Positions 1 through 64,000 of a stretch of DNA of 64,000 nucleotides are shown piece after piece. The stretch is taken from assembly GCA_019136655.1 (NCBI GenBank), contig JAGVTU010000013.1, positions 1-64,000 on the forward strand, read 5' to 3'. The position numbers were made by a program, and so were the translations under genes. The notes below the pieces were generated by a model. That model saw only the letters and a program-made list of their open reading frames with translations. It was not told the origin of the DNA and searched no databases. Position 1 is the first letter of the stretch. Each line of letters begins with the position of its first letter. Source of the stretch: Bacteroidota bacterium. GTDB taxonomy: Bacteria > Bacteroidota > Bacteroidia > AKYH767-A > OLB10.

Positions 1-2
1 TA

Positions 3-1370
3 TTTAAGGATGTCAATGGCAATTGTATAAAAGATGCAAGCGATGATAATTTGAAAATAGTTCCCGTAAAACTTGATTCTTCCGGAATATTTGTTCAGGA
101 ATTTCTGACCAACTTATCCGGAGATTTTTCTTTCAATACCGGTTACGGAAATTATTCAGTAACTATTGATACCTCTCAGCTTCCTTTTAATGTGATTTGC
201 CCGTCTTCTTTCAGTTATTCAACAACCATCTCTGCTTCCAACTTGTACGACAGCCTTGCCAATTTCGGTCTGCAGTGCAAACCGGGTTTTGATCTTGAAT
301 CGAAAAGTATTTCAGCCAATGGTATAATTCGTCCGGGAGTGCAACGAATACTTTATTTAAGAGCAGGTGATGTCGCTACAAACTACGGTACATTTTGCTC
401 AACAAATATCAACGGTTCTGTTCAGGCCATACTCAGTGGACCTGTCAGTTATATTGCACCTGAACCCGGAGCCATTGCTCCCACAACTGTTTCAGGTGAT
501 ACCCTGACATGGATTGTCCCTGATTTCTCGCTTATAAATCCTTGGAGTGATTTTAATATACAAATCTCCATAAGCACTGCCGCCAATATTGGCGATACTG
601 TATGTGTTCTGCTCAATATAAATGCAGCTTCAGGTGATAACAATCCTGCCAATAACACACTCTCCGCTTGTTGGCCTGTGCTCAATTCATTCGACCCTAA
701 TGGCAAGGAGATGTGGCCTTCTGGTGCTGTTGATACTTCGCAGCAGGCTTTTACTTTCACTGTTTATTTCCAGAATACCGGAAACGCTCCTGCTGAAGAT
801 ATTTACATTCTTGATACCTTAAGCAACAATCTGGATGCATCTTCTTTCACATTTCTTTCTTCAAGTCATAATGTAATCACACAATTACTTCAGGGCAATG
901 TCCTCAGGTTTAATTTTCCTGATATAAACCTTGCCGACAGCACCAACAATGAACCCGAAAGTCACGGCTTTGTTCAGTTTAAAATAAACAGAAAACCCGG
1001 ACTGCCTCCCGGAACTGTAATCAGCAACAAGGCTTATATTTATTTCGATTATAATCCCGCCATCATCACCAACACTGTTTCGGCTACACTTACATTACCT
1101 GTTGGACTGAATGAGAACCATGCTTCCAACTCAATGATGGTTTATCCAAATCCTTCAACCGGCAAGTTGAACATCTTGTTTGCAAAACCAATTGCAAGAG
1201 GAACAGTAGAAATACAAAATATTCTTGGAGAGAATATTTTTAAACAAAATATTTACAACCGTTCTGAAATGGTAATCACACCTGAAAATATTTCTGATGG
1301 AATTTATTTCGTGAAAGTGTTTGATGGCAACAGGAACTATTGCAATAAGATTATTATTGAAGGGGATTGA
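3..1370 (+). CDS. Partial T9SS-sorted surface protein with DUF11-like domain (5' end outside window)
   Basis: The reading frame is open to the left edge, so the true start lies upstream; the TTG at 51 is internal. The first residues (FKDVNGNCIKDASDDNL) resemble an SdrD-type B-like domain. Residues about 215-345 from that TTG form a DUF11/DUF7619-like beta domain, with a DPNGK entry motif and an AYIYFDYN motif near its end. The last 75 residues are a T9SS type A sorting domain (VYPNPSTGKLNI, then DGIYFVKV). Such domains direct export across the outer membrane and are normally removed on attachment. It is probably a large adhesin-like or structural surface protein; the ligand is unknown. Confidence 0.85.
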   Translation, partial: FKDVNGNCIKDASDDNLKIVPVKLDSSGIFVQEFLTNLSGDFSFNTGYGNYSVTIDTSQLPFNVICPSSFSYSTTISASNLYDSLANFGLQCKPGFDLESKSISANGIIRPGVQRILYLRAGDVATNYGTFCSTNINGSVQAILSGPVSYIAPEPGAIAPTTVSGDTLTWIVPDFSLINPWSDFNIQISISTAANIGDTVCVLLNINAASGDNNPANNTLSACWPVLNSFDPNGKEMWPSGAVDTSQQAFTFTVYFQNTGNAPAEDIYILDTLSNNLDASSFTFLSSSHNVITQLLQGNVLRFNFPDINLADSTNNEPESHGFVQFKINRKPGLPPGTVISNKAYIYFDYNPAIITNTVSATLTLPVGLNENHASNSMMVYPNPSTGKLNILFAKPIARGTVEIQNILGENIFKQNIYNRSEMVITPENISDGIYFVKVFDGNRNYCNKIIIEGD

Positions 1371-1431
1371 AATCCCATCTTACTCAATGAATAGTGGCAT
1401 AATCAATAGTAATTAATGAAAATTAAAATAA

Positions 1432-1449
1432 AGAATCTTTATAGATTCT
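1432..1449. repeat. Small hairpin after the first gene
   Basis: AGAATCT (1432-1438) and AGATTCT (1443-1449) form a 7-bp perfect stem with a TTAT loop. No T-run follows on the + strand, so it is not a standard terminator for the upstream gene. It may be a weak terminator or chance. Confidence 0.3.
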
Positions 1450-1600
1450 GAAGTCGAAAAAACAATATCCTCATCCCAAATTATGGGCAATATACTGATA
1501 TAAAAAACAGTGTATGTTTTGAAAAGCAGATCTGAATATCAAAACATAAATACTGATAACTTCCATACCCCTGACCTGCTTTCTATTTGGCCGTTTCCAT

Positions 1601-1608
1601 TACATTTG
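1601..1608 (+). promoter_or_regulatory. Bacteroidota -7 box (TACATTTG)
   Basis: TACATTTG matches TAnnTTTG and lies 19 bases before the ATG at 1627. It supports the ATG and argues against the GTG at 1510, which would lie upstream of the transcript start. Confidence 0.5.
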
Positions 1609-1626
1609 TGCCATAACCATTTTCAT

Positions 1627-2931
1627 ATGATTCAGGCGATAATTTTTACAGTCATATTAGCGGCAGGGATTTATTTTTTCGCACGCAATGTAGGACGAAT
1701 CCGAAGAAACATTCTGCTGGGCAAACCATTAGACCGCAACGACCAACCTGCCAAACGCTGGAAAACCATGCTGCGCGTAGCTTTTGGTCAGAGCAAAATG
1801 ACAGTTAGACCCATACCTGCATTTTTTCACTTTATCATTTATGCCGGATTTCTCATTATCAATATTGAGATTCTTGAAATTATGATTGATGGTGTTGCAG
1901 GCACACACCGCGTGTTTTCTTTCCTTGGCCCACTCTACGATTTTCTGATTGCCGGTTTTGAAGTGCTTGCTCTGCTAACAATTGTTGCCTGTGTGGTATT
2001 TCTTGCACGGAGAAATATCTTAAAGCTGAAACGCTTCTGGAGTCGCGAAATGACTTCATGGCCACGCAGCGATGCCAATATAATTTTGTTTACTGAAATT
2101 GTTCTCATGACGATGTTTCTTACCATGAATGCGAGCGACCAGTTGCTGCAACTGCGAGGTGTGGAACATTACAAAGTAGCAGGCGCTTTTCCCATAAGCA
2201 GTATGTATGCTCCATTGCTTGATGGCATGAGCACCGATGGACTGATGGGCCTTGAAAGATTTTGCTGGTGGGGGCATATTATCGGAATTATTGCTTTTCT
2301 GAACTATCTGCCCTACTCCAAACATTTTCACATCATCATGGCTTTTCCAAATACGTATTACAGCAATCTGAAACCTAAAGGAGAATTTACCAATCTGGAA
2401 AGTGTGACTCAGGAAGTGAAACTGATGCTTGATCCATCACTGACACCACCGCCACCAAGTGATACTCCCATGCGCTTTGGTGCCAAAGATGTGCAGGACC
2501 TTACCTGGAAACAACTGATGGACTCTTACACCTGCACTGAGTGTGGAAGATGCACCTCCGTTTGTCCTGCCAATATAACAGGCAAGTTGCTCTCGCCTCG
2601 AAAAATAATGATGGACACCCGTGACCGCCTTGCCGAAGTAGGCTCAAACATTGATAAGAACGGAACTTTTAAAGATGATGGAAAAACTCTTCTTAATGAT
2701 TACATCAAACCCGAAGAGCTATGGGCATGCACTACCTGCAATGCGTGTACTGAAGCCTGCCCTGTAAATATTGATCCGCTGTCAATCATTATTGATATGA
2801 GAAGATATCTGGTTATGGAACAATCGGAAGCTCCTGCTGAATGGAATGGCATGTTCAGCAAAATCGAAAACAATCAGGCACCGTGGCAGTTTTCTCCGGC
2901 TGACCGTTTTAACTGGAAGAATGAGGAATAA
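1627..2931 (+). CDS. Membrane (Fe-S)-binding protein, HdrD/EtfD-like N-terminal half
   Basis: This is a 434-residue electron-transfer protein. About five hydrophobic segments fill the first 250 residues and resemble the NarI/gamma-type membrane domain that binds heme b in related proteins. Two ferredoxin-like 4Fe-4S motifs follow, CTECGRCTSVCP at 303 and CTTCNACTEACP at 368. The ATG at 1627 is preferred over a GTG at 1510 because a -7 promoter box sits between them. The next gene encodes a CCG-domain protein, so the pair looks like a split form of a fused membrane HdrD/EtfD-type oxidoreductase passing electrons to quinone. That pairing is inference. The donor is unknown; no ETF genes are in the window. 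Confidence 0.8.
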   Translation: MIQAIIFTVILAAGIYFFARNVGRIRRNILLGKPLDRNDQPAKRWKTMLRVAFGQSKMTVRPIPAFFHFIIYAGFLIINIEILEIMIDGVAGTHRVFSFLGPLYDFLIAGFEVLALLTIVACVVFLARRNILKLKRFWSREMTSWPRSDANIILFTEIVLMTMFLTMNASDQLLQLRGVEHYKVAGAFPISSMYAPLLDGMSTDGLMGLERFCWWGHIIGIIAFLNYLPYSKHFHIIMAFPNTYYSNLKPKGEFTNLESVTQEVKLMLDPSLTPPPPSDTPMRFGAKDVQDLTWKQLMDSYTCTECGRCTSVCPANITGKLLSPRKIMMDTRDRLAEVGSNIDKNGTFKDDGKTLLNDYIKPEELWACTTCNACTEACPVNIDPLSIIIDMRRYLVMEQSEAPAEWNGMFSKIENNQAPWQFSPADRFNWKNEE

Positions 2932-3033
2932 GAATATGTGCATCTGTAAAAATAATTATGTTGAATGTAGCAGTTACTTATTGATAAGTAAAATCTGCAA
3001 CCTAACAATCATTAAACTATTAAAGTAAAAGCA

Positions 3034-3819
3034 ATGACACTTAAAGTAAGAACCGTACAGGACTTTATAAGCAATGGCGAATCACCTGAAATACTTTTTT
3101 GGGTGGGATGTGCCAGCAGTTTCGATCAGCGTGCTCAAAAAATTACGCGTGCTATAGCCAAAATACTTAACAGTTGTAATGTTTCGTTTGCAGTTTTAGG
3201 AACGGAAGAAGTGTGCAATGGCGATCCTGCCAAGCGTGCAGGCAATGAGTTTTTGTTTCAGATGCAGGCACTGATGAACATTCAAACGCTGAATGGTTAT
3301 GGAATAACGAAAATTGTTACCGGATGTCCGCATTGTTTCAACACACTCAAGAATGAATATCCGCAACTTGGCGGAACCTATCAGGTAATTCATCACAGCA
3401 TGTTGCTGCAGCAGTTGATAAACGAAGGGAAGCTAACAATACAGGGAGGAAAATTTCTGGGGAAGAAAATTGTTTTTCATGACCCATGTTATCTGGGCAG
3501 AGGCAATGATGTATATGAAGCCCCCCGTGATGTGATAAAAAAATTAGATGCAGAGTTGTTTGAAGCAAAACGTCATAAAGCAAATGCACTGTGCTGCGGT
3601 GCCGGTGGTGCACAGATTTTTAAAGAATCAGAACCGGGAAACAAAGAAATTAATGTAGATCGCACAGAAGAAATTCTCGAATCGAAACCTGATTACATTG
3701 CTGTGGGTTGCCCCTTCTGCAACACCATGCTCAGTGATGGTGTTAAAACACTAAACAAAGAAGATTCTGTAAAAGTACTTGACATTGCTGAGTTGATTGA
3801 AAAGGCAAACGACCTTTAA
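3034..3819 (+). CDS. CCG-domain (Fe-S)-binding oxidoreductase subunit, HdrB-like
   Basis: This 261-residue soluble protein has two cysteine-rich CCG-type regions. The first holds WVGCASS near residue 20 and GCPHC near 96; the second holds CCGAGG near 186 and GCPFC near 228. In HdrB and related proteins such motifs bind an unusual 4Fe-4S cluster that carries out the final redox step. It follows the membrane Fe-S protein by about 100 bases on the same strand and is probably its partner. It ends 4 bases before the convergent asnB gene. Confidence 0.8.
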   Translation: MTLKVRTVQDFISNGESPEILFWVGCASSFDQRAQKITRAIAKILNSCNVSFAVLGTEEVCNGDPAKRAGNEFLFQMQALMNIQTLNGYGITKIVTGCPHCFNTLKNEYPQLGGTYQVIHHSMLLQQLINEGKLTIQGGKFLGKKIVFHDPCYLGRGNDVYEAPRDVIKKLDAELFEAKRHKANALCCGAGGAQIFKESEPGNKEINVDRTEEILESKPDYIAVGCPFCNTMLSDGVKTLNKEDSVKVLDIAELIEKANDL

Positions 3820-3823
3820 CGTA

Positions 3824-5653
3824 TCAGCAAAAATTTTTGTGCCAGTAAGCCAGTGTGCATAATCGCCAGATGAGAAGAGCATGTTTATTGTCGCCATGTT
3901 TATACTCATCCATCAGTGATTTTATTTTTTGGTAATTCAAAAAATCAAGCTGTTTGAAATCGGCATCTGTAAGATGAGCCAGTGCACCTCGAAGCCACTT
4001 CACCTCTCCCGGTGTAACAAATCCTTTTTTGTCTTTTCGCTCAACAATGGATTGCGGCATCACATCTTTAAGAGCCTGACGCATCACCCACTTGGTGTAA
4101 ATACCATTTGCTTTGTCGTCATTGCGAAGCTGAAAAGCAAATTCCACCAGGCGATGATCTAAAAACGGCACACGCGACTCAATTGAAAAAGCCATGCTGT
4201 TACGGTCTTCATATTGCAGCAGTGTGGGCAGACTGGTGTCAAACATCAGATGATATAAAAAATTATCGGTACGGTTGCCAGGCACCTTGTCAAGACTGAA
4301 AGGAATGGAACCATCCGTGCTTAAAAATGGAAAATAATGTTTGTACTCAAGTGAGTAAAGTTGTTGTTCGCTGCGCAGCAAACTCAAAAAACTTTTTCCG
4401 AAATGTGCAATGGTTTGTGTGGCTGAAAGCTGAAGGTTATGCGCCATCTTACCTGTAAGGCTGCAAGCTTTTCCCCATTGAAACGAAGCCAACAAATCGG
4501 CAACCATGCGGTAAGCAGTATGGTTGTATCCGGCAAGATATTCATCAGCACCCTGACCGTCAAGCACAACTTTAATTTTATGCTGAGCTATGAGTTTCAT
4601 CAGAAAATACTGCGATATAAACGAAGAGCCCGTTGCAGGTACATCAGCATGATAAAGTGCATGATGAAAATGTTCTCTGATGTCGTCATCTGTTGGTGAA
4701 AAATAATGCGGCTGCAGTGATGGAAACTTATCGCATACAGCTTTCACAAAAGGACGTTCGTCCACATCGCCTTTTCCCTCATAATAAATGCTGAAAGAAT
4801 CATACGGCAATCCCGGCTGCTGATGCTGCACCATACTCACAATGGCACTGCTGTCGAGGCCACCGCTGAGGCAACTTCCTACTGCAACATCACTGCGCAT
4901 GTGCAGCTTCACCGACTCATCAAACAACTTAAAAAACTGAGCGGCTTTTTCTTCGGCAGTAAGTGAAAGATATTTTCCGGTGTGAATGTCCCAGTAACGC
5001 GAAATTTTTACTGTGCCGTCACGTCTGCTGAAAACAAGATTGTGCGCAGCAGGTAATGCCTTCAGTTTGCTGAAATAAGTTTCGTCATGGTAGCTTGTCC
5101 ACCCCATTTGCAGCCCACGGCTCACCTGTGTGGTATTGATGTTGTTTGAAAACAGCGGACATGGTTTTAATGCTTTATACTCCGAGCCGAAATAAAATGC
5201 AGGTGACTGATGAATGTAATAAAATGGTTTGATGCCAAAACGGTCGCGCGAGCAAAAAAGTTCCTCCTTTTGCTGATCCCAGATGGCAAAGGCCCACATT
5301 CCCATCAATCTGTTTACACAATCTTTTCCCCACTTCAGGTAGGCATGTAAAATTACTTCTGTATCACTCTTTGTTTTAAACTGATGACCTGCCTGTTGCA
5401 ATTCAGCTTTAAGTTCTAAGTAATTATAAATTTCACCATTGAAAATGATGGTGAGATGCTGCAGATGCATGGGCTGATCGGCATCGTGGCTAAGGTCAAT
5501 AATGCTTAAACGGTTATGACCTAAATAAACATCATCTCTAATGAATGTACGGCTTGCATCAGGCCCTCGATGGGCAATTTTTCCAAGCATAGCCGATAAT
5601 ATTTTATCACCTTCAGCAATTCTGGAATCAATAAATCCGGCAATGCCACACAT
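3824..5653 (-). CDS. asnB: Asparagine synthetase, glutamine-hydrolysing
   Basis: The enzyme makes asparagine from aspartate, ATP and glutamine. The N-terminus MCGIAGF places the catalytic Cys2 of the class II glutamine amidotransferase domain right after the initiator Met, which fixes the start. The synthetase half carries the ATP-pyrophosphatase loop SGGLDSSA and further down VPFLDHRLVEFA. Length, 609 residues, is usual for the family. A TATTTTTG -7 box lies at 5690-5697. A second AsnB-type enzyme (55952-57820) sits in the polysaccharide cluster, so this copy is the more likely housekeeping enzyme; that division of labour is inference. Confidence 0.92.
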   Translation of the reverse strand: MCGIAGFIDSRIAEGDKILSAMLGKIAHRGPDASRTFIRDDVYLGHNRLSIIDLSHDADQPMHLQHLTIIFNGEIYNYLELKAELQQAGHQFKTKSDTEVILHAYLKWGKDCVNRLMGMWAFAIWDQQKEELFCSRDRFGIKPFYYIHQSPAFYFGSEYKALKPCPLFSNNINTTQVSRGLQMGWTSYHDETYFSKLKALPAAHNLVFSRRDGTVKISRYWDIHTGKYLSLTAEEKAAQFFKLFDESVKLHMRSDVAVGSCLSGGLDSSAIVSMVQHQQPGLPYDSFSIYYEGKGDVDERPFVKAVCDKFPSLQPHYFSPTDDDIREHFHHALYHADVPATGSSFISQYFLMKLIAQHKIKVVLDGQGADEYLAGYNHTAYRMVADLLASFQWGKACSLTGKMAHNLQLSATQTIAHFGKSFLSLLRSEQQLYSLEYKHYFPFLSTDGSIPFSLDKVPGNRTDNFLYHLMFDTSLPTLLQYEDRNSMAFSIESRVPFLDHRLVEFAFQLRNDDKANGIYTKWVMRQALKDVMPQSIVERKDKKGFVTPGEVKWLRGALAHLTDADFKQLDFLNYQKIKSLMDEYKHGDNKHALLIWRLCTLAYWHKNFC

Positions 5654-5689
5654 TTTGTTTTATGAAAATTATCGTTTGATTTTTCGTTT

Positions 5690-5697
5690 CAAAAATA
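5690..5697 (-). promoter_or_regulatory. Bacteroidota -7 box for asnB (TATTTTTG)
   Basis: The minus strand reads TATTTTTG, a TAnnTTTG match, 37 bases before the asnB ATG. No clear -33 element was seen. Confidence 0.4.
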
Positions 5698-5764
5698 GGC
5701 AATGATTATCATGCACGGCAGATATTTTATCAGCAAAAACACATCACTGTTGACTTAACGAAAT

Positions 5765-5792
5765 AAAAAAACCGCCCTGAATGCAAGGCGGT
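5765..5792 (-). terminator. Rho-independent terminator of the outer-membrane protein gene
   Basis: On the minus strand ACCGCC pairs with GGCGGT around a 10-base loop, followed by a run of seven T. It lies just past the stop of the gene at 5814-6551 and is the classic intrinsic terminator form. Confidence 0.85.
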
Positions 5793-5813
5793 CTTCTATA
5801 TGTTTTACTAAAA

Positions 5814-6551
5814 TTATTTACCTGTTGGAATGGTATAAAGCACTCCAAGATGAATGCCACCGAAAAGACGGTTGGTTGACTTATATTTAAAGTTTCCATC
5901 ATCATCGTAATGTGCAAATTGTGTTGCTGATGCTAATTTTTTGTCAAGATATAAACCCAATAAGTCAGTTGAATTATATTCTTTGGTTACATCGCTAAAA
6001 CCATAGCCAAGTCGGAATCCTGCTGTCAAAGTAAAAGATTCACTCAGGTCCACATCAGCACCAAAACCCAATATTATTCCGATATTGGTACCGTTCAGGG
6101 TACTTTTTACATCTCTGTCACTGTAATCACCAAGACTACTTACAGAGTTATTATAATCTTCCTTAGCACTTGTTAGGAAGCTAAACTGAGGTCCGAATTC
6201 AAAATAAGCGCCCTTATCACCACCTACACGCAGTAACAGTGGAACGTCTAAATAACGTAATTTGAGTTTGACATCAGCATCCCCATCAAATAAATCATAT
6301 TTTTGGTTATGTCCGGTGCGCATAATGCCCAATTCCAGTCCTAATTTATCATTAAAATAGTATTGAGTTTTCAATCCGAATGAACCGCCAAAAGTCATGG
6401 CAATATCCAAATCGTCATCGGCATCAAATACGTTTTTGTTCATCAGCCAGGTGCTGTTGAAAGCTCCGCCAAGACCTACTTTAAATTTTTGTGCGTTCAC
6501 CGTTAATGCTGTTGCAACGATGGCAACGCTTAGTAATAGTTTTTTCATCAC
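5814..6551 (-). CDS. Outer membrane beta-barrel protein, PorT-like family
   Basis: A 245-residue protein with a clear signal peptide (MMKKLLLSVAIVATALTVNAQ, cut after AQ). The mature part is rich in alternating beta-strand patterns such as FKVGLGGAFNSTW and LRYLDVPLLLRVGG, and ends in a strand, as expected of an 8-to-10-strand barrel. The LDVPLLLR motif is common in Bacteroidota PorT-type barrels. A TACATTTG -7 box lies at 6580-6587 and a strong terminator follows. The promoter overlaps that of the divergent fabG gene. The transported or bound partner cannot be read from the sequence. Confidence 0.8.
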   Translation of the reverse strand: MMKKLLLSVAIVATALTVNAQKFKVGLGGAFNSTWLMNKNVFDADDDLDIAMTFGGSFGLKTQYYFNDKLGLELGIMRTGHNQKYDLFDGDADVKLKLRYLDVPLLLRVGGDKGAYFEFGPQFSFLTSAKEDYNNSVSSLGDYSDRDVKSTLNGTNIGIILGFGADVDLSESFTLTAGFRLGYGFSDVTKEYNSTDLLGLYLDKKLASATQFAHYDDDGNFKYKSTNRLFGGIHLGVLYTIPTGK

Positions 6552-6566
6552 TTCTGAATTAAGATA

Positions 6567-6574
6567 TATATTTG
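6567..6574 (+). promoter_or_regulatory. Bacteroidota -7 box for fabG (TATATTTG)
   Basis: TATATTTG matches TAnnTTTG and overlaps the alternative TTG start at 6572. This argues for the ATG at 6620 as the fabG start. Confidence 0.5.
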
Positions 6575-6579
6575 AGCCG

Positions 6580-6587
6580 CAAATGTA
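6580..6587 (-). promoter_or_regulatory. Bacteroidota -7 box for the outer-membrane protein gene (TACATTTG)
   Basis: The minus strand reads TACATTTG, 28 bases before the ATG at 6551. It lies only 5 bases beyond the opposing fabG -7 box, so the two promoters should compete. Confidence 0.5.
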
Positions 6588-6619
6588 GAACTATTATTCA
6601 ATTGTCAAAATTTAAGGAT

Positions 6620-7366
6620 ATGAAACTACTCGAAAACAAGGTAATACTGATTACAGGCGCCTCGCGTGGCATTGGTCGTGGCATTGCATTGCAATTGGCA
6701 GCGCATGGTGCACACGTTGCATTCACCTTTCTTTCCTCTCCCGAAAAAGGACTTCAGCTTGAAAATGAACTTAAAGCAAATGGAGTTAAAGCCAAAGGAT
6801 ATCAGAGTGATGCATCCGATTTTAATGCTGCCGAGCAACTCATAAATAATGTGCTTACAGATTTTGGTCAGATAGATGTCTTGGTAAATAATGCAGGAAT
6901 TACCCGCGATAATCTGCTGATGCGAATGACTGAAGAACAGTTTGACGAAGTGATTCGTACCAATTTGAAATCCTGTTTCAATACTACCAAACATATTCAG
7001 AAATCTATGCTGAAACAACGTTCGGGTTCCATCATCAACATTACTTCCGTAGTGGGCGAAAAAGGAAATGCAGGTCAGGCCAACTATGCTGCCAGCAAAG
7101 CAGGAATGATTGGTTTTACCAAATCCATAGCTCTTGAGTTAGGTTCACGCAACATACGTTGCAATGCCATAGCTCCCGGATTTATTGAAACTGAAATGAC
7201 TGCCGCACTCGACCCGGCCACCGTAAAAGGCTGGACAGATGCCATACCCATGAAACGCGGAGGAACGGTAGATGACATTGCCAATGCCGTATTGTTTTTT
7301 GCCTCCGACCTGAGCGCCTATGTTACCGGACAGGTGCTGCATGTGAATGGAGGCATGTACACCTGA
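6620..7366 (+). CDS. fabG: 3-oxoacyl-ACP reductase, short-chain dehydrogenase
   Basis: This classical SDR reduces beta-ketoacyl-ACP with NADPH. The 248-residue product has the nucleotide-binding GASRGIGRG loop near the start, the NNAGITRDNL motif, a catalytic Ser in NITSVVG and the YAASKAG catalytic Tyr/Lys. It ends with VTGQVLHVNGGM, typical of FabG. The ATG at 6620 is chosen because the in-frame TTG at 6572 overlaps the -7 box. A methyltransferase gene follows 7 bases downstream and the hybrid NRPS-PKS lies about 0.8 kb further on. It could serve fatty acid synthesis or the assembly line; the sequence alone does not decide. Confidence 0.88.
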   Translation: MKLLENKVILITGASRGIGRGIALQLAAHGAHVAFTFLSSPEKGLQLENELKANGVKAKGYQSDASDFNAAEQLINNVLTDFGQIDVLVNNAGITRDNLLMRMTEEQFDEVIRTNLKSCFNTTKHIQKSMLKQRSGSIINITSVVGEKGNAGQANYAASKAGMIGFTKSIALELGSRNIRCNAIAPGFIETEMTAALDPATVKGWTDAIPMKRGGTVDDIANAVLFFASDLSAYVTGQVLHVNGGMYT

Positions 7367-7373
7367 TGGAGTG

Positions 7374-8018
7374 ATGAAATTTAATCCATCACTATATTTT
7401 GATTTTCTCACCCCATTTTACGACAGCCTTTTCAAACTGCTGCTGCCACGTAAAAAAATTCGCCTTACCACTCTTGAGTTGCTCGAAAAAACGAACCCCG
7501 ATAAACTGGTTGAATTAGGTTCGGGCACGGGAGATTTGATTTTGGAGATGGCACAAAAGTTTCCGAAATCAAGCATCACAGCCATTGACATTGACACCAA
7601 AGCCAATGAAATTCTGAAACAAAAACTTCGAAAAAAATCCATTTCAAATGTAAGTGTGCAACAGGCATGGTCAGATGACTTGCCGTTTGAACCAGGTAGC
7701 GTAGATACATTATTTGCAAGTGTGCTTTTTTGCAACCTTCCACTCGACCGAAAACACAGTACACTTGAAGAAGCAAAACGTGTGCTGAATGAACCGGGAA
7801 TGTTGCTGATTGCAGAATGGGGACCACCGCAAACTATGATTTCCAAAACCGGATTTTTGGTATTGCAGGCCTTTGGCCGCTCCAATATCACTGATCTCAA
7901 GAAAGGAATGTTGCAGATTTACCTTCAGGAACATGGATTTTCTGCCATTGCTTCGCAACAGATCAACACCCTTTTCGGCACGCTGTACTTCTATCGCGCT
8001 GTAAAGCTCAAAAATTAA
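7374..8018 (+). CDS. Class I SAM-dependent methyltransferase
   Basis: The 214-residue product has methyltransferase motif I (LVELGSGTGDLI), the acidic ribose-binding ITAIDID, and the post-motif VDTLFASVLFCNLP. This fits the UbiE/type 11 small-molecule class. The ATG at 7374 is preceded by GGAG at 7368-7371 and avoids overlap with fabG; a start at 7347 is possible but lacks this. It is probably cotranscribed with fabG. The substrate is unknown; a role in tailoring the product of the downstream synthase is possible but unproven. Confidence 0.78.
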   Translation: MKFNPSLYFDFLTPFYDSLFKLLLPRKKIRLTTLELLEKTNPDKLVELGSGTGDLILEMAQKFPKSSITAIDIDTKANEILKQKLRKKSISNVSVQQAWSDDLPFEPGSVDTLFASVLFCNLPLDRKHSTLEEAKRVLNEPGMLLIAEWGPPQTMISKTGFLVLQAFGRSNITDLKKGMLQIYLQEHGFSAIASQQINTLFGTLYFYRAVKLKN

Positions 8019-8042
8019 CCTGTGGATGCATGCCATTGGCGT

Positions 8043-8082
8043 AAATGCTCTATGTTTCAGCCAAATCTTAAACAGAGCATTT
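8043..8082 (+). promoter_or_regulatory. Strong hairpin between the methyltransferase and synthase genes
   Basis: AAATGCTCT (8043-8051) pairs with AGAGCATTT (8074-8082). Inside, after a 2-base bulge, GTTT (8054-8057) pairs with AAAC (8070-8073), leaving a 12-base loop. No T-run follows, so it is not a simple terminator. It may separate the operon from the synthase gene or serve as a 5' control element. Confidence 0.5.
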
Positions 8083-8093
8083 GCGAAACTTAT

Positions 8094-8101
8094 TATATTC
8101 G
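8094..8101 (+). promoter_or_regulatory. Possible -7 box for the hybrid synthase gene (TATATTCG)
   Basis: TATATTCG has one mismatch to TAnnTTTG and lies 55 bases before the synthase ATG, just after the hairpin. The same variant occurs upstream of the gene at 38030. Confidence 0.3.
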
Positions 8102-8155
8102 CTTCCGTACAATGTATATTAATTAGTCAGCCATTATTTTAAACCACCGGCTTCA

Positions 8156-11100
8156 ATGAAATCGCATAATTATCAATTCCCTAAAGCAACATTTGATCAG
8201 GCTTTGCTGTTGCCTTTGCTGTTTGAGCGGCAGGTGGCAAAAACTCCTGACCTTACTGCCGTATATTTTCATAACGACAGCCTCACCTATTCGCAGTTGA
8301 ACGATAAGGCAAATGCTGTTGCCGGTCACCTCATTTCAAAAGGAGTTAAACCCGGAAGCCTGGTGGGATTGTGCATTGAACGCAGTTGTGATTTAATCAT
8401 TGGTGTGCTTGGTATTTTAAAGGCAGGTGCCGGTTATGTACCGTTAGACCCTGAATATCCGCAGGAGCGACTTCAGTATATGATGGATACTGCGCAAATG
8501 CCGTTACTGTTGACCAACAATAATCTTTTCGAAAAACTTCCTTCAGGTAAAACAGAAAAACTTCTGATAGAAAATATTCCTCAGAAAAACAGTTCGCCAT
8601 CCATAAATCATTCTTCAGATGACATTGCCTATGTATTGTTTACCAGCGGAAGTACAGGACTGCCCAAGGGCGTGGCCATGCCTCACAAACCTTTGGTGAA
8701 TCTGATAACATGGCAACTGAAAAATACAACTGTTCTCGAAGGAGGCAAAACATTACAGTTTGCTCCCATCAGTTTTGATGTATCGTTTCAGGAAATATTT
8801 TCGACACTGAGTTGTGGCGGAACGCTGGTGATGATTGAAGATGATCTCAGACTTAATGCAGTCAACCTGTTGAATTTTGTATCGAAAGAAAAAATCAACA
8901 GACTGTTTCTCCCTTTCATAGCATTGCAACATCTGTGCGAAGTTGCCGAAAATTTTACGGGTGATTTAAGTTCGCTGAAAGAAGTAATCACTGCCGGAGA
9001 GCAATTGCAGAGCACTGCATTTATCAAAAACTTTTTCAGAAAAAATAAGCAATGCACACTCTGGAACCACTACGGCCCTACCGAAGGTCATGTGGTGACA
9101 GCTTATCAGTTGCCCGCCAATACTGACGAATGGGCAGCATTGCCTTCCATTGGCAAACCGATTGACAATGCTGAAATTTACATCCTCGATGAAAATGGAA
9201 ATGCCTTAGATGCTGAATCTGAAGGCGAACTTTATATTGGCGGAATCAGCGTAGCAAAAGGTTATCTGAACCGTGATGATTTAACTTCAGAGCGTTTTCT
9301 GCCAAATCCTTTTAAAGACTCACAGGGAAAATATTTTTATAAAACCGGTGACCTTGCGAAGTATCAGCGTGACGGAAATATTGAATATTTAGGACGCATT
9401 GATGGTCAGGTGAAAATTCGCGGTTACAGAATTGAACTCGGTGAAATTGAACTGACACTCGACAAACACGACACGGTGAAGCAAGCTGTGGTGGTGGCAC
9501 GTGAAGATGAACCCGGAGACAAAAGACTTGTTGCATATTGCCTTGCCGAAGAAGGTAAAAATATCAGCACCGGTGAACTTCGAAAATTCTTGTCGGATAA
9601 ACTGCCGGAGTATATGATGCCGTCAGCATTTGTGCAGGTTGAAAATTTTCCACGAACACCATCAGGAAAAATTGATCGCAGAAACTTACCTGCACCTTCA
9701 GGCAAGCGCCCCGACTTAGGCAATGTGTTTGTTGCACCTGAAAGTGATTTGCAGAAAATGTTTGCCACCAAATGGGAACAGCTGCTGAAGCTGGAAGGCG
9801 TAGGAATCCATGATAATTTCTTCGAACTGGGAGGCAACTCCCTGCTTGCTCTGAAATTTATTGCTGAATTAAGGCAGGAACATCAGCTTGATTTGCCTGT
9901 GGTAAAAATGTATCAGCATCCTGATATTTTTTCGCTGACAAAATTTTTAAGCAACGACAGTTCATCAAAATCATTTTATCAGTCGGCACAGGAGCGTTAT
10001 GCTACAGGCGTAAAAGGACGAATTGAAAATGTAGAAGACGGCATTGCAGTAATTGGTATGAGTGGAAGATTTCCGGGAGCTAAGAATGTAAATGAGCTTT
10101 GGAAAAATCTGCTCGATGGAAAAGAAACGGTTTCGTTTTTCAGAAAAGAAGAACTGGATGCCGGCATCAGTGCAGAAGATAAAAACGATGCTTCTTATGT
10201 TGCAGTGCGAGGTGTGATTGAAGATGCCGACAAATTTGATGCTCCGTTTTTTAATGTCAATCCGCGACTTGCTGAAGTAACCGATCCACAACAAAGAATT
10301 TTTCTTGAAATAGCATGGGAAGCTTTTGAACATGCAGGTTATGTCCCTGGAAATTATGACGGGCTGATTGGAATTTTTGCAGGAATGGGAAACAATACGT
10401 ACTTCCCGAATAATGTTTTTCATAACAAAGAAGCCATCAACCGTGTAGGCACATTTCAAACGATGACTGCCAACGAAAAAGATTATATAGCCACACGTGT
10501 TGCTTATGAGTTTAACACCAAAGGTCCGGGACTGAGTATTCATACTGCCTGTTCTACTTCACTCACTGCAGTTGCCATTGCTTACGAAAGTTTGCTCAAT
10601 AAAGAATGTGACATGGCACTTGCAGGAGGAATTGCCATTACAGTGCCCGTGAACAGCGGACATATTTACAACGAGGGTGGTATGTTCAGCAAAGACGGAC
10701 ACACACGTGCTTTTGATGCTGATGCCACAGGAACTGTTTTCAGTGATGGTGCAGGAGCAGTTATTCTGAAACGATATAAAGATGCACTGCGTGACGGTGA
10801 CGAGATTTACGCAGTGATACGAGGTGCTGCACTTAATAATGACGGCAGCGACAAGGCAAGTTTTACCGCTCCCAGTGTTGAAGGCCAGGCACAGGTGGTT
10901 GCTATGGCGCAGGCAAAAGCAGGTGTTGAGCCTGATACTATTTCATATATCGAAACACATGGAACTGCCACACCCCTTGGTGACCCGATAGAAATTGAAG
11001 CACTCACTCAGGCATTCCGCAGCAAAACGGACAAGAAACAATTTTGTGCTGTCGGCTCCATCAAAACAAATATTGGTCACCTCACTCCTGCTGCCGGTGT

Positions 11101-14100
11101 AACAGGGCTGATAAAAACATGTCTTGCTTTAAAACATAAAATATTACCTGCATCACTCAACTACAGAAAAGCCAATCCTGCAATTGATTTTGAAAATTCT
11201 CCGTTCTATGTGAATGCAGTGAAGCAAGAATGGAAAAGTGCTGATGGCAAACCGTTGCGCGCAGGAGTAAGCTCATTTGGTGTGGGCGGAACCAATGCAC
11301 ATGTGGTGTTGGAAGAAGCACCAAAAACCATTGATTCAGGCATTGCACGACAGAGGCATTTGTTCCTGCTTTCAGGAAAAACAAAAACTGCACTGGATGC
11401 ATCTGCCTCACAACTCAAAACATTTTTTGAAAACAACTCAGAAATAAATCTTGCAGATGCTGCATATACTTTGCAAACAGGAAGAAAATATTTTAATCAC
11501 CGCAGAATAATTGTTGGAGGAAGTATTGCAGATATTAATTCAGCTTTAGAACAATCGAATCCTAAGAAAACTGCTTCACGCGAACTGACATCGGGCAATC
11601 CTGAAATCATTTTCATGTTTCCGGGACAAGGCTCGCAGTATGTGAACATGGGAAAAAATCTTTACGAAGATGAGATTGTATTTAAAGATGCTGTTGACAC
11701 CTGCTGCAAAATTTTGCAACCTCATCTCGGCCTTGACCTAAGAACGATTCTTTATCCTAAAGATTCAGAAAAAGAAAAAGCAGAAAAGCTGCTTCGCGAA
11801 ACGGTTTACACTCAACCGTCACTGTTCACCATTGGTTATGCTTTGGCAAAACTGTGGATGAGCTGGGGAATTCAGCCCAAAGGATTTATTGGACATAGCA
11901 TTGGTGAGTTTGCAGGAGCACATCTGGCAGGAGTATTTTCGCTGGAAGATGCACTGATGTTGGTGGCCAACAGAGGAAAGATGATGCAGGAGCTCCCGCA
12001 TGGCAGTATGCTCAGTGTAAGACTGCCTGCTGCCGAAGTTGAAAAGGAAATAGATGCATCATGTTCCATCGCTGCCATTAACGGTCCTTCCCTTTGCGTA
12101 GTTGCAGGCCCTTCAGATAAGATTGAAAAACTTCAGAAAGAATTTGAAAAAAGAGAAGTTACAGCTAAGCTGTTGGTAACATCACATGCCTTCCACTCTC
12201 CTATGATGGAGCCCATGCTGAAACCATTTCTCGAAAAAGTGAAATCAGTAAAACTGAATAAACCTACCATACCTTTTGTTTCAACAGCTACATCGAAATG
12301 GATAACGGATGAGGAAGCTACGAATCCGGAATACTGGGTAAATCATGTGCGTGCAACAGTTCGCTTTGCCGAAGGTATTCAGACATTGTGGAATGAAAAA
12401 CCACAGCGTGTGTTGTTGGAATGTGGGCCGAGAAATACAGCTTCCATACTTGCAAAACAGCAAGCAAAAGAACCTGCAAAACAAATAGCCATTTCATCAC
12501 TGAATGATACAGCAGAAAATTTTGCGGAATGGGAACAAATACTTTTTGCTCTCGGACAACTTTGGATGGCAGGTGCAGAACCCGACTGGAAGAATTTTTA
12601 TGCGCTTGAAAAAAGAAAAAAAGTTGCGCTTCCCAGCTATCCTTTCGAAAAGAAAAGATACTGGCTTGAGCCATTAACACCTAAAAATAATTTTACAACA
12701 ATAAACAATGAAGTCATGCAACAACCGCTGTTCCCAATGATGGCAGAGCAGACTTCGACAGTACAAACATCAGCAACAACAAACAACATGAATAGAAAAG
12801 ACCTTATCACAGCAGAATTAAAATCCATTCTCGAAGAATCATCAGGCATGGAATTAGGCAACGACACCCAGGCTACATTTATGGAATTGGGATTGGATTC
12901 ACTATTTCTCACACAGGCTGCACTTACCATCAGCAAAAAATATGGAGTGAAAATTACATTCAGACAACTGAACGAAGATTTCTCTTCACTCAATGCATTA
13001 GCTTCACATCTCGACAGCAACCTTCCTGCTGATGCCATGCCTGCTCCGGCTCCTGCAGCATCACAACCTGCAATGCCACAGCCCACTGTGCAAATGCAAC
13101 AAGGAATGAATCCCATGCAAATGATGATGATGCAACAAATGCAGATGATGCAGATGATGATGCAGCAAATGTCGCAACCGGTGCAGCAGGTAGCACCTTC
13201 TGTTCAGGCACATATTGAAAAATCGGTAGAGATAAAATCACATACCAAAAAAGAAGATATCAGCGAAAACGAAAAAGCTGAACTGGCAAAACCATTTGGT
13301 GCTATTGCCCGAATAGAAAAAGCTGCTTCATCAGATATCAGCGAAAAACAAAATGAATGGCTGAAAAAATTTATTTCAGACTACAATAAGAAAACAGCCA
13401 AAAGCAAACAATATTGTCAGGAATATCGCAGCGTACTTGCCGACCCTCGTGTGGTAACAGGATTCAAACCTGCACTGAAAGAAATTATTTATCAGGTAGT
13501 GGTTGAAAAATCAAAAGGAGTAAACTTCTGGGATTTGGATGGAAATAAATATGTAGATGTGCTCAATGGTTTTGGGTCAAACTTTTTAGGATGGGGAAGC
13601 GATGTGCTGATGAATGTTTGGAAAAAACAATTGGAAACAGGAATAGAACTTGGACCACAGACTCCTCTTGCAGGAGAATGTGCTAAGCTGATGTGCGAAA
13701 TTACCGGCTACGACCGCGCAGGATTTTGCAACACAGGTTCTGAAGCAGTACTTGGTGCCATGCGTATTGCACGAACTGTTACGGGAAAAAATCTGATTGT
13801 ATGTTTCAATGGTTCCTATCATGGTATCAATGACGAAGTAATTGTTCGCGGTACTAAAAAACTGAAATCGTTTCCTGCTGCAGCAGGTATCATGCCCGAA
13901 TCGGTAGAAAACATGCTGGTGCTCGATTACGGAACAGAAGAAAGTTTACAAATCATCCGTGAACGTATTGACGAACTTGCAGCTGTGATGATTGAACCGA
14001 TACAATCGCGCAGAGCAGATTTTCATCCGAAAGAATTTATTCATGAGGTGCGAAAAATCACCAAAGAAAATAATGTGCTGATGATATTTGACGAAGTCAT

Positions 14101-14842
14101 CACAGGATTCCGTTTGCGATTAGGTGGTGCACAGGAATATTACGAAGTAGATGCCGACCTGAGTACGTATGGCAAAGTGATTGGTGGCAATATGCCTGTG
14201 GGGGCTATTGCAGGACGAAAACAATACATGGATGCTCTTGATGGTGGCTTCTGGCAATATGGTGATGCATCAATTCCCGAAGTTGGCGTTACTTATTTTG
14301 CAGGAACCTTTGTTCGTCATCCGCTGGTGATGGCTGCAATGAAAGAAGTTTTGTTGTATCTGAAGAAAGAAGGCAAACCTCTTTACGAAAAACTGAATTC
14401 AAAAACGCAGCGACTGGTGGACGAAGTAAATGCACACAGCAAAAAGTTAGGTTCACCGTTTAAGCTTGTAACATTTGGTTCACTCTTTAAAGGTAAATGG
14501 GAAACAGAACCTCATTACACTGAATTGCTGTTTGCGATGATGCGCTACAAAGGTGTTCACATCATGGATGGATTCCCCTGCTTCCTGACACTTGCATTTA
14601 CTGATGCTGATGTGGACTTTGTGATAGCGAAGTTTAAAGAAAGTCTGGATGAGCTTTGCGCCATTGGATTTATTCCTACAGAGAAAAAATTGGATACAGC
14701 AACTTCAAACGGACATAGCTCCAACGGAAATGGACAACATCCGCCTGTGCCGGGAGCAAAACTTGGTAAGGATGCCAATGGCAATCCTGCCTGGTTTGTT
14801 GCAGACCCCGAAAGACCAGGAAAGTATTTGATGGTGAAATAA
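8156..14842 (+). CDS. Hybrid NRPS-PKS with aminotransferase domain (A-PCP-KS-AT-ACP-AMT)
   Basis: This 2228-residue assembly-line enzyme should load an amino acid, extend it by one malonyl unit and transaminate the beta-keto group. Domains: adenylation about 20-510 (LFTSGSTGLPKG near 162, IRGYRIELGEIE near 420, PSGKIDRR near 503); carrier with Ser562 in GGNSLL; ketosynthase from 628 with Cys799, His935, His975; acyltransferase with Ser1248 in GHSIGE and a HAFH malonyl-type motif; carrier with Ser1582 in LGLDSL; class III aminotransferase about 1770-2165 with probable PLP Lys2007. A Met/Gln-rich linker lies near 1650-1685. There is no condensation domain at either end and no thioesterase. The closest known architecture is the iturin/mycosubtilin family. 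Product unknown. Confidence 0.92.
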   Translation: MKSHNYQFPKATFDQALLLPLLFERQVAKTPDLTAVYFHNDSLTYSQLNDKANAVAGHLISKGVKPGSLVGLCIERSCDLIIGVLGILKAGAGYVPLDPEYPQERLQYMMDTAQMPLLLTNNNLFEKLPSGKTEKLLIENIPQKNSSPSINHSSDDIAYVLFTSGSTGLPKGVAMPHKPLVNLITWQLKNTTVLEGGKTLQFAPISFDVSFQEIFSTLSCGGTLVMIEDDLRLNAVNLLNFVSKEKINRLFLPFIALQHLCEVAENFTGDLSSLKEVITAGEQLQSTAFIKNFFRKNKQCTLWNHYGPTEGHVVTAYQLPANTDEWAALPSIGKPIDNAEIYILDENGNALDAESEGELYIGGISVAKGYLNRDDLTSERFLPNPFKDSQGKYFYKTGDLAKYQRDGNIEYLGRIDGQVKIRGYRIELGEIELTLDKHDTVKQAVVVAREDEPGDKRLVAYCLAEEGKNISTGELRKFLSDKLPEYMMPSAFVQVENFPRTPSGKIDRRNLPAPSGKRPDLGNVFVAPESDLQKMFATKWEQLLKLEGVGIHDNFFELGGNSLLALKFIAELRQEHQLDLPVVKMYQHPDIFSLTKFLSNDSSSKSFYQSAQERYATGVKGRIENVEDGIAVIGMSGRFPGAKNVNELWKNLLDGKETVSFFRKEELDAGISAEDKNDASYVAVRGVIEDADKFDAPFFNVNPRLAEVTDPQQRIFLEIAWEAFEHAGYVPGNYDGLIGIFAGMGNNTYFPNNVFHNKEAINRVGTFQTMTANEKDYIATRVAYEFNTKGPGLSIHTACSTSLTAVAIAYESLLNKECDMALAGGIAITVPVNSGHIYNEGGMFSKDGHTRAFDADATGTVFSDGAGAVILKRYKDALRDGDEIYAVIRGAALNNDGSDKASFTAPSVEGQAQVVAMAQAKAGVEPDTISYIETHGTATPLGDPIEIEALTQAFRSKTDKKQFCAVGSIKTNIGHLTPAAGVTGLIKTCLALKHKILPASLNYRKANPAIDFENSPFYVNAVKQEWKSADGKPLRAGVSSFGVGGTNAHVVLEEAPKTIDSGIARQRHLFLLSGKTKTALDASASQLKTFFENNSEINLADAAYTLQTGRKYFNHRRIIVGGSIADINSALEQSNPKKTASRELTSGNPEIIFMFPGQGSQYVNMGKNLYEDEIVFKDAVDTCCKILQPHLGLDLRTILYPKDSEKEKAEKLLRETVYTQPSLFTIGYALAKLWMSWGIQPKGFIGHSIGEFAGAHLAGVFSLEDALMLVANRGKMMQELPHGSMLSVRLPAAEVEKEIDASCSIAAINGPSLCVVAGPSDKIEKLQKEFEKREVTAKLLVTSHAFHSPMMEPMLKPFLEKVKSVKLNKPTIPFVSTATSKWITDEEATNPEYWVNHVRATVRFAEGIQTLWNEKPQRVLLECGPRNTASILAKQQAKEPAKQIAISSLNDTAENFAEWEQILFALGQLWMAGAEPDWKNFYALEKRKKVALPSYPFEKKRYWLEPLTPKNNFTTINNEVMQQPLFPMMAEQTSTVQTSATTNNMNRKDLITAELKSILEESSGMELGNDTQATFMELGLDSLFLTQAALTISKKYGVKITFRQLNEDFSSLNALASHLDSNLPADAMPAPAPAASQPAMPQPTVQMQQGMNPMQMMMMQQMQMMQMMMQQMSQPVQQVAPSVQAHIEKSVEIKSHTKKEDISENEKAELAKPFGAIARIEKAASSDISEKQNEWLKKFISDYNKKTAKSKQYCQEYRSVLADPRVVTGFKPALKEIIYQVVVEKSKGVNFWDLDGNKYVDVLNGFGSNFLGWGSDVLMNVWKKQLETGIELGPQTPLAGECAKLMCEITGYDRAGFCNTGSEAVLGAMRIARTVTGKNLIVCFNGSYHGINDEVIVRGTKKLKSFPAAAGIMPESVENMLVLDYGTEESLQIIRERIDELAAVMIEPIQSRRADFHPKEFIHEVRKITKENNVLMIFDEVITGFRLRLGGAQEYYEVDADLSTYGKVIGGNMPVGAIAGRKQYMDALDGGFWQYGDASIPEVGVTYFAGTFVRHPLVMAAMKEVLLYLKKEGKPLYEKLNSKTQRLVDEVNAHSKKLGSPFKLVTFGSLFKGKWETEPHYTELLFAMMRYKGVHIMDGFPCFLTLAFTDADVDFVIAKFKESLDELCAIGFIPTEKKLDTATSNGHSSNGNGQHPPVPGAKLGKDANGNPAWFVADPERPGKYLMVK
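13099..13191 (+). repeat. Met/Gln-rich low-complexity segment coding a linker
   Basis: About 30 codons are almost all ATG and CAA/CAG, built from short ATGATG and ATGCAA units. They lie between the second carrier domain and the aminotransferase domain. The DNA looks prone to slippage, yet the reading frame is intact. Confidence 0.75.
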
Positions 14843-14846
14843 TACG

Positions 14847-14854
14847 TATCTTTG
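14847..14854 (+). promoter_or_regulatory. Bacteroidota -7 box for hicAB (TATCTTTG)
   Basis: TATCTTTG matches TAnnTTTG and starts 5 bases after the synthase stop. The predicted transcript start leaves a leader of only a few bases before hicA. Confidence 0.45.
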
Positions 14855-14864
14855 AAAGACATTT

Positions 14865-15056
14865 ATGAAAGTAAAGGAAATCATTCGTTTAGTTGAATCC
14901 GATGGATGGTTTATTGTAAGACAAAAAGGAAGCCATATGCAATTTAAGCATGCAAAGAAAAAAGGACTTGTGACAATTGCATGTCATAGACTTTCCGATG
15001 AAGTTGATAAAGGAACATTAAACAGTATTTTAAAGCAAGCACAGATAAAAAAATAG
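14865..15056 (+). CDS. hicA: HicA-type toxin (mRNA interferase)
   Basis: A 63-residue double-stranded RNA-binding-like protein of the HicA/YcfA family. The family cleaves mRNA and is held inactive by HicB. The hallmark GSH motif, with the catalytic His in RQKGSHMQF, is intact, as is the basic surface around it. It starts 22 bases after the synthase stop and is followed 4 bases later by hicB. The toxin-first order is normal for this family. It probably has its own promoter (TATCTTTG at 14847). Confidence 0.88.
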   Translation: MKVKEIIRLVESDGWFIVRQKGSHMQFKHAKKKGLVTIACHRLSDEVDKGTLNSILKQAQIKK

Positions 15057-15060
15057 GGTA

Positions 15061-15279
15061 ATGAAAAAATATTTAGTAATTTTTGAAAAAACAAAAACAG
15101 GATATAGTTGCTATGTGCCGGATTTACCCGGATGTATTGCAACAGGAAAAACAAAAATCATTGCTGAAAAAAATATTTACGAAGCCATAAAATTTCATAT
15201 TGAAGGTTTGGAAGAGGAAGGATTAAAAGTTCCTGTTGCAAAATCAGAAAGCGAAATGATGGTTTTTATTCAGGAATAA
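15061..15279 (+). CDS. hicB: HicB-type antitoxin
   Basis: This 72-residue protein matches the partial RNase H-like HicB fold: YLVIFEKTKTGYSCYVPDLPGC, seen in pieces, followed by the helix AEKNIYEAIKFHIEGL. The DLPGC motif is typical of UPF0150/HicB proteins. It lacks a C-terminal DNA-binding extension, so self-repression may need another mechanism. It lies 4 bases after hicA and is followed by a strong terminator. Confidence 0.88.
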   Translation: MKKYLVIFEKTKTGYSCYVPDLPGCIATGKTKIIAEKNIYEAIKFHIEGLEEEGLKVPVAKSESEMMVFIQE

Positions 15280-15300
15280 GAATATTTAATTTCAAAAAAG

Positions 15301-15333
15301 AAGTCTGACTGATAATAGCGGTCAGACTTTTTA
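15301..15333. terminator. Bidirectional terminator between hicAB and tRNA-Arg
   Basis: AAGTCTGAC (15301-15309) pairs with GTCAGACTT (15321-15329), followed by a T-run on the + strand. A run of A before the stem gives a T-run on the minus strand too, so it can end hicAB and the leftward tRNA transcript. Confidence 0.85.
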
Positions 15334-15339
15334 TTTAAG

Positions 15340-15411
15340 TGGTCCTGTCGGGAATCGAACTCGAATCTCAGGTTCCGGAGACCTGCGTACTATCCGTTAT
15401 ACTACAGGACC
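15340..15411 (-). tRNA. tRNA-Arg (anticodon CCG)
   Basis: The minus strand folds into a 72-base cloverleaf. The acceptor arm GGTCCTG pairs with CAGGACC; the anticodon stem CAGGT/ACCTG encloses loop CTCCGGA with anticodon CCG (reads CGG, Arg). The T loop TTCGATT sits in a stem with one mismatch. The discriminator is A; CCA is not encoded. It lies between hicAB and mfd. Confidence 0.93.
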
Positions 15412-15442
15412 AAATTCAGCGCGCAAAGTTAAAATTTTATAC

Positions 15443-18400
15443 TCAGGCATGAGCAGCAGCATGAGCCATCATCTGCTCAAATAATTTATTTCCTGCAGCA
15501 ACACTTTCCATCTTATAAAAAGTAATGCTCAGCTTGTTGTTTACTTCTTTCATGCGGCAGCGTGACGGATTATTTTTTACAAAGTTGATGATCTGCATAA
15601 ACAACTCACTCTTGTAAAGCCGCGAATCAGGATTGGAAACCAAATAACCTTTCAGCTGACTATTTTTTAAAATCAGTTTTTCAAAACCCATCGAGCGTGC
15701 TTTCCAACGCAGTTTAACTGTTTCCATCAGCTCTCTCACCTGTTGTGGCACCGGACCAAAACGATCGCGAAGCTGATTTTCGAAAGCTGTAAGTTTTTCT
15801 TCTGTTTCTATGTCATCCAGCTCTTTATACAGGTTCAGCCGCTCCACAATATTTTCTACGTAACTTGTAGGAATCAGTATTTCCAAATCTGTTTCTATCT
15901 GACAATCTGAAACGATAGGTTTCTTGTCATCATCAGGAAAGAGTCCTTTAAAATCTGTTTCGCGCAATTCTATCAGTGCTTCGTCAAGAATTTTCTGATA
16001 CATCTCCAATCCGATTTCAGAGATAAAACCACTTTGCTCGCCACCAAGCAAATTGCCTGCACCGCGAATATCCAGATCGCGCAACGCTACCTGAAATCCC
16101 ATTCCCAAATCAGAATATTCTTCAATGGCACGCAATCGTTGACGAGCTTCAGGTGTAAGCACAGTGAGTGGCGGAGCCAATAAATAACAGAATGCTTTTT
16201 TGTTGCTGCGCCCCACCCTTCCTCTCATCTGATGCAAATCACTCAGCCCAAAATTCTGTGCCTGATTGATGATGATGGTATTTGCATTGCTGATATCAAT
16301 ACCCGACTCAATGATGGTAGTTGCCACCAGCACATCACTGTCGCCTTCAATAAATGTCATCAGCACTTCTTCGAGCTGACTGCCATCCATCTGTCCATGC
16401 CCTACCACTACTCTCACATCAGGACAAAGTCTGCGAATCATATCAGCAATATCGTGAATGTCGGACACTCTGTTGTGCACAAAAAATACCTGCCCTCCTC
16501 TCGATACTTCATACATCACTGCATCACGAATCACTTTATCGTTGAAGGTATGCAACTCTGTTGTTACAGGATAACGGTTAGGTGGTGGTGTATTGATAAC
16601 AGAAAGATCTCTTGCTCCCATCAGCGAAAATTGCAGTGTGCGCGGTATGGGAGTTGCCGTAAGTGTGAGTGTGTCCACATTTACTTTCAGCGATTTTATT
16701 TTCTCTTTGCTGGCTACGCCAAATTTCTGTTCCTCATCAATAATGAGCAAACCCAGATTCTTGAATTTTATATCCTTACTCAACAAGCGGTGTGTGCCAA
16801 TAATGATGTCCACCTTTCCTTCTTCGAGGCGTTTGAGGGTTTCGGTTTGCTGTGCCGATGTTTTGAAACGGTTGATGTAATCTATTGTACACGGAAATTC
16901 TTTAAGCCTGTCGGTAAATGTGCGATAATGCTGCATGGCAAGAATAGTAGTCGGCACCAGCAATGCCACCTGCTTGTTATCGCTCACTGCTTTGAATGCG
17001 GCACGAATGGCAATTTCTGTTTTTCCAAAACCTACATCACCACAGATAAGCCTGTCCATGGGTGCAGATTTTTCCATATCTTTTTTTACATCGCGTGTTG
17101 CCTTCACCTGATCGGGAGTGTCCTCATAAATAAAAGAAGCTTCCAGTTCTGTTTGCAAATAATTGTCCTGCGAAAATGCAAATCCCTGCTGCGCTTTTCG
17201 CTTTGCATACAAGGCAATTAAATCACGTGCAATATCTTTTACTTTCTTCTTGGTTTTTTGTTTGAGTGTTGCCCATGCAGTACTTCCCAATTTGTTCAGT
17301 GCAGGTGCTGCACCATCTTTGCCTGAGTAGCGTGCTATGCGGTGCAAACTGTGAATGCTCACATGCAAAATATCATTATCCTTATACACCAAACGGATGG
17401 TTTCCTGCTGACGGCCTTCGATATTTAATTTCTCCAAACCACCAAAACGTCCAACACCATGGTCAATGTGTGTTACATAATCTCCTGGTTTGAGGCTATA
17501 CAATTCTTTGATGGAAAGTGCTTCGCTGCGACTGTAATTCTTTCGCAGTTTGAAGCGGTGATACCTGTCGAAAATCTGATGATCAGTGTAGAATGCAACT
17601 TTCAGATCTGTATCAATAAAACCTTTGTAGAGTGAAGTATAAACCGGATGAAACTGTATGTCGTCTTTGTTGATTTTTTGCTTCACACTCATATCTTCGA
17701 GTATGGCGTAGATACGTTCCACCTGCTTGGCCGACTCAGAGAAAATATATGTCAGAATTTTGTTGGCTTTGTTGGCTATCAGATTTTCCGAAAGAAGATT
17801 GAAATTTTTGTTGAACTGCGGCTGTGGTTTAATGTGAAAAGAAATTTCAACAGCATCCTCATAATTACTTTTTACACCAAACTCCACATTGGCATGTTTG
17901 CCGAAACTTTCGCTGATGAGTTTAAATGAAGGATAAACATTTTTGGCATCATCATAATCTTGTTTTTCTTCTGCCGGAATTTCAATTTTCGATAATACTT
18001 CAAAATTCTCCTGCAGATACTGAAGCTGATAACCTAAATCGCGTGTAACTATTAAAGTTTTTTCAGGCAGAAAACGGAAGAAAGATTCTGTGTTATTGTT
18101 TTTAAGCTCCGACTGAATGTTGGGTATGATGGTAACAAACTGAAGATTTTTGTCTGACAGCTGCGTAACAGGATCGAATGAGCGTATGGACTGAATATTG
18201 TTTCCGTCAAACTCAAGACGGTAAGGCAATTCAAAAGCGAAAGAATAAACATCCACAATACCACCCCGTATTGCATACTGCCCGGGTTCGAAAACAAAAT
18301 CAGTTCGCTGAAAATTATTTTCAGTAAGAAACTCATTGATAAAATCAATACTCAGCGACTCTCCTACTCTGGCTTCGATGGTGCTTTGTTCTAGTACATT

Positions 18401-18805
18401 TTTAGTGACTACATTTTCGGCAACAGCTTCAGCATAGGACACTACTAAAAAACTATCGCTGTGTTTGTTGATATAACTCAGCACTTCTGCTCTCATCTGT
18501 ATGGCTGAAGTATCGTGGCCATTCAGCTTAAAAGGTTTGCGGTATGATGCAGGAAAAAACAAAACTTTTCCTGTGCCTATAAGATTTTCGAGATCGTTGA
18601 AATAATATGCTGCTTCTTCGCGGTCAGGCAAAACCATCAGCAGCGGCTGATTCAGTTTGCTGAAGGTGGCTGCGGTAATGAATGATGCTGCCGAGCCATG
18701 CACATGCTCCAGATGAATGTGTTTTGTTTGTTGTATATCATTGGCAAGCCTGCATACAGAAGGGTGCTCCGCATATTGACTGATTAACTTCTGTAATTGT
18801 TCCAT
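15443..18805 (-). CDS. mfd: Transcription-repair coupling factor
   Basis: Mfd removes RNA polymerase stalled at DNA damage and recruits UvrA. The 1120-residue product has the UvrB-like N-terminal part, the RNA-polymerase interaction module (LKPGDYVTHIDHGVGRFGG) and the RecG-like translocase: Walker A GDVGFGKTE near 588, DEEQ box, TATPIPRTLQFSLMGARDLS, and the QMRGRVGRS motif VI. The C-terminal TRCF domain follows (PTSYVENIVERL). The ATG at 18805 is preferred over a GTG at 18820 because a TATTTTTG -7 box overlaps the GTG. Length is usual for the family. Nothing is missing. Confidence 0.95.
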   Translation of the reverse strand: MEQLQKLISQYAEHPSVCRLANDIQQTKHIHLEHVHGSAASFITAATFSKLNQPLLMVLPDREEAAYYFNDLENLIGTGKVLFFPASYRKPFKLNGHDTSAIQMRAEVLSYINKHSDSFLVVSYAEAVAENVVTKNVLEQSTIEARVGESLSIDFINEFLTENNFQRTDFVFEPGQYAIRGGIVDVYSFAFELPYRLEFDGNNIQSIRSFDPVTQLSDKNLQFVTIIPNIQSELKNNNTESFFRFLPEKTLIVTRDLGYQLQYLQENFEVLSKIEIPAEEKQDYDDAKNVYPSFKLISESFGKHANVEFGVKSNYEDAVEISFHIKPQPQFNKNFNLLSENLIANKANKILTYIFSESAKQVERIYAILEDMSVKQKINKDDIQFHPVYTSLYKGFIDTDLKVAFYTDHQIFDRYHRFKLRKNYSRSEALSIKELYSLKPGDYVTHIDHGVGRFGGLEKLNIEGRQQETIRLVYKDNDILHVSIHSLHRIARYSGKDGAAPALNKLGSTAWATLKQKTKKKVKDIARDLIALYAKRKAQQGFAFSQDNYLQTELEASFIYEDTPDQVKATRDVKKDMEKSAPMDRLICGDVGFGKTEIAIRAAFKAVSDNKQVALLVPTTILAMQHYRTFTDRLKEFPCTIDYINRFKTSAQQTETLKRLEEGKVDIIIGTHRLLSKDIKFKNLGLLIIDEEQKFGVASKEKIKSLKVNVDTLTLTATPIPRTLQFSLMGARDLSVINTPPPNRYPVTTELHTFNDKVIRDAVMYEVSRGGQVFFVHNRVSDIHDIADMIRRLCPDVRVVVGHGQMDGSQLEEVLMTFIEGDSDVLVATTIIESGIDISNANTIIINQAQNFGLSDLHQMRGRVGRSNKKAFCYLLAPPLTVLTPEARQRLRAIEEYSDLGMGFQVALRDLDIRGAGNLLGGEQSGFISEIGLEMYQKILDEALIELRETDFKGLFPDDDKKPIVSDCQIETDLEILIPTSYVENIVERLNLYKELDDIETEEKLTAFENQLRDRFGPVPQQVRELMETVKLRWKARSMGFEKLILKNSQLKGYLVSNPDSRLYKSELFMQIINFVKNNPSRCRMKEVNNKLSITFYKMESVAAGNKLFEQMMAHAAAHA

Positions 18806-18819
18806 CTGAAAAAAGAACA

Positions 18820-18827
18820 CAAAAATA
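18820..18827 (-). promoter_or_regulatory. Bacteroidota -7 box for mfd (TATTTTTG)
   Basis: The minus strand reads TATTTTTG, 15 bases before the ATG at 18805. It overlaps the rejected GTG start. Confidence 0.4.
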
Positions 18828-18884
18828 AGATGATTTGTTCAATTGAAAACGTAAATGGAAAGTGCAAGGTAAAAACCGGAGTGA

Positions 18885-19733
18885 TTATCTCAGCTTCGTG
18901 CGGAAGGGTTTACACTTATCGGAATATTTTTTTGAGATGGTCCAGTTAATGGTAACGCCACCCATCATATACCAGTCTTTATCAGAAGCATTGCCGCGCT
19001 GGTGATTGGTGTTGATTCCTGTTCCTGCAAAAATTGTTCTGTCGGAAAGTGCTGCGGCAAGTGCCCCGTTTGAAGCTGCAAGATTTGCATTATCGGGATA
19101 AACCGTGCTTACATCATCGAGATAATCTGTAAAAGTTTTTCGTGCAACAGCTTCTACCGAGAGTGAAAAACGGTTGCTGAGTTTAAACTTAATTCCTCCG
19201 CCCATCGGGAATGCAAACTGTACTCTTTTATAGCGGCTTCCAGTATTCGGCATTCCACTTCCCTGGCCTTCGGTGCCAAGTGGCTGAAGGTCGTGCCATG
19301 AGCCATTGATAAATCCCTGCGGATTATGATGAAAAAAAGTGATTCCTGCTACGAGATAAGGTGCTACTTTGGAAGAATGTTCGGCAGCTGTTTGAAATGG
19401 GAAAAAGTTGAATTCGAAAAGAGCACTTGCATCCCACACATCACTGCGGAATGAAAGATTGCGATACTGATTAAATCCTTCATCCTGTCTTGCATCGCTA
19501 CCGCTGATGCGTCCATAGGTTACTCCAAGTCTGAACGACCAAAAACTGTTGAGGCATCTTTTATAATACAAACCTGCAGCAGGATTAAATGCATCGGGAT
19601 TGAAAAGATGGGTATTGATTTCTCCTTTGTAAGAGGCCACACCCAACAACAAACCCAATTCGCTGCTCTGCGCATGAAGCAGCACAGGCATCTGAAATAT
19701 TAAAATAGAAACTGCTGTTAAAAACTTACGCAT
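18885..19733 (-). CDS. DUF6089 outer-membrane protein, PorG-like paralogue
   Basis: A 282-residue exported barrel with signal peptide ending in LLHAQ. It shares with the next gene a set of motifs: FWSFRLGVTYGRISG, the PYLVAGITFFHHNP strand, LQPLGTEGQG, YKRVQFAFPMGGGIKF, and FTDYLDDVS. These define the DUF6089 family that includes PorG, an outer-membrane part of the T9SS. It lies 47 bases downstream of its paralogue and was probably made by tandem duplication. Whether both act in secretion is unknown. Confidence 0.78.
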   Translation of the reverse strand: MRKFLTAVSILIFQMPVLLHAQSSELGLLLGVASYKGEINTHLFNPDAFNPAAGLYYKRCLNSFWSFRLGVTYGRISGSDARQDEGFNQYRNLSFRSDVWDASALFEFNFFPFQTAAEHSSKVAPYLVAGITFFHHNPQGFINGSWHDLQPLGTEGQGSGMPNTGSRYKRVQFAFPMGGGIKFKLSNRFSLSVEAVARKTFTDYLDDVSTVYPDNANLAASNGALAAALSDRTIFAGTGINTNHQRGNASDKDWYMMGGVTINWTISKKYSDKCKPFRTKLR

Positions 19734-19780
19734 TCACGAAGAGCATCCTGACAAAACGCTCTGAATAACTAAAAATTACA

Positions 19781-20668
19781 TTAGAACATCGGATAATTTG
19801 TGCGTCCTGTTCTGATTTTATAATTGATATTAAAAACTGCAAACAGGTATGCATCATTCCAGCGGGGGTCGCCTCTTTGCTGGCCTACATGCGACTGGTC
19901 ATCCAAACTGCGGTCGGCAAGCTGCTCCACAAGGGTACCTCCTCTTTCATAGTAATAGCTCTTGCTCACATCATCAATATAATCAGTAAAGGTGTAACGT
20001 AGTCCTAATTCCAGTCCGATACTGATTTGCCTGTCAATAGCATATTTAGCTCCTAAACCTAGAGGCACACAAATTTGTGTACGTTTATACTTTTCGCGTG
20101 ATGGCACTTCTCCCTGACCTTCGGTACCGAGAGGTTGCAACTGATACCAGTCATCACCCAGTTTTGCTTTTGGGTTGAAGTGAAATACTCCAATTCCCAC
20201 AAAACCATAAGAAGACAATTCAATATTTCTCATTCCTCTTACACCACGCAGTTTGTAACGGTGACCTACCTGCTCCTGAAGAAATGAAATTTCGATATTG
20301 GTACTTAACTCAAAAATATTTGACTTGAAACTGAGATTACGCTTATTGCGGAACTGCTCCTTGGTAAGTTTATCATCTCCGGCTACCACACCATAAGATA
20401 TTTTGGTGCAACTGGCAAACGTAGGTGATAATTTATAGCGAAATCCAACCATTGCGGCAGGACGGGTCATTGAAAACTCCAAATCGCGGAAAGCATGTGT
20501 TCCTACCTGATTGGCCCCGCCTAATTCGCCCAGAAAGTTGGTTGCGCCTAAACCGGCTATGTATTCAATTCGGTAAGCTCTCCATCTTTTCTTAGCTACC
20601 TGAGAGTAGCTGAGCAATGGGAAGGCGAATAGTAATAAAAGTAATAATCCTTTGTATTTATTGTTCAT
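19781..20668 (-). CDS. porG: DUF6089 outer-membrane protein, probable T9SS protein PorG
   Basis: A 295-residue barrel protein with signal peptide MNNKYKGLLLLLLFAFPLLS, cut after YSQ. It carries LQPLGTEGQG, YKRTQICVPLGLGAKY and FTDYIDDVSKSYY, the same motifs as the gene at 18885-19733. In many Bacteroidota a DUF6089/PorG gene lies next to nadK, as here, which supports the assignment. The ATG at 20668 is chosen over a start at 20749 because it opens a proper signal peptide and has a TATTTTTG -7 box just upstream at 20687-20694; the longer form would also overlap nadK by 17 bases. Confidence 0.75.
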   Translation of the reverse strand: MNNKYKGLLLLLLFAFPLLSYSQVAKKRWRAYRIEYIAGLGATNFLGELGGANQVGTHAFRDLEFSMTRPAAMVGFRYKLSPTFASCTKISYGVVAGDDKLTKEQFRNKRNLSFKSNIFELSTNIEISFLQEQVGHRYKLRGVRGMRNIELSSYGFVGIGVFHFNPKAKLGDDWYQLQPLGTEGQGEVPSREKYKRTQICVPLGLGAKYAIDRQISIGLELGLRYTFTDYIDDVSKSYYYERGGTLVEQLADRSLDDQSHVGQQRGDPRWNDAYLFAVFNINYKIRTGRTNYPMF

Positions 20669-20686
20669 AAGCCGGATGGTTAACGA

Positions 20687-20694
20687 CAAAAATA
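20687..20694 (-). promoter_or_regulatory. Bacteroidota -7 box for porG (TATTTTTG)
   Basis: The minus strand reads TATTTTTG, 19 bases before the ATG at 20668. It supports the short start. Confidence 0.45.
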
Positions 20695-20732
20695 AATATT
20701 TTACACAATTCGAGCACAAGTATAATATTTTC

Positions 20733-21614
20733 TTACCAATTACGGGCATCCAAGCCCCAATTGAGCTTATTTCTTAAAGTTTGAAGGAAATTATCATTAT
20801 CGAAACGGATGAGGTTGAACGTGAAGTTCTCTCTGCGCACAGCAAGTTGTATGGATGAATCAATGGTGACTGCACGCGAGTCGAGTGATGCGAGAAAATA
20901 CGGATTGCGCCCTTCCACTTCTATTGAAATAACATGTTTATCCGATACTACGATGGGACGCACATTAAGGTTATGGGGTGCAATGGGCGTAATTACAAAA
21001 TTGCCTGAATGAGGTGAAATAATAGGCCCTCCGCAGCTTAATGAATATCCAGTGGAGCCTGTAGGTGTGCCAATGATGATGCCATCGGCCCAGTAGGAAT
21101 TGAGGTACTCACCGTTGAGATAGGTATGGATGATGATCATGGAAGAACTGTCTTTTTTGTGAATGGACAATTCATTGAGGGCATAAGGAACCTCGCCAAA
21201 AATATTTTTATCGGTTTCGAGGCGGAGCATGGCTCTTTTGTCGAGGGAGAAATGGCCTTTTTCAATGCTGTCAACTGCCTGGGGGATTTGCTCGGGCAGC
21301 ACACTTGATAAAAATCCGAGCCTGCCGGTGTTGATTCCCAATACGGGAATGCCTGAATCTTTGACCAGCGTCACCGTGTCGAGGATGGTGCCATCGCCAC
21401 CTATGCTGAAAAGATAATCGGTTTTGCCGATGAGTTCGGCTGCTGTGCTGTAGAGATTGGTGTTGGGTAGATCGGTTAATTTTTGTTTGAGGGAATGATA
21501 CAAGGTGCCGAAAAGTAAAATATCTGAGTTGATGTTTCGAAGTTCCTTCCACACCGTTTCGAGAGCGATAAGAACTTTTTCATTTACATATCTGGCGTAA
21601 ACGGCTACGGTCAT
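20733..21614 (-). CDS. nadK: NAD kinase
   Basis: NadK phosphorylates NAD to NADP. The 293-residue product has the GGDGT loop (SIGGDGTILDT), the second signature GTPTGSTGYSLSCGGP, and the C-terminal region ITPIAPHNLNVRPIVV. Length is typical. It starts 18 bases after the end of the Omp85-like gene and probably shares its transcript, though a TACTTTTG -7-like box at 21619 is close enough for a leaderless start. The block CBS protein, Omp85-like protein, nadK, porG reads leftward as a unit. Confidence 0.93.
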   Translation of the reverse strand: MTVAVYARYVNEKVLIALETVWKELRNINSDILLFGTLYHSLKQKLTDLPNTNLYSTAAELIGKTDYLFSIGGDGTILDTVTLVKDSGIPVLGINTGRLGFLSSVLPEQIPQAVDSIEKGHFSLDKRAMLRLETDKNIFGEVPYALNELSIHKKDSSSMIIIHTYLNGEYLNSYWADGIIIGTPTGSTGYSLSCGGPIISPHSGNFVITPIAPHNLNVRPIVVSDKHVISIEVEGRNPYFLASLDSRAVTIDSSIQLAVRRENFTFNLIRFDNDNFLQTLRNKLNWGLDARNW

Positions 21615-21631
21615 AAAGCAAAAGTAGGAAA

Positions 21632-23047
21632 TTAAATGGGAGCGGTAAGATGAAAAAATATTCCTGTATTACCGAGTTTATTAACAGCAAATTCTCCTCT
21701 CAGAACCAAATCATAATAAGTTACAAAATCGAGGCCTGCACCAAAACTGTATTGCCAGGTGTTTGACAAAGGATTGCCCTGATAAAATCTTTTGTCTTTG
21801 ACATAGCCTGCATCAAAAAACAAATTGGCATAAAGCGCAAATGGTATTCGGGTGAAACTTTCGGGCAAACCAACAGGCATTTTGAATACACCGGGTTTGA
21901 TGATGTTGTATTTTAATCCTGTTTTGAACAAAGCAAAATTTTCGCCATTGATAACGTATTTGTCATAGCCTCTGATGACATCCCCTTCATAGCCCAGTGC
22001 CTGCTGATTGTAAAAGGGTACATCATTTTGGCCCGACAGTTTGAACTTGGCCGACACAGCTGTGGACCAACGGTTGTTCAGCTTCCAGAATTTTTTTCCG
22101 TGAATGATGATGTATGTAAGCGAAGGATCTTTGTCGTTGACCCCTACTCCTATTTTTGTAAACTCAAGACTGAGAAAATAGCCCGACAGCGGATAGTTGC
22201 GTATGTCGCGGGCATCATCCTTGTACTCGAACGATATCATCGGGTAACTTTCAGTTTTTTGACCTGTCTGAAAATATGAATCGTTGAGATGAAGTATGGT
22301 ATCGCTGATGATGTTGTACTGATATCCGGCAGTGAGCGAATAAGTTTTGTTGATGCCCTGACGGTGTGTGTAGCGAATGTTTGCTTTGTATTCCTTGCGC
22401 GAAAATGTGCCATCACTTTTGAAATATTGCAGACGGTTGTCGTTGAGCGTGTATGGTATTTCGTGAAGAAATGTTTGTATGGCAGTGATTACGATTCCGT
22501 CATTTTGTTTTTTATCAATATAAGGAATGCTGTACTGAAAGCCCTGCCTTTCGGAATAGCCAAAGCGTGCAAGTGCTTTGATGTTTTCTCTGCGGCCACG
22601 GAAGTTTTCCCAGTTGAGATAGAAACCATAATTTGTTTTTCGAAAATTTTTGTCCTGCCACCATTCATAAAAATTGCGATCTACGATTTCGAAAATGGGA
22701 ACAGGAAAAATATACCACCGCTCCACTACTTCGATGATGAGATAGACATCTGAAGTGCCGGTGATTTGTTTTTTTATTTCAACAAAATTGAAGAGAGAAG
22801 TGTTGAGTAAGTTTTCTCGGCTGCGGACTATGCGCTTGTCGAGTTCGTCCATGGTCATTACATCGCCTGCGGCAAACATCAGCTCGCGTTGCATGATATG
22901 CGGACGTGTGACTTTGTTGCCGGTGAAAATAATTTGTTTGACAATTATCTGCTGCTGAGTGGCGGCAACAGTACTGTCGGCTGCGGCAAAGGTGCACAGG
23001 CTGCGCAATAAAAATATGGTTATTAAGAAAGCTGTTCGCTTACACAT
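21632..23047 (-). CDS. Omp85/BamA-superfamily outer-membrane protein
   Basis: The 471-residue protein has a signal peptide ending in TFAAA, then one POTRA-like domain at about 33-110 (IIFTGNKVTRPHIMQREL, then VYLIIEVVERWY), and a C-terminal barrel at about 115-471 (GYSERQGFQYSIPYID, YPLSGYFLSLEF, GYEGDVIRGYD). A VRGY-like RGYD in the barrel fits the Omp85 L6 loop motif. It is much shorter than BamA, with fewer POTRA domains, so a TamA- or lipid-export-type role is as likely as protein assembly. Its ATG overlaps the CBS gene stop by 8 bases. Confidence 0.8.
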   Translation of the reverse strand: MCKRTAFLITIFLLRSLCTFAAADSTVAATQQQIIVKQIIFTGNKVTRPHIMQRELMFAAGDVMTMDELDKRIVRSRENLLNTSLFNFVEIKKQITGTSDVYLIIEVVERWYIFPVPIFEIVDRNFYEWWQDKNFRKTNYGFYLNWENFRGRRENIKALARFGYSERQGFQYSIPYIDKKQNDGIVITAIQTFLHEIPYTLNDNRLQYFKSDGTFSRKEYKANIRYTHRQGINKTYSLTAGYQYNIISDTILHLNDSYFQTGQKTESYPMISFEYKDDARDIRNYPLSGYFLSLEFTKIGVGVNDKDPSLTYIIIHGKKFWKLNNRWSTAVSAKFKLSGQNDVPFYNQQALGYEGDVIRGYDKYVINGENFALFKTGLKYNIIKPGVFKMPVGLPESFTRIPFALYANLFFDAGYVKDKRFYQGNPLSNTWQYSFGAGLDFVTYYDLVLRGEFAVNKLGNTGIFFHLTAPI

Positions 23048-23705
23048 TCATGTAGGTCATAAAAGCTTTGTAGCGGTCCTGAAGGTCGCTGCTTAGCTCG
23101 CTGCTCTGGTAGGATGCAATTACGTTGTAGTCGAAACGGTAAAGTCCTGCAAGCACGCGTGTGAGATCGAGTTTGTCTGTTTTGACGGTGAGTTCGTAAT
23201 TGAGGGGATCATCGTCAGTTTGGTTGAGGGAGGTGCTGAGTATGTTGGCACCATTGGACTCTACGATGCGTGCAACATCCTGAAGCGAATAATTTTTGAT
23301 GGGTATGCGCATGATGATGATGCCACCGGGAGTTTTGACAGAACTTGTTTGCGCAAAACAATCAATGATGTCAATGAGTGTGAGCAGCCCGCGGTACTGA
23401 CCATCTTTGTTGATGACAGGTACAATGTCGAGGCCTTTGAGGGTGACAAATTCAAGTGCATCGTAGATGTACTGCGTGTCGAGGATGAACTCTTTGCGAT
23501 AAGGCAAACTGAGCTGAGCAAGCGTGAGTGACTTGTCAGTGCATTGCATGAGTTCGGATTCGGTAATGATTCCAACAAACTTCATCCCGTCAACTACGGG
23601 AAGATGATTGAGGTTGAAAGACTGCATCCACTGCAGGGCACGCACGGCAGTGTCGGTGACTTTGAGCGGTGGGATGAAATCTTTTATATAGTCTTTTGTA
23701 ATCAT
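23040..23705 (-). CDS. CBS-pair protein with ACT-like C-terminal domain
   Basis: A 221-residue protein. Residues 1-130 hold two CBS motifs ([41 protein letters not shown]), which usually bind adenine nucleotides. Residues 140-215 resemble an ACT domain ([20 protein letters not shown]). This CBS-ACT order occurs in AcuB-like regulators. It heads the leftward operon into the Omp85-like gene (ATGTGTAA overlap) and nadK, which suggests nucleotide or redox sensing; that is inference. A TATGTTTG -7 box lies at 23738. Confidence 0.78.
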
Positions 23706-23737
23706 TACAGCGATGCAAAAAAAATATTTTCAGGCGG

Positions 23738-23745
23738 CAAACATA
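23738..23745 (-). promoter_or_regulatory. Bacteroidota -7 box for the CBS gene operon (TATGTTTG)
   Basis: The minus strand reads TATGTTTG, 33 bases before the CBS ATG. It is back to back with the pdxJ -7 box, 1 base apart. Confidence 0.5.
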
Positions 23746-23746
23746 C

Positions 23747-23754
23747 TACATTTG
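23747..23754 (+). promoter_or_regulatory. Bacteroidota -7 box for pdxJ (TACATTTG)
   Basis: TACATTTG lies 15 bases before the first plausible pdxJ ATG. It excludes the upstream in-frame Mets that extend into the CBS gene. Confidence 0.55.
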
Positions 23755-23768
23755 CACTACATATCAAG

Positions 23769-24515
23769 ATGAAGATGATGCACTGCAAACTGAGTGTCAA
23801 TATAAATAAAATAGCTACGCTGCGCAATGCACGCGGAGGGAATTTGCCGGATGTGATGAAGGCTGCTGCCGACCTGGAGTTGTTTGGTGCGGAGGGCATA
23901 ACGGTGCATCCGCGACCTGATGAGCGACATATACGCTATGTTGATGTGCGCAGGCTGAAAGATGTTGTGAAAACAGAATTTAATATTGAAGGGTATCCTT
24001 CGGAAAGTTTTTTGCAGCTGGTGGAGGGCGTAAATCCGCAACAGGTTACTCTGGTGCCCGATCCGCCTGATGTGCTTACCTCGAATGCGGGATGGGATGC
24101 TGTGAAGCATCAGCAGTTTTTACGCGATACGGTGGCGCGACTCAGGCAGAGCGGTATGCGCGTGTCGCTGTTTATGGATACTGACCTGAGGCAGATAGAT
24201 GCTGCGGCCACTACGGGTGCACATCGCATTGAATTATATACGGAGCGATATGCAGCGCACTATGCACAGGATGCAGCGAGGGCAGTGAGCGATTATGCTG
24301 CTGCGGGCAGGCATGCGGGTGAACTGCAATTGGGTGTGAATGCAGGGCATGATCTGAACCTTGAGAACCTGCGATTTTTGTTGGAGGCGGTGCCGGAAAT
24401 TGTGGAAGTTTCTATAGGGCATGCGCTGATAAGTGATGCGCTGTATTACGGGTTGCAGAATACGGTGCAGATGTATAAGCATGAGATAAGGCTGGCTCGT
24501 TTTTCGGAGAAATAA
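23769..24515 (+). CDS. pdxJ: Pyridoxine 5'-phosphate synthase
   Basis: PdxJ condenses 1-deoxyxylulose 5-phosphate with 3-amino-1-hydroxyacetone 1-phosphate to form pyridoxine phosphate. The product opens with [18 protein letters not shown] and continues with [34 protein letters not shown] and [12 protein letters not shown], all signatures of the family. Length is 248 residues from this ATG; ATGs at 23775 and 23778 give 246 or 245 and are equally plausible. The frame stays open upstream to 23544, but that part lies in the CBS gene and before the promoter. It is divergent from the CBS gene. Confidence 0.95.
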
Positions 24516-24558
24516 TACTAAAATTTTGGCAGAAAGCTGCGGTGATTAGCGAAATGCA

Positions 24559-24621
24559 CGTGGCGTTTTGAGTGATGTCCGTGGCGTTTTGAGTGATGTC
24601 CGTGGCGTTTTGAGTGATGTC
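24559..24621. repeat. 21-bp tandem repeat, three copies
   Basis: The unit CGTGGCGTTTTGAGTGATGT plus C occurs three times without gaps or changes (24559-24579, 24580-24600, 24601-24621). A partial unit precedes it. It lies just beyond pdxJ at the left edge of the accessory island. Confidence 0.95.
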
Positions 24622-24652
24622 CGGGAGCAGTTTTAGGGGTTGAGAATGGGAT

Positions 24653-24680
24653 AAGGAGCCGGCTTTGCTCCTTTGATTTT
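24653..24680 (+). terminator. Possible terminator downstream of pdxJ
   Basis: AAGGAGC (24653-24659) pairs with GCTCCTT (24667-24673), followed by TGATTTTTG. It lies about 140 bases after the pdxJ stop with the tandem repeat between, so it may instead be a repeat-associated hairpin. Confidence 0.4.
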
Positions 24681-24916
24681 TGTGGTTATAATGTTGATAA
24701 TAAAATTATTGAATGAGTTTGTTGAAAGTATAAATTGAGATTGCCTACCCCACCGGCAGCCCGGCAAGATGAAGAAACAGCGGAATGAAACCGAGAAAAA
24801 TTGGTGAGGATTGGAGGGATTGCATAGCTGCCAGAATGGCAGAGGGGGAATGGGTGGAATTTGGGAATTACAGTGAAGATTTGTTTATTTGAAGAACGAA
24901 ATTAATATTCTATTTT

Positions 24917-25609
24917 ATGCAAAAACAAGAAATAAATGAAAAAGGAATAGCCATATTTTATTATCCGGAATACCTTTTATCGTATGATGTTATAGTCGAA
25001 AAAGCACTATTGGGAAATACTTTCAGAGGATTTCATAGAATAGATAGAAGCAAACCTGGCGCAAGTAAAACATACAGAGAATTATTCAAAGTAGAAAAGC
25101 AAAATATTATTAAATATCTTAAGAATGTAAAGTCTGAGAATGAACTACATGAATTTTCGAATGAAATTTGTAAAAAGCTTAAATTCAAATTGAAAAGAAA
25201 TATTAATAATGATCAATTGAACTCGTATAATAAAATAAGAAAGCCGGTTGATATTATGATTGAACATTTAGTTGCTATCGGAGAAGATTTTAAAAAACAA
25301 AGAAAAAAAATAGCAAAACTTCTGTTCTTACCATTAGATAGTCAAATGTTTTCATCAGATTATGTTTTTGATGATAAATTTCTAGATGATTTAGAAATTA
25401 AACGAAATTTTACATTCAAGGATATAAAAAAAGAAGATGATTATAAAGAAATACAAAAATACCTGATTAAAAGAGCTAAAGAATTAAATTTAGATAGCAG
25501 AATCTTTTTTGACTTAGTTTGGAACAACCGTTACAAATCGAATGGAAAAAATCTACTATGTACAAATGTGAAACAATCAGCTAAAAAAAAGAACATATGT
25601 AAAAAGTAA
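24917..25609 (+). CDS. Hypothetical protein, lysine-rich
   Basis: A 230-residue protein I do not recognise. It is strongly basic and AT-rich in codon use, with long Lys/Glu/Asn helices in the middle (YKEIQKYLIKRAKELNLD) and no signal peptide or membrane segment. Its C-terminus is a Lys-rich tail (KQSAKKKNICKK). It opens the accessory island and is followed by the helicase pair on the same strand, separated by 363 bases. A link to that pair is possible but unproven. The even codon pattern over its length favours a real gene. Confidence 0.6.
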   Translation: MQKQEINEKGIAIFYYPEYLLSYDVIVEKALLGNTFRGFHRIDRSKPGASKTYRELFKVEKQNIIKYLKNVKSENELHEFSNEICKKLKFKLKRNINNDQLNSYNKIRKPVDIMIEHLVAIGEDFKKQRKKIAKLLFLPLDSQMFSSDYVFDDKFLDDLEIKRNFTFKDIKKEDDYKEIQKYLIKRAKELNLDSRIFFDLVWNNRYKSNGKNLLCTNVKQSAKKKNICKK

Positions 25610-25766
25610 ACGAAGTTTGCATTTCGTATTGTCAGGCTTGAGCATGTTCAATTTTGAAGTTATTGAGAAAAAAAACTTGGGACATAGTTAATATTGCTGT
25701 TTATCAAAGCTGTTTTTATTTTTATTACATTAGGTTTAATATTGAAGTGAAAAATGTGGAGATGTG

Positions 25767-25774
25767 TATATTTG
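25767..25774 (+). promoter_or_regulatory. Bacteroidota -7 box for the helicase pair (TATATTTG)
   Basis: TATATTTG matches TAnnTTTG. It would give a leader of roughly 190 bases to the ATG at 25973, or about 65 to the TTG at 25847. Confidence 0.4.
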
Positions 25775-25939
25775 GAGTTTACATATAACCCTATGACGAT
25801 AGTGCAAACATAAAATTACATAAAAATAAATGAAAGATAAAATAAATTGGCGAAGCCATTTGTTTATTCTTCGCAAAATCAGGAGAGTTGCAAAGTTGAC
25901 AAACAAGTCAATACAATTTGCACCACATTTGCTTTTGAC

Positions 25940-25950
25940 CCAACGCACCA
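25940..25950. repeat. CCAACGCACCA motif, left copy
   Basis: Identical 11-base motif recurs at 30313-30323. The two copies bracket the two-gene helicase/TPR unit. An ACATTT element precedes each at different distance. Confidence 0.6.
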
Positions 25951-25972
25951 TGACAATAACTATATTCACAGA

Positions 25973-28903
25973 ATGTTAGAAATCAGGAAAAATACTTTCT
26001 TTAAAAACTATGAGAACTCTTTTTTCAGAGAGTTCTCACGACATCTTTACAATTCATTTAAGGAAAGGAATATTTCAGGTGTTTTAATCGGCAGCCCACT
26101 TTGTGAAGTTGATGAGAGGTTACAAATAGATGCTTTGCTGATTACTTCAAATGTTGTTTGTATCATTGACTTTAAAAACTTCAAAGGCAAAATAAAACTC
26201 CCTGCTGAAAAGGATTTTGAATTTGGACTTTGGACAACAGAAACGGGCGAACAAATTAAAGGAGGGAGTTCAATAAATCCTTTCATCCAATTAAAGAATC
26301 AAAAACGAAGATTCATTGAGGTTTCGGACAAACACATTAATAATGGAATTGATAGTAGAGACACTTTCAATCCTCATCATGTTGTTCGGGTTGTTTGCTT
26401 TCAAGAAGAAATTGAAATCACTGGAAAGATTCCCGACAAAGAAGCACTGAACTTTTTCATTCAGGATAAGAAAAACATCTTTGAGAAAATTCTTGACATC
26501 GTTGATGTTACTGACAAGGAAGTAAAACTTTCTGTAAACTCATTTGATGCTTTCAAAAAGGTTTTCCGAGCCGACCAATTTAAGTTTGACGAGAAGCCAC
26601 TTGAAGACAAGCTAAGAGATGTTGCAAGCAAATCAACTATACTTGACTATGACATACTTCATGACGACCAGAAAGCAGCATTGACAGAAGTTAAATCATT
26701 TCTTGAAAATCCTGAACTACAGATTTTTATTTTACAAGGAACAATTAACAGTGGGAAGTCATTTCTTATTCCATTCATTCAAGAACTTGCTTACAACTGT
26801 GCAATACAAGAGACAGAAATATTTGCCGCTTCAAACCGAGTTGCAAAGAATCTTTTTTCTTCAAGTGGTTTAGAAAAAGTAAACAGCATCTATTCTTTTA
26901 TTTACGGAGGACAAAAATCAGAAGCAGAAGAAAAAGAAGAAGTTCAGGAAGAAACATCTTTTGAGTATGAGGAGCAAGATGTTTCAGACGAACTTCCGTT
27001 GGAAGTTGTTCCAATGAAGAAGTGCGACAATGCGGAAAACGCTTTGTTCATAGTAGATGAATCACAACTAATTTCTGACTCGTATCATCAATCTATTGAT
27101 TTGGTTTTTGGAAGTGGGCAATTGCTTAAAGATTTTATCAAATTCACAGATTTTAATTCGTCAAAAAGAAAAGTTGTTTTCATTGGCGACCCTTACCAAC
27201 TTCAACTAGGCAGAACGGATGAATCCCCTTTAAATCCTGCATATTTAGAAGAAACTTACAAATTAAAAGTTTCATCTTTCCAACTTCTAGACAAATCCGA
27301 CTTTTCTGAAATTAATCAACAAAGTTTAAACTGCGTTCAAAGCATTAAAGATAAACTTTTCAACTCTTTACGTTTTAATTCGGGAAATCAAATCACTATT
27401 CTTGAAAACGAAGACAAATTACCGAGCATAACAAATTTGATTTTAAACAATATTGACGGACATATCCTTTCATTTAGCAATGAAGAATCGCAAAAAGTAA
27501 ATACTTGGATAAAAAAATCCATAATCAAAACAGGCGAAGACATCGCAACAAAGGATTTGGTGTTGTTCAACAACAATATTTCTGTTGAAGACGAAAACGA
27601 CCCATTCGCTGAGCCAAAGAAGATTTACAACGGACAGTTTGCAACCGTTTTAGAAGTTTCTCAAAACATCATTTCTGAAACTATCAAAATCAAACAAGAA
27701 CAAACGACAATAAATTTCCGAGAACTTACACTACGACTAAACGAAACAGGACATAAAGTGAAAGTTTTAAGTTTGGAAAACTATCGCCTAAATCCGAAAG
27801 CAGAACTTTCAAAGAATGAAATCATTGCTTTTAAAGTTATTCTTAATGCCCAAATTTCACGATACATAAAAGACAACCCGTTTGAAAAGTCGTCTGAACA
27901 CAAAGAGTTGGTTTCTTCAACCGCATATCAAACAATTCAAAAAGAAATTGACGAACTCAATCAGAAATTAAAACAAGGCGAGAAAGTAAAAGGCAAATTA
28001 GAAGAAAAGGAAATTGAGCAGAGAAAGCTATTGCGAAAGGTTAAACGTAAGCATAAGCTTAAAATTGAAAACAATCTTAGAAAAGACCCTACAACAAAAT
28101 ATCACAAATATAGAAATGCGGCATTACTTCGCTTTGGTTGGGCAATGACGGTTCATAAATCAATGTCCTATAAATGGAATGAAGTTTACTTCAATATGGA
28201 GACAGGTGGAGGAAGAACGAACGAAAATTATTTCCGTTGGCTTTATACAGGTATTAGCAGAGCCAAACAAAAAGTAAATCTTATCAATTACAAGCCAATT
28301 AGTCCATTTGATAATACGGAAATTAGAGACCAAAACACAGACATAAAACCACTAGATATTTTCTTTCGTTCCGAAAATGAAAATCACTCAATAAGATTGC
28401 AAGAATTAAAGCAACTTGTTATAACCAAACTTTCAGAACACAATTACTCAATATTTAGAATCGATTCAACAATCGCATGGCAAGAGAGATATTTCATTAA
28501 GAACGGCAGTAGCAAAGAAGCATCAATTTATTTCTCTTACGACAAAAAGGGAAACTTCAAAATGCCGAGCTTCCTTGGAGGTGATAAGAATATTGCAGGA
28601 CATTTAATTAAATTATTGAAAGCTAAAACAGCAATGAACTCCTTTATGGATGTAAAAGATTCTTGGAGGAAAAAGGAATACGCAAAACTAAAAGATACTT
28701 TAATTTCATTTGAAATGAATTTTGAATTGATAATTCAAACTAAATGGAAAGACAAAATTCGTTTCTTTTCAGAAGCAAACGAATTAGAAATTGAACTTGA
28801 CTATGGTGGGGACGGAATGGTTAATTTCATAACAGCAAAGTATTACAGCGATAAAATAATTTGGGATAACTTTCAAAAAGCAATTGAGCAAATTAAACAA
28901 TAA
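25973..28903 (+). CDS. NERD-domain nuclease fused to a superfamily 1 helicase
   Basis: A 976-residue protein. The N-terminal 130 residues match the NERD nuclease-like domain: QIDALLI then IIDFKNFKG, keeping the Asp and D-x-K residues. A superfamily 1 helicase follows: Walker A GTINSGKS at 256-263, an acidic spacer near 305-335, Walker B FIVDESQ with Asp362, VFIGDPYQLQL, and UvrD-type C-terminal motifs MTVHKSMSYKWNEV and LYTGISRAKQKV. The last 170 residues are unrecognised. The ATG is preferred over a TTG at 25847 because the extra 42 residues look non-coding. The stop overlaps the next ATG (TAATG), so the two proteins are probably made together. DNA processing or antiphage defence is inferred. 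Confidence 0.8.
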   Translation: MLEIRKNTFFKNYENSFFREFSRHLYNSFKERNISGVLIGSPLCEVDERLQIDALLITSNVVCIIDFKNFKGKIKLPAEKDFEFGLWTTETGEQIKGGSSINPFIQLKNQKRRFIEVSDKHINNGIDSRDTFNPHHVVRVVCFQEEIEITGKIPDKEALNFFIQDKKNIFEKILDIVDVTDKEVKLSVNSFDAFKKVFRADQFKFDEKPLEDKLRDVASKSTILDYDILHDDQKAALTEVKSFLENPELQIFILQGTINSGKSFLIPFIQELAYNCAIQETEIFAASNRVAKNLFSSSGLEKVNSIYSFIYGGQKSEAEEKEEVQEETSFEYEEQDVSDELPLEVVPMKKCDNAENALFIVDESQLISDSYHQSIDLVFGSGQLLKDFIKFTDFNSSKRKVVFIGDPYQLQLGRTDESPLNPAYLEETYKLKVSSFQLLDKSDFSEINQQSLNCVQSIKDKLFNSLRFNSGNQITILENEDKLPSITNLILNNIDGHILSFSNEESQKVNTWIKKSIIKTGEDIATKDLVLFNNNISVEDENDPFAEPKKIYNGQFATVLEVSQNIISETIKIKQEQTTINFRELTLRLNETGHKVKVLSLENYRLNPKAELSKNEIIAFKVILNAQISRYIKDNPFEKSSEHKELVSSTAYQTIQKEIDELNQKLKQGEKVKGKLEEKEIEQRKLLRKVKRKHKLKIENNLRKDPTTKYHKYRNAALLRFGWAMTVHKSMSYKWNEVYFNMETGGGRTNENYFRWLYTGISRAKQKVNLINYKPISPFDNTEIRDQNTDIKPLDIFFRSENENHSIRLQELKQLVITKLSEHNYSIFRIDSTIAWQERYFIKNGSSKEASIYFSYDKKGNFKMPSFLGGDKNIAGHLIKLLKAKTAMNSFMDVKDSWRKKEYAKLKDTLISFEMNFELIIQTKWKDKIRFFSEANELEIELDYGGDGMVNFITAKYYSDKIIWDNFQKAIEQIKQ

Positions 28904-30237
28904 TGCCAACAGTCACCGAAATAAAGCACGAAGCTTTAAGACACTTTAAAGTAAGGGAATTTGATAAGGCATTACCGCTTTACAAAGAACTTTGGGAAAA
29001 CCATCGTGATGCATGCAACGAATGGGAAGGTTGGCGTTATGCTGTTTGCTTGAAACAAAGCAAAGCCTACAAAGAGGCATTGGAAGTCTGTAGAGAGGTT
29101 TACACACTAAATAAAAATTTTGAAAACATAAAAGGAACCTATGCGTGGTGCATCTATTACACTGAGATTGCAATTGAAAAAATAAATAATGAAGCAAATC
29201 TTTTTAAAGCTGGTGAAGGCATAATCAAGCTGTCAAAACAAGATAACAAGGCCGTAAAAAGAGAAAATGATTTTCCTTGCATTTACACTCTTTCCTTATT
29301 CAAAATTCTTGACTACCTAAACGATAAAGCAAATTACAATCCTGAATCAATTCTTTACTGGACGGAAAAACTCAATCCCGAATTTTTAGAAACAACTCCT
29401 TTTAAGTTCACTGACCCAACTGGAAAGCAACGAGAAATAGCACCGCAAAAAGAACAATGGTATTCACTTCGTTCAAAAGCACTTTACGAAAATGATAAGT
29501 TTGAAGAATGTATTTCACTATCCGAAACAGCTTTGAAATCTCTTGCAAAGTTTCACTATGATAACGACACTTGGTTTAAAAGAAACATTGCACTTTCAAA
29601 AGAAGGACTTGGTAACCATGAAATAGCTATTGAAGAACTGAAAGAACTTTTAAAAAAGAAAAATGAGTGGTTCATTCAAAAGGAAATATCCGAAATCTAC
29701 AAGCGGCAAAATAAAATTGATGATGCTCTTAGTTTTGCAATTGATGCTGCACTAAATTTTGGTGATGCAGAAAAGAAAATGAATCTCTACAAACTCTTGG
29801 CGAAACTTTTACAGTCAAAGGGAAAAATAGATGACGCCAAAACGCATATTGAATTGATCTATCAAATCAGGAGTTCAAGACAATGGCGTATTGATTCAGA
29901 ACTGTTAGACTTGATTAAGCAATACAAGATAGATACAACAAAATTATCTGATGAAAGAGAATTGTTGAGAAAATTAAAACGCATTTGGGAAGGTTTGAAA
30001 TTTGGCAGTCAAGAATTATTGAATGGAACAATAAGAACAATCATTTCAGAGGGCAGGGCAGGTTTCATTGACACAGACACAAGAAAATCTTATTTCTTTT
30101 CAGCGAAAGCATTTAAAGAAAAAAAGGAGTTAATGAAGCAGGGGCAACGAGTTTCTTTTTACTTAGAAGATAGTTTTGACAAGAAGAAAAATCAGCCAAC
30201 TAAAATTGCAGTTAGTGTAAAACCAATAAGACAATGA
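28903..30237 (+). CDS. TPR-like protein with C-terminal cold-shock-like domain
   Basis: A 444-residue protein. Residues 1-350 are mostly helical repeats of TPR type (ALPLYKELWENHRD, YKEALEVCREVYTLN, HEIAIEELKELLKKK, IDDALSFAIDAALN). From about 372 to 440 there is a cold-shock/S1-like beta domain: GTIRTIISEGRAGFID, SYFFSAKAF, QGQRVSFYLEDSFDKKK. Such domains bind single-stranded nucleic acid. It overlaps the NERD-helicase stop by one base, which implies translational coupling and a functional pair. I do not know this exact architecture as a named system. The TPR part may recruit the helicase or a target protein. Confidence 0.8.
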   Translation: MPTVTEIKHEALRHFKVREFDKALPLYKELWENHRDACNEWEGWRYAVCLKQSKAYKEALEVCREVYTLNKNFENIKGTYAWCIYYTEIAIEKINNEANLFKAGEGIIKLSKQDNKAVKRENDFPCIYTLSLFKILDYLNDKANYNPESILYWTEKLNPEFLETTPFKFTDPTGKQREIAPQKEQWYSLRSKALYENDKFEECISLSETALKSLAKFHYDNDTWFKRNIALSKEGLGNHEIAIEELKELLKKKNEWFIQKEISEIYKRQNKIDDALSFAIDAALNFGDAEKKMNLYKLLAKLLQSKGKIDDAKTHIELIYQIRSSRQWRIDSELLDLIKQYKIDTTKLSDERELLRKLKRIWEGLKFGSQELLNGTIRTIISEGRAGFIDTDTRKSYFFSAKAFKEKKELMKQGQRVSFYLEDSFDKKKNQPTKIAVSVKPIRQ

Positions 30238-30665
30238 CCGAAACATTTGGTGCCACATTTCTAAAACCGCACAAATCAACATTAAAGTAAGTATTACAAA
30301 AGTGCCACTAAGCCAACGCACCACGAGAGACAAAATGAACAGACAACTAACCAATAGACAAGAAGAAGGACGACCCGCTAACAAGGTCTTACCAAAAACA
30401 GGGGTAAAGAACTTCTATAAAACTTTTGTGCTAAATTCAATTTTAGTTTTTCAAATGGACAAACTGAGGTTTGTTCGTATTGTCTATGTAAAGACACAGA
30501 GAAACATGTTTCTTATAGCTGCATAAAATCGCGCTGTTGCTTTTTTGAATTTAGTGATTTGTTATTTTTGGATGCGGATAGAGGGCGTATGAGGGGCTGA
30601 CGATAACAGTAATGGCTAAGAAACAGTGCTAACTATGAATGGACTGCAAGAAATAAACATTTAGA
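30238..30665. other. Intergenic region after the helicase pair
   Basis: It holds the right CCAACGCACCA motif and small inverted repeats, for example ACAAAC/GTTTGT at 30459-30474. No supported gene was seen. Confidence 0.5.
30313..30323. repeat. CCAACGCACCA motif, right copy
   Basis: Same 11-base motif as at 25940-25950, placed about 75 bases after the TPR gene stop. GTGCCACATTT lies upstream at 30249-30260. Confidence 0.6.
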
Positions 30666-31292
30666 ATGATAACTTTTAAATTAGGCAAGGACAAGTCGAC
30701 AGGTAAAATTGTTGCTATAGAGGAAGTAACACGAGGAAGAGCTTGTGGTTGCATTTGCCCGGAATGCGAAAAAGATCTTGTTGCAGCACAAGGTGAAAAG
30801 AACGATTGGCATTTCAGACACAACCATGAAACAACTTGTAAAGGCGGACAAGAAACCGCATTGCATATGTTGGCTAAAGAAATTATTGCAAGCAATATTG
30901 AAATAACTCTGCCAATACACGGAACGGTTTCCTACGACAATTGTGTGAAGGAAAAATACTTTCAAACAATACAACCAGATGTAACCGCCAATTCAAACGG
31001 GCAAAATCTGTTTTTTGAAGTTTTTGTTACTCACAAAACTGATAAAGAAAAAGAAAATTTTTATATAGATGGTGAACACAAAAGCGTTGAAATTGATTTG
31101 CACAAATACGCATTTGCAACTAGAGCAGATTTAGAAAAAGAAATCTTGATAAACTGTGACAACAAGCGAATTATTTTTTGGGAGAAGAAAGTTGTTGCCG
31201 AAAAGAGCAATTACGACTCTTGGATTATGATTCTGTTTTTGGGACTACTTGCATTATTCGGACTTAATCTTTTATTTCAAAAACGGAAATGA
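30666..31292 (+). CDS. CoiA-like nuclease with C-terminal membrane anchor
   Basis: A 208-residue protein. The N-terminal part is like the zinc-finger-like entry of the competence protein CoiA (CGCICPECEKDLVAA, then WHFRH and a GGQETALHMLAKE helix). A PD-(D/E)xK-like core follows, with IQPDVTA and FFEVFVTHKTDKEK, where Asp and Glu match the expected places; the last motif reads E-x-F rather than E-x-K, so activity is uncertain. Residues about 188-204 form one hydrophobic segment (WIMILFLGLLALFGLNLLF) before QKRK, which suggests a tail anchor with the nuclease in the cytoplasm. The partner is unknown. Confidence 0.68.
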   Translation: MITFKLGKDKSTGKIVAIEEVTRGRACGCICPECEKDLVAAQGEKNDWHFRHNHETTCKGGQETALHMLAKEIIASNIEITLPIHGTVSYDNCVKEKYFQTIQPDVTANSNGQNLFFEVFVTHKTDKEKENFYIDGEHKSVEIDLHKYAFATRADLEKEILINCDNKRIIFWEKKVVAEKSNYDSWIMILFLGLLALFGLNLLFQKRK

Positions 31293-31640
31293 TGACACAA
31301 CATCTAATAAGCAATTGATGGAGTTCGGTTTGATGGCATAGTTTGAATAATGCCACATCCCGTTAACATAGAAATTAAACGAAATTTTTAAGATTAAGAG
31401 CTTTGAGAGGTAATCAAAGAGTTGGTCTTCGAATGAAGAGTACAAAAAAATGCAACATTGGTTTACATCTGATTGGATGAAATGAAGGATATAACTTAAT
31501 CATAACGCTTGAAAAACTTATAATCTGTTTATGAATAGAACTTTTAAGTTTTCTTAGTAGGTTATATTTATAAATTAAATTCGTAGTATTGCAGGAAGTT
31601 GGGACAAATTAATAAACAAATCCGCATATACATACACAAT
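31293..31640. other. Intergenic region before the RecQ-like helicase
   Basis: AT-rich. It holds a weak TAGTATTG box near 31584, but no gene or clear repeat was seen. Confidence 0.4.
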
Positions 31641-34600
31641 ATGAATTTTCAAGAATTATACTCTAACAAAACAATTGAAATATTGACTGATCAAAGTACA
31701 AGTAAGATAAATCAAATATTTGTGCTTCTTGGACAAGCAGAGTTAATAGATAAAACTAATCTTTTAGAAAACATAACAGACGTTGAGACTTTTCACCTGA
31801 ATGGAAATGAAGATCTGTTTGACAAAAATTGGTTTACAAATCTTTTTACCAAATTGAATTCTGAAAAGCAATTTCATCTACTTTCATTTCCTCAATTTAG
31901 TTATTTGATCAACTATATTGACAGTTCCTTCTTTAAAGACAGAGTAATAATAGTTCGAGATAATTTGAGACAACTTTTTCCAATAAGTAAAAATGAATAT
32001 TTGGAAGAAAGCAGCGATGAAAATATTGAAACACGACCTGAAAAAATACCAATATATCAAGCTGAACAAATACAAATTAAAGATTACTTCTTTTATTCCG
32101 TAAAGACATTGAACGATGACTTTACTACTATAAATCTTTTTGAAGAAAAGACTGAACTCACAGAATCCGATAACTCAGATTTTGACAATATTGATATTAG
32201 TTCAGATCAAACGGCATTAGACTTCTTTTTAAATTCCTGCATTTTAGAGAACAATCTTCAAAAAAATGCAATTGTAAAGATTTATCCCAAACAGCCAATA
32301 AATAGCTCAATAATAATAAATGTTGAAAAAATAAATTATGTATTAAATCTCTTTGGAGGTTCATTATACCTTTTGAAAGAAGAAATAATAAAAGAAGACT
32401 ATCAAGTTAATCAGTCAACAAAAGATTTACTTTTAGAATATTGGGGAGAAAAAGCAGAATTTAGAGGATTAAAAGTTTATCGTAATCCTGACATTGGGAA
32501 TCAAGTTTCTGAAATTTCTCAAAGCTTAATTGTTGAAACAATTATTAAAGAATATGAAAATTCAAAAAGAAATGAAAATACAAGAGATCTGTTCTTAACA
32601 GCCCCTACCGGTGCGGGTAAATCTCTTCTTTTTCAATTACCTGCGTTTTACGTTTCCCGAAGTGGCGACATTACAATTGTTATTTCGCCATTAATTGCAT
32701 TAATGAAAGATCAAGTAAACGCTATTATTAAAGATCGTAATTTTGATAAAGTTGCGTACTTGAATAGTGAATTAAGCTTAATTGATCGCGAAAGAGTTAT
32801 AGAAAACTGCCAAAGTGGAGAAATTGACATTTTATATATGTCGCCCGAACTTTTTATGTCTTACGACATTAAACATTTTATTGGAGAAAGAAAACTTGGG
32901 TTACTTGTAATTGATGAAGCTCATTTAATAACAACTTGGGGAAGAGATTTTCGCGTTGATTATTGGTTTTTAGGAAACCACGTTAGAAAAGTGAGGAAAT
33001 ATCACAATTTAAGTTTTCCAATGGTTGCAGTAACAGCAACCGCAATCTATGGCGGTGCGAACGATATGGTTTTTGATAGCATTGATAGTTTGGTTATGCA
33101 CAATCCACACGTTTTTATCGGACAAGTTAAAAGAAGCGATATAACATTTGCTGTAAACAATCACGAACGTTTTTCTACAAATTATGAAAGTAACAAACTC
33201 GCTCAAACGGTTGACTTTATCAAAAAAATTAATGATTTAGGACTGAAAACTTTGGTTTATGCACCTTATACAAAGCACATTCGTCAAATAATAGAAAAAC
33301 TAAATAATGAAAAACTTGATATTGCAACGGGATATTATGGGTCAATGCCTGCTGAACAAAAAGAGTTTTCATTTAGACAATTCAAAAGCGGTCAGAAAAA
33401 AATAATGATTTCTACGAAAGCCTTTGGAATGGGTGTTGATATTTCTGATATTGAATTGGTATATCATCACGCACCTTCTGGATTATTACCTGACTATGTT
33501 CAAGAAATAGGTAGAGTTGCAAGAAAGCCTGAAATTAACGGTTTTGCTGCTTTGAATTATTCTTCACAAGATCAAAGATTTACAAAAGCACTTCACGGAA
33601 TGTCTGCTTTAAGACAATATCAAATAAAAGAAGTCCTAAAAAAAATTCATAAAGCATACATCAAAAATAACAAAAGCAGAAACCTACTTTTATCGGTTGA
33701 TGATTTTGGACACATTTTTGAAAATGATATTGATCTAGACCAAAAAGTCTTAACAGCATTAATGATGATCGAAAAAGACTATTTGGCAAAAACCCGATTC
33801 AATGTAATTATCGCAAGACCTAAAAAGCTATTTGTTCGAGTCTTTGCAAGAATTTCCGATCAACACTTATCCACTTATAGGTCAAAATACACTGAAACTT
33901 TCACACATATAAGTTCTTTAGAAAATGGAAATAATATTATTGAAATTGATTTAGACAAATTGTGGTATCTTAACTTTAATGATAAAAGTTTTCCAATTGT
34001 AAAACGTGATTTTTATACAGGTTATTTATTCCGAAACGATGGTATTGAAGTAATCCCGCAACTAAAAATATCAATTGAAAGATTAGATACATTCAACAAT
34101 TTATATCAAAATCTACAATCATTATTTGTAAACATTCAAACCATATTTGCAAATTTTGAGGGTTCATTTTTCAATCAAAAAGAATTGGAAACTGAATTAA
34201 ATAAATTTTTGAATGACAAAGTAAAAGCTGAAAAAATCAGCAAATTCATTCTTTCGTCATATTCAGGAAGATTAATTCAACCAGGTGTAATAGAAGCAAA
34301 TGCTTTTTTACAACAACGCAGAGAAATTGATGGTTACAAGTATAGACTTTTTAATAACCAATATTTAGCAAGTTTTACAGCACTTACAAACAGACTAAGC
34401 AACTTGTTCGGGAATACTGACGAATACATTGTAAATCGATATGTAACAAACAAAGAATCCAATTCAATCAATTATGTCAGACTTGGTTACTTTTTAGAAA
34501 TGTTGGAACTTGGAACTTTTGAAATTAAAGGTGGTGAAAATCCAATGGTTTTCATTCGTATAAATGATCCATTAAGAATAGAAAGAGATTCAAATAATAA

Positions 34601-35309
34601 CAACTATACAAATACTTTATTGTCAAAAACTTTAGAAAGACATCACTTGAGTAATCAAATCTTTGATCATTTCTTTTTACGCAGTTTTTCTAACGATGAA
34701 CGTTGGAATTTTGTAGAAGATTTTTTCCTTGGATCAGATGTTGATGTGCTTTTAGATAAACATAAAGGAGGCGAAGCAAATAATTTAAACATCATAGATT
34801 TTTTAAACAATAATTCTACACCTATTAAAGCTGAACCATCAGAAATAGATGAAAAGAACAACATACACATTTTTCATCCAAATTCAGAATCATTTTACAA
34901 TAGCACAAGTTTATTGACAATCGATAACGAGCAAGAAATTAGAACAATGAATGTTTCCGAATGGTTAGATGTAGATCCCGTTGCTTTTCATATTATCTTT
35001 CAGAAACACAAATTGAAAATTGAAAGGAATATTTTTGAAATTTTGATTTCAAAATTAAGATCAAACCATTTTGAGTATTTTCGAGATAGTCTTGGACTAA
35101 ATATGAAAATAGATTTGAAAGGTTATGACAAGCCTGTTAAAGCTAGTGTGCCATTTAAAGACAACCCTGTAGAGTTTTATAAATGGTGGTGCGACAATAA
35201 AGATAAAGTAACTATGAAATTTAAGGAAAAACTAATTCTATTTGATAGAGTATTTACACTAAAACCAAAAGAGTTAAAAATCGAGCATCGTAAATTAATT
35301 AATAAATAG
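31641..35309 (+). CDS. Large RecQ-like DEAH helicase
   Basis: A 1222-residue protein with a RecQ-type superfamily 2 motor in its middle. Walker A is TAPTGAGKS with Lys327; motif II is IDEAHLITTWGRDF with Asp425; AVTATAI is motif III; ISTKAFGMGVDISDIELV and QEIGRVARK (near 620) are motifs V and VI. About 290 residues before the motor and 560 after it are unrecognised; no RQC zinc cluster or HRDC was seen. RecQ itself is about 600 to 700 residues, so the flanks are large extras. The ATG at 31641 is preferred over a TTG at 31599. Codon use is AT-rich like the rest of the island. A defence or plasmid-restriction role is inferred. Confidence 0.8.
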   Translation: MNFQELYSNKTIEILTDQSTSKINQIFVLLGQAELIDKTNLLENITDVETFHLNGNEDLFDKNWFTNLFTKLNSEKQFHLLSFPQFSYLINYIDSSFFKDRVIIVRDNLRQLFPISKNEYLEESSDENIETRPEKIPIYQAEQIQIKDYFFYSVKTLNDDFTTINLFEEKTELTESDNSDFDNIDISSDQTALDFFLNSCILENNLQKNAIVKIYPKQPINSSIIINVEKINYVLNLFGGSLYLLKEEIIKEDYQVNQSTKDLLLEYWGEKAEFRGLKVYRNPDIGNQVSEISQSLIVETIIKEYENSKRNENTRDLFLTAPTGAGKSLLFQLPAFYVSRSGDITIVISPLIALMKDQVNAIIKDRNFDKVAYLNSELSLIDRERVIENCQSGEIDILYMSPELFMSYDIKHFIGERKLGLLVIDEAHLITTWGRDFRVDYWFLGNHVRKVRKYHNLSFPMVAVTATAIYGGANDMVFDSIDSLVMHNPHVFIGQVKRSDITFAVNNHERFSTNYESNKLAQTVDFIKKINDLGLKTLVYAPYTKHIRQIIEKLNNEKLDIATGYYGSMPAEQKEFSFRQFKSGQKKIMISTKAFGMGVDISDIELVYHHAPSGLLPDYVQEIGRVARKPEINGFAALNYSSQDQRFTKALHGMSALRQYQIKEVLKKIHKAYIKNNKSRNLLLSVDDFGHIFENDIDLDQKVLTALMMIEKDYLAKTRFNVIIARPKKLFVRVFARISDQHLSTYRSKYTETFTHISSLENGNNIIEIDLDKLWYLNFNDKSFPIVKRDFYTGYLFRNDGIEVIPQLKISIERLDTFNNLYQNLQSLFVNIQTIFANFEGSFFNQKELETELNKFLNDKVKAEKISKFILSSYSGRLIQPGVIEANAFLQQRREIDGYKYRLFNNQYLASFTALTNRLSNLFGNTDEYIVNRYVTNKESNSINYVRLGYFLEMLELGTFEIKGGENPMVFIRINDPLRIERDSNNNNYTNTLLSKTLERHHLSNQIFDHFFLRSFSNDERWNFVEDFFLGSDVDVLLDKHKGGEANNLNIIDFLNNNSTPIKAEPSEIDEKNNIHIFHPNSESFYNSTSLLTIDNEQEIRTMNVSEWLDVDPVAFHIIFQKHKLKIERNIFEILISKLRSNHFEYFRDSLGLNMKIDLKGYDKPVKASVPFKDNPVEFYKWWCDNKDKVTMKFKEKLILFDRVFTLKPKELKIEHRKLINK

Positions 35310-35355
35310 TAATACAAAAGCAGTTTTACAAATTGGATTATTTTTTTACACTATT

Positions 35356-35431
35356 TGTCTTGTCCTAAAACAGGTTTACACAAAAAGTGTAAAGAAATTA
35401 GATAATAAATTTTTTAGAAAATAAATCGCAT
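35356..35431. repeat. Direct repeat, copy 1 (76 bp)
   Basis: Begins TGTCTTGTCCTAAAACAGGT and ends AAATAAATCGCAT. Copy 2 at 35997-36071 differs at a handful of positions. It may be an insertion-sequence remnant; no transposase was seen. Confidence 0.9.
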
Positions 35432-35445
35432 TATACGGCACAGCA

Positions 35446-35465
35446 ATTCCGCAGTACTGCGGAAT
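35446..35465. repeat. Perfect 20-bp palindrome with conserved tail
   Basis: ATTCCGCAGT is followed by its exact reverse complement, then TGCAGGGTGTTCAACA (35465-35480). A near copy with TGACGGGTGTTCAACA lies at 36454-36487. Confidence 0.9.
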
Positions 35466-35521
35466 GCAGGGTGTTCAACATAAATGCTATGAAAATGGCT
35501 GACAACGGAAACTTTGATCCT

Positions 35522-35785
35522 TTAATGACCTTGATTAGAAAAGAATTGACTGCCTTTTAATTCTTGCTCTTTCAACAATGACAAAACAATTTCCTCAACT
35601 TTCAACATTGACACTTGCTGGTTTTCCAACGACATTGTTGAGAACACAGTTTTCGTCAGTATTTGAGTCAGGAAACTTTTTTCTTTTAGTTGCGGATATT
35701 TATCGTAGAATTTCATTGTTGAAGACAAAGATATAGATTTATTCAAGTATTGACAATCATATCTATTAAAATTGATAAGGTGCAA
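35522..35785 (-). pseudogene. Possible remnant of a hypothetical gene
   Basis: An 87-codon reading frame with protein-like stretches (FYDKYPQLKEKSFLTQIL; LKVEEIVLSLLKEQEL) and no match I know. It has no clear promoter and sits among repeats. It could be a decayed gene, a small real gene or chance. Confidence 0.25.
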
Positions 35786-35996
35786 TCTTACAGGAAAGTG
35801 CTACAGGGCAGCATACAAAGTTTGCATGTGCAGCTTTTACAATGAAATAAAATTGTTCTGACGTTTTTTTTGAAATGAGTGATTAGTTACATTTGAATAC
35901 GAACAGAGGTGATTGTGCAGACTATGTTTGACCTGACAGGTTGAAGAATTTAACTTGAGGGTTTGGGCGCATGGTAAGTGAAGAATAGTAAGTGCA

Positions 35997-36071
35997 TGTC
36001 TTGTCCTAAAACAGGTTTACACAAAAAGTGGAAAAAAATAGACAATAAAATTTTTAGGAAATAAATCGCAT
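35997..36071. repeat. Direct repeat, copy 2 (75 bp)
   Basis: Near-identical to 35356-35431, same orientation, about 640 bases apart. Confidence 0.9.
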
Positions 36072-36102
36072 CCTATTTCTTTGTTCTTTTGTCTTGACAC
36101 AA

Positions 36103-36120
36103 TCCCGCAGTTCAGCGGGA
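36103..36120. repeat. TCCCGC hairpin, copy 1
   Basis: TCCCGC-AGTTCA-GCGGGA, followed by CTTTTTGG, which makes it terminator-like on the + strand. An identical hairpin lies at 36166-36183. Confidence 0.85.
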
Positions 36121-36165
36121 CTTTTTGGAGATGGTACAATTATATCTTCTTTTGGCTTGACCCAA

Positions 36166-36183
36166 TCCCGCAGTTCAGCGGGA
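36166..36183. repeat. TCCCGC hairpin, copy 2
   Basis: TCCCGC-AGTTCA-GCGGGA, identical to copy 1 but without the T-run. Confidence 0.85.
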
Positions 36184-36222
36184 CAAAAGGTCAAGGCTGT
36201 ATAAAAACATCTTATTTCTTTG

Positions 36223-36261
36223 TTCTTTTGGCTTGAACCAAAAGAACCAAAAGTTCAAGCC
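36223..36261. repeat. Interleaved inverted repeats
   Basis: TTCTTTTGG (36223-36231) pairs with CCAAAAGAA (36238-36246), and GGCTTGAAC (36230-36238) pairs with GTTCAAGCC (36253-36261). The two hairpins share bases, so only one can form at a time. Confidence 0.8.
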
Positions 36262-36263
36262 TG

Positions 36264-36385
36264 ATGAAAAATCAACTAAAATATTGTTCATTTCATCACG
36301 CAACCCAAGGTCGCTTCGCTCGGGGTTGCTTACTTATTCCTTTCGCTTTGAAATGAACTGCTATTTTTTAACGTTGATTTTTCAT
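36264..36385. repeat. Nested 122-bp inverted repeat (possible MITE or cruciform)
   Basis: Three arm pairs nest in order: ATGAAAAATCAAC (36264) with GTTGATTTTTCAT (36373), GTTCATTTCA (36286) with TGAAATGAAC (36349), and GCAACCC (36300) with GGGTTGC (36323). All three are perfect matches. Confidence 0.9.
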
Positions 36386-36453
36386 AGGGCGTTTGGGTTT
36401 GGTTTGATGAGTGTGTTTTTGTTTTTGATGGAGGAGTTTCTGACTCCCAGCAG

Positions 36454-36471
36454 TTCCGCAGTGCTGCGGAA
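36454..36471. repeat. TTCCGCAG palindrome, second copy
   Basis: TTCCGCAG-TG-CTGCGGAA followed by TGACGGGTGTTCAACA, matching the element at 35446-35480. Confidence 0.85.
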
Positions 36472-36508
36472 TGACGGGTGTTCAACAATTTTGCATTACA
36501 ATAAATGA

Positions 36509-36516
36509 TATTTTAG
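36509..36516 (+). promoter_or_regulatory. Possible -7 box (TATTTTAG)
   Basis: One mismatch to TAnnTTTG, 45 bases before the ATG at 36554. The same octamer lies upstream of the genes at 40090 and 52884. Confidence 0.35.
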
Positions 36517-36553
36517 CAGGTGAAAAATTTTTAACAACTAAAAAAACAGAAAG

Positions 36554-37888
36554 ATGAGAAAAAAATTACTCTCAGCAGTTTTTACAGCACTGATCGCTGT
36601 AACAGCAAATGCACAATGGCAAACAGTGGGTACGGCAGGTTTTTCGGCAGGAGATACGTATTACACTTCTCTTGCATTCAGCAATAGCAACGAACCTTAT
36701 GTGGCTTATAGGGATTGGGGAAATTCAAGAAAAGCTACCGTAATGAAGTTTGACGGAAACAATTGGGTAACGGTGGGCAATGCCGGCTTTTCAGTAGGAG
36801 AGGTATATTACACTTCTCTTGCATTTAGCAGCAGCAACGAACCTTATGTGGCTTATATGGATAGACCTAATTCAGGCAAAGCTACTGTAATGAAGTTTGA
36901 CGGAAACAACTGGGTAACGGTAGGCACGGCAGCCTTTTCAGCAGGAAGTGCATATTACATTTCTCTTGCCATCAACAGCAACAACGAACCTTATGTGGCT
37001 TATCAGGATTCGGCAAATTCAAAAAAAGCTACCGTAATGAAGTTTGACGGAAACAACTGGGTAACGGTAGGCACGGCAGGTTTTTCTGCAGGAATGATAT
37101 TTTATCCTTCTCTTGCATTCAGCAGCAACAACGAACCTTATTTGGCTTATGGTGATTCGGTAAATTCAAATAAAGCTACCGTAAAGAAGTTTGACGGAAA
37201 CAATTGGGTAACCGTGGGCAATGCAGGCTTTTCAGCAAGTGATGCAGGCGAAACATTTCTTGCGATGAGCAGCAGCAACGAACCTTATGTGTCTTATCGG
37301 GATTGGGCAAATTCATTAAAAGCTACCGTAATGAAGTTTGACGGAACCAACTGGGTAACGGTGGGCAATGCCGGTTTTTCAGCTGGAGAGATACTTTACT
37401 CTTCTCTAGCATTAAGCAATAGCAACGAACCTTATGTGGCTTATCTGGATATGCCTAATTCAGGCAAAGCTACCGTAATGAAGTTTGACGGAAACAACTG
37501 GGTAACGGTGGGTACATCAGGCTTTTCGGCAGGAGTTGTAACTTACACTTCTATTGCATTCAGCAGCAACAACGAACCTTATGTGGCTTATCAGGATAGG
37601 GCAAATTTATGGAAAGCGACCGTAATGAAGTTTGTGGGACCAACTGGTGTGAGCAACCTTAATGCAGCGAACAACGCAATAGATGTTTATCCCAACCCGA
37701 CAAACAGCATGATTAACTTTTCAGTTCTTACAAATGTGCAACTGACCACTGTAACAGGACAAATGATTGCAGACAAGAAGAATGTAAACTCGCTTGACAT
37801 TTCTGACCAACCGGCAGGCATTTACTTTTTGACACTTACTGACAACAACGGACAAGTGGTGCAACGAAGTAAAATTGTGAGAGAGTAA
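36554..37888 (+). CDS. T9SS-sorted protein with seven 49-residue repeats (copy A)
   Basis: A 444-residue exported protein. The signal peptide ends TANAQ at residue 21. Seven units of exactly 49 residues follow (22-364), each with WVTVGxAGFSAG, SLAFSxSNEPYVAYxD and KATVMKFDGNN. Seven repeats with strand-rich units fit a seven-bladed beta-propeller. The rest is a T9SS type A sorting domain (DVYPNPTNSMINFSV, then PAGIYFLTLTDNNGQ). The next gene is a close paralogue with the same layout. No catalytic motif was seen; carbohydrate or surface binding is possible. Confidence 0.85.
   Translation: MRKKLLSAVFTALIAVTANAQWQTVGTAGFSAGDTYYTSLAFSNSNEPYVAYRDWGNSRKATVMKFDGNNWVTVGNAGFSVGEVYYTSLAFSSSNEPYVAYMDRPNSGKATVMKFDGNNWVTVGTAAFSAGSAYYISLAINSNNEPYVAYQDSANSKKATVMKFDGNNWVTVGTAGFSAGMIFYPSLAFSSNNEPYLAYGDSVNSNKATVKKFDGNNWVTVGNAGFSASDAGETFLAMSSSNEPYVSYRDWANSLKATVMKFDGTNWVTVGNAGFSAGEILYSSLALSNSNEPYVAYLDMPNSGKATVMKFDGNNWVTVGTSGFSAGVVTYTSIAFSSNNEPYVAYQDRANLWKATVMKFVGPTGVSNLNAANNAIDVYPNPTNSMINFSVLTNVQLTTVTGQMIADKKNVNSLDISDQPAGIYFLTLTDNNGQVVQRSKIVRE
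36617..37645 (+). repeat. Seven tandem 147-bp units in copy A
   Basis: Each unit codes 49 residues; units differ mainly in the variable residues between SAG and SLAF, and between YVAY and KATV. Confidence 0.92.
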
Positions 37889-37986
37889 CTATGCATCAAT
37901 TTAAATACGCGCAGGAGGTCTAATAATTTTAATTCAACTTCTGCAAATCTGTTGTAACTAATTATAGTTGTACAACTATAAATGAC

Positions 37987-37994
37987 TATATTCG
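37987..37994 (+). promoter_or_regulatory. Possible -7 box (TATATTCG)
   Basis: One mismatch to TAnnTTTG, 43 bases before the ATG at 38030. The GCAGGTGAAAA stretch after it also follows the box upstream of copy A. Confidence 0.35.
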
Positions 37995-38029
37995 CAGGTG
38001 AAAATATTAACAGCAAAAAACAAAACAAA

Positions 38030-39370
38030 ATGATGAGAAAAATATTACTTTCAGCAGTTTTTACAACGTTAATCGCAGTAACAGCAAATGCACAATGGAC
38101 AACAGTTGGCACACCAGGTTTTTCGGCTGGAGGGGCAAGTTATATTTCACTTGCATTAAGCAGTAGTAACGAACCTTATGTGGCTTATATAGATGCCGCG
38201 AATTCAGGCAAACTTACCGTAATGAAGTTTGACGGGACCAATTGGGTAACGGTGGGCAGCCCAGGCATTTCAATAGGGGGTATATGTGGTACTACTATTA
38301 CATTCAGCAATAACAACGAACCTTATGTGATTTATGGGGACATTGGAAATTACAACAAAGCTACCGTAAAGAAGTTTGACGGAACCAACTGGGTATTGGT
38401 GGGTAACCAAGGTTTTTCATATGGAGGAATTTTGACCCCAAGTATTGCATTCAGCAACAACAACGAACCTTATGTGGCTTATACGGATTATGATAATCTA
38501 GACAAAGTTACCATAATGAAATTTGACGGAACTAACTGGGTATATGTGGGCAGCCCAGCAGGCATTTCAACAGGATTTGCAAGTTACGTTTCCATTAAAT
38601 TCAGCAACACTAACGAACCTCATGTGGCTTTTAAGGATTATTCATATTCATACGGTGTTAGCGTAATGAAGTTTGACGGGACTAATTGGTCATGGGTGCA
38701 TGGTTTTGGCGTTTCAGCAGCAGCAGCAGATTACATTTCTCTTGCATTCAGCAACAACAATGAACCTTATGTGGCTTATAAGGATTTCGGATATTCATAC
38801 AAAGCTACTGTAATAAAATTTGACGGAAACAACTGGGTACCGGTGGGCAGCACAGGTTTTTCAGCAGGAGTGGCAAATTTCACTTCACTTGCTATGAGCA
38901 GCAACAACGTACCTTTTGTGGCTTATCAGGATGGGGCAAATTCAAAAAAAGCTACTGTAATGAAGTTTAATGGAACCAACTGGGTACCGGTCGGCACGAC
39001 AGGCTTTTCAGCAGCACGAGCAGATTACACTTCTCTTGCATTAAGCAACAGCAATGAGCCCTATGTAGCTTATTCGGATTCGGCAAATTCATGGAAAGTT
39101 ACCGTAATGAAGTTTGGGGGACCAACGGGTGTTAGCAACCTTAATGCAGCGAACAACACAATAGATGTTTATCCTAACCCGACAAACGGCATGATTAACT
39201 TTTCAGTTCTTACAAATGTGCAACTGACTACTGTAACAGGACAAATGATTGCCGAAAAGAAGAATGTAAACTCACTTGACATTTCTGATCAACCGGCAGG
39301 CATTTACTTTTTGACACTAACCGACAACAACGGACAAGTGGTGCAACGAAGTAAAATTGTGAGAGAGTAA
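38030..39370 (+). CDS. T9SS-sorted protein with seven repeats (copy B)
   Basis: A 446-residue paralogue of the preceding gene. Signal peptide MMRKILLSAVFTTLIAVTANAQ. Seven repeats follow (23-366), one of 50 residues and the others 49; they are more diverged than in copy A. The T9SS type A domain differs from that of copy A at only three positions over its last 75 residues (A/T, S/G, D/E), although the repeats differ widely. This suggests gene conversion or selection on the sorting domain. The leader and the first bases after the stop (TAACTATGCAT) also match copy A, so the duplicated unit included flanking DNA. Function is unknown. Confidence 0.85.
   Translation: MMRKILLSAVFTTLIAVTANAQWTTVGTPGFSAGGASYISLALSSSNEPYVAYIDAANSGKLTVMKFDGTNWVTVGSPGISIGGICGTTITFSNNNEPYVIYGDIGNYNKATVKKFDGTNWVLVGNQGFSYGGILTPSIAFSNNNEPYVAYTDYDNLDKVTIMKFDGTNWVYVGSPAGISTGFASYVSIKFSNTNEPHVAFKDYSYSYGVSVMKFDGTNWSWVHGFGVSAAAADYISLAFSNNNEPYVAYKDFGYSYKATVIKFDGNNWVPVGSTGFSAGVANFTSLAMSSNNVPFVAYQDGANSKKATVMKFNGTNWVPVGTTGFSAARADYTSLALSNSNEPYVAYSDSANSWKVTVMKFGGPTGVSNLNAANNTIDVYPNPTNGMINFSVLTNVQLTTVTGQMIAEKKNVNSLDISDQPAGIYFLTLTDNNGQVVQRSKIVRE
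38096..39127 (+). repeat. Seven tandem units of about 147 bp in copy B
   Basis: Same unit as in copy A; the fourth unit has one extra codon. Confidence 0.9.
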
Positions 39371-39661
39371 CTATGCATAGAAGACGTTTGGTGAAATGAT
39401 GAGGTTAGTTTTACGCAGATACTTTTGTGGTTAATTAAAGTTAGGTTCTCAGCATCAGTGTTTGTTGTAACAATTGCCATCTTCTCCAAACCGGAAATGT
39501 CAGCGGTAACCTTATTGAACGATTGTGCTGAAATTAAACAGTCAAACAGGTGAACAGACAACAGTTTTGGTAAAAATAATTAAGGAGTAATGTTTCACAC
39601 AGTTGCAATAAGTTTGACTTAACCTCACAAGAATTTTGAACTCAACAAATTCATATCTTAA

Positions 39662-39937
39662 ATGAACGTAATTTCAATTATTAAAAACTTTTTCAAAATC
39701 AAACCTAAGACTCCATATCAGGAGTGTGTGAAAACAATCAGAAAGTTAGGTTACAAAAAAGAAAGCGAAGGATTTTATATAAGAGATAGTTCGAGTGGAA
39801 CAACAACGATATGGATTTCGGAAGACGGTATCAGAATAAAGGTTTACTCAGGTGGATATGCTGAATCTGATTTTTGGCCTGCCCCTCTCCCGAATACTAA
39901 ACAATTAACCAGGTTTATCAGACAAAATGAATTGTAA
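39662..39937 (+). CDS. Hypothetical small protein
   Basis: A 91-residue protein I do not recognise, with even codon use and an ATG start. It has no signal peptide or membrane segment. The middle is strand-rich (GFYIRDSSSGTTTIWISEDG) and Tyr/Gly-rich toward the end. It lies alone between the twin repeat proteins and the FG-GAP protein. Confidence 0.55.
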   Translation: MNVISIIKNFFKIKPKTPYQECVKTIRKLGYKKESEGFYIRDSSSGTTTIWISEDGIRIKVYSGGYAESDFWPAPLPNTKQLTRFIRQNEL

Positions 39938-40069
39938 CATGCAAAGCCTGCTGCAGATTGGTGAGTTGTTCGATGGCATGTGAATTAAATAATCTGTATG
40001 TAAAGTGAGTTTTTCAGCTTAGATTAATTAGTTTTAGTATCTAACTGCCTGACATACTTATTCAATTAA

Positions 40070-40077
40070 TATTTTAG
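40070..40077 (+). promoter_or_regulatory. Possible -7 box (TATTTTAG)
   Basis: Same octamer as at 36509; 20 bases before the ATG at 40090. Confidence 0.35.
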
Positions 40078-40089
40078 AACTTCGATTTT

Positions 40090-41430
40090 ATGAAAAGCTT
40101 TATTTCATTCATCAGCCTGTTGCTGCTCTCTATTACTGCAAGTGCTCAGTTTGGTACACCGGTGATTATTGACAGTAATATTGCACCTCAGCTCAGAAAC
40201 ATTATTGCTGTTGATATAGACAATGATGGTTTGAAAGATATTGTTATATCACACCAGACTGACACCATCAAGTGGTACAAAAACTTAGGGAATAATACTT
40301 TTTCAGCACCTGTAGTTTTAACATCTACTATTGCAAAACCTTTTTTTATTGCCACAGGTGATGCGGATAATGATTCGAAAACAGATTTGCTGGTGGCTAA
40401 TAATAACAGCAATAATTCGCAAGTGGTGCTGATTAACAACAATGGTTTAATCCCAACCGTCATAGATAGTGGATTGGATGTTGGAACTTATCGCGCATAT
40501 TTTACAGATTTTAATAATGATGGCGATGAGGATATCATTGCTTGCAGCGACTTAATGATTACACTTTATCTCAACAATGGTGCAGGTGTTTTTGGCGGCA
40601 GAATTGTATTGCGCGACAATGCCGAATTTTATAATCTGACAGTTGCTGATTTTAATGGAGATAACTTCCCGGATATAGGAGTAAGTTCATCCAATGGTGG
40701 CGAGGTGCAAATGAATGACACTTCGGATAGCTTATCCGCCCCCAACCTACTTAATTTGCATCTTAGTGGGTTTATCACCCACACTGACGTCAATAATGAT
40801 GGTCAGTTTGATATTGTTTATCCGAGCAGTACACCAAAACATTATGACATTTACAGAAACACAGGAGGAGGAAACTTTACATTGAATCAGTCGGTGGCAT
40901 TTGATTTACCTAATATTCAAAATCCACCCTTTGCACTGGCAACCGTAAATGCCGATGCTTTTACTGATGCCGTATATTCACGTATTAATAACAACAGGTC
41001 GTTATATTGGCAGGAAAATGATGGAGCAGGAAATTTTCAAAATGAACAGCTTATTGACAACACTGAAATATATGATGCGATATTTTTAGCCGATATGGAT
41101 AATGACGGGGATAATGATATACTTTGGTATGGGTTTAATTTTAATGCCGGTCAGAAAAAAATCGGCTTTATAGAGAATAATACCATCACACTGGGAGTTG
41201 ATTATATAAAGTCAACTACAGTAAGAATTTATCCCAACCCTGCTTCAACGTTGCTGAATATTGAAAGTCAAGATAAGATTTCAAGTGTTGAAATATATTC
41301 AGCGAATGGAGAGAAGATTGCAACATACCATACATCGCAAATTGATATTTCGAAACTGGCAAAGGGCAGCTATCTGTTGAATGTAACAACCAACAAGAAC
41401 ACATTCACTACAGAATTTGTAAAGAAATAG
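40090..41430 (+). CDS. FG-GAP/VCBS-repeat protein with T9SS sorting domain
   Basis: A 446-residue exported protein with signal peptide MKSFISFISLLLLSITASAQ. The mature part has several calcium-binding FG-GAP/VCBS repeats marked by D-x-D-x-D-G motifs (DIDNDGLKDIVIS, DADNDSKTDLLVA, DFNNDGDEDIIA, DFNGDNFPDIGV, DVNNDGQFDIVY, DMDNDGDNDILW). These form beta-propeller blades and often bind carbohydrates or proteins. A T9SS type A domain ends the protein (VRIYPNPASTLLNIE, KGSYLLNVTT). It is the third T9SS-sorted gene in a row on this strand. Confidence 0.88.
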   Translation: MKSFISFISLLLLSITASAQFGTPVIIDSNIAPQLRNIIAVDIDNDGLKDIVISHQTDTIKWYKNLGNNTFSAPVVLTSTIAKPFFIATGDADNDSKTDLLVANNNSNNSQVVLINNNGLIPTVIDSGLDVGTYRAYFTDFNNDGDEDIIACSDLMITLYLNNGAGVFGGRIVLRDNAEFYNLTVADFNGDNFPDIGVSSSNGGEVQMNDTSDSLSAPNLLNLHLSGFITHTDVNNDGQFDIVYPSSTPKHYDIYRNTGGGNFTLNQSVAFDLPNIQNPPFALATVNADAFTDAVYSRINNNRSLYWQENDGAGNFQNEQLIDNTEIYDAIFLADMDNDGDNDILWYGFNFNAGQKKIGFIENNTITLGVDYIKSTTVRIYPNPASTLLNIESQDKISSVEIYSANGEKIATYHTSQIDISKLAKGSYLLNVTTNKNTFTTEFVKK

Positions 41431-41579
41431 ATGCTATGAAATGCTGACAAGGTGGCACTTAAGTGTGTCAAGTGTTTTGATGGAAACTTATTATTAGATT
41501 TGATTATTGATTCTTTGTTTGGCTTACGATAAATTAAGATGGTAAAGAACTATGACTTCGAGTAACCAGTAACGGAAAT

Positions 41580-41981
41580 ATGAAAGATAAACTGCCCATA
41601 GGATATTATCTGAAGAATGCAGACAGATTACTGACTGAGGGAATTAACCACATTCACCAAGAGATGGGTATTACCAGAACAGACTGGCAAATATTGAATT
41701 CGATACATGAAAATGATAAAATAGATTTAGATAAAATCGCAGAACTGCTTAAGGCATTTGCTGATAAGGAAACAATAGAAAATTCTCTTACGGCACTGGC
41801 AAAGCGACAGTTGATATCGGATAATCAATTATTGTCGCTGACTGAAGAAGGAAAGAAATTATTTGAAACTTGTCTTCAAAAACAAAAAGCTTTCAGGCAG
41901 AAATCAATGGAAGGATTAACACAGGAACAGTATGAGCAAACTATTTCATTTCTCGAAAAACTGATTGATAACCTGAAATGA
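41580..41981 (+). CDS. MarR-like winged-helix regulator
   Basis: A 133-residue protein with the MarR shape: an N-terminal helix, a winged helix at about 25-95 (TRTDWQILNSIHE, IDLDKIAELLKAF, ENSLTALAKRQLI, LSLTEEGKKLFE) and a C-terminal dimerisation helix (LTQEQYEQTISFLEKLI). MarR proteins usually repress nearby genes and respond to small ligands. It stands alone here, 149 bases after the FG-GAP gene, so the target is unclear. Confidence 0.8.
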   Translation: MKDKLPIGYYLKNADRLLTEGINHIHQEMGITRTDWQILNSIHENDKIDLDKIAELLKAFADKETIENSLTALAKRQLISDNQLLSLTEEGKKLFETCLQKQKAFRQKSMEGLTQEQYEQTISFLEKLIDNLK

Positions 41982-42106
41982 CTGAAAGAAATCAGACCTT
42001 CCCTCCTGTTACTATATTTTAATTCTGCAAAAAATCACAAGTAAACGAATCAAAAGGTTTTTGATTTTCAGCAGAAAAAATTCTGAGAAATAAATGTTGT
42101 TAAATC

Positions 42107-42142
42107 AAAAAGGCTGACTCGAATGTGAGACAGCCTTTTTTG
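42107..42142. terminator. Bidirectional terminator
   Basis: AAAAAGGCTG (42107-42116) pairs with CAGCCTTTTT (42131-42140) around a 14-base loop. It lies between the convergent marR-like gene and the giant Ig-repeat gene, with T-runs on both strands. Confidence 0.85.
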
Positions 42143-42160
42143 TTATTCAATAAAACAGTT

Positions 42161-45100
42161 TTATCGCAACAGCGTAACAGTGCCGTTATAATCGTGGCGC
42201 TTGCCACTCTTGGTTGTTACAACGAGTGAATACACATAGGTTCCCTGAGGTGCTACTCCGCCACGTCCATCGCTGCCATCCCACGGTTTGCCCGGTGAAT
42301 CGGTTTGATACATCATTTGTCCCCAGCGGTTGAATATTCTCAGTTTAAATCCTGAATAATCCATATTGAATCCGGGGTCGAAGAATACTTCGTTGCGACC
42401 GTCACTGTTAGGAGTAAATGCATTGGGCACCCAGAAAGGATTAATTACAATGGTTTTCTCAGTTGAGTCAACACATCCTGAAATATTTTCTACAATCAGC
42501 TTCACCTGAAATTCGCCTACATCAGAGAAATAATGTGATACATTTTGCTCGAAGAGTGTGTCGCCAAGACCAAACACCCACTTCCAGTTTACGGCATAGT
42601 CAGACTCATCAGTAAACAATACCGGGCCACTGTAGATGTTGGTCATCATCGGATCGGCTTTGAACTTAGCAACAGGAAGCGGATAGAAGAATACATCCAC
42701 ATCCTTCATCAGTGAATCAGTACATCCAAACGGATTGGTAACAACCAGTTTGATCTGATAGGTACCGGGCACTGCAAACACGAGTGATGGGCTTAACATA
42801 TGTGAGAATACACTGTCGCCTACACTCCACTGGAAAGTAGCTCCCGGCATATATGTTGACTGATTGATGAAATGAATATTGGTGACTTCACATGACTTGC
42901 TGGTATCGTTTGTAAAGCTGACAACAGGATAAGAATGTGCAATGAATGCAAACGCAGGTGATGTGTTGGTACATCCGTTGGCATCCGTTACCTGCACTGT
43001 GTAGTTTCCGGTTTGACTTACTGTGAGCGTACTTGCAGCACTGTTGTCGGACCAGAGGTAAGATGTGTAAGGTAATGTTGTTGACAATACTGAAGTTGCA
43101 CCTTCGCATACTCCACTCACTCCGGTGATGACAGGTTGCGGCAACGGATTGACAGTAATGGTTGCCATTCCGCTCATCTGAGTACCGGGACAATTGTTGT
43201 CGCTGATGGCAGTGAGTGAATAAGTGGATGTGGCAGCAGGACTTAAATTCAACGTCAGCGGATTCTGAGATGTGGTTGCTGTTGTTGACTGGCCTGTTGC
43301 ATTATTCAGATAGGTGTAAGTAAATGGTGCTTCACCTGTGAACTGTAACTGTATTTGCGCAGTTTGGTTGAGACAAATAACAGGAGAACCTGAAATAACT
43401 GCCTGCGGCAAATCGTGAACAGTGATGGTAGTGTTTCCTGTAGCATTGGTCTTACATCCGTACAAACCTGTTACCAATCCTGAAAGACTATAAGTAGTAG
43501 TGCTTGTAGGAGTAACAGGAATTGTAACCGAAGGTGTGTTGGACACCACAGGGAAACTGGTAGTACCGTCAGAGTAAGTTACTGCATAAGGACCATTGGC
43601 AGTGAAGTTAAGCGTGATAGAGCCTGACGTGCCATTGCACAATGATGGTGTTGCAGTGGTGATAGCAACTGTAGGATTATCGAGCACAGTGATTGCCACA
43701 CTCTGATTGATGGTAGCAGGACAATTGGCATCATTAATAGTAGCCAGTGTATAATTAGCAGTGCTTTGAGGAGCTACATAGAACGAATAGCTGCTGCCTG
43801 CAGAATTAACCACACCTGCGCCTTGCATCTGGAAGGTAAACGGTGCAACACCTGTAAACTGAATATTTAACTGTGTGCTGTCGCCTTTGCAAAGTGTATC
43901 ACTTGCTGTTGTTATAACCGCTTGCGGAATATCATTTACCGTAATTGTTGCACTTCCTGAAGCAGGGCCTGCACATCCATTGCCGTCAATAGTAGCCGGC
44001 AAGGTATAAACCGTAGTGGATGCAGGTGAAACAGGAATAGTAACAGAAGCAGAATTGGTAGTAAATGGTCCGTTGTTTACACTACCTGCAAGGTAGCTGT
44101 AGCTATAAGGTGCTTCGCCAGTGAAGTTGATGGTAAGATTTGTTGAACTGCCTGCACATATTGCAGTGGTACCTGTTAAGGTTGCACCGGGAGTTGGAAC
44201 AACACGTACATACGCTGACTGATTAACTGCATTGTTGGTACAGTTGGCATCACTCAGTGTTATTCCTAAATCGTATGTCGAACTTACAGTTGGCGAAACA
44301 GGAATGGTTGCAGAATTTGTAGGAGATGATAATGCACCTGAAGGTGTACCATTGGTTAAGTATGTATAATCAAATGGTGGTGTTCCGGTAAACTGAATAT
44401 TAAGTGTTGTTGAACTTCCGAAGCAGATGGTATCATTGCCTGTGAGTGTTGCAGTAGGAATTTCATTAACAGTAACAGTGGCTGAACCTGCCATGGCAGT
44501 GCCTGTACAATAGTTGTCTGAAATTGCTATTGGCGTATAAGTTGTCTGCCCAACAGGAGGAGTAACTGAAACTACTAAAGGATTGCTGCTTGTAGTGCCG
44601 CTAACATTTGAAGTACCGTTGAAATAAGTATAGTTAAACGGTGCATTACCTGTAAATACCAGTGTAAAGTTGGCTGCAACACCATCGCACACTGTTGGAT
44701 TGCCACTCACTGCCATTGTTGGTAATGGTCTTACAACAATTTGTGCAGTTGCAGGATTAACTGGAGAACTGCATCCCATCAAACCTGTTACGTTTCCTAC
44801 GAGTGAATATGTTGTAGTTCCTGATGAAGGAGTAACCGGAATGGTAGTTGAATTGCCCGTACTTGTAACTCCACTGGTAATACTTCCATTGCTATACGAA
44901 GTGTTGAATGGACCAATACCTGTAAAATTAATGGTAATACTTCCACTCTGCCCTGCACACAGATTTGGTGTGGTAGTTGAGATAACAGCAGTAGGCAATG
45001 GCACCACGGTTACTTTTACCGTTTGATTTGTATTATTTGTACACAACTGATCATTTACCTGAACAAGTGTATAATTGGTAGTTGAAGCAGGCGATACAGG

Positions 45101-48100
45101 AATTATCTGCGGATTGGAAGTAGCAGTTTGCACTCCCTGTCCTGACAATTGATAGCTGAATGGTGCTGTTCCTGTAAACTGGATGCTGAGGCTTGTGGAA
45201 CCACCGCTGCAGATAGAATCGGAAGCAGTGCTGATAACAGCAGTAGGCAATGGTCTTACAGTTACACCACCCAAACCACTTACCGAACCTTTACAAACTC
45301 CGCTAAATACTGAGTCAAGCTGGAAGGTAGTTGTAGCTGTTGGGCTTACTATAAGCTGATAAGGATTGTTGGATGTAGTTACAGGGCCATAAGTATTTCC
45401 AAGTCCGTCTTTGTAATAGAATGTCCAGGGTGCAGCACCTGCATTGAAGTTAACCAGCAAGGTATCCTGATCACCGATACATATTGTTTTGTTTCCGCTG
45501 ATAGCAGCTTGTGGTAATGCATTTACAGTGACGGTAGCTGTTGCAGGATTTGCATTGTTGGAACACAATGCATCACTGATGGTTGTTCCAAGCGAATATG
45601 TTGTAGTGGCACTCGGAGCAACTGTTACCGTATATGGATTTGCTGATGTATTGAAATTGTTGGTACCTCCCGGTGTTGCAACAACACTTCCGCTGAAAGG
45701 ACCTGTACCTGTGAAATTAATGGTAAGTGTTGAAGTCTGACCTGCACAGATGGTGTTGGTACCTGTAAGAATAGCTGTTGGCAATGGATTAACCGTTACA
45801 CTTACTGTATCATTGATACCGGTGCGTGTACAATTTTTATCCGACACTGTAGTAACAATATAATTGGTACTTGCCAGAGGATGTACATAGAAGAAATAAG
45901 GATTTGAAGAGGCACTGGTGTTTACAGGTGCTCCTGCATTGGTAACCAAACCAAATGTATAAGGCGAGCCATTACCTGTGAAACTTACCTGCATTCGCAC
46001 ACTGTCGTTCAAACAGATTACAGGATTGGTGGCAGCTGTAATATTAGCATTGGGTATTACACGCACAATAACCGTAACCGAATTAGCAACACTGCCAGGA
46101 CAGGTTTTAGTTGAACTGGTAAAGTTTACGAATGAATAAGTAGTAGTAGTGGTCGGTGACACATTGAGTGTAGTAAATGCTGCATTGGTATTTACAGGAG
46201 TCAAAGTGTTGGTAGTGTTATCGCGAATGTTGCCTACATAAGGTGGTGTACCCGTGAAATCAACACGAATGGTTGTTGATGAACCCACACAAATGGTATC
46301 GTTTCCTGTTATTGACATGGTAGCCGTTGGAACAGGATTGACAACAATTTTTCTGCTACCTGACACTGTTCCCACACAGGCATCTTCCACGCTTAATAAA
46401 GTGTAAGTAGTGGTTGTTGCAGGATTGACGTTTACAACCAAAGGATTGGATGATGTAGTTCCTGAAATATTAGGACCTGTAGAACTGCTGATTACATAAT
46501 CCCATGGGCCTGTTCCTGTGAAACCAATGGTAAGTGTAGAACTTCCGCCCACACAGATGGTATCATTAGATGTTACATTTATTGTAGCAGTAGGCTTAGG
46601 AGCGATGGTTACATTGGCAGTACCTGAGACTACACCCGGACAACCGGAAGACACAGTAATGCTGCCAAGTGTATATCCGAAATTACAATTCACCGGTACG
46701 CGAACAATATAAGGTGAAGTATTGGCAACAGCATTGACAACTGTTGTTCCCACACAACCCGGACCCGGAACATTATAACTGAAAGTCCAAGGAGGAGTAC
46801 CGGTAAAAGTAAACTGGAGATTCACACTGTCGCCAAGGCAGGCACTTGCAGGCCCTGATACAGCAATAACTCCAGATGGTGCCGAAGCCACACTTACATT
46901 GATACTTGGAGTAGTACTTGTACAACCACTTGGTGACTGAGTAATCACTGCATTATAAGAACCTGCGGCACAAGCACTGATGCTTGAACTGTTTCCTCCG
47001 TTGCTCCAGGCATAACTGTAAGTAAAACATGGATCGTTAGGAGAAGGACTAGCTGTTAAAGTAACACACTGCCCAGGACATAAATTAGTTGGTCCTCCTG
47101 CGCTGATGTTGCCGGTAAATGTATTGTCAACATTTATGGTAAAATGATTGGAATTAGAAACGCATGGCAATGCATCACCAATGCTTACCCAATACTCGAT
47201 GTTTCCTGTACAGATGGTTGTAGAAAATGGATCGGTAAATGTTGTTGGTCCTGCCTGTGGAATAGTTGTGACTAAAACCGGAGGAGACCCGGGTGGGTAG
47301 GATCGGTAAAGATTATAATTTGCTGCCGCTGTTGGCGGATATGCTCCAGGAAACAGCGAATTCCAGTTGAGTTGAATACCGCAGTTATCTACACCACTTA
47401 AAAACATAGTGCGGATCGTACTTGATGGATTTGAGAAGAAGTCAACACCACAAGTTGATTTTGTTACAACATAAAAATAGATGGGTTGTGTAGCAGCGTT
47501 GGCACCAATTAAGTTTGTAAGTGTAGTACCAAGAATAGTATCTCCCTTTTGCTGAAAATTATTTCCCCATACACTGTCAACGAGCGTAAATGGCCCACCC
47601 TGACTGGTAGAAGCATAAATGTAATATGCATTGAAAACATTATGTGAGTCAATAGCCATAGGTGGATTCCAGTACAGTCCAACATCCCCTGCCGGATTAA
47701 GCACTGACGCTCCTCTTACATCCGGTTCAGGTAATGGAATTGGAGGCTCGACAGTAATGGCAATGGTAATGGTACTGATTGCAGGTGCAGGACAATAATC
47801 ATCCTGAGCTTTGATGATGAAGTAATAAGTATTCCTTGCGCGGATACACCCTGATGGTGCAAGAATATGATTACAGTTGGTGACCCACGTAAACTGAATA
47901 AAGTTGGCAATAGGTGAAACCGAAGGCAATAATTTATTGAGATAAGCACAGGGAGGATACTGGCAACCTGCATCAGAAGTTATTTGTGTACCAAACTGAT
48001 CACTGTAGCCTTCTATTTTAATATTTTGGAAACTTCCCGACCCAATGTTTTTCTGGAAATCGGTTGCATCAATCCTGAAGCGCACTGTATCTCCGGCAAA

Positions 48101-49069
48101 CACCGTAGTATCTTTTGAAGTTCCACCGGCAAAAGGCAAATTGATGGCAGGAGGAAGATTGATAGTTGGTGGATTCTGAACAAAACAATTAGTAGTTAAC
48201 ACTACTCCATAGTCCCTGTAAATCTCTGCCACTTTAACACCGCATTTATAGGAAGTAACTTTAATACATGTTGCAAAATTTCCGGTAGTACCCATGGCAG
48301 TTGTTACGAAAAAATTAACTTCACCTGAGAGAGGATCCATGGTAACTCCACCAGGTAATTGATTATTTACAGAATACGGTGGTGTAAAATTGATAATATT
48401 AGCATTAAATGCTGCAGGAGGATTGGTAGTAGGTTGGTCAATTGGATTTGCCCATTCACTTCTAAGTGAATCCAAATCATTGTCAACTGCAGTTGGGTTG
48501 TAAGTATAAGGATAACCAATACAGATAAATGTATTGGGTCGCTCTTTGAAGTAAGGTGACGAATCATAACATGGGTTCATGTTTAAACCCATATAGGGAT
48601 ACATTGTAGCTCTGATGGTGAATCCCTGACCTCCACCACCTAAATTAACAAGTGAATTCCGGCAACAGTCGTCAATAGCAAATGTCCATCCTGTAGCCGG
48701 TGGAGTACCGTTTAGAAAAACGGGATTCGTTTTCATGATAAATTCTTGCACCGCACCTGCACTTGGATTAGCACAGGTAAATCCACAATTGGGAGGACTC
48801 AAATCGTTGATAACAGTTAATGCAGAGTTGATAGGAATAGATGTCAGTGAAGGATTTCCAAACACCTGTAAACTTGTTGGCTGAAAAAATGTGACACCCT
48901 GACAATCTCTGTAAACCTTGATGGTAAACTGAAATTTCCCTGCATCAGGACCTGTCTGAATACAAATCCATGTAATTTCTCCTCCAAATAAATGAGAGGC
49001 TTTTGTGCTTACTGAAGTCATAATCAACAGTAACACGATCAAGTAAAGTTTTCGATTCATAGCTTTCAT
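42161..49069 (-). CDS. Giant Ig-repeat surface protein with T9SS type B sorting domain
   Basis: A 2302-residue secreted protein. The signal peptide ends about STKA (residues 1-24). The N-terminal part (HLFGGEITW, YRDCQG) is common in Bacteroidota gliding-related surface proteins. About 14 Ig-like units of some 85-95 residues follow, each like TGNDTICxGxSxTLxIxFTG ... SPxxTTTYxL ... VTVNPLP. Two PKD-like domains come next (GTYQIKLVVTNPFGC; GEFQVKLIVENISGC). The end is a T9SS type B domain: WVPNAFTPNSDGRNE, LRIFNRWGQMMYQ, PQGTYVYSLVV. An alternative ATG lies at 49060. It is probably an adhesin or surface filament. A TACATTTG -7 box lies 26 bases before the ATG. Confidence 0.88.
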   Translation of the reverse strand: MKAMNRKLYLIVLLLIMTSVSTKASHLFGGEITWICIQTGPDAGKFQFTIKVYRDCQGVTFFQPTSLQVFGNPSLTSIPINSALTVINDLSPPNCGFTCANPSAGAVQEFIMKTNPVFLNGTPPATGWTFAIDDCCRNSLVNLGGGGQGFTIRATMYPYMGLNMNPCYDSSPYFKERPNTFICIGYPYTYNPTAVDNDLDSLRSEWANPIDQPTTNPPAAFNANIINFTPPYSVNNQLPGGVTMDPLSGEVNFFVTTAMGTTGNFATCIKVTSYKCGVKVAEIYRDYGVVLTTNCFVQNPPTINLPPAINLPFAGGTSKDTTVFAGDTVRFRIDATDFQKNIGSGSFQNIKIEGYSDQFGTQITSDAGCQYPPCAYLNKLLPSVSPIANFIQFTWVTNCNHILAPSGCIRARNTYYFIIKAQDDYCPAPAISTITIAITVEPPIPLPEPDVRGASVLNPAGDVGLYWNPPMAIDSHNVFNAYYIYASTSQGGPFTLVDSVWGNNFQQKGDTILGTTLTNLIGANAATQPIYFYVVTKSTCGVDFFSNPSSTIRTMFLSGVDNCGIQLNWNSLFPGAYPPTAAANYNLYRSYPPGSPPVLVTTIPQAGPTTFTDPFSTTICTGNIEYWVSIGDALPCVSNSNHFTINVDNTFTGNISAGGPTNLCPGQCVTLTASPSPNDPCFTYSYAWSNGGNSSSISACAAGSYNAVITQSPSGCTSTTPSINVSVASAPSGVIAVSGPASACLGDSVNLQFTFTGTPPWTFSYNVPGPGCVGTTVVNAVANTSPYIVRVPVNCNFGYTLGSITVSSGCPGVVSGTANVTIAPKPTATINVTSNDTICVGGSSTLTIGFTGTGPWDYVISSSTGPNISGTTSSNPLVVNVNPATTTTYTLLSVEDACVGTVSGSRKIVVNPVPTATMSITGNDTICVGSSTTIRVDFTGTPPYVGNIRDNTTNTLTPVNTNAAFTTLNVSPTTTTTYSFVNFTSSTKTCPGSVANSVTVIVRVIPNANITAATNPVICLNDSVRMQVSFTGNGSPYTFGLVTNAGAPVNTSASSNPYFFYVHPLASTNYIVTTVSDKNCTRTGINDTVSVTVNPLPTAILTGTNTICAGQTSTLTINFTGTGPFSGSVVATPGGTNNFNTSANPYTVTVAPSATTTYSLGTTISDALCSNNANPATATVTVNALPQAAISGNKTICIGDQDTLLVNFNAGAAPWTFYYKDGLGNTYGPVTTSNNPYQLIVSPTATTTFQLDSVFSGVCKGSVSGLGGVTVRPLPTAVISTASDSICSGGSTSLSIQFTGTAPFSYQLSGQGVQTATSNPQIIPVSPASTTNYTLVQVNDQLCTNNTNQTVKVTVVPLPTAVISTTTPNLCAGQSGSITINFTGIGPFNTSYSNGSITSGVTSTGNSTTIPVTPSSGTTTYSLVGNVTGLMGCSSPVNPATAQIVVRPLPTMAVSGNPTVCDGVAANFTLVFTGNAPFNYTYFNGTSNVSGTTSSNPLVVSVTPPVGQTTYTPIAISDNYCTGTAMAGSATVTVNEIPTATLTGNDTICFGSSTTLNIQFTGTPPFDYTYLTNGTPSGALSSPTNSATIPVSPTVSSTYDLGITLSDANCTNNAVNQSAYVRVVPTPGATLTGTTAICAGSSTNLTINFTGEAPYSYSYLAGSVNNGPFTTNSASVTIPVSPASTTVYTLPATIDGNGCAGPASGSATITVNDIPQAVITTASDTLCKGDSTQLNIQFTGVAPFTFQMQGAGVVNSAGSSYSFYVAPQSTANYTLATINDANCPATINQSVAITVLDNPTVAITTATPSLCNGTSGSITLNFTANGPYAVTYSDGTTSFPVVSNTPSVTIPVTPTSTTTYSLSGLVTGLYGCKTNATGNTTITVHDLPQAVISGSPVICLNQTAQIQLQFTGEAPFTYTYLNNATGQSTTATTSQNPLTLNLSPAATSTYSLTAISDNNCPGTQMSGMATITVNPLPQPVITGVSGVCEGATSVLSTTLPYTSYLWSDNSAASTLTVSQTGNYTVQVTDANGCTNTSPAFAFIAHSYPVVSFTNDTSKSCEVTNIHFINQSTYMPGATFQWSVGDSVFSHMLSPSLVFAVPGTYQIKLVVTNPFGCTDSLMKDVDVFFYPLPVAKFKADPMMTNIYSGPVLFTDESDYAVNWKWVFGLGDTLFEQNVSHYFSDVGEFQVKLIVENISGCVDSTEKTIVINPFWVPNAFTPNSDGRNEVFFDPGFNMDYSGFKLRIFNRWGQMMYQTDSPGKPWDGSDGRGGVAPQGTYVYSLVVTTKSGKRHDYNGTVTLLR
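43136..46893 (-). repeat. About 14 tandem Ig-like units
   Basis: Edges are approximate. Units of about 255-285 bp are diverged in DNA but keep Cys pairs and the NPLP/RPLP unit ends. Confidence 0.8.
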
Positions 49070-49094
49070 AAATTTAAAATTTATTTTTCCTTCA

Positions 49095-49102
49095 CAAATG
49101 TA
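49095..49102 (-). promoter_or_regulatory. Bacteroidota -7 box for the giant gene (TACATTTG)
   Basis: The minus strand reads TACATTTG, 26 bases before the ATG at 49069. Confidence 0.5.
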
Positions 49103-49188
49103 TAAATATTGGCGAACAAAAAAACATTTAAACTAATATTTTTTTGCACTATGAATACCTTGGCTAACTGAGGTGTAAAAAACAGCAA

Positions 49189-50457
49189 CTATCCTGCCAC
49201 AACTTCTACCATTTCACTCGGAATGAGATAGGTTTTTGCGAGATGAATGAGTTGTTCAGAATTGATGTCTTTGATAACCTGCAGATAGTTTTCGTAATAA
49301 TTCATGTTTAAGCCATAAATGAGTGTAGATTTAATTCTATCTGCAACAGAAAGTGGGCCATCCATGCTTTGTTGAAGAGTGCCAATCATGTAATTTTTTA
49401 CCAGCTGAAGTTCCTCTGCTCCCACCTCCTGCTCTCTTAAAATCTGTATCTCTTTGTAAATCTGCACCAGTGCATCCTCCTTTACCGTAGCTGCAACCTG
49501 TGTGGTGATGAAAAAATAACCTTGCTGCACCATGGAAACAGCAGCCGATCCAATACCATAGGTATAACCTTTGTCTTCGCGCAGATTTGACATTAGCCGC
49601 GAGCCAAAATATCCACCAAGTATGGTATTTAACACTGTGAGTGAGGCAAAATCAGGATGAAGTTTGTTGGGAATACGGCAACCAATCCTAATGGCAGACT
49701 GTACAGCACCTTCCACAGGTACAAAACTTTTCTGCGGGGTAAACTCACTTGGGTAATTCAGTTCAACCATCGGATGCTGCACATCTGACTTCCATGCTCC
49801 CAGAGTGTCATTCAAATACTGAAGTGTGTTATCATCCGTTTTTCCGCTGAGAATGGCTATGCAGTTTTGCGGACAATATTTTTCAGTGTACCATTTTTTA
49901 AGATCAGCTTGCGAAAACTGCCTGTAGCTTTCTTCATCGGCAATCCGGCCATAAGGATGACCGGAAGGAAACAACAACATGTTGAAATTTATTCGTGCAA
50001 GATATTCTACTTTTTTGCGGTTGATGCGCAACTGCTGAATGTTTTGTGTGGCAAACAATTCCATTTCTTCCTCAGGAAATACAGCATCCGTGAGCATTTC
50101 CATAAGCAGCGAAAAAGTTTCTTTTGCAAATCGGGTAAGTGTAAACAATTTTACAGATGCTACGTCAGACGTACATTCCGTTTCGATGTAGGCACCATAA
50201 AAATCGAAAGCCTGCGAAAGTTCGTAAGCTGTTTTGGTGGAAGTTCCTGCTTCCATCAGTTTGTTCACCATGGTAGCCAGAGCAATTTTTTCACCGTACC
50301 ACTCCCCCGCTCTGAAAATGACTTCGAGTTTTAATATTTCCTGCTCACCTGCATTTACGCAGTAAACTTTTACTCCGTTTTTAAGACTGATAATTTCAGG
50401 TTCGGGCAAAGTAATTTTTTCGGGAAGTCTTAATTCCGGTTCTATAGCTCTGTTCAT
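49189..50457 (-). CDS. M16-family peptidase-like subunit, catalytically inactive
   Basis: A 422-residue M16 protein. Where the active partner has HLFEH, this one reads FRAGEWYGEKIALA, so the zinc site is absent. It keeps the R/Y substrate-grip motif in LREDKGYTYGIGSA. It overlaps the active subunit gene by 4 bases (ATGA). In bacterial M16B pairs one subunit carries the zinc and the other carries the R/Y motif, forming a closed chamber that cuts peptides; this pair fits that plan. No signal peptide was seen, so it is probably cytoplasmic. Confidence 0.85.
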   Translation of the reverse strand: MNRAIEPELRLPEKITLPEPEIISLKNGVKVYCVNAGEQEILKLEVIFRAGEWYGEKIALATMVNKLMEAGTSTKTAYELSQAFDFYGAYIETECTSDVASVKLFTLTRFAKETFSLLMEMLTDAVFPEEEMELFATQNIQQLRINRKKVEYLARINFNMLLFPSGHPYGRIADEESYRQFSQADLKKWYTEKYCPQNCIAILSGKTDDNTLQYLNDTLGAWKSDVQHPMVELNYPSEFTPQKSFVPVEGAVQSAIRIGCRIPNKLHPDFASLTVLNTILGGYFGSRLMSNLREDKGYTYGIGSAAVSMVQQGYFFITTQVAATVKEDALVQIYKEIQILREQEVGAEELQLVKNYMIGTLQQSMDGPLSVADRIKSTLIYGLNMNYYENYLQVIKDINSEQLIHLAKTYLIPSEMVEVVAG

Positions 50458-51701
50458 TTTTTGTCTTCTTTCGTTTTGTAATACAATACCGATTCATTCT
50501 CCTGTCTGAAAATATTTTTTGCCACATCAAGAATTTTTTCTCTTGTCACACTTCGATATGCTTCAATCTGTTTGTTTATCAGTTCTGCACCACCTATCAT
50601 TTCGAAGTAGGCAAGATTTAATGCACGGTTGGCAATATTCATCTCTGAAAACACCAGTGCCGATTCAGTTTTTTGCTGAACAATGGTGAGTTCTTTTTCA
50701 GAAATTAATTCAGAAGTAATTTTTGCAAGCTCATCATCCAATGCTTTTTCTGCTGTTTCAAAAGAAATTTTTTCTTCTAAACGTCCGTCAATGATGAATA
50801 ACCCTTTATCCAAATCGCCTGTGAAATATGTGCTCAGTGCATTGAAAATTTTATCCTGCTTTACGAGTTTGTAATACAACCTTGCTGATTTACTTCCTGT
50901 GAGAACATCAGCCAAAAGTTCTGTCGCATGAAAGTCATCATCAAAACGTGAGCATGCATGAAAGGCTTTGTAAATGGTATTGGCAGGAACATCACGCTGC
51001 AATTCAAGTATTCGTTTTTCAGTCTGCGGTGGTTCCTGCGGAATGGTTTTATTTATTGCAGGGCGGCTCACAATTTCGCCAAACCATTTTTCCGACAGCG
51101 TAAATGCCGTCTCCGGTTGTATGTTTCCCGACAGTGTGAGAATGGCATTGTCAGGGCGATACCATGTTGCAAAAAAATCTTTTACATCATTCATGGTAGC
51201 CTGTTCGATATGCGAAATTTCTTTTCCGATGGTTGCCCAGCGGTAAGGATGAACTTTATATGCAAGTGGTCTGAGGTTTAGCCACACATCACCATAAGGC
51301 TGATTGAGATAACGCTGCTTGAACTCTTCGACAACTACATGCCGCTGCACATCCAGACTTTTTTCGGAAAAAGCAAGACTCAACATGCGGTCGCTCTCCA
51401 GCCAAAATGCGGTTTCTATGTTTTGTGCAGGAAGTGTAAGGTAATAATTGGTGAAATCGTTGTTGGTAAAAGCATTGTTCTCACCTCCTGCACGCTGCAA
51501 TGGTTCATCATAAGACGGAATGTTTACAGAACCTCCAAACATGAGGTGCTCAAACAAATGTGCAAAACCAGTTTTGTTTTCATCTTCATTTCGTGCTCCA
51601 ACCTTGTAGAGTATATTCATTGCCACCAGCGGTGTGGACGAATCGTAATTTACTATGACGGTGAGTCCATTTTTTAAAGTGTGTTTTTCAAATTTCAACA
51701 T
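50454..51701 (-). CDS. M16-family zinc peptidase, catalytic subunit
   Basis: A 415-residue peptidase with the inverted zinc motif H48-L-F-E51-H52 and the nearby NNAFTNNDFTNYY region typical of the family. A downstream Glu in the 120s (VVVEEFKQRY) is the likely third zinc ligand. It overlaps the inactive subunit gene by 4 bases and follows the nitronate monooxygenase-like gene by 3 bases, so the three are one operon. It probably degrades peptides in the cytoplasm. The substrate is unknown. Confidence 0.9.
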   Translation of the reverse strand: MLKFEKHTLKNGLTVIVNYDSSTPLVAMNILYKVGARNEDENKTGFAHLFEHLMFGGSVNIPSYDEPLQRAGGENNAFTNNDFTNYYLTLPAQNIETAFWLESDRMLSLAFSEKSLDVQRHVVVEEFKQRYLNQPYGDVWLNLRPLAYKVHPYRWATIGKEISHIEQATMNDVKDFFATWYRPDNAILTLSGNIQPETAFTLSEKWFGEIVSRPAINKTIPQEPPQTEKRILELQRDVPANTIYKAFHACSRFDDDFHATELLADVLTGSKSARLYYKLVKQDKIFNALSTYFTGDLDKGLFIIDGRLEEKISFETAEKALDDELAKITSELISEKELTIVQQKTESALVFSEMNIANRALNLAYFEMIGGAELINKQIEAYRSVTREKILDVAKNIFRQENESVLYYKTKEDKK

Positions 51702-51704
51702 AGA

Positions 51705-52649
51705 TCAGAAAAGCTCTGTTAACATTTTTTTTGTGCTAATAAATTCATTCCATACCTCCTGCACAATTTCTGCTGCAGGTTTTATTTCTTTAATCACTGA
51801 CGACACCTGCCCTATTTCCAGTTCGCCCTCATCCATATCACCTTCAAACATTCCTCTCTTGGCTCTGGCTCGGCCCAAGAGTGTTTTCAACTCTTCTTTT
51901 GAAGCACAACGTTGCTCTGCCTCATGTACCTGATTGTAAAAATTATTTTTAATCAGCCTTACCGGTGCAAGTGCTTTCAGCGAAAGCATGGTATCGCCAT
52001 CGTTGCATGATATCACTTTTTGCTTGAAATTTTCATGTGCTGATGATTCAACACTTGCCACAAAACGCGAACCCATTTGCACGGCTTCGGCACCCAGTGC
52101 AAATGCAGCCAGCATAGATTTGCCGGATGAAATTCCACCTGCTGCAATCAGAGGAATATCAACTGCCTGACGAACTGCAGGGATAAGACAAAAGGTTGTT
52201 GTTTCTTCTCTTCCGTTGTGGCCGCCTGCTTCAAAACCTTCGGCAACGATGGCATCTACTCCGGCCTGCTGAGCTTTGAGTGCAAATTTTACATTACTGA
52301 TGACATGCACCACTGTAATACCCGCAGATTTCAGCTTTGGTGTCCATGTGGCAGGATTTCCTGCAGAGGTGAAAACAATTTTTACTTTTTCAGCAATGAT
52401 GATATCAATCAACTGTTCAATGTCGGGATAAAGCATCGGAACATTGACGGCAAAAGGTTGTGATGTGGCTTGTTTGCATTTTTGAATATGCTGCTTCAGA
52501 ATATCGGGATACATGCTTCCTGCACCAATAATGCCGAGTGCGCCTGCATTGCTTACTGCACTTGCAAGCTCCCATCCGCTGCACCAAATCATTCCTGCCT
52601 GAACGATAGGATATCTGACTGAGAATAGTTCTGTAATACGGTTTTTCAT
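51705..52649 (-). CDS. Nitronate monooxygenase / FabK-like FMN protein
   Basis: A 314-residue FMN-binding TIM barrel. It opens with VRYPIVQAGM and has the family motifs EGFEAGGHNG (phosphate/His region) and AAGGISSGKSMLAAFALGA, then VQMGSRF. Members either oxidise nitroalkanes or act as enoyl-ACP reductase (FabK); the His in AGGHNG fits the class but does not separate the two. The ATG at 52649 is preferred over a TTG at 52667. It is the first gene of an operon with the M16 pair. No explanation for that pairing is visible. Confidence 0.85.
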   Translation of the reverse strand: MKNRITELFSVRYPIVQAGMIWCSGWELASAVSNAGALGIIGAGSMYPDILKQHIQKCKQATSQPFAVNVPMLYPDIEQLIDIIIAEKVKIVFTSAGNPATWTPKLKSAGITVVHVISNVKFALKAQQAGVDAIVAEGFEAGGHNGREETTTFCLIPAVRQAVDIPLIAAGGISSGKSMLAAFALGAEAVQMGSRFVASVESSAHENFKQKVISCNDGDTMLSLKALAPVRLIKNNFYNQVHEAEQRCASKEELKTLLGRARAKRGMFEGDMDEGELEIGQVSSVIKEIKPAAEIVQEVWNEFISTKKMLTELF

Positions 52650-52840
52650 AACAAAATATAATTGCAACTATAAGCAATTATTTATCATCTCACATCAGCT
52701 GTCAGGAAAGATTACTCACAGCGGCAGGATGAAAAAATTCAATTGAACGGATAGTGCATTTAATAATTGTTTCCATCATCTGGTTCTGCATAAATTTGTT
52801 TGCAACATGTCAATTTCATTCTTTATAAAAACAAGTGCTG

Positions 52841-52848
52841 TATTTTAG
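52841..52848 (+). promoter_or_regulatory. Possible -7 box (TATTTTAG)
   Basis: Same octamer as at 36509 and 40070; 43 bases before the ATG at 52884. Confidence 0.35.
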
Positions 52849-52883
52849 CATGCAGTTAAGGAGTAAAGAAAAAATTATACGCA

Positions 52884-53273
52884 ATGAAAAAGATTTTGAT
52901 GATGATGGTGATGCTGCTGATGTTTCATCTGGCAGATGCACAACGTATTTATGATGCATCAGGAAAAACAATTGGAAGAGTAAGTGGCGACCGGTATTAT
53001 GATGCATCAGGACGACAGATTGGCCGGGTAGATGGCGACCGTATTTATGATGGTTCGGGAAGAAAAATTGGAAGAATGGAAGGCGATAAAATTTATGATG
53101 CATCAGGAGTGTCGTTAGGCAGAACAGATGGAGATCGCTTGTATGACAGTTCAGGACGAAGAATAGGAAGAATTGACGGAAACAGAATTTACGATGCTTC
53201 AGGCAGGCAGATTGCCAGAGCGCAGGGGCTGAGCAGAAGCCAGATTATTTTATTCTTCTATTTTTATATGTAA
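52884..53273 (+). CDS. Small exported protein of six 16-residue repeats (5-fold beta-flower-like)
   Basis: A 129-residue protein with a Met-rich signal peptide (MKKILMMMVMLLMFHLADAQ). Six repeats of 16 residues fill 21-116, consensus RIYDASGRxIGRVDGD. The regular Tyr-Asp and Gly-Arg spacing resembles the Bacteroidota family called 5-fold beta-flower protein; I name it from memory. The last 13 residues are hydrophobic (IILFFYFYM). It is probably periplasmic or membrane-tethered. A sorting or binding role is not known. Confidence 0.7.
   Translation: MKKILMMMVMLLMFHLADAQRIYDASGKTIGRVSGDRYYDASGRQIGRVDGDRIYDGSGRKIGRMEGDKIYDASGVSLGRTDGDRLYDSSGRRIGRIDGNRIYDASGRQIARAQGLSRSQIILFFYFYM
52944..53231 (+). 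repeat. Six tandem 48-bp units
   Basis: Each unit codes 16 residues around YD-SG-IGR-GD. The last unit is slightly diverged (IARAQGL). Confidence 0.9.
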
Positions 53274-53274
53274 A

Positions 53275-53299
53275 CAAAAAGACCGGTAAATGTTACCGG
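53275..53299 (-). terminator. Terminator of the sigma factor gene
   Basis: On the minus strand CCGGTAA pairs with TTACCGG around a 3-base loop, followed by a T-run. It ends the sigma gene and may also serve the convergent small repeat gene. Confidence 0.75.
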
Positions 53300-53312
53300 C
53301 CTTCTTAGTTAT

Positions 53313-53837
53313 TTAAAAAGTTAAAGTATCATATACTTTGAGTTTCTCTTTCAGTTTCTGACGTGCTGTGTGAATTCTGATTTTCACTGTTCCAAGAGGA
53401 ATAGCCAGATAACGGGCAATCTCTTCGTATTTATATCCGCGATAACTCATCATAAAAGGCACCTTCAGATTTTCGGATAATCCATCAATGGCAGTGCTGA
53501 TTTCTTTCATCACCATATTGGCTTCACCTCTGTTGCGCGTTGCATTTTTCGCATTGTTGATGTAAAACTGATTTTCGGTGTCGTCCAAAAAGGTTTGACT
53601 TTTCACCATTCTGCGGTAGTTGTTGATGAAGATATTACGCATGATGGTATAGAGCCATCCGCTGAGGTTGGTACCTTTCTCAAACTTATCTTCATTCTTA
53701 AAAGCTTTGAGCATGGTTTCCTGAACCAGGTCGTTGGCATCTTCTACATCCTGAGTGAGTTTTAAAGCAAATCCTTTGAGTGGGCGATATTGATTTCGAA
53801 CCAGTTCTCTGAACATTGTTTCTTCCGTTGCTTCCAT
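53313..53837 (-). CDS. ECF-type RNA polymerase sigma factor
   Basis: A 174-residue sigma-70 family protein with region 2 (DLVQETMLKAFKNEDKF, then SGWLYTIMRNIFINNYRR) and region 4 (YEEIARYLAIPLGTVKIRIHTARQKL). The short linker and missing regions 1 and 3 mark an ECF factor. No anti-sigma gene lies beside it, which is notable because many ECF factors are paired. A TACATTTG -7 box lies at 53868-53875. The regulon cannot be read from the window. Confidence 0.92.
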   Translation of the reverse strand: MEATEETMFRELVRNQYRPLKGFALKLTQDVEDANDLVQETMLKAFKNEDKFEKGTNLSGWLYTIMRNIFINNYRRMVKSQTFLDDTENQFYINNAKNATRNRGEANMVMKEISTAIDGLSENLKVPFMMSYRGYKYEEIARYLAIPLGTVKIRIHTARQKLKEKLKVYDTLTF

Positions 53838-53867
53838 ATTGTTTAAAGTTTATGTTAAAAACCTCAA

Positions 53868-53875
53868 CAAATGTA
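53868..53875 (-). promoter_or_regulatory. Bacteroidota -7 box for the sigma gene (TACATTTG)
   Basis: The minus strand reads TACATTTG, 31 bases before the ATG at 53837. Confidence 0.5.
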
Positions 53876-53963
53876 CTCACGGATTATGAAGAACCTGTTA
53901 ATGTTTAACTAATTTTATTAAAAAGTTAAACAATTATGACAAAATCCTGATAATCAGCTAAAC

Positions 53964-54737
53964 TTAATAGAAAAAGAGATTGTAGGCTTTTTTGAAATAC
54001 TGCCCTATTTTGCGCAACGGTTTACGCAAAGTGGTGAGCAAACCGGGTTTGAGGTTATTGAGTTTCCATGCCAGTTTGTCCTCGATATTTGCTTTCAATT
54101 TTACGAAAAAACTGATGTTGCTCACGCCACCCATTCGCATTTTTACAATGGTTTCGGGCAGGTAGGCAATTTTTATCTTGTGCTTATGTATCAAACGTAA
54201 CATCAACTCATAGTCGGCTGACAGTTTGAGGTCGGTATTGATGTAGCCATATTTTTCATACACCGATTTACGCACAAAGAAAGTGGGATGTGGCGGCATC
54301 CATCCTTTTTTGAATGCATCAGGTTCATACGCACCTGCTTTCCAAACACGCATCACTTTGTTGGTATCATCACGGTTTACAAAATTAAGATCAGCATATA
54401 CACCTTCGAGTTCCGGATCTTTATTGAACAATTCCATTACATGCGACAACACCTGTGGGTGTGCATAAATATCATCGGAATGCAATGCTCCAACAACATC
54501 ACCGGTGGCCATTTTCAATCCTTTATTCAATCCAAAATAAAGTCCTCCGTCACGCTCCGAAACTATTTTGGTGATTTTATCCTTATATCGTTCAACAATA
54601 CTCAGTGTCTGATCTTTTGATTTACCGTCAATCACCAGATATTCCATATCAGGATAATCCTGCATGACTACTGACTTGATGGTATCTTCAACTGTGGCTG
54701 CGCTGTTGTAAGTTATGGTAACGATAGAAACTTTCAT
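53964..54737 (-). CDS. Family 2 glycosyltransferase
   Basis: A 257-residue GT-A enzyme that transfers a sugar from a nucleotide donor. It has the opening SIVTITYNSAATVEDTIKSV, the DGKSKDQT loop, ERDGGLYFGLNKGL, and the DxD-type HSDDIYA. The layout resembles WcaA/colanic-acid-type GT2s. A TATTTTTG -7 box lies at 54775. It is the last gene of the leftward surface-polysaccharide cluster. The sugar is unknown. Confidence 0.85.
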   Translation of the reverse strand: MKVSIVTITYNSAATVEDTIKSVVMQDYPDMEYLVIDGKSKDQTLSIVERYKDKITKIVSERDGGLYFGLNKGLKMATGDVVGALHSDDIYAHPQVLSHVMELFNKDPELEGVYADLNFVNRDDTNKVMRVWKAGAYEPDAFKKGWMPPHPTFFVRKSVYEKYGYINTDLKLSADYELMLRLIHKHKIKIAYLPETIVKMRMGGVSNISFFVKLKANIEDKLAWKLNNLKPGLLTTLRKPLRKIGQYFKKAYNLFFY

Positions 54738-54774
54738 GATTCAAACTATTGGCTATTCTGTTTTACATTATTTA

Positions 54775-54782
54775 CAAAAATA
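54775..54782 (-). promoter_or_regulatory. Bacteroidota -7 box for the GT2 gene (TATTTTTG)
   Basis: The minus strand reads TATTTTTG, 38 bases before the ATG at 54737. Confidence 0.4.
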
Positions 54783-54791
54783 GGTTTCATA

Positions 54792-55955
54792 CTAACCTGC
54801 AAAGAGTTTTTTATTTTGAGTTATCGTATTGCTGTTGTTTAAAACCGAAGCAGCATATTGTGCCGAAGCTGTTTGCCATTGGCTATAAGTAACATTATCC
54901 ATTGCTGCCGCTGCGCGAATAGCTTCTTTAAATCCGGCTTCGTCAGAAAGGTCAATATCATAACCTGCACAAGCCTGCTCCAACTGATGCCAGGGTGTGT
55001 TTTTGCTGATGATAACAGGAACTCCGGCAGCGAGACTTTCGATAATGGCATGACCGTAATTTTCGTGCATGGTAGGTAAAATGGAAAAATGATTTCTTGC
55101 AAAAATTTTTGGCGTTTCTTCAGAAGAAACCACTCCTTCGTAGTTAGCTCGGACATGACCCGGCAGTTTAGAAATCAGTGCCTCACATTCTTTCCAGTAT
55201 GCATCATCTTCGAGTGTTCCGTAAATACTGAAATTGATTTTATATTCAGCAGGAATTTGCTGCAGCCATTGCAACACAAGATGCAAATTCTTTTTGCGCG
55301 AAATACGACTGAAGAAAAGTAAATTCAGCTCACCTGATTTTTTTTGTTTGTCAGCAACAGCATTCGTTTGTGCCGAAGATAAATTCAATGCAACAACCAC
55401 CTCTGCCCTTTTCCCGAAAATGGCTTTAATCTCATCTGCTTCCTGAGGTGTACTTGCATGCCACCGCACTTTATCATAGGCACCCATCATCTTCGAAAAT
55501 GATATGAATGCAAGCTTCTTCAATGGTTTGATGGCAAGTGCACCTGCTCCCAACATGCCACGCGGAGCAATAATGGCTTTGCACTTCAATTTCTTTTTGC
55601 GGATAACACGAAGAGGTGTCAGTGTAAACTGTCTCGAAAAAAAACTGTTCATGTAAACAATGTCTGGCTGTTCTCGAAGAATCAGCTCCTCCATTGCTTT
55701 GTAAGAAAAACCTGCTGCAGAAAAATAATAAACCCGCGTTCCGTCATTCAGTGTATTCCACTGGTCAGATTTTACGGATGTATAGGGTGTGTTATCACTA
55801 AAATCAGTATCGGAAGTTACAACAGAAAAATCAAAATCATTTTTCAGATTAGAAATAATATTGGCACAGGAGCGTATAGGACCACCTGCCTTGTATCCCG
55901 GAAGATACCAGTCAATTGCTACCAATATTTTTTTCTTTGCCACAGTTACTGTCAA
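54792..55955 (-). CDS. Family 4-like glycosyltransferase
   Basis: A 387-residue GT-B enzyme. The N-terminal acceptor domain has DWYLPGYKAGGPIRS, a Gly-rich loop common in polysaccharide GT4s; the C-terminal donor domain has LFFSRISRKKNLHLVLQ and the E-x7-E motif region HENYGHAIIESLAAGVPVI. It overlaps the asnB gene upstream by 4 bases, so the two are translationally linked. It probably adds one sugar to a surface glycan. Specificity is unknown. Confidence 0.85.
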   Translation of the reverse strand: MTVTVAKKKILVAIDWYLPGYKAGGPIRSCANIISNLKNDFDFSVVTSDTDFSDNTPYTSVKSDQWNTLNDGTRVYYFSAAGFSYKAMEELILREQPDIVYMNSFFSRQFTLTPLRVIRKKKLKCKAIIAPRGMLGAGALAIKPLKKLAFISFSKMMGAYDKVRWHASTPQEADEIKAIFGKRAEVVVALNLSSAQTNAVADKQKKSGELNLLFFSRISRKKNLHLVLQWLQQIPAEYKINFSIYGTLEDDAYWKECEALISKLPGHVRANYEGVVSSEETPKIFARNHFSILPTMHENYGHAIIESLAAGVPVIISKNTPWHQLEQACAGYDIDLSDEAGFKEAIRAAAAMDNVTYSQWQTASAQYAASVLNNSNTITQNKKLFAG

Positions 55956-57820
55956 TATTCAATTTTATTTTTTTCGAGCCAGTGTTCAAGTACAACACAT
56001 AACCACATATCGAGCCAGCGCACATCCTGAGCACCGTTTAAAAATCTGTTCCAACGGTTCAGCAAACCATCTTTATGTACAAATCCCTTCTCAGCAAGTG
56101 AGTGAATATGTTTATCACAAAATTCTTTCAGCTCCGATTTAAGCCATCGCTGCCATGGAAAAACGAATCCCATTTTTTTGCGATGTACTACTTCGTCAGG
56201 CAATAAATCTCCAAGACTTTCAACCAAAAGTTTCTTTGGGAAAACGGGATTCTTATAAGTATCGCTGATGCCCATTACATACTCTACAAGTTTATAATCA
56301 AGGAAAGGAACCCGCACTTCAAGAGCTACTGCCATACTCATCTGATCCGTATCGCGCAGCAACACATTTTGCATATAGGTTGATATTTCTGCAACACTAA
56401 CCTGACTAAGCAATGGCAGTTTTTCATTCTCTCTGAGCAGTTCGGTCGCTATTTGTTTTACAGAATCATTGCCATTATATTTTTCAGCAACAATTTTATT
56501 GAGTTGAGAAATGCTGCTGATCTGTCTCGACACAGCAAACGTATCCTTTACTTTGTAAGATTCAGCTTTGATATATTGAGCCAGTTTTTCGCTCTGAGAA
56601 TTCTTTTTTGCCATCACAATTCCTGATGCCATCAATGCGCGCAGTGGCTGAGGCAATGCCCACAACCATTTTTGCTGTTGCATTTTTTGTGCATAGCGAA
56701 ATACAGGATAACCTGCAAACAGTTCATCGCCACCTAAACCCGACAAGGCCATGGTGATACCTGCCTGACGTGTGATTTTAGAAACGATATAAGAATTAGG
56801 TCCGTCACCACTCGGATGATCGAGCGCATTCATTGCTTCAGGCAACTGCTCCAGAAAATCTTCGGGTTTTAATAAAAACTCATGATGATCGGTTTTGAAT
56901 TTCTTTGCTACCATGGCGGCAAACTTTGCTTCGCTGAACTCCGACTCATCAAAAGCAATATTAAATGTTTTGACGGGCTGAGAATGAATGCGGCTCATGA
57001 TGCCTACCACAGCACTGGAGTCAATACCTCCTGAAAGAAATGCACCAAATGGAACATCACTTATCAGTCTTCTTTCAACAGCCTCTACGAAAAGTTGCTC
57101 TATGTGCTTACATACTTCTTTATAACTCTTCCCTTCTGAACTGTAATCTGCATTCTTTGCAACATTCCAGTACTCCTCTATCTCAACAGAATTATTTTTT
57201 ATCAATGCATAATGTCCCGGCATCAGCATCATCACATCCTGAATGAGTGTTTGCGGAGCATGTACAGTCTGATAAACAAAAAACTCATGGATGGCAGAGC
57301 GATTCAGTTTACGAGGTACAAGACCCGATTCAAGCAATGCTCGCACTTCAGAAGCAAATACAAAAAGGTTGTTGCTTCGGTAATAATACACCGGTTTGAT
57401 GCCCAGCCTGTCGCGTGCAATAAACATTTCTTTCTTTTGCTTATCCCAGATAGCAAAGGCAAACATTCCGTTAAAGTGATGCACACATTGCTTACCCCAT
57501 TTCTGATAAGCGGCAAGTATCATTTCAGTATCGCTTCCTGATTTAAAATGATAATCGGGCAACAACTTTTTTACTTCACGGAAATTATAAATCTCTCCAT
57601 TGAAAATAATTTCAAGATTTCCGTCATTGCTTTTCATAGGCTGATGCCCTGCCGGTGAGAGATCAATGATGGCGAGCCTGCGATGGCCTAAAGCCACATC
57701 GGCATCTGTATAATAACCTTCGTCATCAGGACCACGATGAGCAATGCACTTATTCATCACGCGAATAACCTGCGCAGACTGTTCTTCTTTCAAACCATAA
57801 ATGCCGGTAATTCCACACAT
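55952..57820 (-). CDS. asnB: Asparagine synthetase-like amidotransferase in the polysaccharide cluster
   Basis: A 622-residue AsnB-type enzyme with MCGITGIYG (Cys2 fixes the start) and the ATP loop SGGIDSSAVVG. Further motifs include LSGLGGDELFAGYPVF and VPFLDYKLVEYV. AsnB paralogues inside glycan clusters often amidate sugars or aminate intermediates rather than make free asparagine. It lies between two glycosyltransferases, 3 bases from one and overlapping the other by 4. A cell-wall or glycan amidation role is inference; the other AsnB at 3824 may be the metabolic enzyme. Confidence 0.85.
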   Translation of the reverse strand: MCGITGIYGLKEEQSAQVIRVMNKCIAHRGPDDEGYYTDADVALGHRRLAIIDLSPAGHQPMKSNDGNLEIIFNGEIYNFREVKKLLPDYHFKSGSDTEMILAAYQKWGKQCVHHFNGMFAFAIWDKQKKEMFIARDRLGIKPVYYYRSNNLFVFASEVRALLESGLVPRKLNRSAIHEFFVYQTVHAPQTLIQDVMMLMPGHYALIKNNSVEIEEYWNVAKNADYSSEGKSYKEVCKHIEQLFVEAVERRLISDVPFGAFLSGGIDSSAVVGIMSRIHSQPVKTFNIAFDESEFSEAKFAAMVAKKFKTDHHEFLLKPEDFLEQLPEAMNALDHPSGDGPNSYIVSKITRQAGITMALSGLGGDELFAGYPVFRYAQKMQQQKWLWALPQPLRALMASGIVMAKKNSQSEKLAQYIKAESYKVKDTFAVSRQISSISQLNKIVAEKYNGNDSVKQIATELLRENEKLPLLSQVSVAEISTYMQNVLLRDTDQMSMAVALEVRVPFLDYKLVEYVMGISDTYKNPVFPKKLLVESLGDLLPDEVVHRKKMGFVFPWQRWLKSELKEFCDKHIHSLAEKGFVHKDGLLNRWNRFLNGAQDVRWLDMWLCVVLEHWLEKNKIEY

Positions 57821-57823
57821 AAT

Positions 57824-58891
57824 TTATTCGTTATTTAAAAATTTCCATACTGTTGCAGCCCATGTATCAGGAGTCATGCTCTTTGATAATTCGTGACTGT
57901 GCAATCCCATTTTTAAAAGTTGTTCATCCGTCAGCGACATGGTTTTTCTCAACACCTCTTCAATGGAAGCAATATCTTTTGGCTTATGATAAAAACCATT
58001 TTTCCCTTCCTGTAAAAATGCTGTTCCTGCAGGAGCCTTTGTACTCAGCACAAGTGGAAAACCTGCAATGGCAAACTCATGCACCACTACTCCCCAGTGC
58101 TCGTCATAAGTAGGAAGCATAAATACGCCAGTCTGCTCCACATAAGAAGCAAAATCTTTTGGCTGAACAAATCCAATATTTTTTATTTTTTCATGCTGAG
58201 GAAATTCGGCTTCCAACGGTCCTTTGCCAATGCACCACAGCTCCCATTCAGTTGGAGTTTTTGTCTGCACATTGATAAATGCTTTCCATAATTCGCGAAG
58301 TCCTTTGATGTCGAGATATCTTCCAACAAACACAAACCTTCTTGGAAATTGTTTTACTTTTGCAGGCCATGTCTTCTTAAATATGGAGTCGAACAATTCA
58401 AAATTGGCAGCATACATTCCCGTTTTTATTTTACTGCTGTCGAATCCAAGTTTTTTTGCATACACTACCTGTGGTTCACCGGGCACCCAGCAATGCGAAA
58501 ATATTTTTGGCAGAATAAAGGGAGCTGTCACAGAAGCAACATGCTGCTTAAGTTTTCCTTCCCACAAATTATCGAATGAAAGTATGGTAGGAATTTTTCC
58601 TGAATATTTTTTGGTTGCACTTACATAACCTTTGTCAACCCAACCATTGCAGAAAATAAAATCAGGTTGCAATGCAGAAATCATATTATCCAGTTTATCA
58701 CCTTCGTATTTTGTACGGTCGTAATAAGTTACGTTTTCAATTTCTTCAAATTTAAAAGGCGCATTAGGATCCAATGGATAACGAACCACATGAGCTTCGA
58801 CCGGAAAAAGCTCTACAGTTTTTTTCAGGCATGCTTCAACATATCCTGCGGGTTCAAGATACAGGAACAGGGCTTTCTTCTTTTTCCGCAT
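57824..58891 (-). CDS. Family 4-like glycosyltransferase
   Basis: A 355-residue GT-B enzyme. The N-terminal half has FIFCNGWVDKGYV; the donor half has FVFVGRYLDIKGLREL, GKGPLEAEF and the EHWGVVVHEFAIAGFPLV E-x7-E-like region. Its start overlaps the end of the polymerase gene by 38 bases, more than most overlaps in the window. It is part of the same leftward operon as asnB. Confidence 0.82.
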   Translation of the reverse strand: MRKKKKALFLYLEPAGYVEACLKKTVELFPVEAHVVRYPLDPNAPFKFEEIENVTYYDRTKYEGDKLDNMISALQPDFIFCNGWVDKGYVSATKKYSGKIPTILSFDNLWEGKLKQHVASVTAPFILPKIFSHCWVPGEPQVVYAKKLGFDSSKIKTGMYAANFELFDSIFKKTWPAKVKQFPRRFVFVGRYLDIKGLRELWKAFINVQTKTPTEWELWCIGKGPLEAEFPQHEKIKNIGFVQPKDFASYVEQTGVFMLPTYDEHWGVVVHEFAIAGFPLVLSTKAPAGTAFLQEGKNGFYHKPKDIASIEEVLRKTMSLTDEQLLKMGLHSHELSKSMTPDTWAATVWKFLNNE

Positions 58892-60170
58892 TAAACTGAT
58901 CGTCTTTAGTGATTAAGGTAAGAATTAATATCAATACAATATGAAAAGGATTGAGTGAACCCATTATCCACGCTTCGAATGATGCTGAAAATAATACGGC
59001 AAACAGCAATGGAAAAGCAAGTCGTGAATGGATCAATGCTTTGACAAAAGTTCTTATGAAACCAACTGCAAATAATATAAGTCCTATAAGACCGGTATTC
59101 ATCCAAAGTGCAAGCCATGAATTGTGTACTCCACCCTGATGACCTAACTGACTTAGCCAGTGACGGTTTTCATAAAAATACCATTCATCATATGCAAACC
59201 CTCTGCCTAAGAAAAACTGCCCCTGAATTTCCTTCCATGCAGTACGCCAAGCTATCAAACGTCCTGATGCATCATTGATGGCTTCGGCACGGAGATATTG
59301 CCCGAGGCCGAGAGCCTCTACAATAACCACAATATTCTGATTAATCAATTCGTAAACAACAATGGTTACAATCAGAATGGCAAAACCTGCCAGATATCCC
59401 ATCTCATAAAATCTTGCCAAAAACAAAAACAATAATATTGACATCATTGTGTTCCGTGACACTGCAAGCAGTGTTGACAGAATGATAAGCCCATAAACCA
59501 TTCGTAAATCAGTATTACTAAACAAGCTCGGGAATTTTTTTGACGCAAAATATGTGAGCATAAACAGCAAAGTACATGCAATACCTATTCCATTTGGATT
59601 ACCATAAATTCCGCTGTATCTTCCTACAAGAAACACCACATCAGGAAAAACCGGTATCATAACAACCCCAACCAATAACAGACAACAAAACATCATTATC
59701 ACATCCTTGATAAATTCTTCTCCATGTTCCCTGAATGCTTTGATAAAATATGCCGGTGTTACCATAAACAGCAACAAATAACTTAGTGTTTTCATTGCCG
59801 AGTTGGTAAAGTTAACCACAGGTGCCTGTGTTAACACAAAAGCACTCCAAATAAAAAAGAGGATGAATGGTTTGAAGTAATCATTCAGACCTTTGAAGTT
59901 TTTGCTGTCGAAAAAATAAAAGAGAGACAGTAATACAATATAAAAGTTCTTGGCAGTTGCTGCATACAATGCTTCAGACTGTCGGCTGTCACTCATTACC
60001 AGCAAAAACAATAATCCCATGATTAGTTCCTTATACATTCCCTTTTGCTTGAGCATTACAACACTCAATGCTACGGCTGCTACACCAACATACTGATTAA
60101 TAATTCCACAGAACACCCATGCAAGGCACATGATTGCAAACTGAGAATTATTTTTTAGAAAAGTAAGCAT
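58854..60170 (-). CDS. O-antigen polymerase/ligase family membrane protein
   Basis: A 438-residue polytopic protein with about 10 to 12 hydrophobic segments. A long hydrophilic loop near 290-345 (GRLIAWRTAWKEI, GRGFAYDEWYF, GHQGGVHNSWL) has the Arg, His and GRG features of the Wzy/WaaL O-antigen ligase domain. It probably polymerises repeat units or attaches glycan on the periplasmic face. No Wzx flippase or chain-length gene was seen in the window. A TATTTTTG -7 box lies at 60189. Confidence 0.82.
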   Translation of the reverse strand: MLTFLKNNSQFAIMCLAWVFCGIINQYVGVAAVALSVVMLKQKGMYKELIMGLLFLLVMSDSRQSEALYAATAKNFYIVLLSLFYFFDSKNFKGLNDYFKPFILFFIWSAFVLTQAPVVNFTNSAMKTLSYLLLFMVTPAYFIKAFREHGEEFIKDVIMMFCCLLLVGVVMIPVFPDVVFLVGRYSGIYGNPNGIGIACTLLFMLTYFASKKFPSLFSNTDLRMVYGLIILSTLLAVSRNTMMSILLFLFLARFYEMGYLAGFAILIVTIVVYELINQNIVVIVEALGLGQYLRAEAINDASGRLIAWRTAWKEIQGQFFLGRGFAYDEWYFYENRHWLSQLGHQGGVHNSWLALWMNTGLIGLILFAVGFIRTFVKALIHSRLAFPLLFAVLFSASFEAWIMGSLNPFHIVLILILTLITKDDQFNAEKEESPVPVS

Positions 60171-60188
60171 GATGATGGTTTCGGGTTA

Positions 60189-60196
60189 CAAAAATA
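60189..60196 (-). promoter_or_regulatory. Bacteroidota -7 box for the polymerase gene (TATTTTTG)
   Basis: The minus strand reads TATTTTTG, 19 bases before the ATG at 60170. Confidence 0.4.
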
Positions 60197-60200
60197 AAGA

Positions 60201-61334
60201 TTATGAGTTTGTTGAAGTTAATTTTCTGAAAAGCTCAAGATGTTTTTGCGCTACAACATGCCATGTAAAATTTTCCTGTACGCGTTGATATGATTTTTCT
60301 GAAAGCCGTTGCCTTGCATTTTCATTCAAAACATAATACTGTGAAATTGCATCCTTCAGAGATTTAACTGATGACTTTTCGATGATATAACCATTTTGCT
60401 GATCAACCATTTCTGTAGTAGCTCCTGTATCGGTAACAATAATGGGCAGAGAATAACTCATTGCTTCCAGCACAACTGTAGGCATACCTTCAAACAAAGT
60501 TGGCAAAACAAAAATGTCGCACTCGCAATAGAGTTGATTCAGTTTATCATCATCTGCAAAACCATGAAATATAATATTTGGTTCTTTAACTGTGGATGTG
60601 AAATGTTCGAATAAAGGCCCCTTGCCTACCAAATGAAATTCAAGCTCCTGATTGTAGCCTCCATTATTCATCTGAGCAGCTGCATCCATTAAAATATTAA
60701 TTCCTTTATTGGCAGCAAACCTTCCCACAAACAAAACTTTCAGAGGTGTATTGTTATAATTTTTTCTCTCAAATTTTTGTGTGGGCAGATTAATAGCATT
60801 GGGCAACACCACAATTTTTGAATCACCGTTTCTGATATGTTGCTTCAGCAAACCTGTGAGCCTTCCCCCTAAAGAAACTACCCTGTGTGCTTTTGAAAAT
60901 AAATATCCGAATATCCACTGATAAGGAATAGCCTTTATTCTATCTTTTGTGGAAAGTGCCTGATAAAATTCCAATCCATGAGGATTAAGAATTACACGAT
61001 GTCCGATTTTGCTGATGTTGTGCCAAACGGAAAGCCCCTGAGCATATATCAGTGCATCAGGAAATTTCTGTAACTCCTGAAACACCTGTTGGGAATAGTA
61101 ATATTCGTTGAGCAGATAATTACTGCTGTGTTTATTACGTTTTATTCCAACCTCGGTAATTTTTAATGAAGGGTCGAAAACGTTGGCCTCATGATGCTGA
61201 TGAATGACAACAATGTCAAGTTCATTTGTTCGTGCAAGCTCTTCAACCAACAGGCGTGTATGTTTTTGAATACCTCCTACCAGTTGAGGGTAAACTCCAT
61301 CTGTACAAAAAACTACCTGCAGGCGTTTACTCAT
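60201..61334 (-). CDS. Family 4 glycosyltransferase
   Basis: A 377-residue GT-B enzyme with GVYPQLVGGIQKHTRLL near the N-terminus, a nucleotide-site VLFVGRFAANKGINILMDA, GKGPLFEHF, and the E-x7-E motif in PTLFEGMPTVVLEAMSYS. It overlaps the epimerase gene by 4 bases. It is a typical capsule or exopolysaccharide mannosyl- or galactosyl-type GT4; the sugar is unknown. Confidence 0.87.
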   Translation of the reverse strand: MSKRLQVVFCTDGVYPQLVGGIQKHTRLLVEELARTNELDIVVIHQHHEANVFDPSLKITEVGIKRNKHSSNYLLNEYYYSQQVFQELQKFPDALIYAQGLSVWHNISKIGHRVILNPHGLEFYQALSTKDRIKAIPYQWIFGYLFSKAHRVVSLGGRLTGLLKQHIRNGDSKIVVLPNAINLPTQKFERKNYNNTPLKVLFVGRFAANKGINILMDAAAQMNNGGYNQELEFHLVGKGPLFEHFTSTVKEPNIIFHGFADDDKLNQLYCECDIFVLPTLFEGMPTVVLEAMSYSLPIIVTDTGATTEMVDQQNGYIIEKSSVKSLKDAISQYYVLNENARQRLSEKSYQRVQENFTWHVVAQKHLELFRKLTSTNS

Positions 61335-62236
61335 TGCACAAGTGTTTTGATTCCTTCTTCAATACCAATTTTTGGTTCCCATCCTAAAGACTTCAACTTA
61401 CTTACATCAGCAAGTAAATGTTGGCGTTCAACCTTACGCACTCTTGCAGGGTCCACTTCAATTTCAATTTTTTCGCCAATAGCTTTAGAAAATGCATCCA
61501 CTATTTCAGTAACTGAATATTCAATACCACGTCCCAGATTAAAGGTGTGAATTCCTTCCTTCACCTGTGTAAGCAACGTTTCAACAGCAGCTGCCATATC
61601 AAAGGTGTGAATAAAATCACGTTTCGGAGTAAGATTGCCTAACTGAATTTTTCTTTTTCCTTCAAGCACCTGTTTTTGGATTTCAGGAATGAGATGCGGA
61701 TTGGTTTCATTCGGACCGAAGGCGTTGAAAAATCTGCACACCACAACAGGAATCTGCGATTGTAAATGGAACTCATTACACAAATGTTCTCCTGTCAGTT
61801 TTGACAAGCCGTAAATATCCATTGGGCCTGTAGCAAAAGTTTCGTTCACTGCATTGTCGTAAATTGGATATACTGCAGCAGTAGAGGCAAAAAATACTTT
61901 CTCGGGTTTATATTTTCGAGCAGCTTTCAGAATATGAATGGTGCCGCGAATATTGATGTTGCTGCTTTCATAAGGATGCTGATTGCAATATGGAATAAAA
62001 TGTATGGCAGCAAGATGAATAATAATGTTCGGACGTATGCTTCCGATAATTTCATCCATGCGGTTTTCATCAAGAATATCTGCATTGAAGAAATGTTTAT
62101 CGTCAACATTAATAAACTGTCTGTTTCCGAAAGAAAGGTTGTCAATGACAAAAATTTCATGACCTGCTCTTTGCAAATGAGCAATAACTGCCGATCCGAT
62201 AAATCCGGCTCCGCCTGTAACTAAAATACGTTTCAT
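61331..62236 (-). CDS. Extended SDR sugar-nucleotide epimerase
   Basis: A 301-residue UDP-glucose 4-epimerase-type enzyme. NAD binds at TGGAGFIGSAVI; the catalytic STAAVYP and YGLSK (Tyr-x3-Lys) are present, with NAFGP later. It interconverts or prepares nucleotide sugars for the cluster. The length, somewhat below GalE, and the NINIRGTIHIL motif fit a general galE-like member; exact substrate is uncertain. It overlaps the following GT4 gene by 4 bases. Confidence 0.87.
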   Translation of the reverse strand: MKRILVTGGAGFIGSAVIAHLQRAGHEIFVIDNLSFGNRQFINVDDKHFFNADILDENRMDEIIGSIRPNIIIHLAAIHFIPYCNQHPYESSNINIRGTIHILKAARKYKPEKVFFASTAAVYPIYDNAVNETFATGPMDIYGLSKLTGEHLCNEFHLQSQIPVVVCRFFNAFGPNETNPHLIPEIQKQVLEGKRKIQLGNLTPKRDFIHTFDMAAAVETLLTQVKEGIHTFNLGRGIEYSVTEIVDAFSKAIGEKIEIEVDPARVRKVERQHLLADVSKLKSLGWEPKIGIEEGIKTLVQ

Positions 62237-62317
62237 AAAAAATGGTGGTTTAAAAAAATATTCTACAATAATAATGTTTCAAAAGAAATGGTTATACGCA
62301 AAAAACGGGTTTAAAGT

Positions 62318-63451
62318 TTAATTCATAACTTGCTTTAGCTGAAGATATTTTTGCCTTTGTGAATCTTTCGTATAATTTTCTGTGACAAGTGTGATACAAC
62401 GGTTTCGCTCTGCCGGAGACTGTCGGTTCAGCAACACTGTTTCAGTGCTGTTAAGCACTTTGCCGCAATGATTCTTTTCAACAAAAACTGAATAATCACC
62501 TATCTCTTCCGAAATGAGTACCGGAAGTCCTGCTGAAAGATATTCTGCAAACTTGGTAGGCGATGCAACACGGTTTGTAACACTTTTTTCGCGCAGCAAA
62601 ATTCCATAATCGCAGGAAGTAAGTACAGATGTTACCTCATGATGCTTAACAAATTTCTGAAATATTCTGTCGGGAAATTCATTCTTTAATGCATCTACGT
62701 TCTTATCTTTTTCAGAGAGAAACAACACTTTGACGTGCAATTGTTGGTCAAGAATACGTTTCAAAAAATCATGAAGCATATCAAAAGACTGCCACCCCGC
62801 TGTTGAACCGGAATAAACCAAAACGATGTCCTGCTCACCAAATCCCATTTGCTCACGCGCTGATGCAATAGTTTTTTCGTCAAGTGTTGTTGCTTTAAAA
62901 CCGGTATTAAGCGTACATGGTATTACACTGAAATCAGATGATGCAAAGCTATACCTGTCATTCCAGTAGCGAACTAATTCATTGGAAACGGCAATACGCC
63001 AGTCCGAATCAATCACACATTGTTTTTCCCAACCATGAATCAGCTTTTTCCACTCCGGGAAAGGAACAACATTATACTCATTCCACTCGGCAGCAATTGC
63101 TCCCCGTCCGTCAAAACATACTTTTAGTTTTAATATTTTCTTCAGTTGAATTGCCATTTTGCATGCAAGTACATTTCTGGCAATGATGTTTCGCTCACCA
63201 GTCAGCAAAAGCACTATCATTAAAATAAACCTGTTGACGCCAAAAGCCGTCATGCGAGGTAACATAGGCAACACCCATGCTTGCGGGTCATCGGATTTTA
63301 TCCGTGCTTTATTTTTCTTAAACTGATGCAGAGAGATAAACGCCACCAACCTGATTTTTGCATCAGGCAACGTATTCATATACCTGCAAACATCTACAAC
63401 CTGACTCGAAAAAACGCCCGAAGGCTGATCAGCATAAGTTAAATAAATCAT
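62318..63451 (-). CDS. GT4-like glycosyltransferase
   Basis: A 377-residue GT-B-like protein. The N-terminal half is diverged (TYADQPSGVFSSQVVDV); the donor half has LVYSGSTAGWQSFDML and ASPTKFAEYLSAGLPVLIS, in place of the usual E-x7-E region. It is separated from the epimerase gene by 81 bases, so it may be a separate transcript. The terminator at 63534 ends the gene before it. Donor is unknown. Confidence 0.72.
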   Translation of the reverse strand: MIYLTYADQPSGVFSSQVVDVCRYMNTLPDAKIRLVAFISLHQFKKNKARIKSDDPQAWVLPMLPRMTAFGVNRFILMIVLLLTGERNIIARNVLACKMAIQLKKILKLKVCFDGRGAIAAEWNEYNVVPFPEWKKLIHGWEKQCVIDSDWRIAVSNELVRYWNDRYSFASSDFSVIPCTLNTGFKATTLDEKTIASAREQMGFGEQDIVLVYSGSTAGWQSFDMLHDFLKRILDQQLHVKVLFLSEKDKNVDALKNEFPDRIFQKFVKHHEVTSVLTSCDYGILLREKSVTNRVASPTKFAEYLSAGLPVLISEEIGDYSVFVEKNHCGKVLNSTETVLLNRQSPAERNRCITLVTENYTKDSQRQKYLQLKQVMN

Positions 63452-63533
63452 ATGGCCTCTTTACGACAAATTAAACAGATTGTTATATGTTTCTTTTTCT
63501 CTATCTGATTGAATTATCAACATCAGAATGTAA

Positions 63534-63566
63534 TCAAAAAAAAACAACCTGCTTACGGGCAGGTTG
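63534..63566 (-). terminator. Terminator of the rightmost partial gene
   Basis: On the minus strand CAACCTGC pairs with GCAGGTTG around a 6-base loop, followed by a T-run. It lies just after the stop of the gene at 63595. Confidence 0.85.
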
Positions 63567-63594
63567 GTATAATTTATCGATTGAATGTGCTTCT

Positions 63595-64000
63595 TTATTG
63601 CATGTTTCTGTAATAGGTTACTCCGTTGATTACTATTCCTACTTCTGTATCGCAGGTGCCATCACCAAAGTCAATAGTTCTTGTACTCATCCCTGATGGA
63701 GTTACTTCGGCTTTTCCCTGTGATATAAATCGGCAATCACCCTTAAGCACCAATGGTTCAGTAATAGTTACAGTAAATGATGTTCCGTTGAATGATACGC
63801 CATGACCACTGCCTGAAAGCTCAAATACATCGTCAGTAACTCCGGCTAAACCATCTGTAGAATAAGTAGTGCTTTCACCTGAAATGAAAGTACGTGTACG
63901 CTGATTTTGCCATGTCATGGTTTTACCGTTAGGATCATTAATGGTGATATCATCATTAATAGAATACACCGATTGGTTTTGAGCATTCTCTCCGGTATAA
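63595..64000 (-). CDS. Partial hypothetical beta-rich protein (start outside window)
   Basis: The reading frame continues past the right edge, so the N-terminus is missing; a GTG at 63969 is internal. About 135 residues are visible. They are strand-rich with many Thr, Ser and Gly (TMTWQNQRTRTFISGEST, FNGTSFTVTITEPLVLKG) and two Cys (GDCRF; GDGTCDTEVG). This resembles the C-terminal domain of Bacteroidota exported lipoproteins, but no signal is in view. It ends with NGVTYYRNMQ and a strong terminator follows. Confidence 0.7.
   Translation of the reverse strand, partial: YTGENAQNQSVYSINDDITINDPNGKTMTWQNQRTRTFISGESTTYSTDGLAGVTDDVFELSGSGHGVSFNGTSFTVTITEPLVLKGDCRFISQGKAEVTPSGMSTRTIDFGDGTCDTEVGIVINGVTYYRNMQ

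Follow-up and report, generated by a model that had tools for sequence, protein, structure and literature searches.

The gene at the center of this study encodes a hybrid synthase that ends after its aminotransferase, at the point where a condensation (C) domain would be expected, and we asked whether such a protein is a broken assembly line, a line complete in itself, or one half of a line. It lies in a window of 64,000 nucleotides (the whole stretch of DNA analyzed) on contig C7 of a draft Bacteroidota genome. The frame opens with ATG and contains no internal stop codon (Table 1). Pfam, with every call exceeding its curated cut-off, returned an adenylation domain, a ketosynthase (KS), an acyltransferase (AT) and a class III aminotransferase, along with two PP-binding stretches, in the order A-PCP-KS-AT-ACP-aminotransferase that a preliminary description had read from the sequence. 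At the five residues named there (S562, C799, S1248, S1582, and K2007), an alignment of 10 proteins shows no variation. Sequence patterns for the KS and the aminotransferase fitted only 78 and 110 of 121 proteins, respectively, but these patterns were over-strict, the KS pattern also missing several relatives although their Cys799 column is invariant, and the counts were set aside. The HAFH motif of the AT is presumably of the malonyl type.

KS, AT, ACP, and class III aminotransferase, each with its active residue, are thus carried by a single protein. The same KS-AT-ACP-aminotransferase order is found in the iturin, mycosubtilin, and microcystin McyE hybrids, in which an amine is placed on the beta-carbon before an NRPS module. 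The synthase differs from these in starting with an A-PCP loading module and in leaving the C domain to a second protein, encoded on a different contig. Pfam detected neither a Condensation nor a Thioesterase domain in the synthase, and the genome search likewise confirmed that neither follows the aminotransferase, as had been described.

Table 1. Features of the synthase locus and of the partner gene (positions in the window unless a contig is given)
Feature	Position	Strand	Evidence
FabG-type 3-oxoacyl-ACP reductase, directly upstream of synthase	6572..7366	+	333.8 bits vs cut-off 297.75
SAM-dependent methyltransferase, overlapping reductase gene, 137 bases before synthase	7347..8018	+	profile match
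Hybrid synthase A-PCP-KS-AT-ACP-aminotransferase, 2228 aa (probable first half of a split line)	8156..14842	+	ORF list, Pfam, alignment
Adenylation domain A1, AMP-binding core aa 23-371 and C-terminal part (AMP-binding_C aa 430-505)	8222..9670	+	Pfam; code DVQFIAHVVK
Peptidyl carrier domain, aa 538-597, Ser562	9767..9946	+	Pfam PP-binding, alignment
Ketosynthase, aa 629-1003, Cys799	10040..11164	+	Pfam, alignment
Acyltransferase, aa 1152-1438, Ser1248, HAFH motif	11609..12469	+	Pfam, motif, alignment
Acyl carrier domain, aa ~1550-1620 (limits by eye), Ser1582	12803..13015	+	PP-binding, alignment
Class III aminotransferase, aa 1780-2159, Lys2007	13493..14632	+	Pfam, alignment
C-terminal tail shared by homologues, aa 2196-2228; predicted site of hand-over to partner protein	14741..14839	+	homologue ends
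Partner C-A-PCP-TE protein, 1326 aa	L002:10207-14187 (contig C2)	-	profile search; sole Condensation match in genome

The preliminary description had offered three explanations for this ending, namely, that the rest of the line is encoded elsewhere, that the product leaves by another route, or that the cluster is truncated, and it had proposed domain profiles on the full genome as a check. That search, in a genome 99.96% complete, found a single Condensation domain, on contig C2, at the very start of a C-A-PCP-TE protein whose gene adjoins a PPTase gene. Since an NRPS gene beginning with a C domain exists elsewhere in the genome, and since its relatives lie directly behind relatives of the synthase in 9 of 17 family genomes, we conclude, with a probability of roughly 80%, that the synthase and the C2 protein form, in this order, the two halves of one hybrid line. 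The first explanation was thus supported, in the form that the description itself had given as its refutation, an ordinary split line; the other two found no support.

The distribution of the two genes in relatives points the same way. Among the 24 genomes of family f1, 17 encode both proteins, 7 neither, and none only one (thresholds, 1e-100 and 1e-150; Fisher P = 2.9e-6, relatedness ignored). In the 17 genomes with both, the genes adjoin in 9, where the NRPS gene directly follows the synthase gene on the same contig and strand, are apart in 7, including the genome studied here, and could not be placed in 1. Three genomes outside the family (G152, G119, and G161) show the order synthase-NRPS-PPTase as well, and in G179 both halves form a single frame of 3,881 amino acids. 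Distances between synthases correlate with those between partner C domains (r = 0.91 for 16 genomes and 0.96 for 10 f1 genomes), none of 2,000 permutations being as high in a Mantel test without an unrelated-gene control; co-inheritance of the two genes would also follow from plain vertical descent.

The protein ends gave further indications of how the halves may meet. The C-terminal PAWF tail is common to all 120 of the best public synthase homologues listed, and a head motif containing DFDPF is present in 34 of 36 partner proteins, the other two being one near-miss and one sequence cut short. The tail had been thought to resemble the linker that precedes a C domain in cis. However, within 80 fetched loci, aminotransferase and C domain are fused in one frame in 33, and by eye none of these 33 junctions printed contains the tail, so the linker reading was rejected. 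Synthases of Pedobacter, Mucilaginibacter, Hymenobacter, and other Bacteroidota share the architecture and the tail, with an A1 code mostly of the same kind. Of the 41 fetched loci whose synthase has the tail at its end, 35 continue on the same strand with a C-domain frame (this screen for C domains read the plus strand, and a locus scored as lacking one may carry it on the other), whereas in the genus studied here this frame lies far away. Among the fetched loci the tail marks the ends of proteins whose C domain sits in a separate gene, and it is predicted to dock on the head of the partner.

Could the locus instead be a truncated or decaying cluster whose protein makes nothing? No condensation or thioesterase gene adjoins the synthase gene, and the synthase of the sister genome G002 is split in two and has one in-frame stop. 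Against this, the frame is intact in the genome studied here and in G001 and G003 (97 and 89% identity over the full length), the active-site residues are kept, the protein ends where its family usually ends, and the missing half is present in the genome; with frame and end conserved, we rejected truncation as highly improbable. It is also very unlikely that the synthase works alone, its chain leaving by spontaneous ring closure or through a free-standing hydrolase, and that the C2 protein belongs to an unrelated line. The amines of the predicted chain could indeed cyclize, and a second, weak thioesterase-like match was found at C18 (E = 1.6e-5, below the cut-off), but the co-occurrence without exception, the adjacency in the 9 genomes, and the fused form in G179 all speak for a shared line.

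The separation of the two genes might in turn be an artifact of assembly, given that both lie near contig ends, the synthase gene 8.2 kb into C7 and the partner gene 9.1 kb short of the end of C2; were these ends to meet, the genes would be at least 17.3 kb apart. Against an artifact, the flanks of both loci are unchanged in G001 and G003. G003 places at least 72 kb between the genes whichever contig ends join, and G008 has both on a single contig, on opposite strands with 32 kb between them. On the gene positions in G003 and G008 we rejected this explanation too, which retains very little probability. The two genes were probably ancestral neighbors later moved apart by rearrangement. Cluster mining relies mainly on neighborhood, so that a line split between distant loci is easily mistaken for a damaged one; in this case co-occurrence allowed the missing half to be named.

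For the two-protein line, the adenylation codes allow a tentative assembly scheme. V236 and Q239 of A1 are present in 114 of 120 rows (the synthase and 119 public sequences) and missing from 6. Other codes among class relatives, in a comparison that left out the G017, G019, and G022 synthases, are DVQIFSQVVK and DLTKMGHIGK. Since V236/Q239 is frequent among proline adenylation domains according to the section of PMC12283262 consulted (section 11), the code suggests that A1 activates proline; that of A2 suggests asparagine. A1 would load proline onto the first carrier, KS and AT would extend it by a malonyl unit, and the aminotransferase is predicted to convert the 3-keto group to an amine, so that the ACP would carry a 3-amino-3-(pyrrolidin-2-yl)propanoyl chain. 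After docking of the tail on the DFDPF-containing head, the C domain of the partner would join this chain to the amino acid loaded by A2, and the thioesterase (TE) would take the product on Cys1148 and then let it go. This architecture occurs widely in Bacteroidota; narrow literature searches on it and on the A1 code listed no product for such a line.

Whereas the split itself is ordinary, the TE of the partner is unusual. It has the alpha/beta-hydrolase TE fold with Cys1148 as the nucleophile, but the usual catalytic Asp is Asn1175 and the usual His is Asn1302, as seen against P0011 and P0012, which keep the His in the same context. Asn replaces Asp in 34 of 36 and His in 33 of 35 readable rows of the alignment (G017, G019, and G022 were read separately, and the G129 row was empty). 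The same kind of line also occurs with the ordinary dyad, since two public proteins combine a Cys nucleophile with Asp and His and the TEs of seven f1 genomes retain both residues. ObiF1 and SulM share a release domain of this fold with a Cys nucleophile, and the parts of PMC6668435 and PMC11298585 consulted describe their His as kept and their Asp as moved to a later strand. The partner TE, in contrast, has Asn at both usual places, and in the later segment, where an ObiF/SulM-like Asp (position II) would lie, its alignment has no Asp that is invariant. AB3403 of Acinetobacter baumannii (4zxh), the closest solved relative, called uncharacterized in the portion of PMC6668435 seen, likewise differs in keeping Cys-Asp-His in the aligned columns. 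Titles and abstract beginnings on thioesterases without an Asp/His dyad offered no such case; a Ser to Ala change is reported in the part of PMC3672683 consulted.

The replacement of both residues could mean that this TE is catalytically dead and that another enzyme releases the product. We consider this unlikely, though it carries appreciable weight, because decay would not give the conservation observed: Cys1148 and 37 other positions, including His1082, His1084, His1119, and Asp1303, are invariant in 36 proteins, and the TE is better conserved than the adjoining adenylation core (74 versus 38% identity to P0005 and 74 versus 37% to G002). An active TE with Asn for both Asp and His would release its chain without the usual base. 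As these two residues activate water in relatives, ring closure through attack by one of the chain's own amines would be favored over ordinary hydrolysis, but amine-driven closure is a guess, weakened by the lines of this kind that keep the ordinary dyad. More broadly, and tentatively, an entire branch of NRPS release domains may have exchanged Ser-Asp-His for Cys-Asn-Asn and work with no histidine base, in such a way that the amine from the upstream aminotransferase closes the ring. Constant ends (a proline starter half and Cys-Asn-Asn release) would then enclose an exchangeable middle adenylation domain, yielding a family of small cyclic beta-amino dipeptides from a line with halves that have become separated along the chromosome.

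A gene adjoining the synthase in G005 and G015 was considered as an exporter and rejected, being an arginyl-tRNA synthetase gene. The first large gene downstream of the synthase in the window encodes a transcription-repair coupling factor (15443-18820, opposite strand). Upstream, homologues of the reductase adjoin the synthase in G001 and G003 and in none of the 13 other mapped genomes. This distribution, together with its FabG equivalog match and its 97% identity in G003, led us to reject a role as dedicated ketoreductase, and the enzyme is probably housekeeping. The methyltransferase homologue shows the same distribution, by the synthase in G001 and G003 and in 0 of the 13 others, and is a possible tailoring enzyme.

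The synthase, a window protein with the order A-PCP-KS-AT-ACP-aminotransferase, is read without an internal stop, and in a Pfam search of the protein its A, PCP, KS, AT, second carrier and class III aminotransferase domains all scored above cut-offs, whereas Condensation and Thioesterase gave no hit. Five residues named in the preliminary description were invariant across ten homologues; together with the Pfam domains and the missing condensation (C) and thioesterase (TE) domains, this shows that its domain reading was correct. For the abrupt end it had offered a split assembly line, another release route or a truncated cluster.

We queried with the aminotransferase and the conserved C-terminal end of the synthase (the tail, residues 2196-2228), which scored 7995 proteins, 7209 of them with E ≤1e-40. 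Among the best 120 of these 7209, the tail motif lay within 45 residues of the C terminus in 120/120 and the HHxxxDG motif of C domains was found in 0/120; among these proteins, P0190 is annotated for Condensation and has additional N-terminal sequence. For 80 loci of named genomes, out of at least 568 confirmed relatives, we then looked along the synthase strand for a downstream C domain. It occupied a separate frame in 38 loci (at most 260 bases away in 35) and shared one frame with the aminotransferase in 33; none was found on the synthase strand, the only one searched, in 8, and one locus gave no usable aminotransferase hit. The stop of the synthase is a normal protein end, and its tail appears to accompany split lines, since by eye it ends 35 of the 38 separate-frame loci vs none of the 33 fused junctions; it looks like a docking end. 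The tail was also seen by eye in six of the eight loci where the strand searched showed no C domain. These eight comprise two from the window's family, f1 (L070, genome G005; L078, G008), two where the sequence ends within 500 bases (L087 and L142), two from Nostoc, without tail (L090 and L115), and Maribacter zhoushanensis (L082) and Spirosoma luteum (L085), with tail and no same-strand C-domain frame in about 10 kb. The genes may thus have come apart elsewhere too.

The window's own genome, 99.96% complete at 2.96 Mb in 27 contigs, holds a single Condensation domain, on another contig, C2, in a 1326-residue protein of C, A, PCP and thioesterase domains (the partner). It starts with MSDRFIAVDFDPFAPAAPATVPTTEEQREIW, a DFDPF-containing head followed immediately by the C domain, and its TE is the sole thioesterase above the Pfam cut-off genome-wide. 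In this TE (residues 1062-1326), Cys-Asn-Asn replaces Ser-Asp-His, a change kept within a branch of partner proteins; the partners of G007 and G022 have GGPCGG at the nucleophile motif, which makes the nucleophile position ambiguous there. The synthase lies 8.2 kb from the start of its contig, C7, and the partner 9.1 kb from the end of C2, leaving at least 17.3 kb between them if those ends join.

Features of the synthase and partner loci
Feature	Position	Strand	Remark
Synthase	8156-14842	+	2228 residues; frame reading
FabG-type reductase	upstream of synthase	same as synthase	333.8 bits, cut-off 297.75
Methyltransferase	upstream of synthase	same as synthase	
Transcription-repair coupling factor	downstream of synthase	opposite to synthase	
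Asparagine synthase-type gene	3824-5653	-	near synthase; 466.5 bits, asparagine synthase cut-off 267.1
Frame of 2302 aa	42161-49069	-	
Partner	L002:10207-14187	-	contig C2
4'-Phosphopantetheinyl transferase (PPTase)	L002:9520-10203		three bases behind partner gene
Asparagine synthase-type gene	L002:553-2466	-	near partner locus
Sister-species synthase	G002:C42:42447-49038		two pieces, one in-frame stop
G152 partner	L034:12442-16581		two DFDPF-like head motif copies at start

With each protein as query against 199 genomes, own included (E ≤1e-100 for the synthase, ≤1e-150 for the partner), the synthase was found in 39 and the partner in 30. Within f1 (24 genomes, own included) the two sets were identical, with both proteins in 17 and neither in 7. 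The genes are adjacent on the same contig and strand in nine of the 17 (G006, G007, G009, G012, G013, G016, G017, G019 and G022) and on separate contigs in six (the own genome G000, G001, G002, G003, G005 and G015), with at least 72 kb between them in G003 for any joining of contig ends; in G008 they lie 32 kb apart on a single contig on opposite strands, and in G011 both are fragmented. Gene maps of 20 loci from 15 relatives showed the row synthase-partner-PPTase in G012, G007, G152, G119 and G161, an extra frame between partner and PPTase in G191, and both halves in one 3881-residue frame, then PPTase, in G179; in G009 no PPTase was found within the mapped region. Two partner-like genes, not one, stand behind the synthase in G049 (C66) and G093 (C33). 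Synthase distances correlated with the distances of the partner C domains (r 0.91 across 16 genomes and 0.96 across the 10 from f1; 0 of 2000 permutations as high), which shows shared inheritance rather than contact, because vertical descent alone could produce the correlation.

A split line, with the synthase as its first half, is thus the most likely reading. The co-occurring partner bears out that alternative of the preliminary description, which had taken a gene elsewhere beginning with a C domain as the mark of an ordinary split line; such a gene is present, and the split is in itself ordinary. What goes beyond it is the parting of the genes in the window's genus and the Cys-Asn-Asn release domain.

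Among relatives, the codes of the partner adenylation domain (A2) vary widely while the C and TE domains remain similar. The own partner (P0002) shares 74% identity with P0005 in the TE, 64% in the C domain and 38% in the A core (residues 485-829), and 74, 66 and 37%, respectively, with the G002 partner; the pattern is reversed against G012 (A core 62%, TE 46%). The middle A domain therefore appears to have been exchanged, as if by recombination, with the flanking ends retained, though not in every pair, a reading drawn from an A core far more divergent than its surroundings. A DILQLG-type (glycine-like) A2 code occurs in all seven f1 genomes with an Asp-His TE (G005, G007, G009, G013, G017, G019 and G022) and in none of the eight other f1 genomes with a complete code.

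The acyltransferase carries HAFH in 121/121 proteins, which we take to indicate malonyl-CoA. The A2 code of the own partner is DLTKIGEVGK, presumably an asparagine code, and the predicted A2 substrate is asparagine; an A-domain study (PMC12283262) lists this code under Asp/Asn, as compatible with another residue too. The synthase adenylation domain (A1) has the code DVQFIAHVVK, carried by 51 of 120 proteins (own plus 119 of the 120 listed public proteins), and V236 and Q239 occur in 114 of these 120. Both residues are reported as common among proline A domains in the same study (PMC12283262), and from its code A1 would accept proline.
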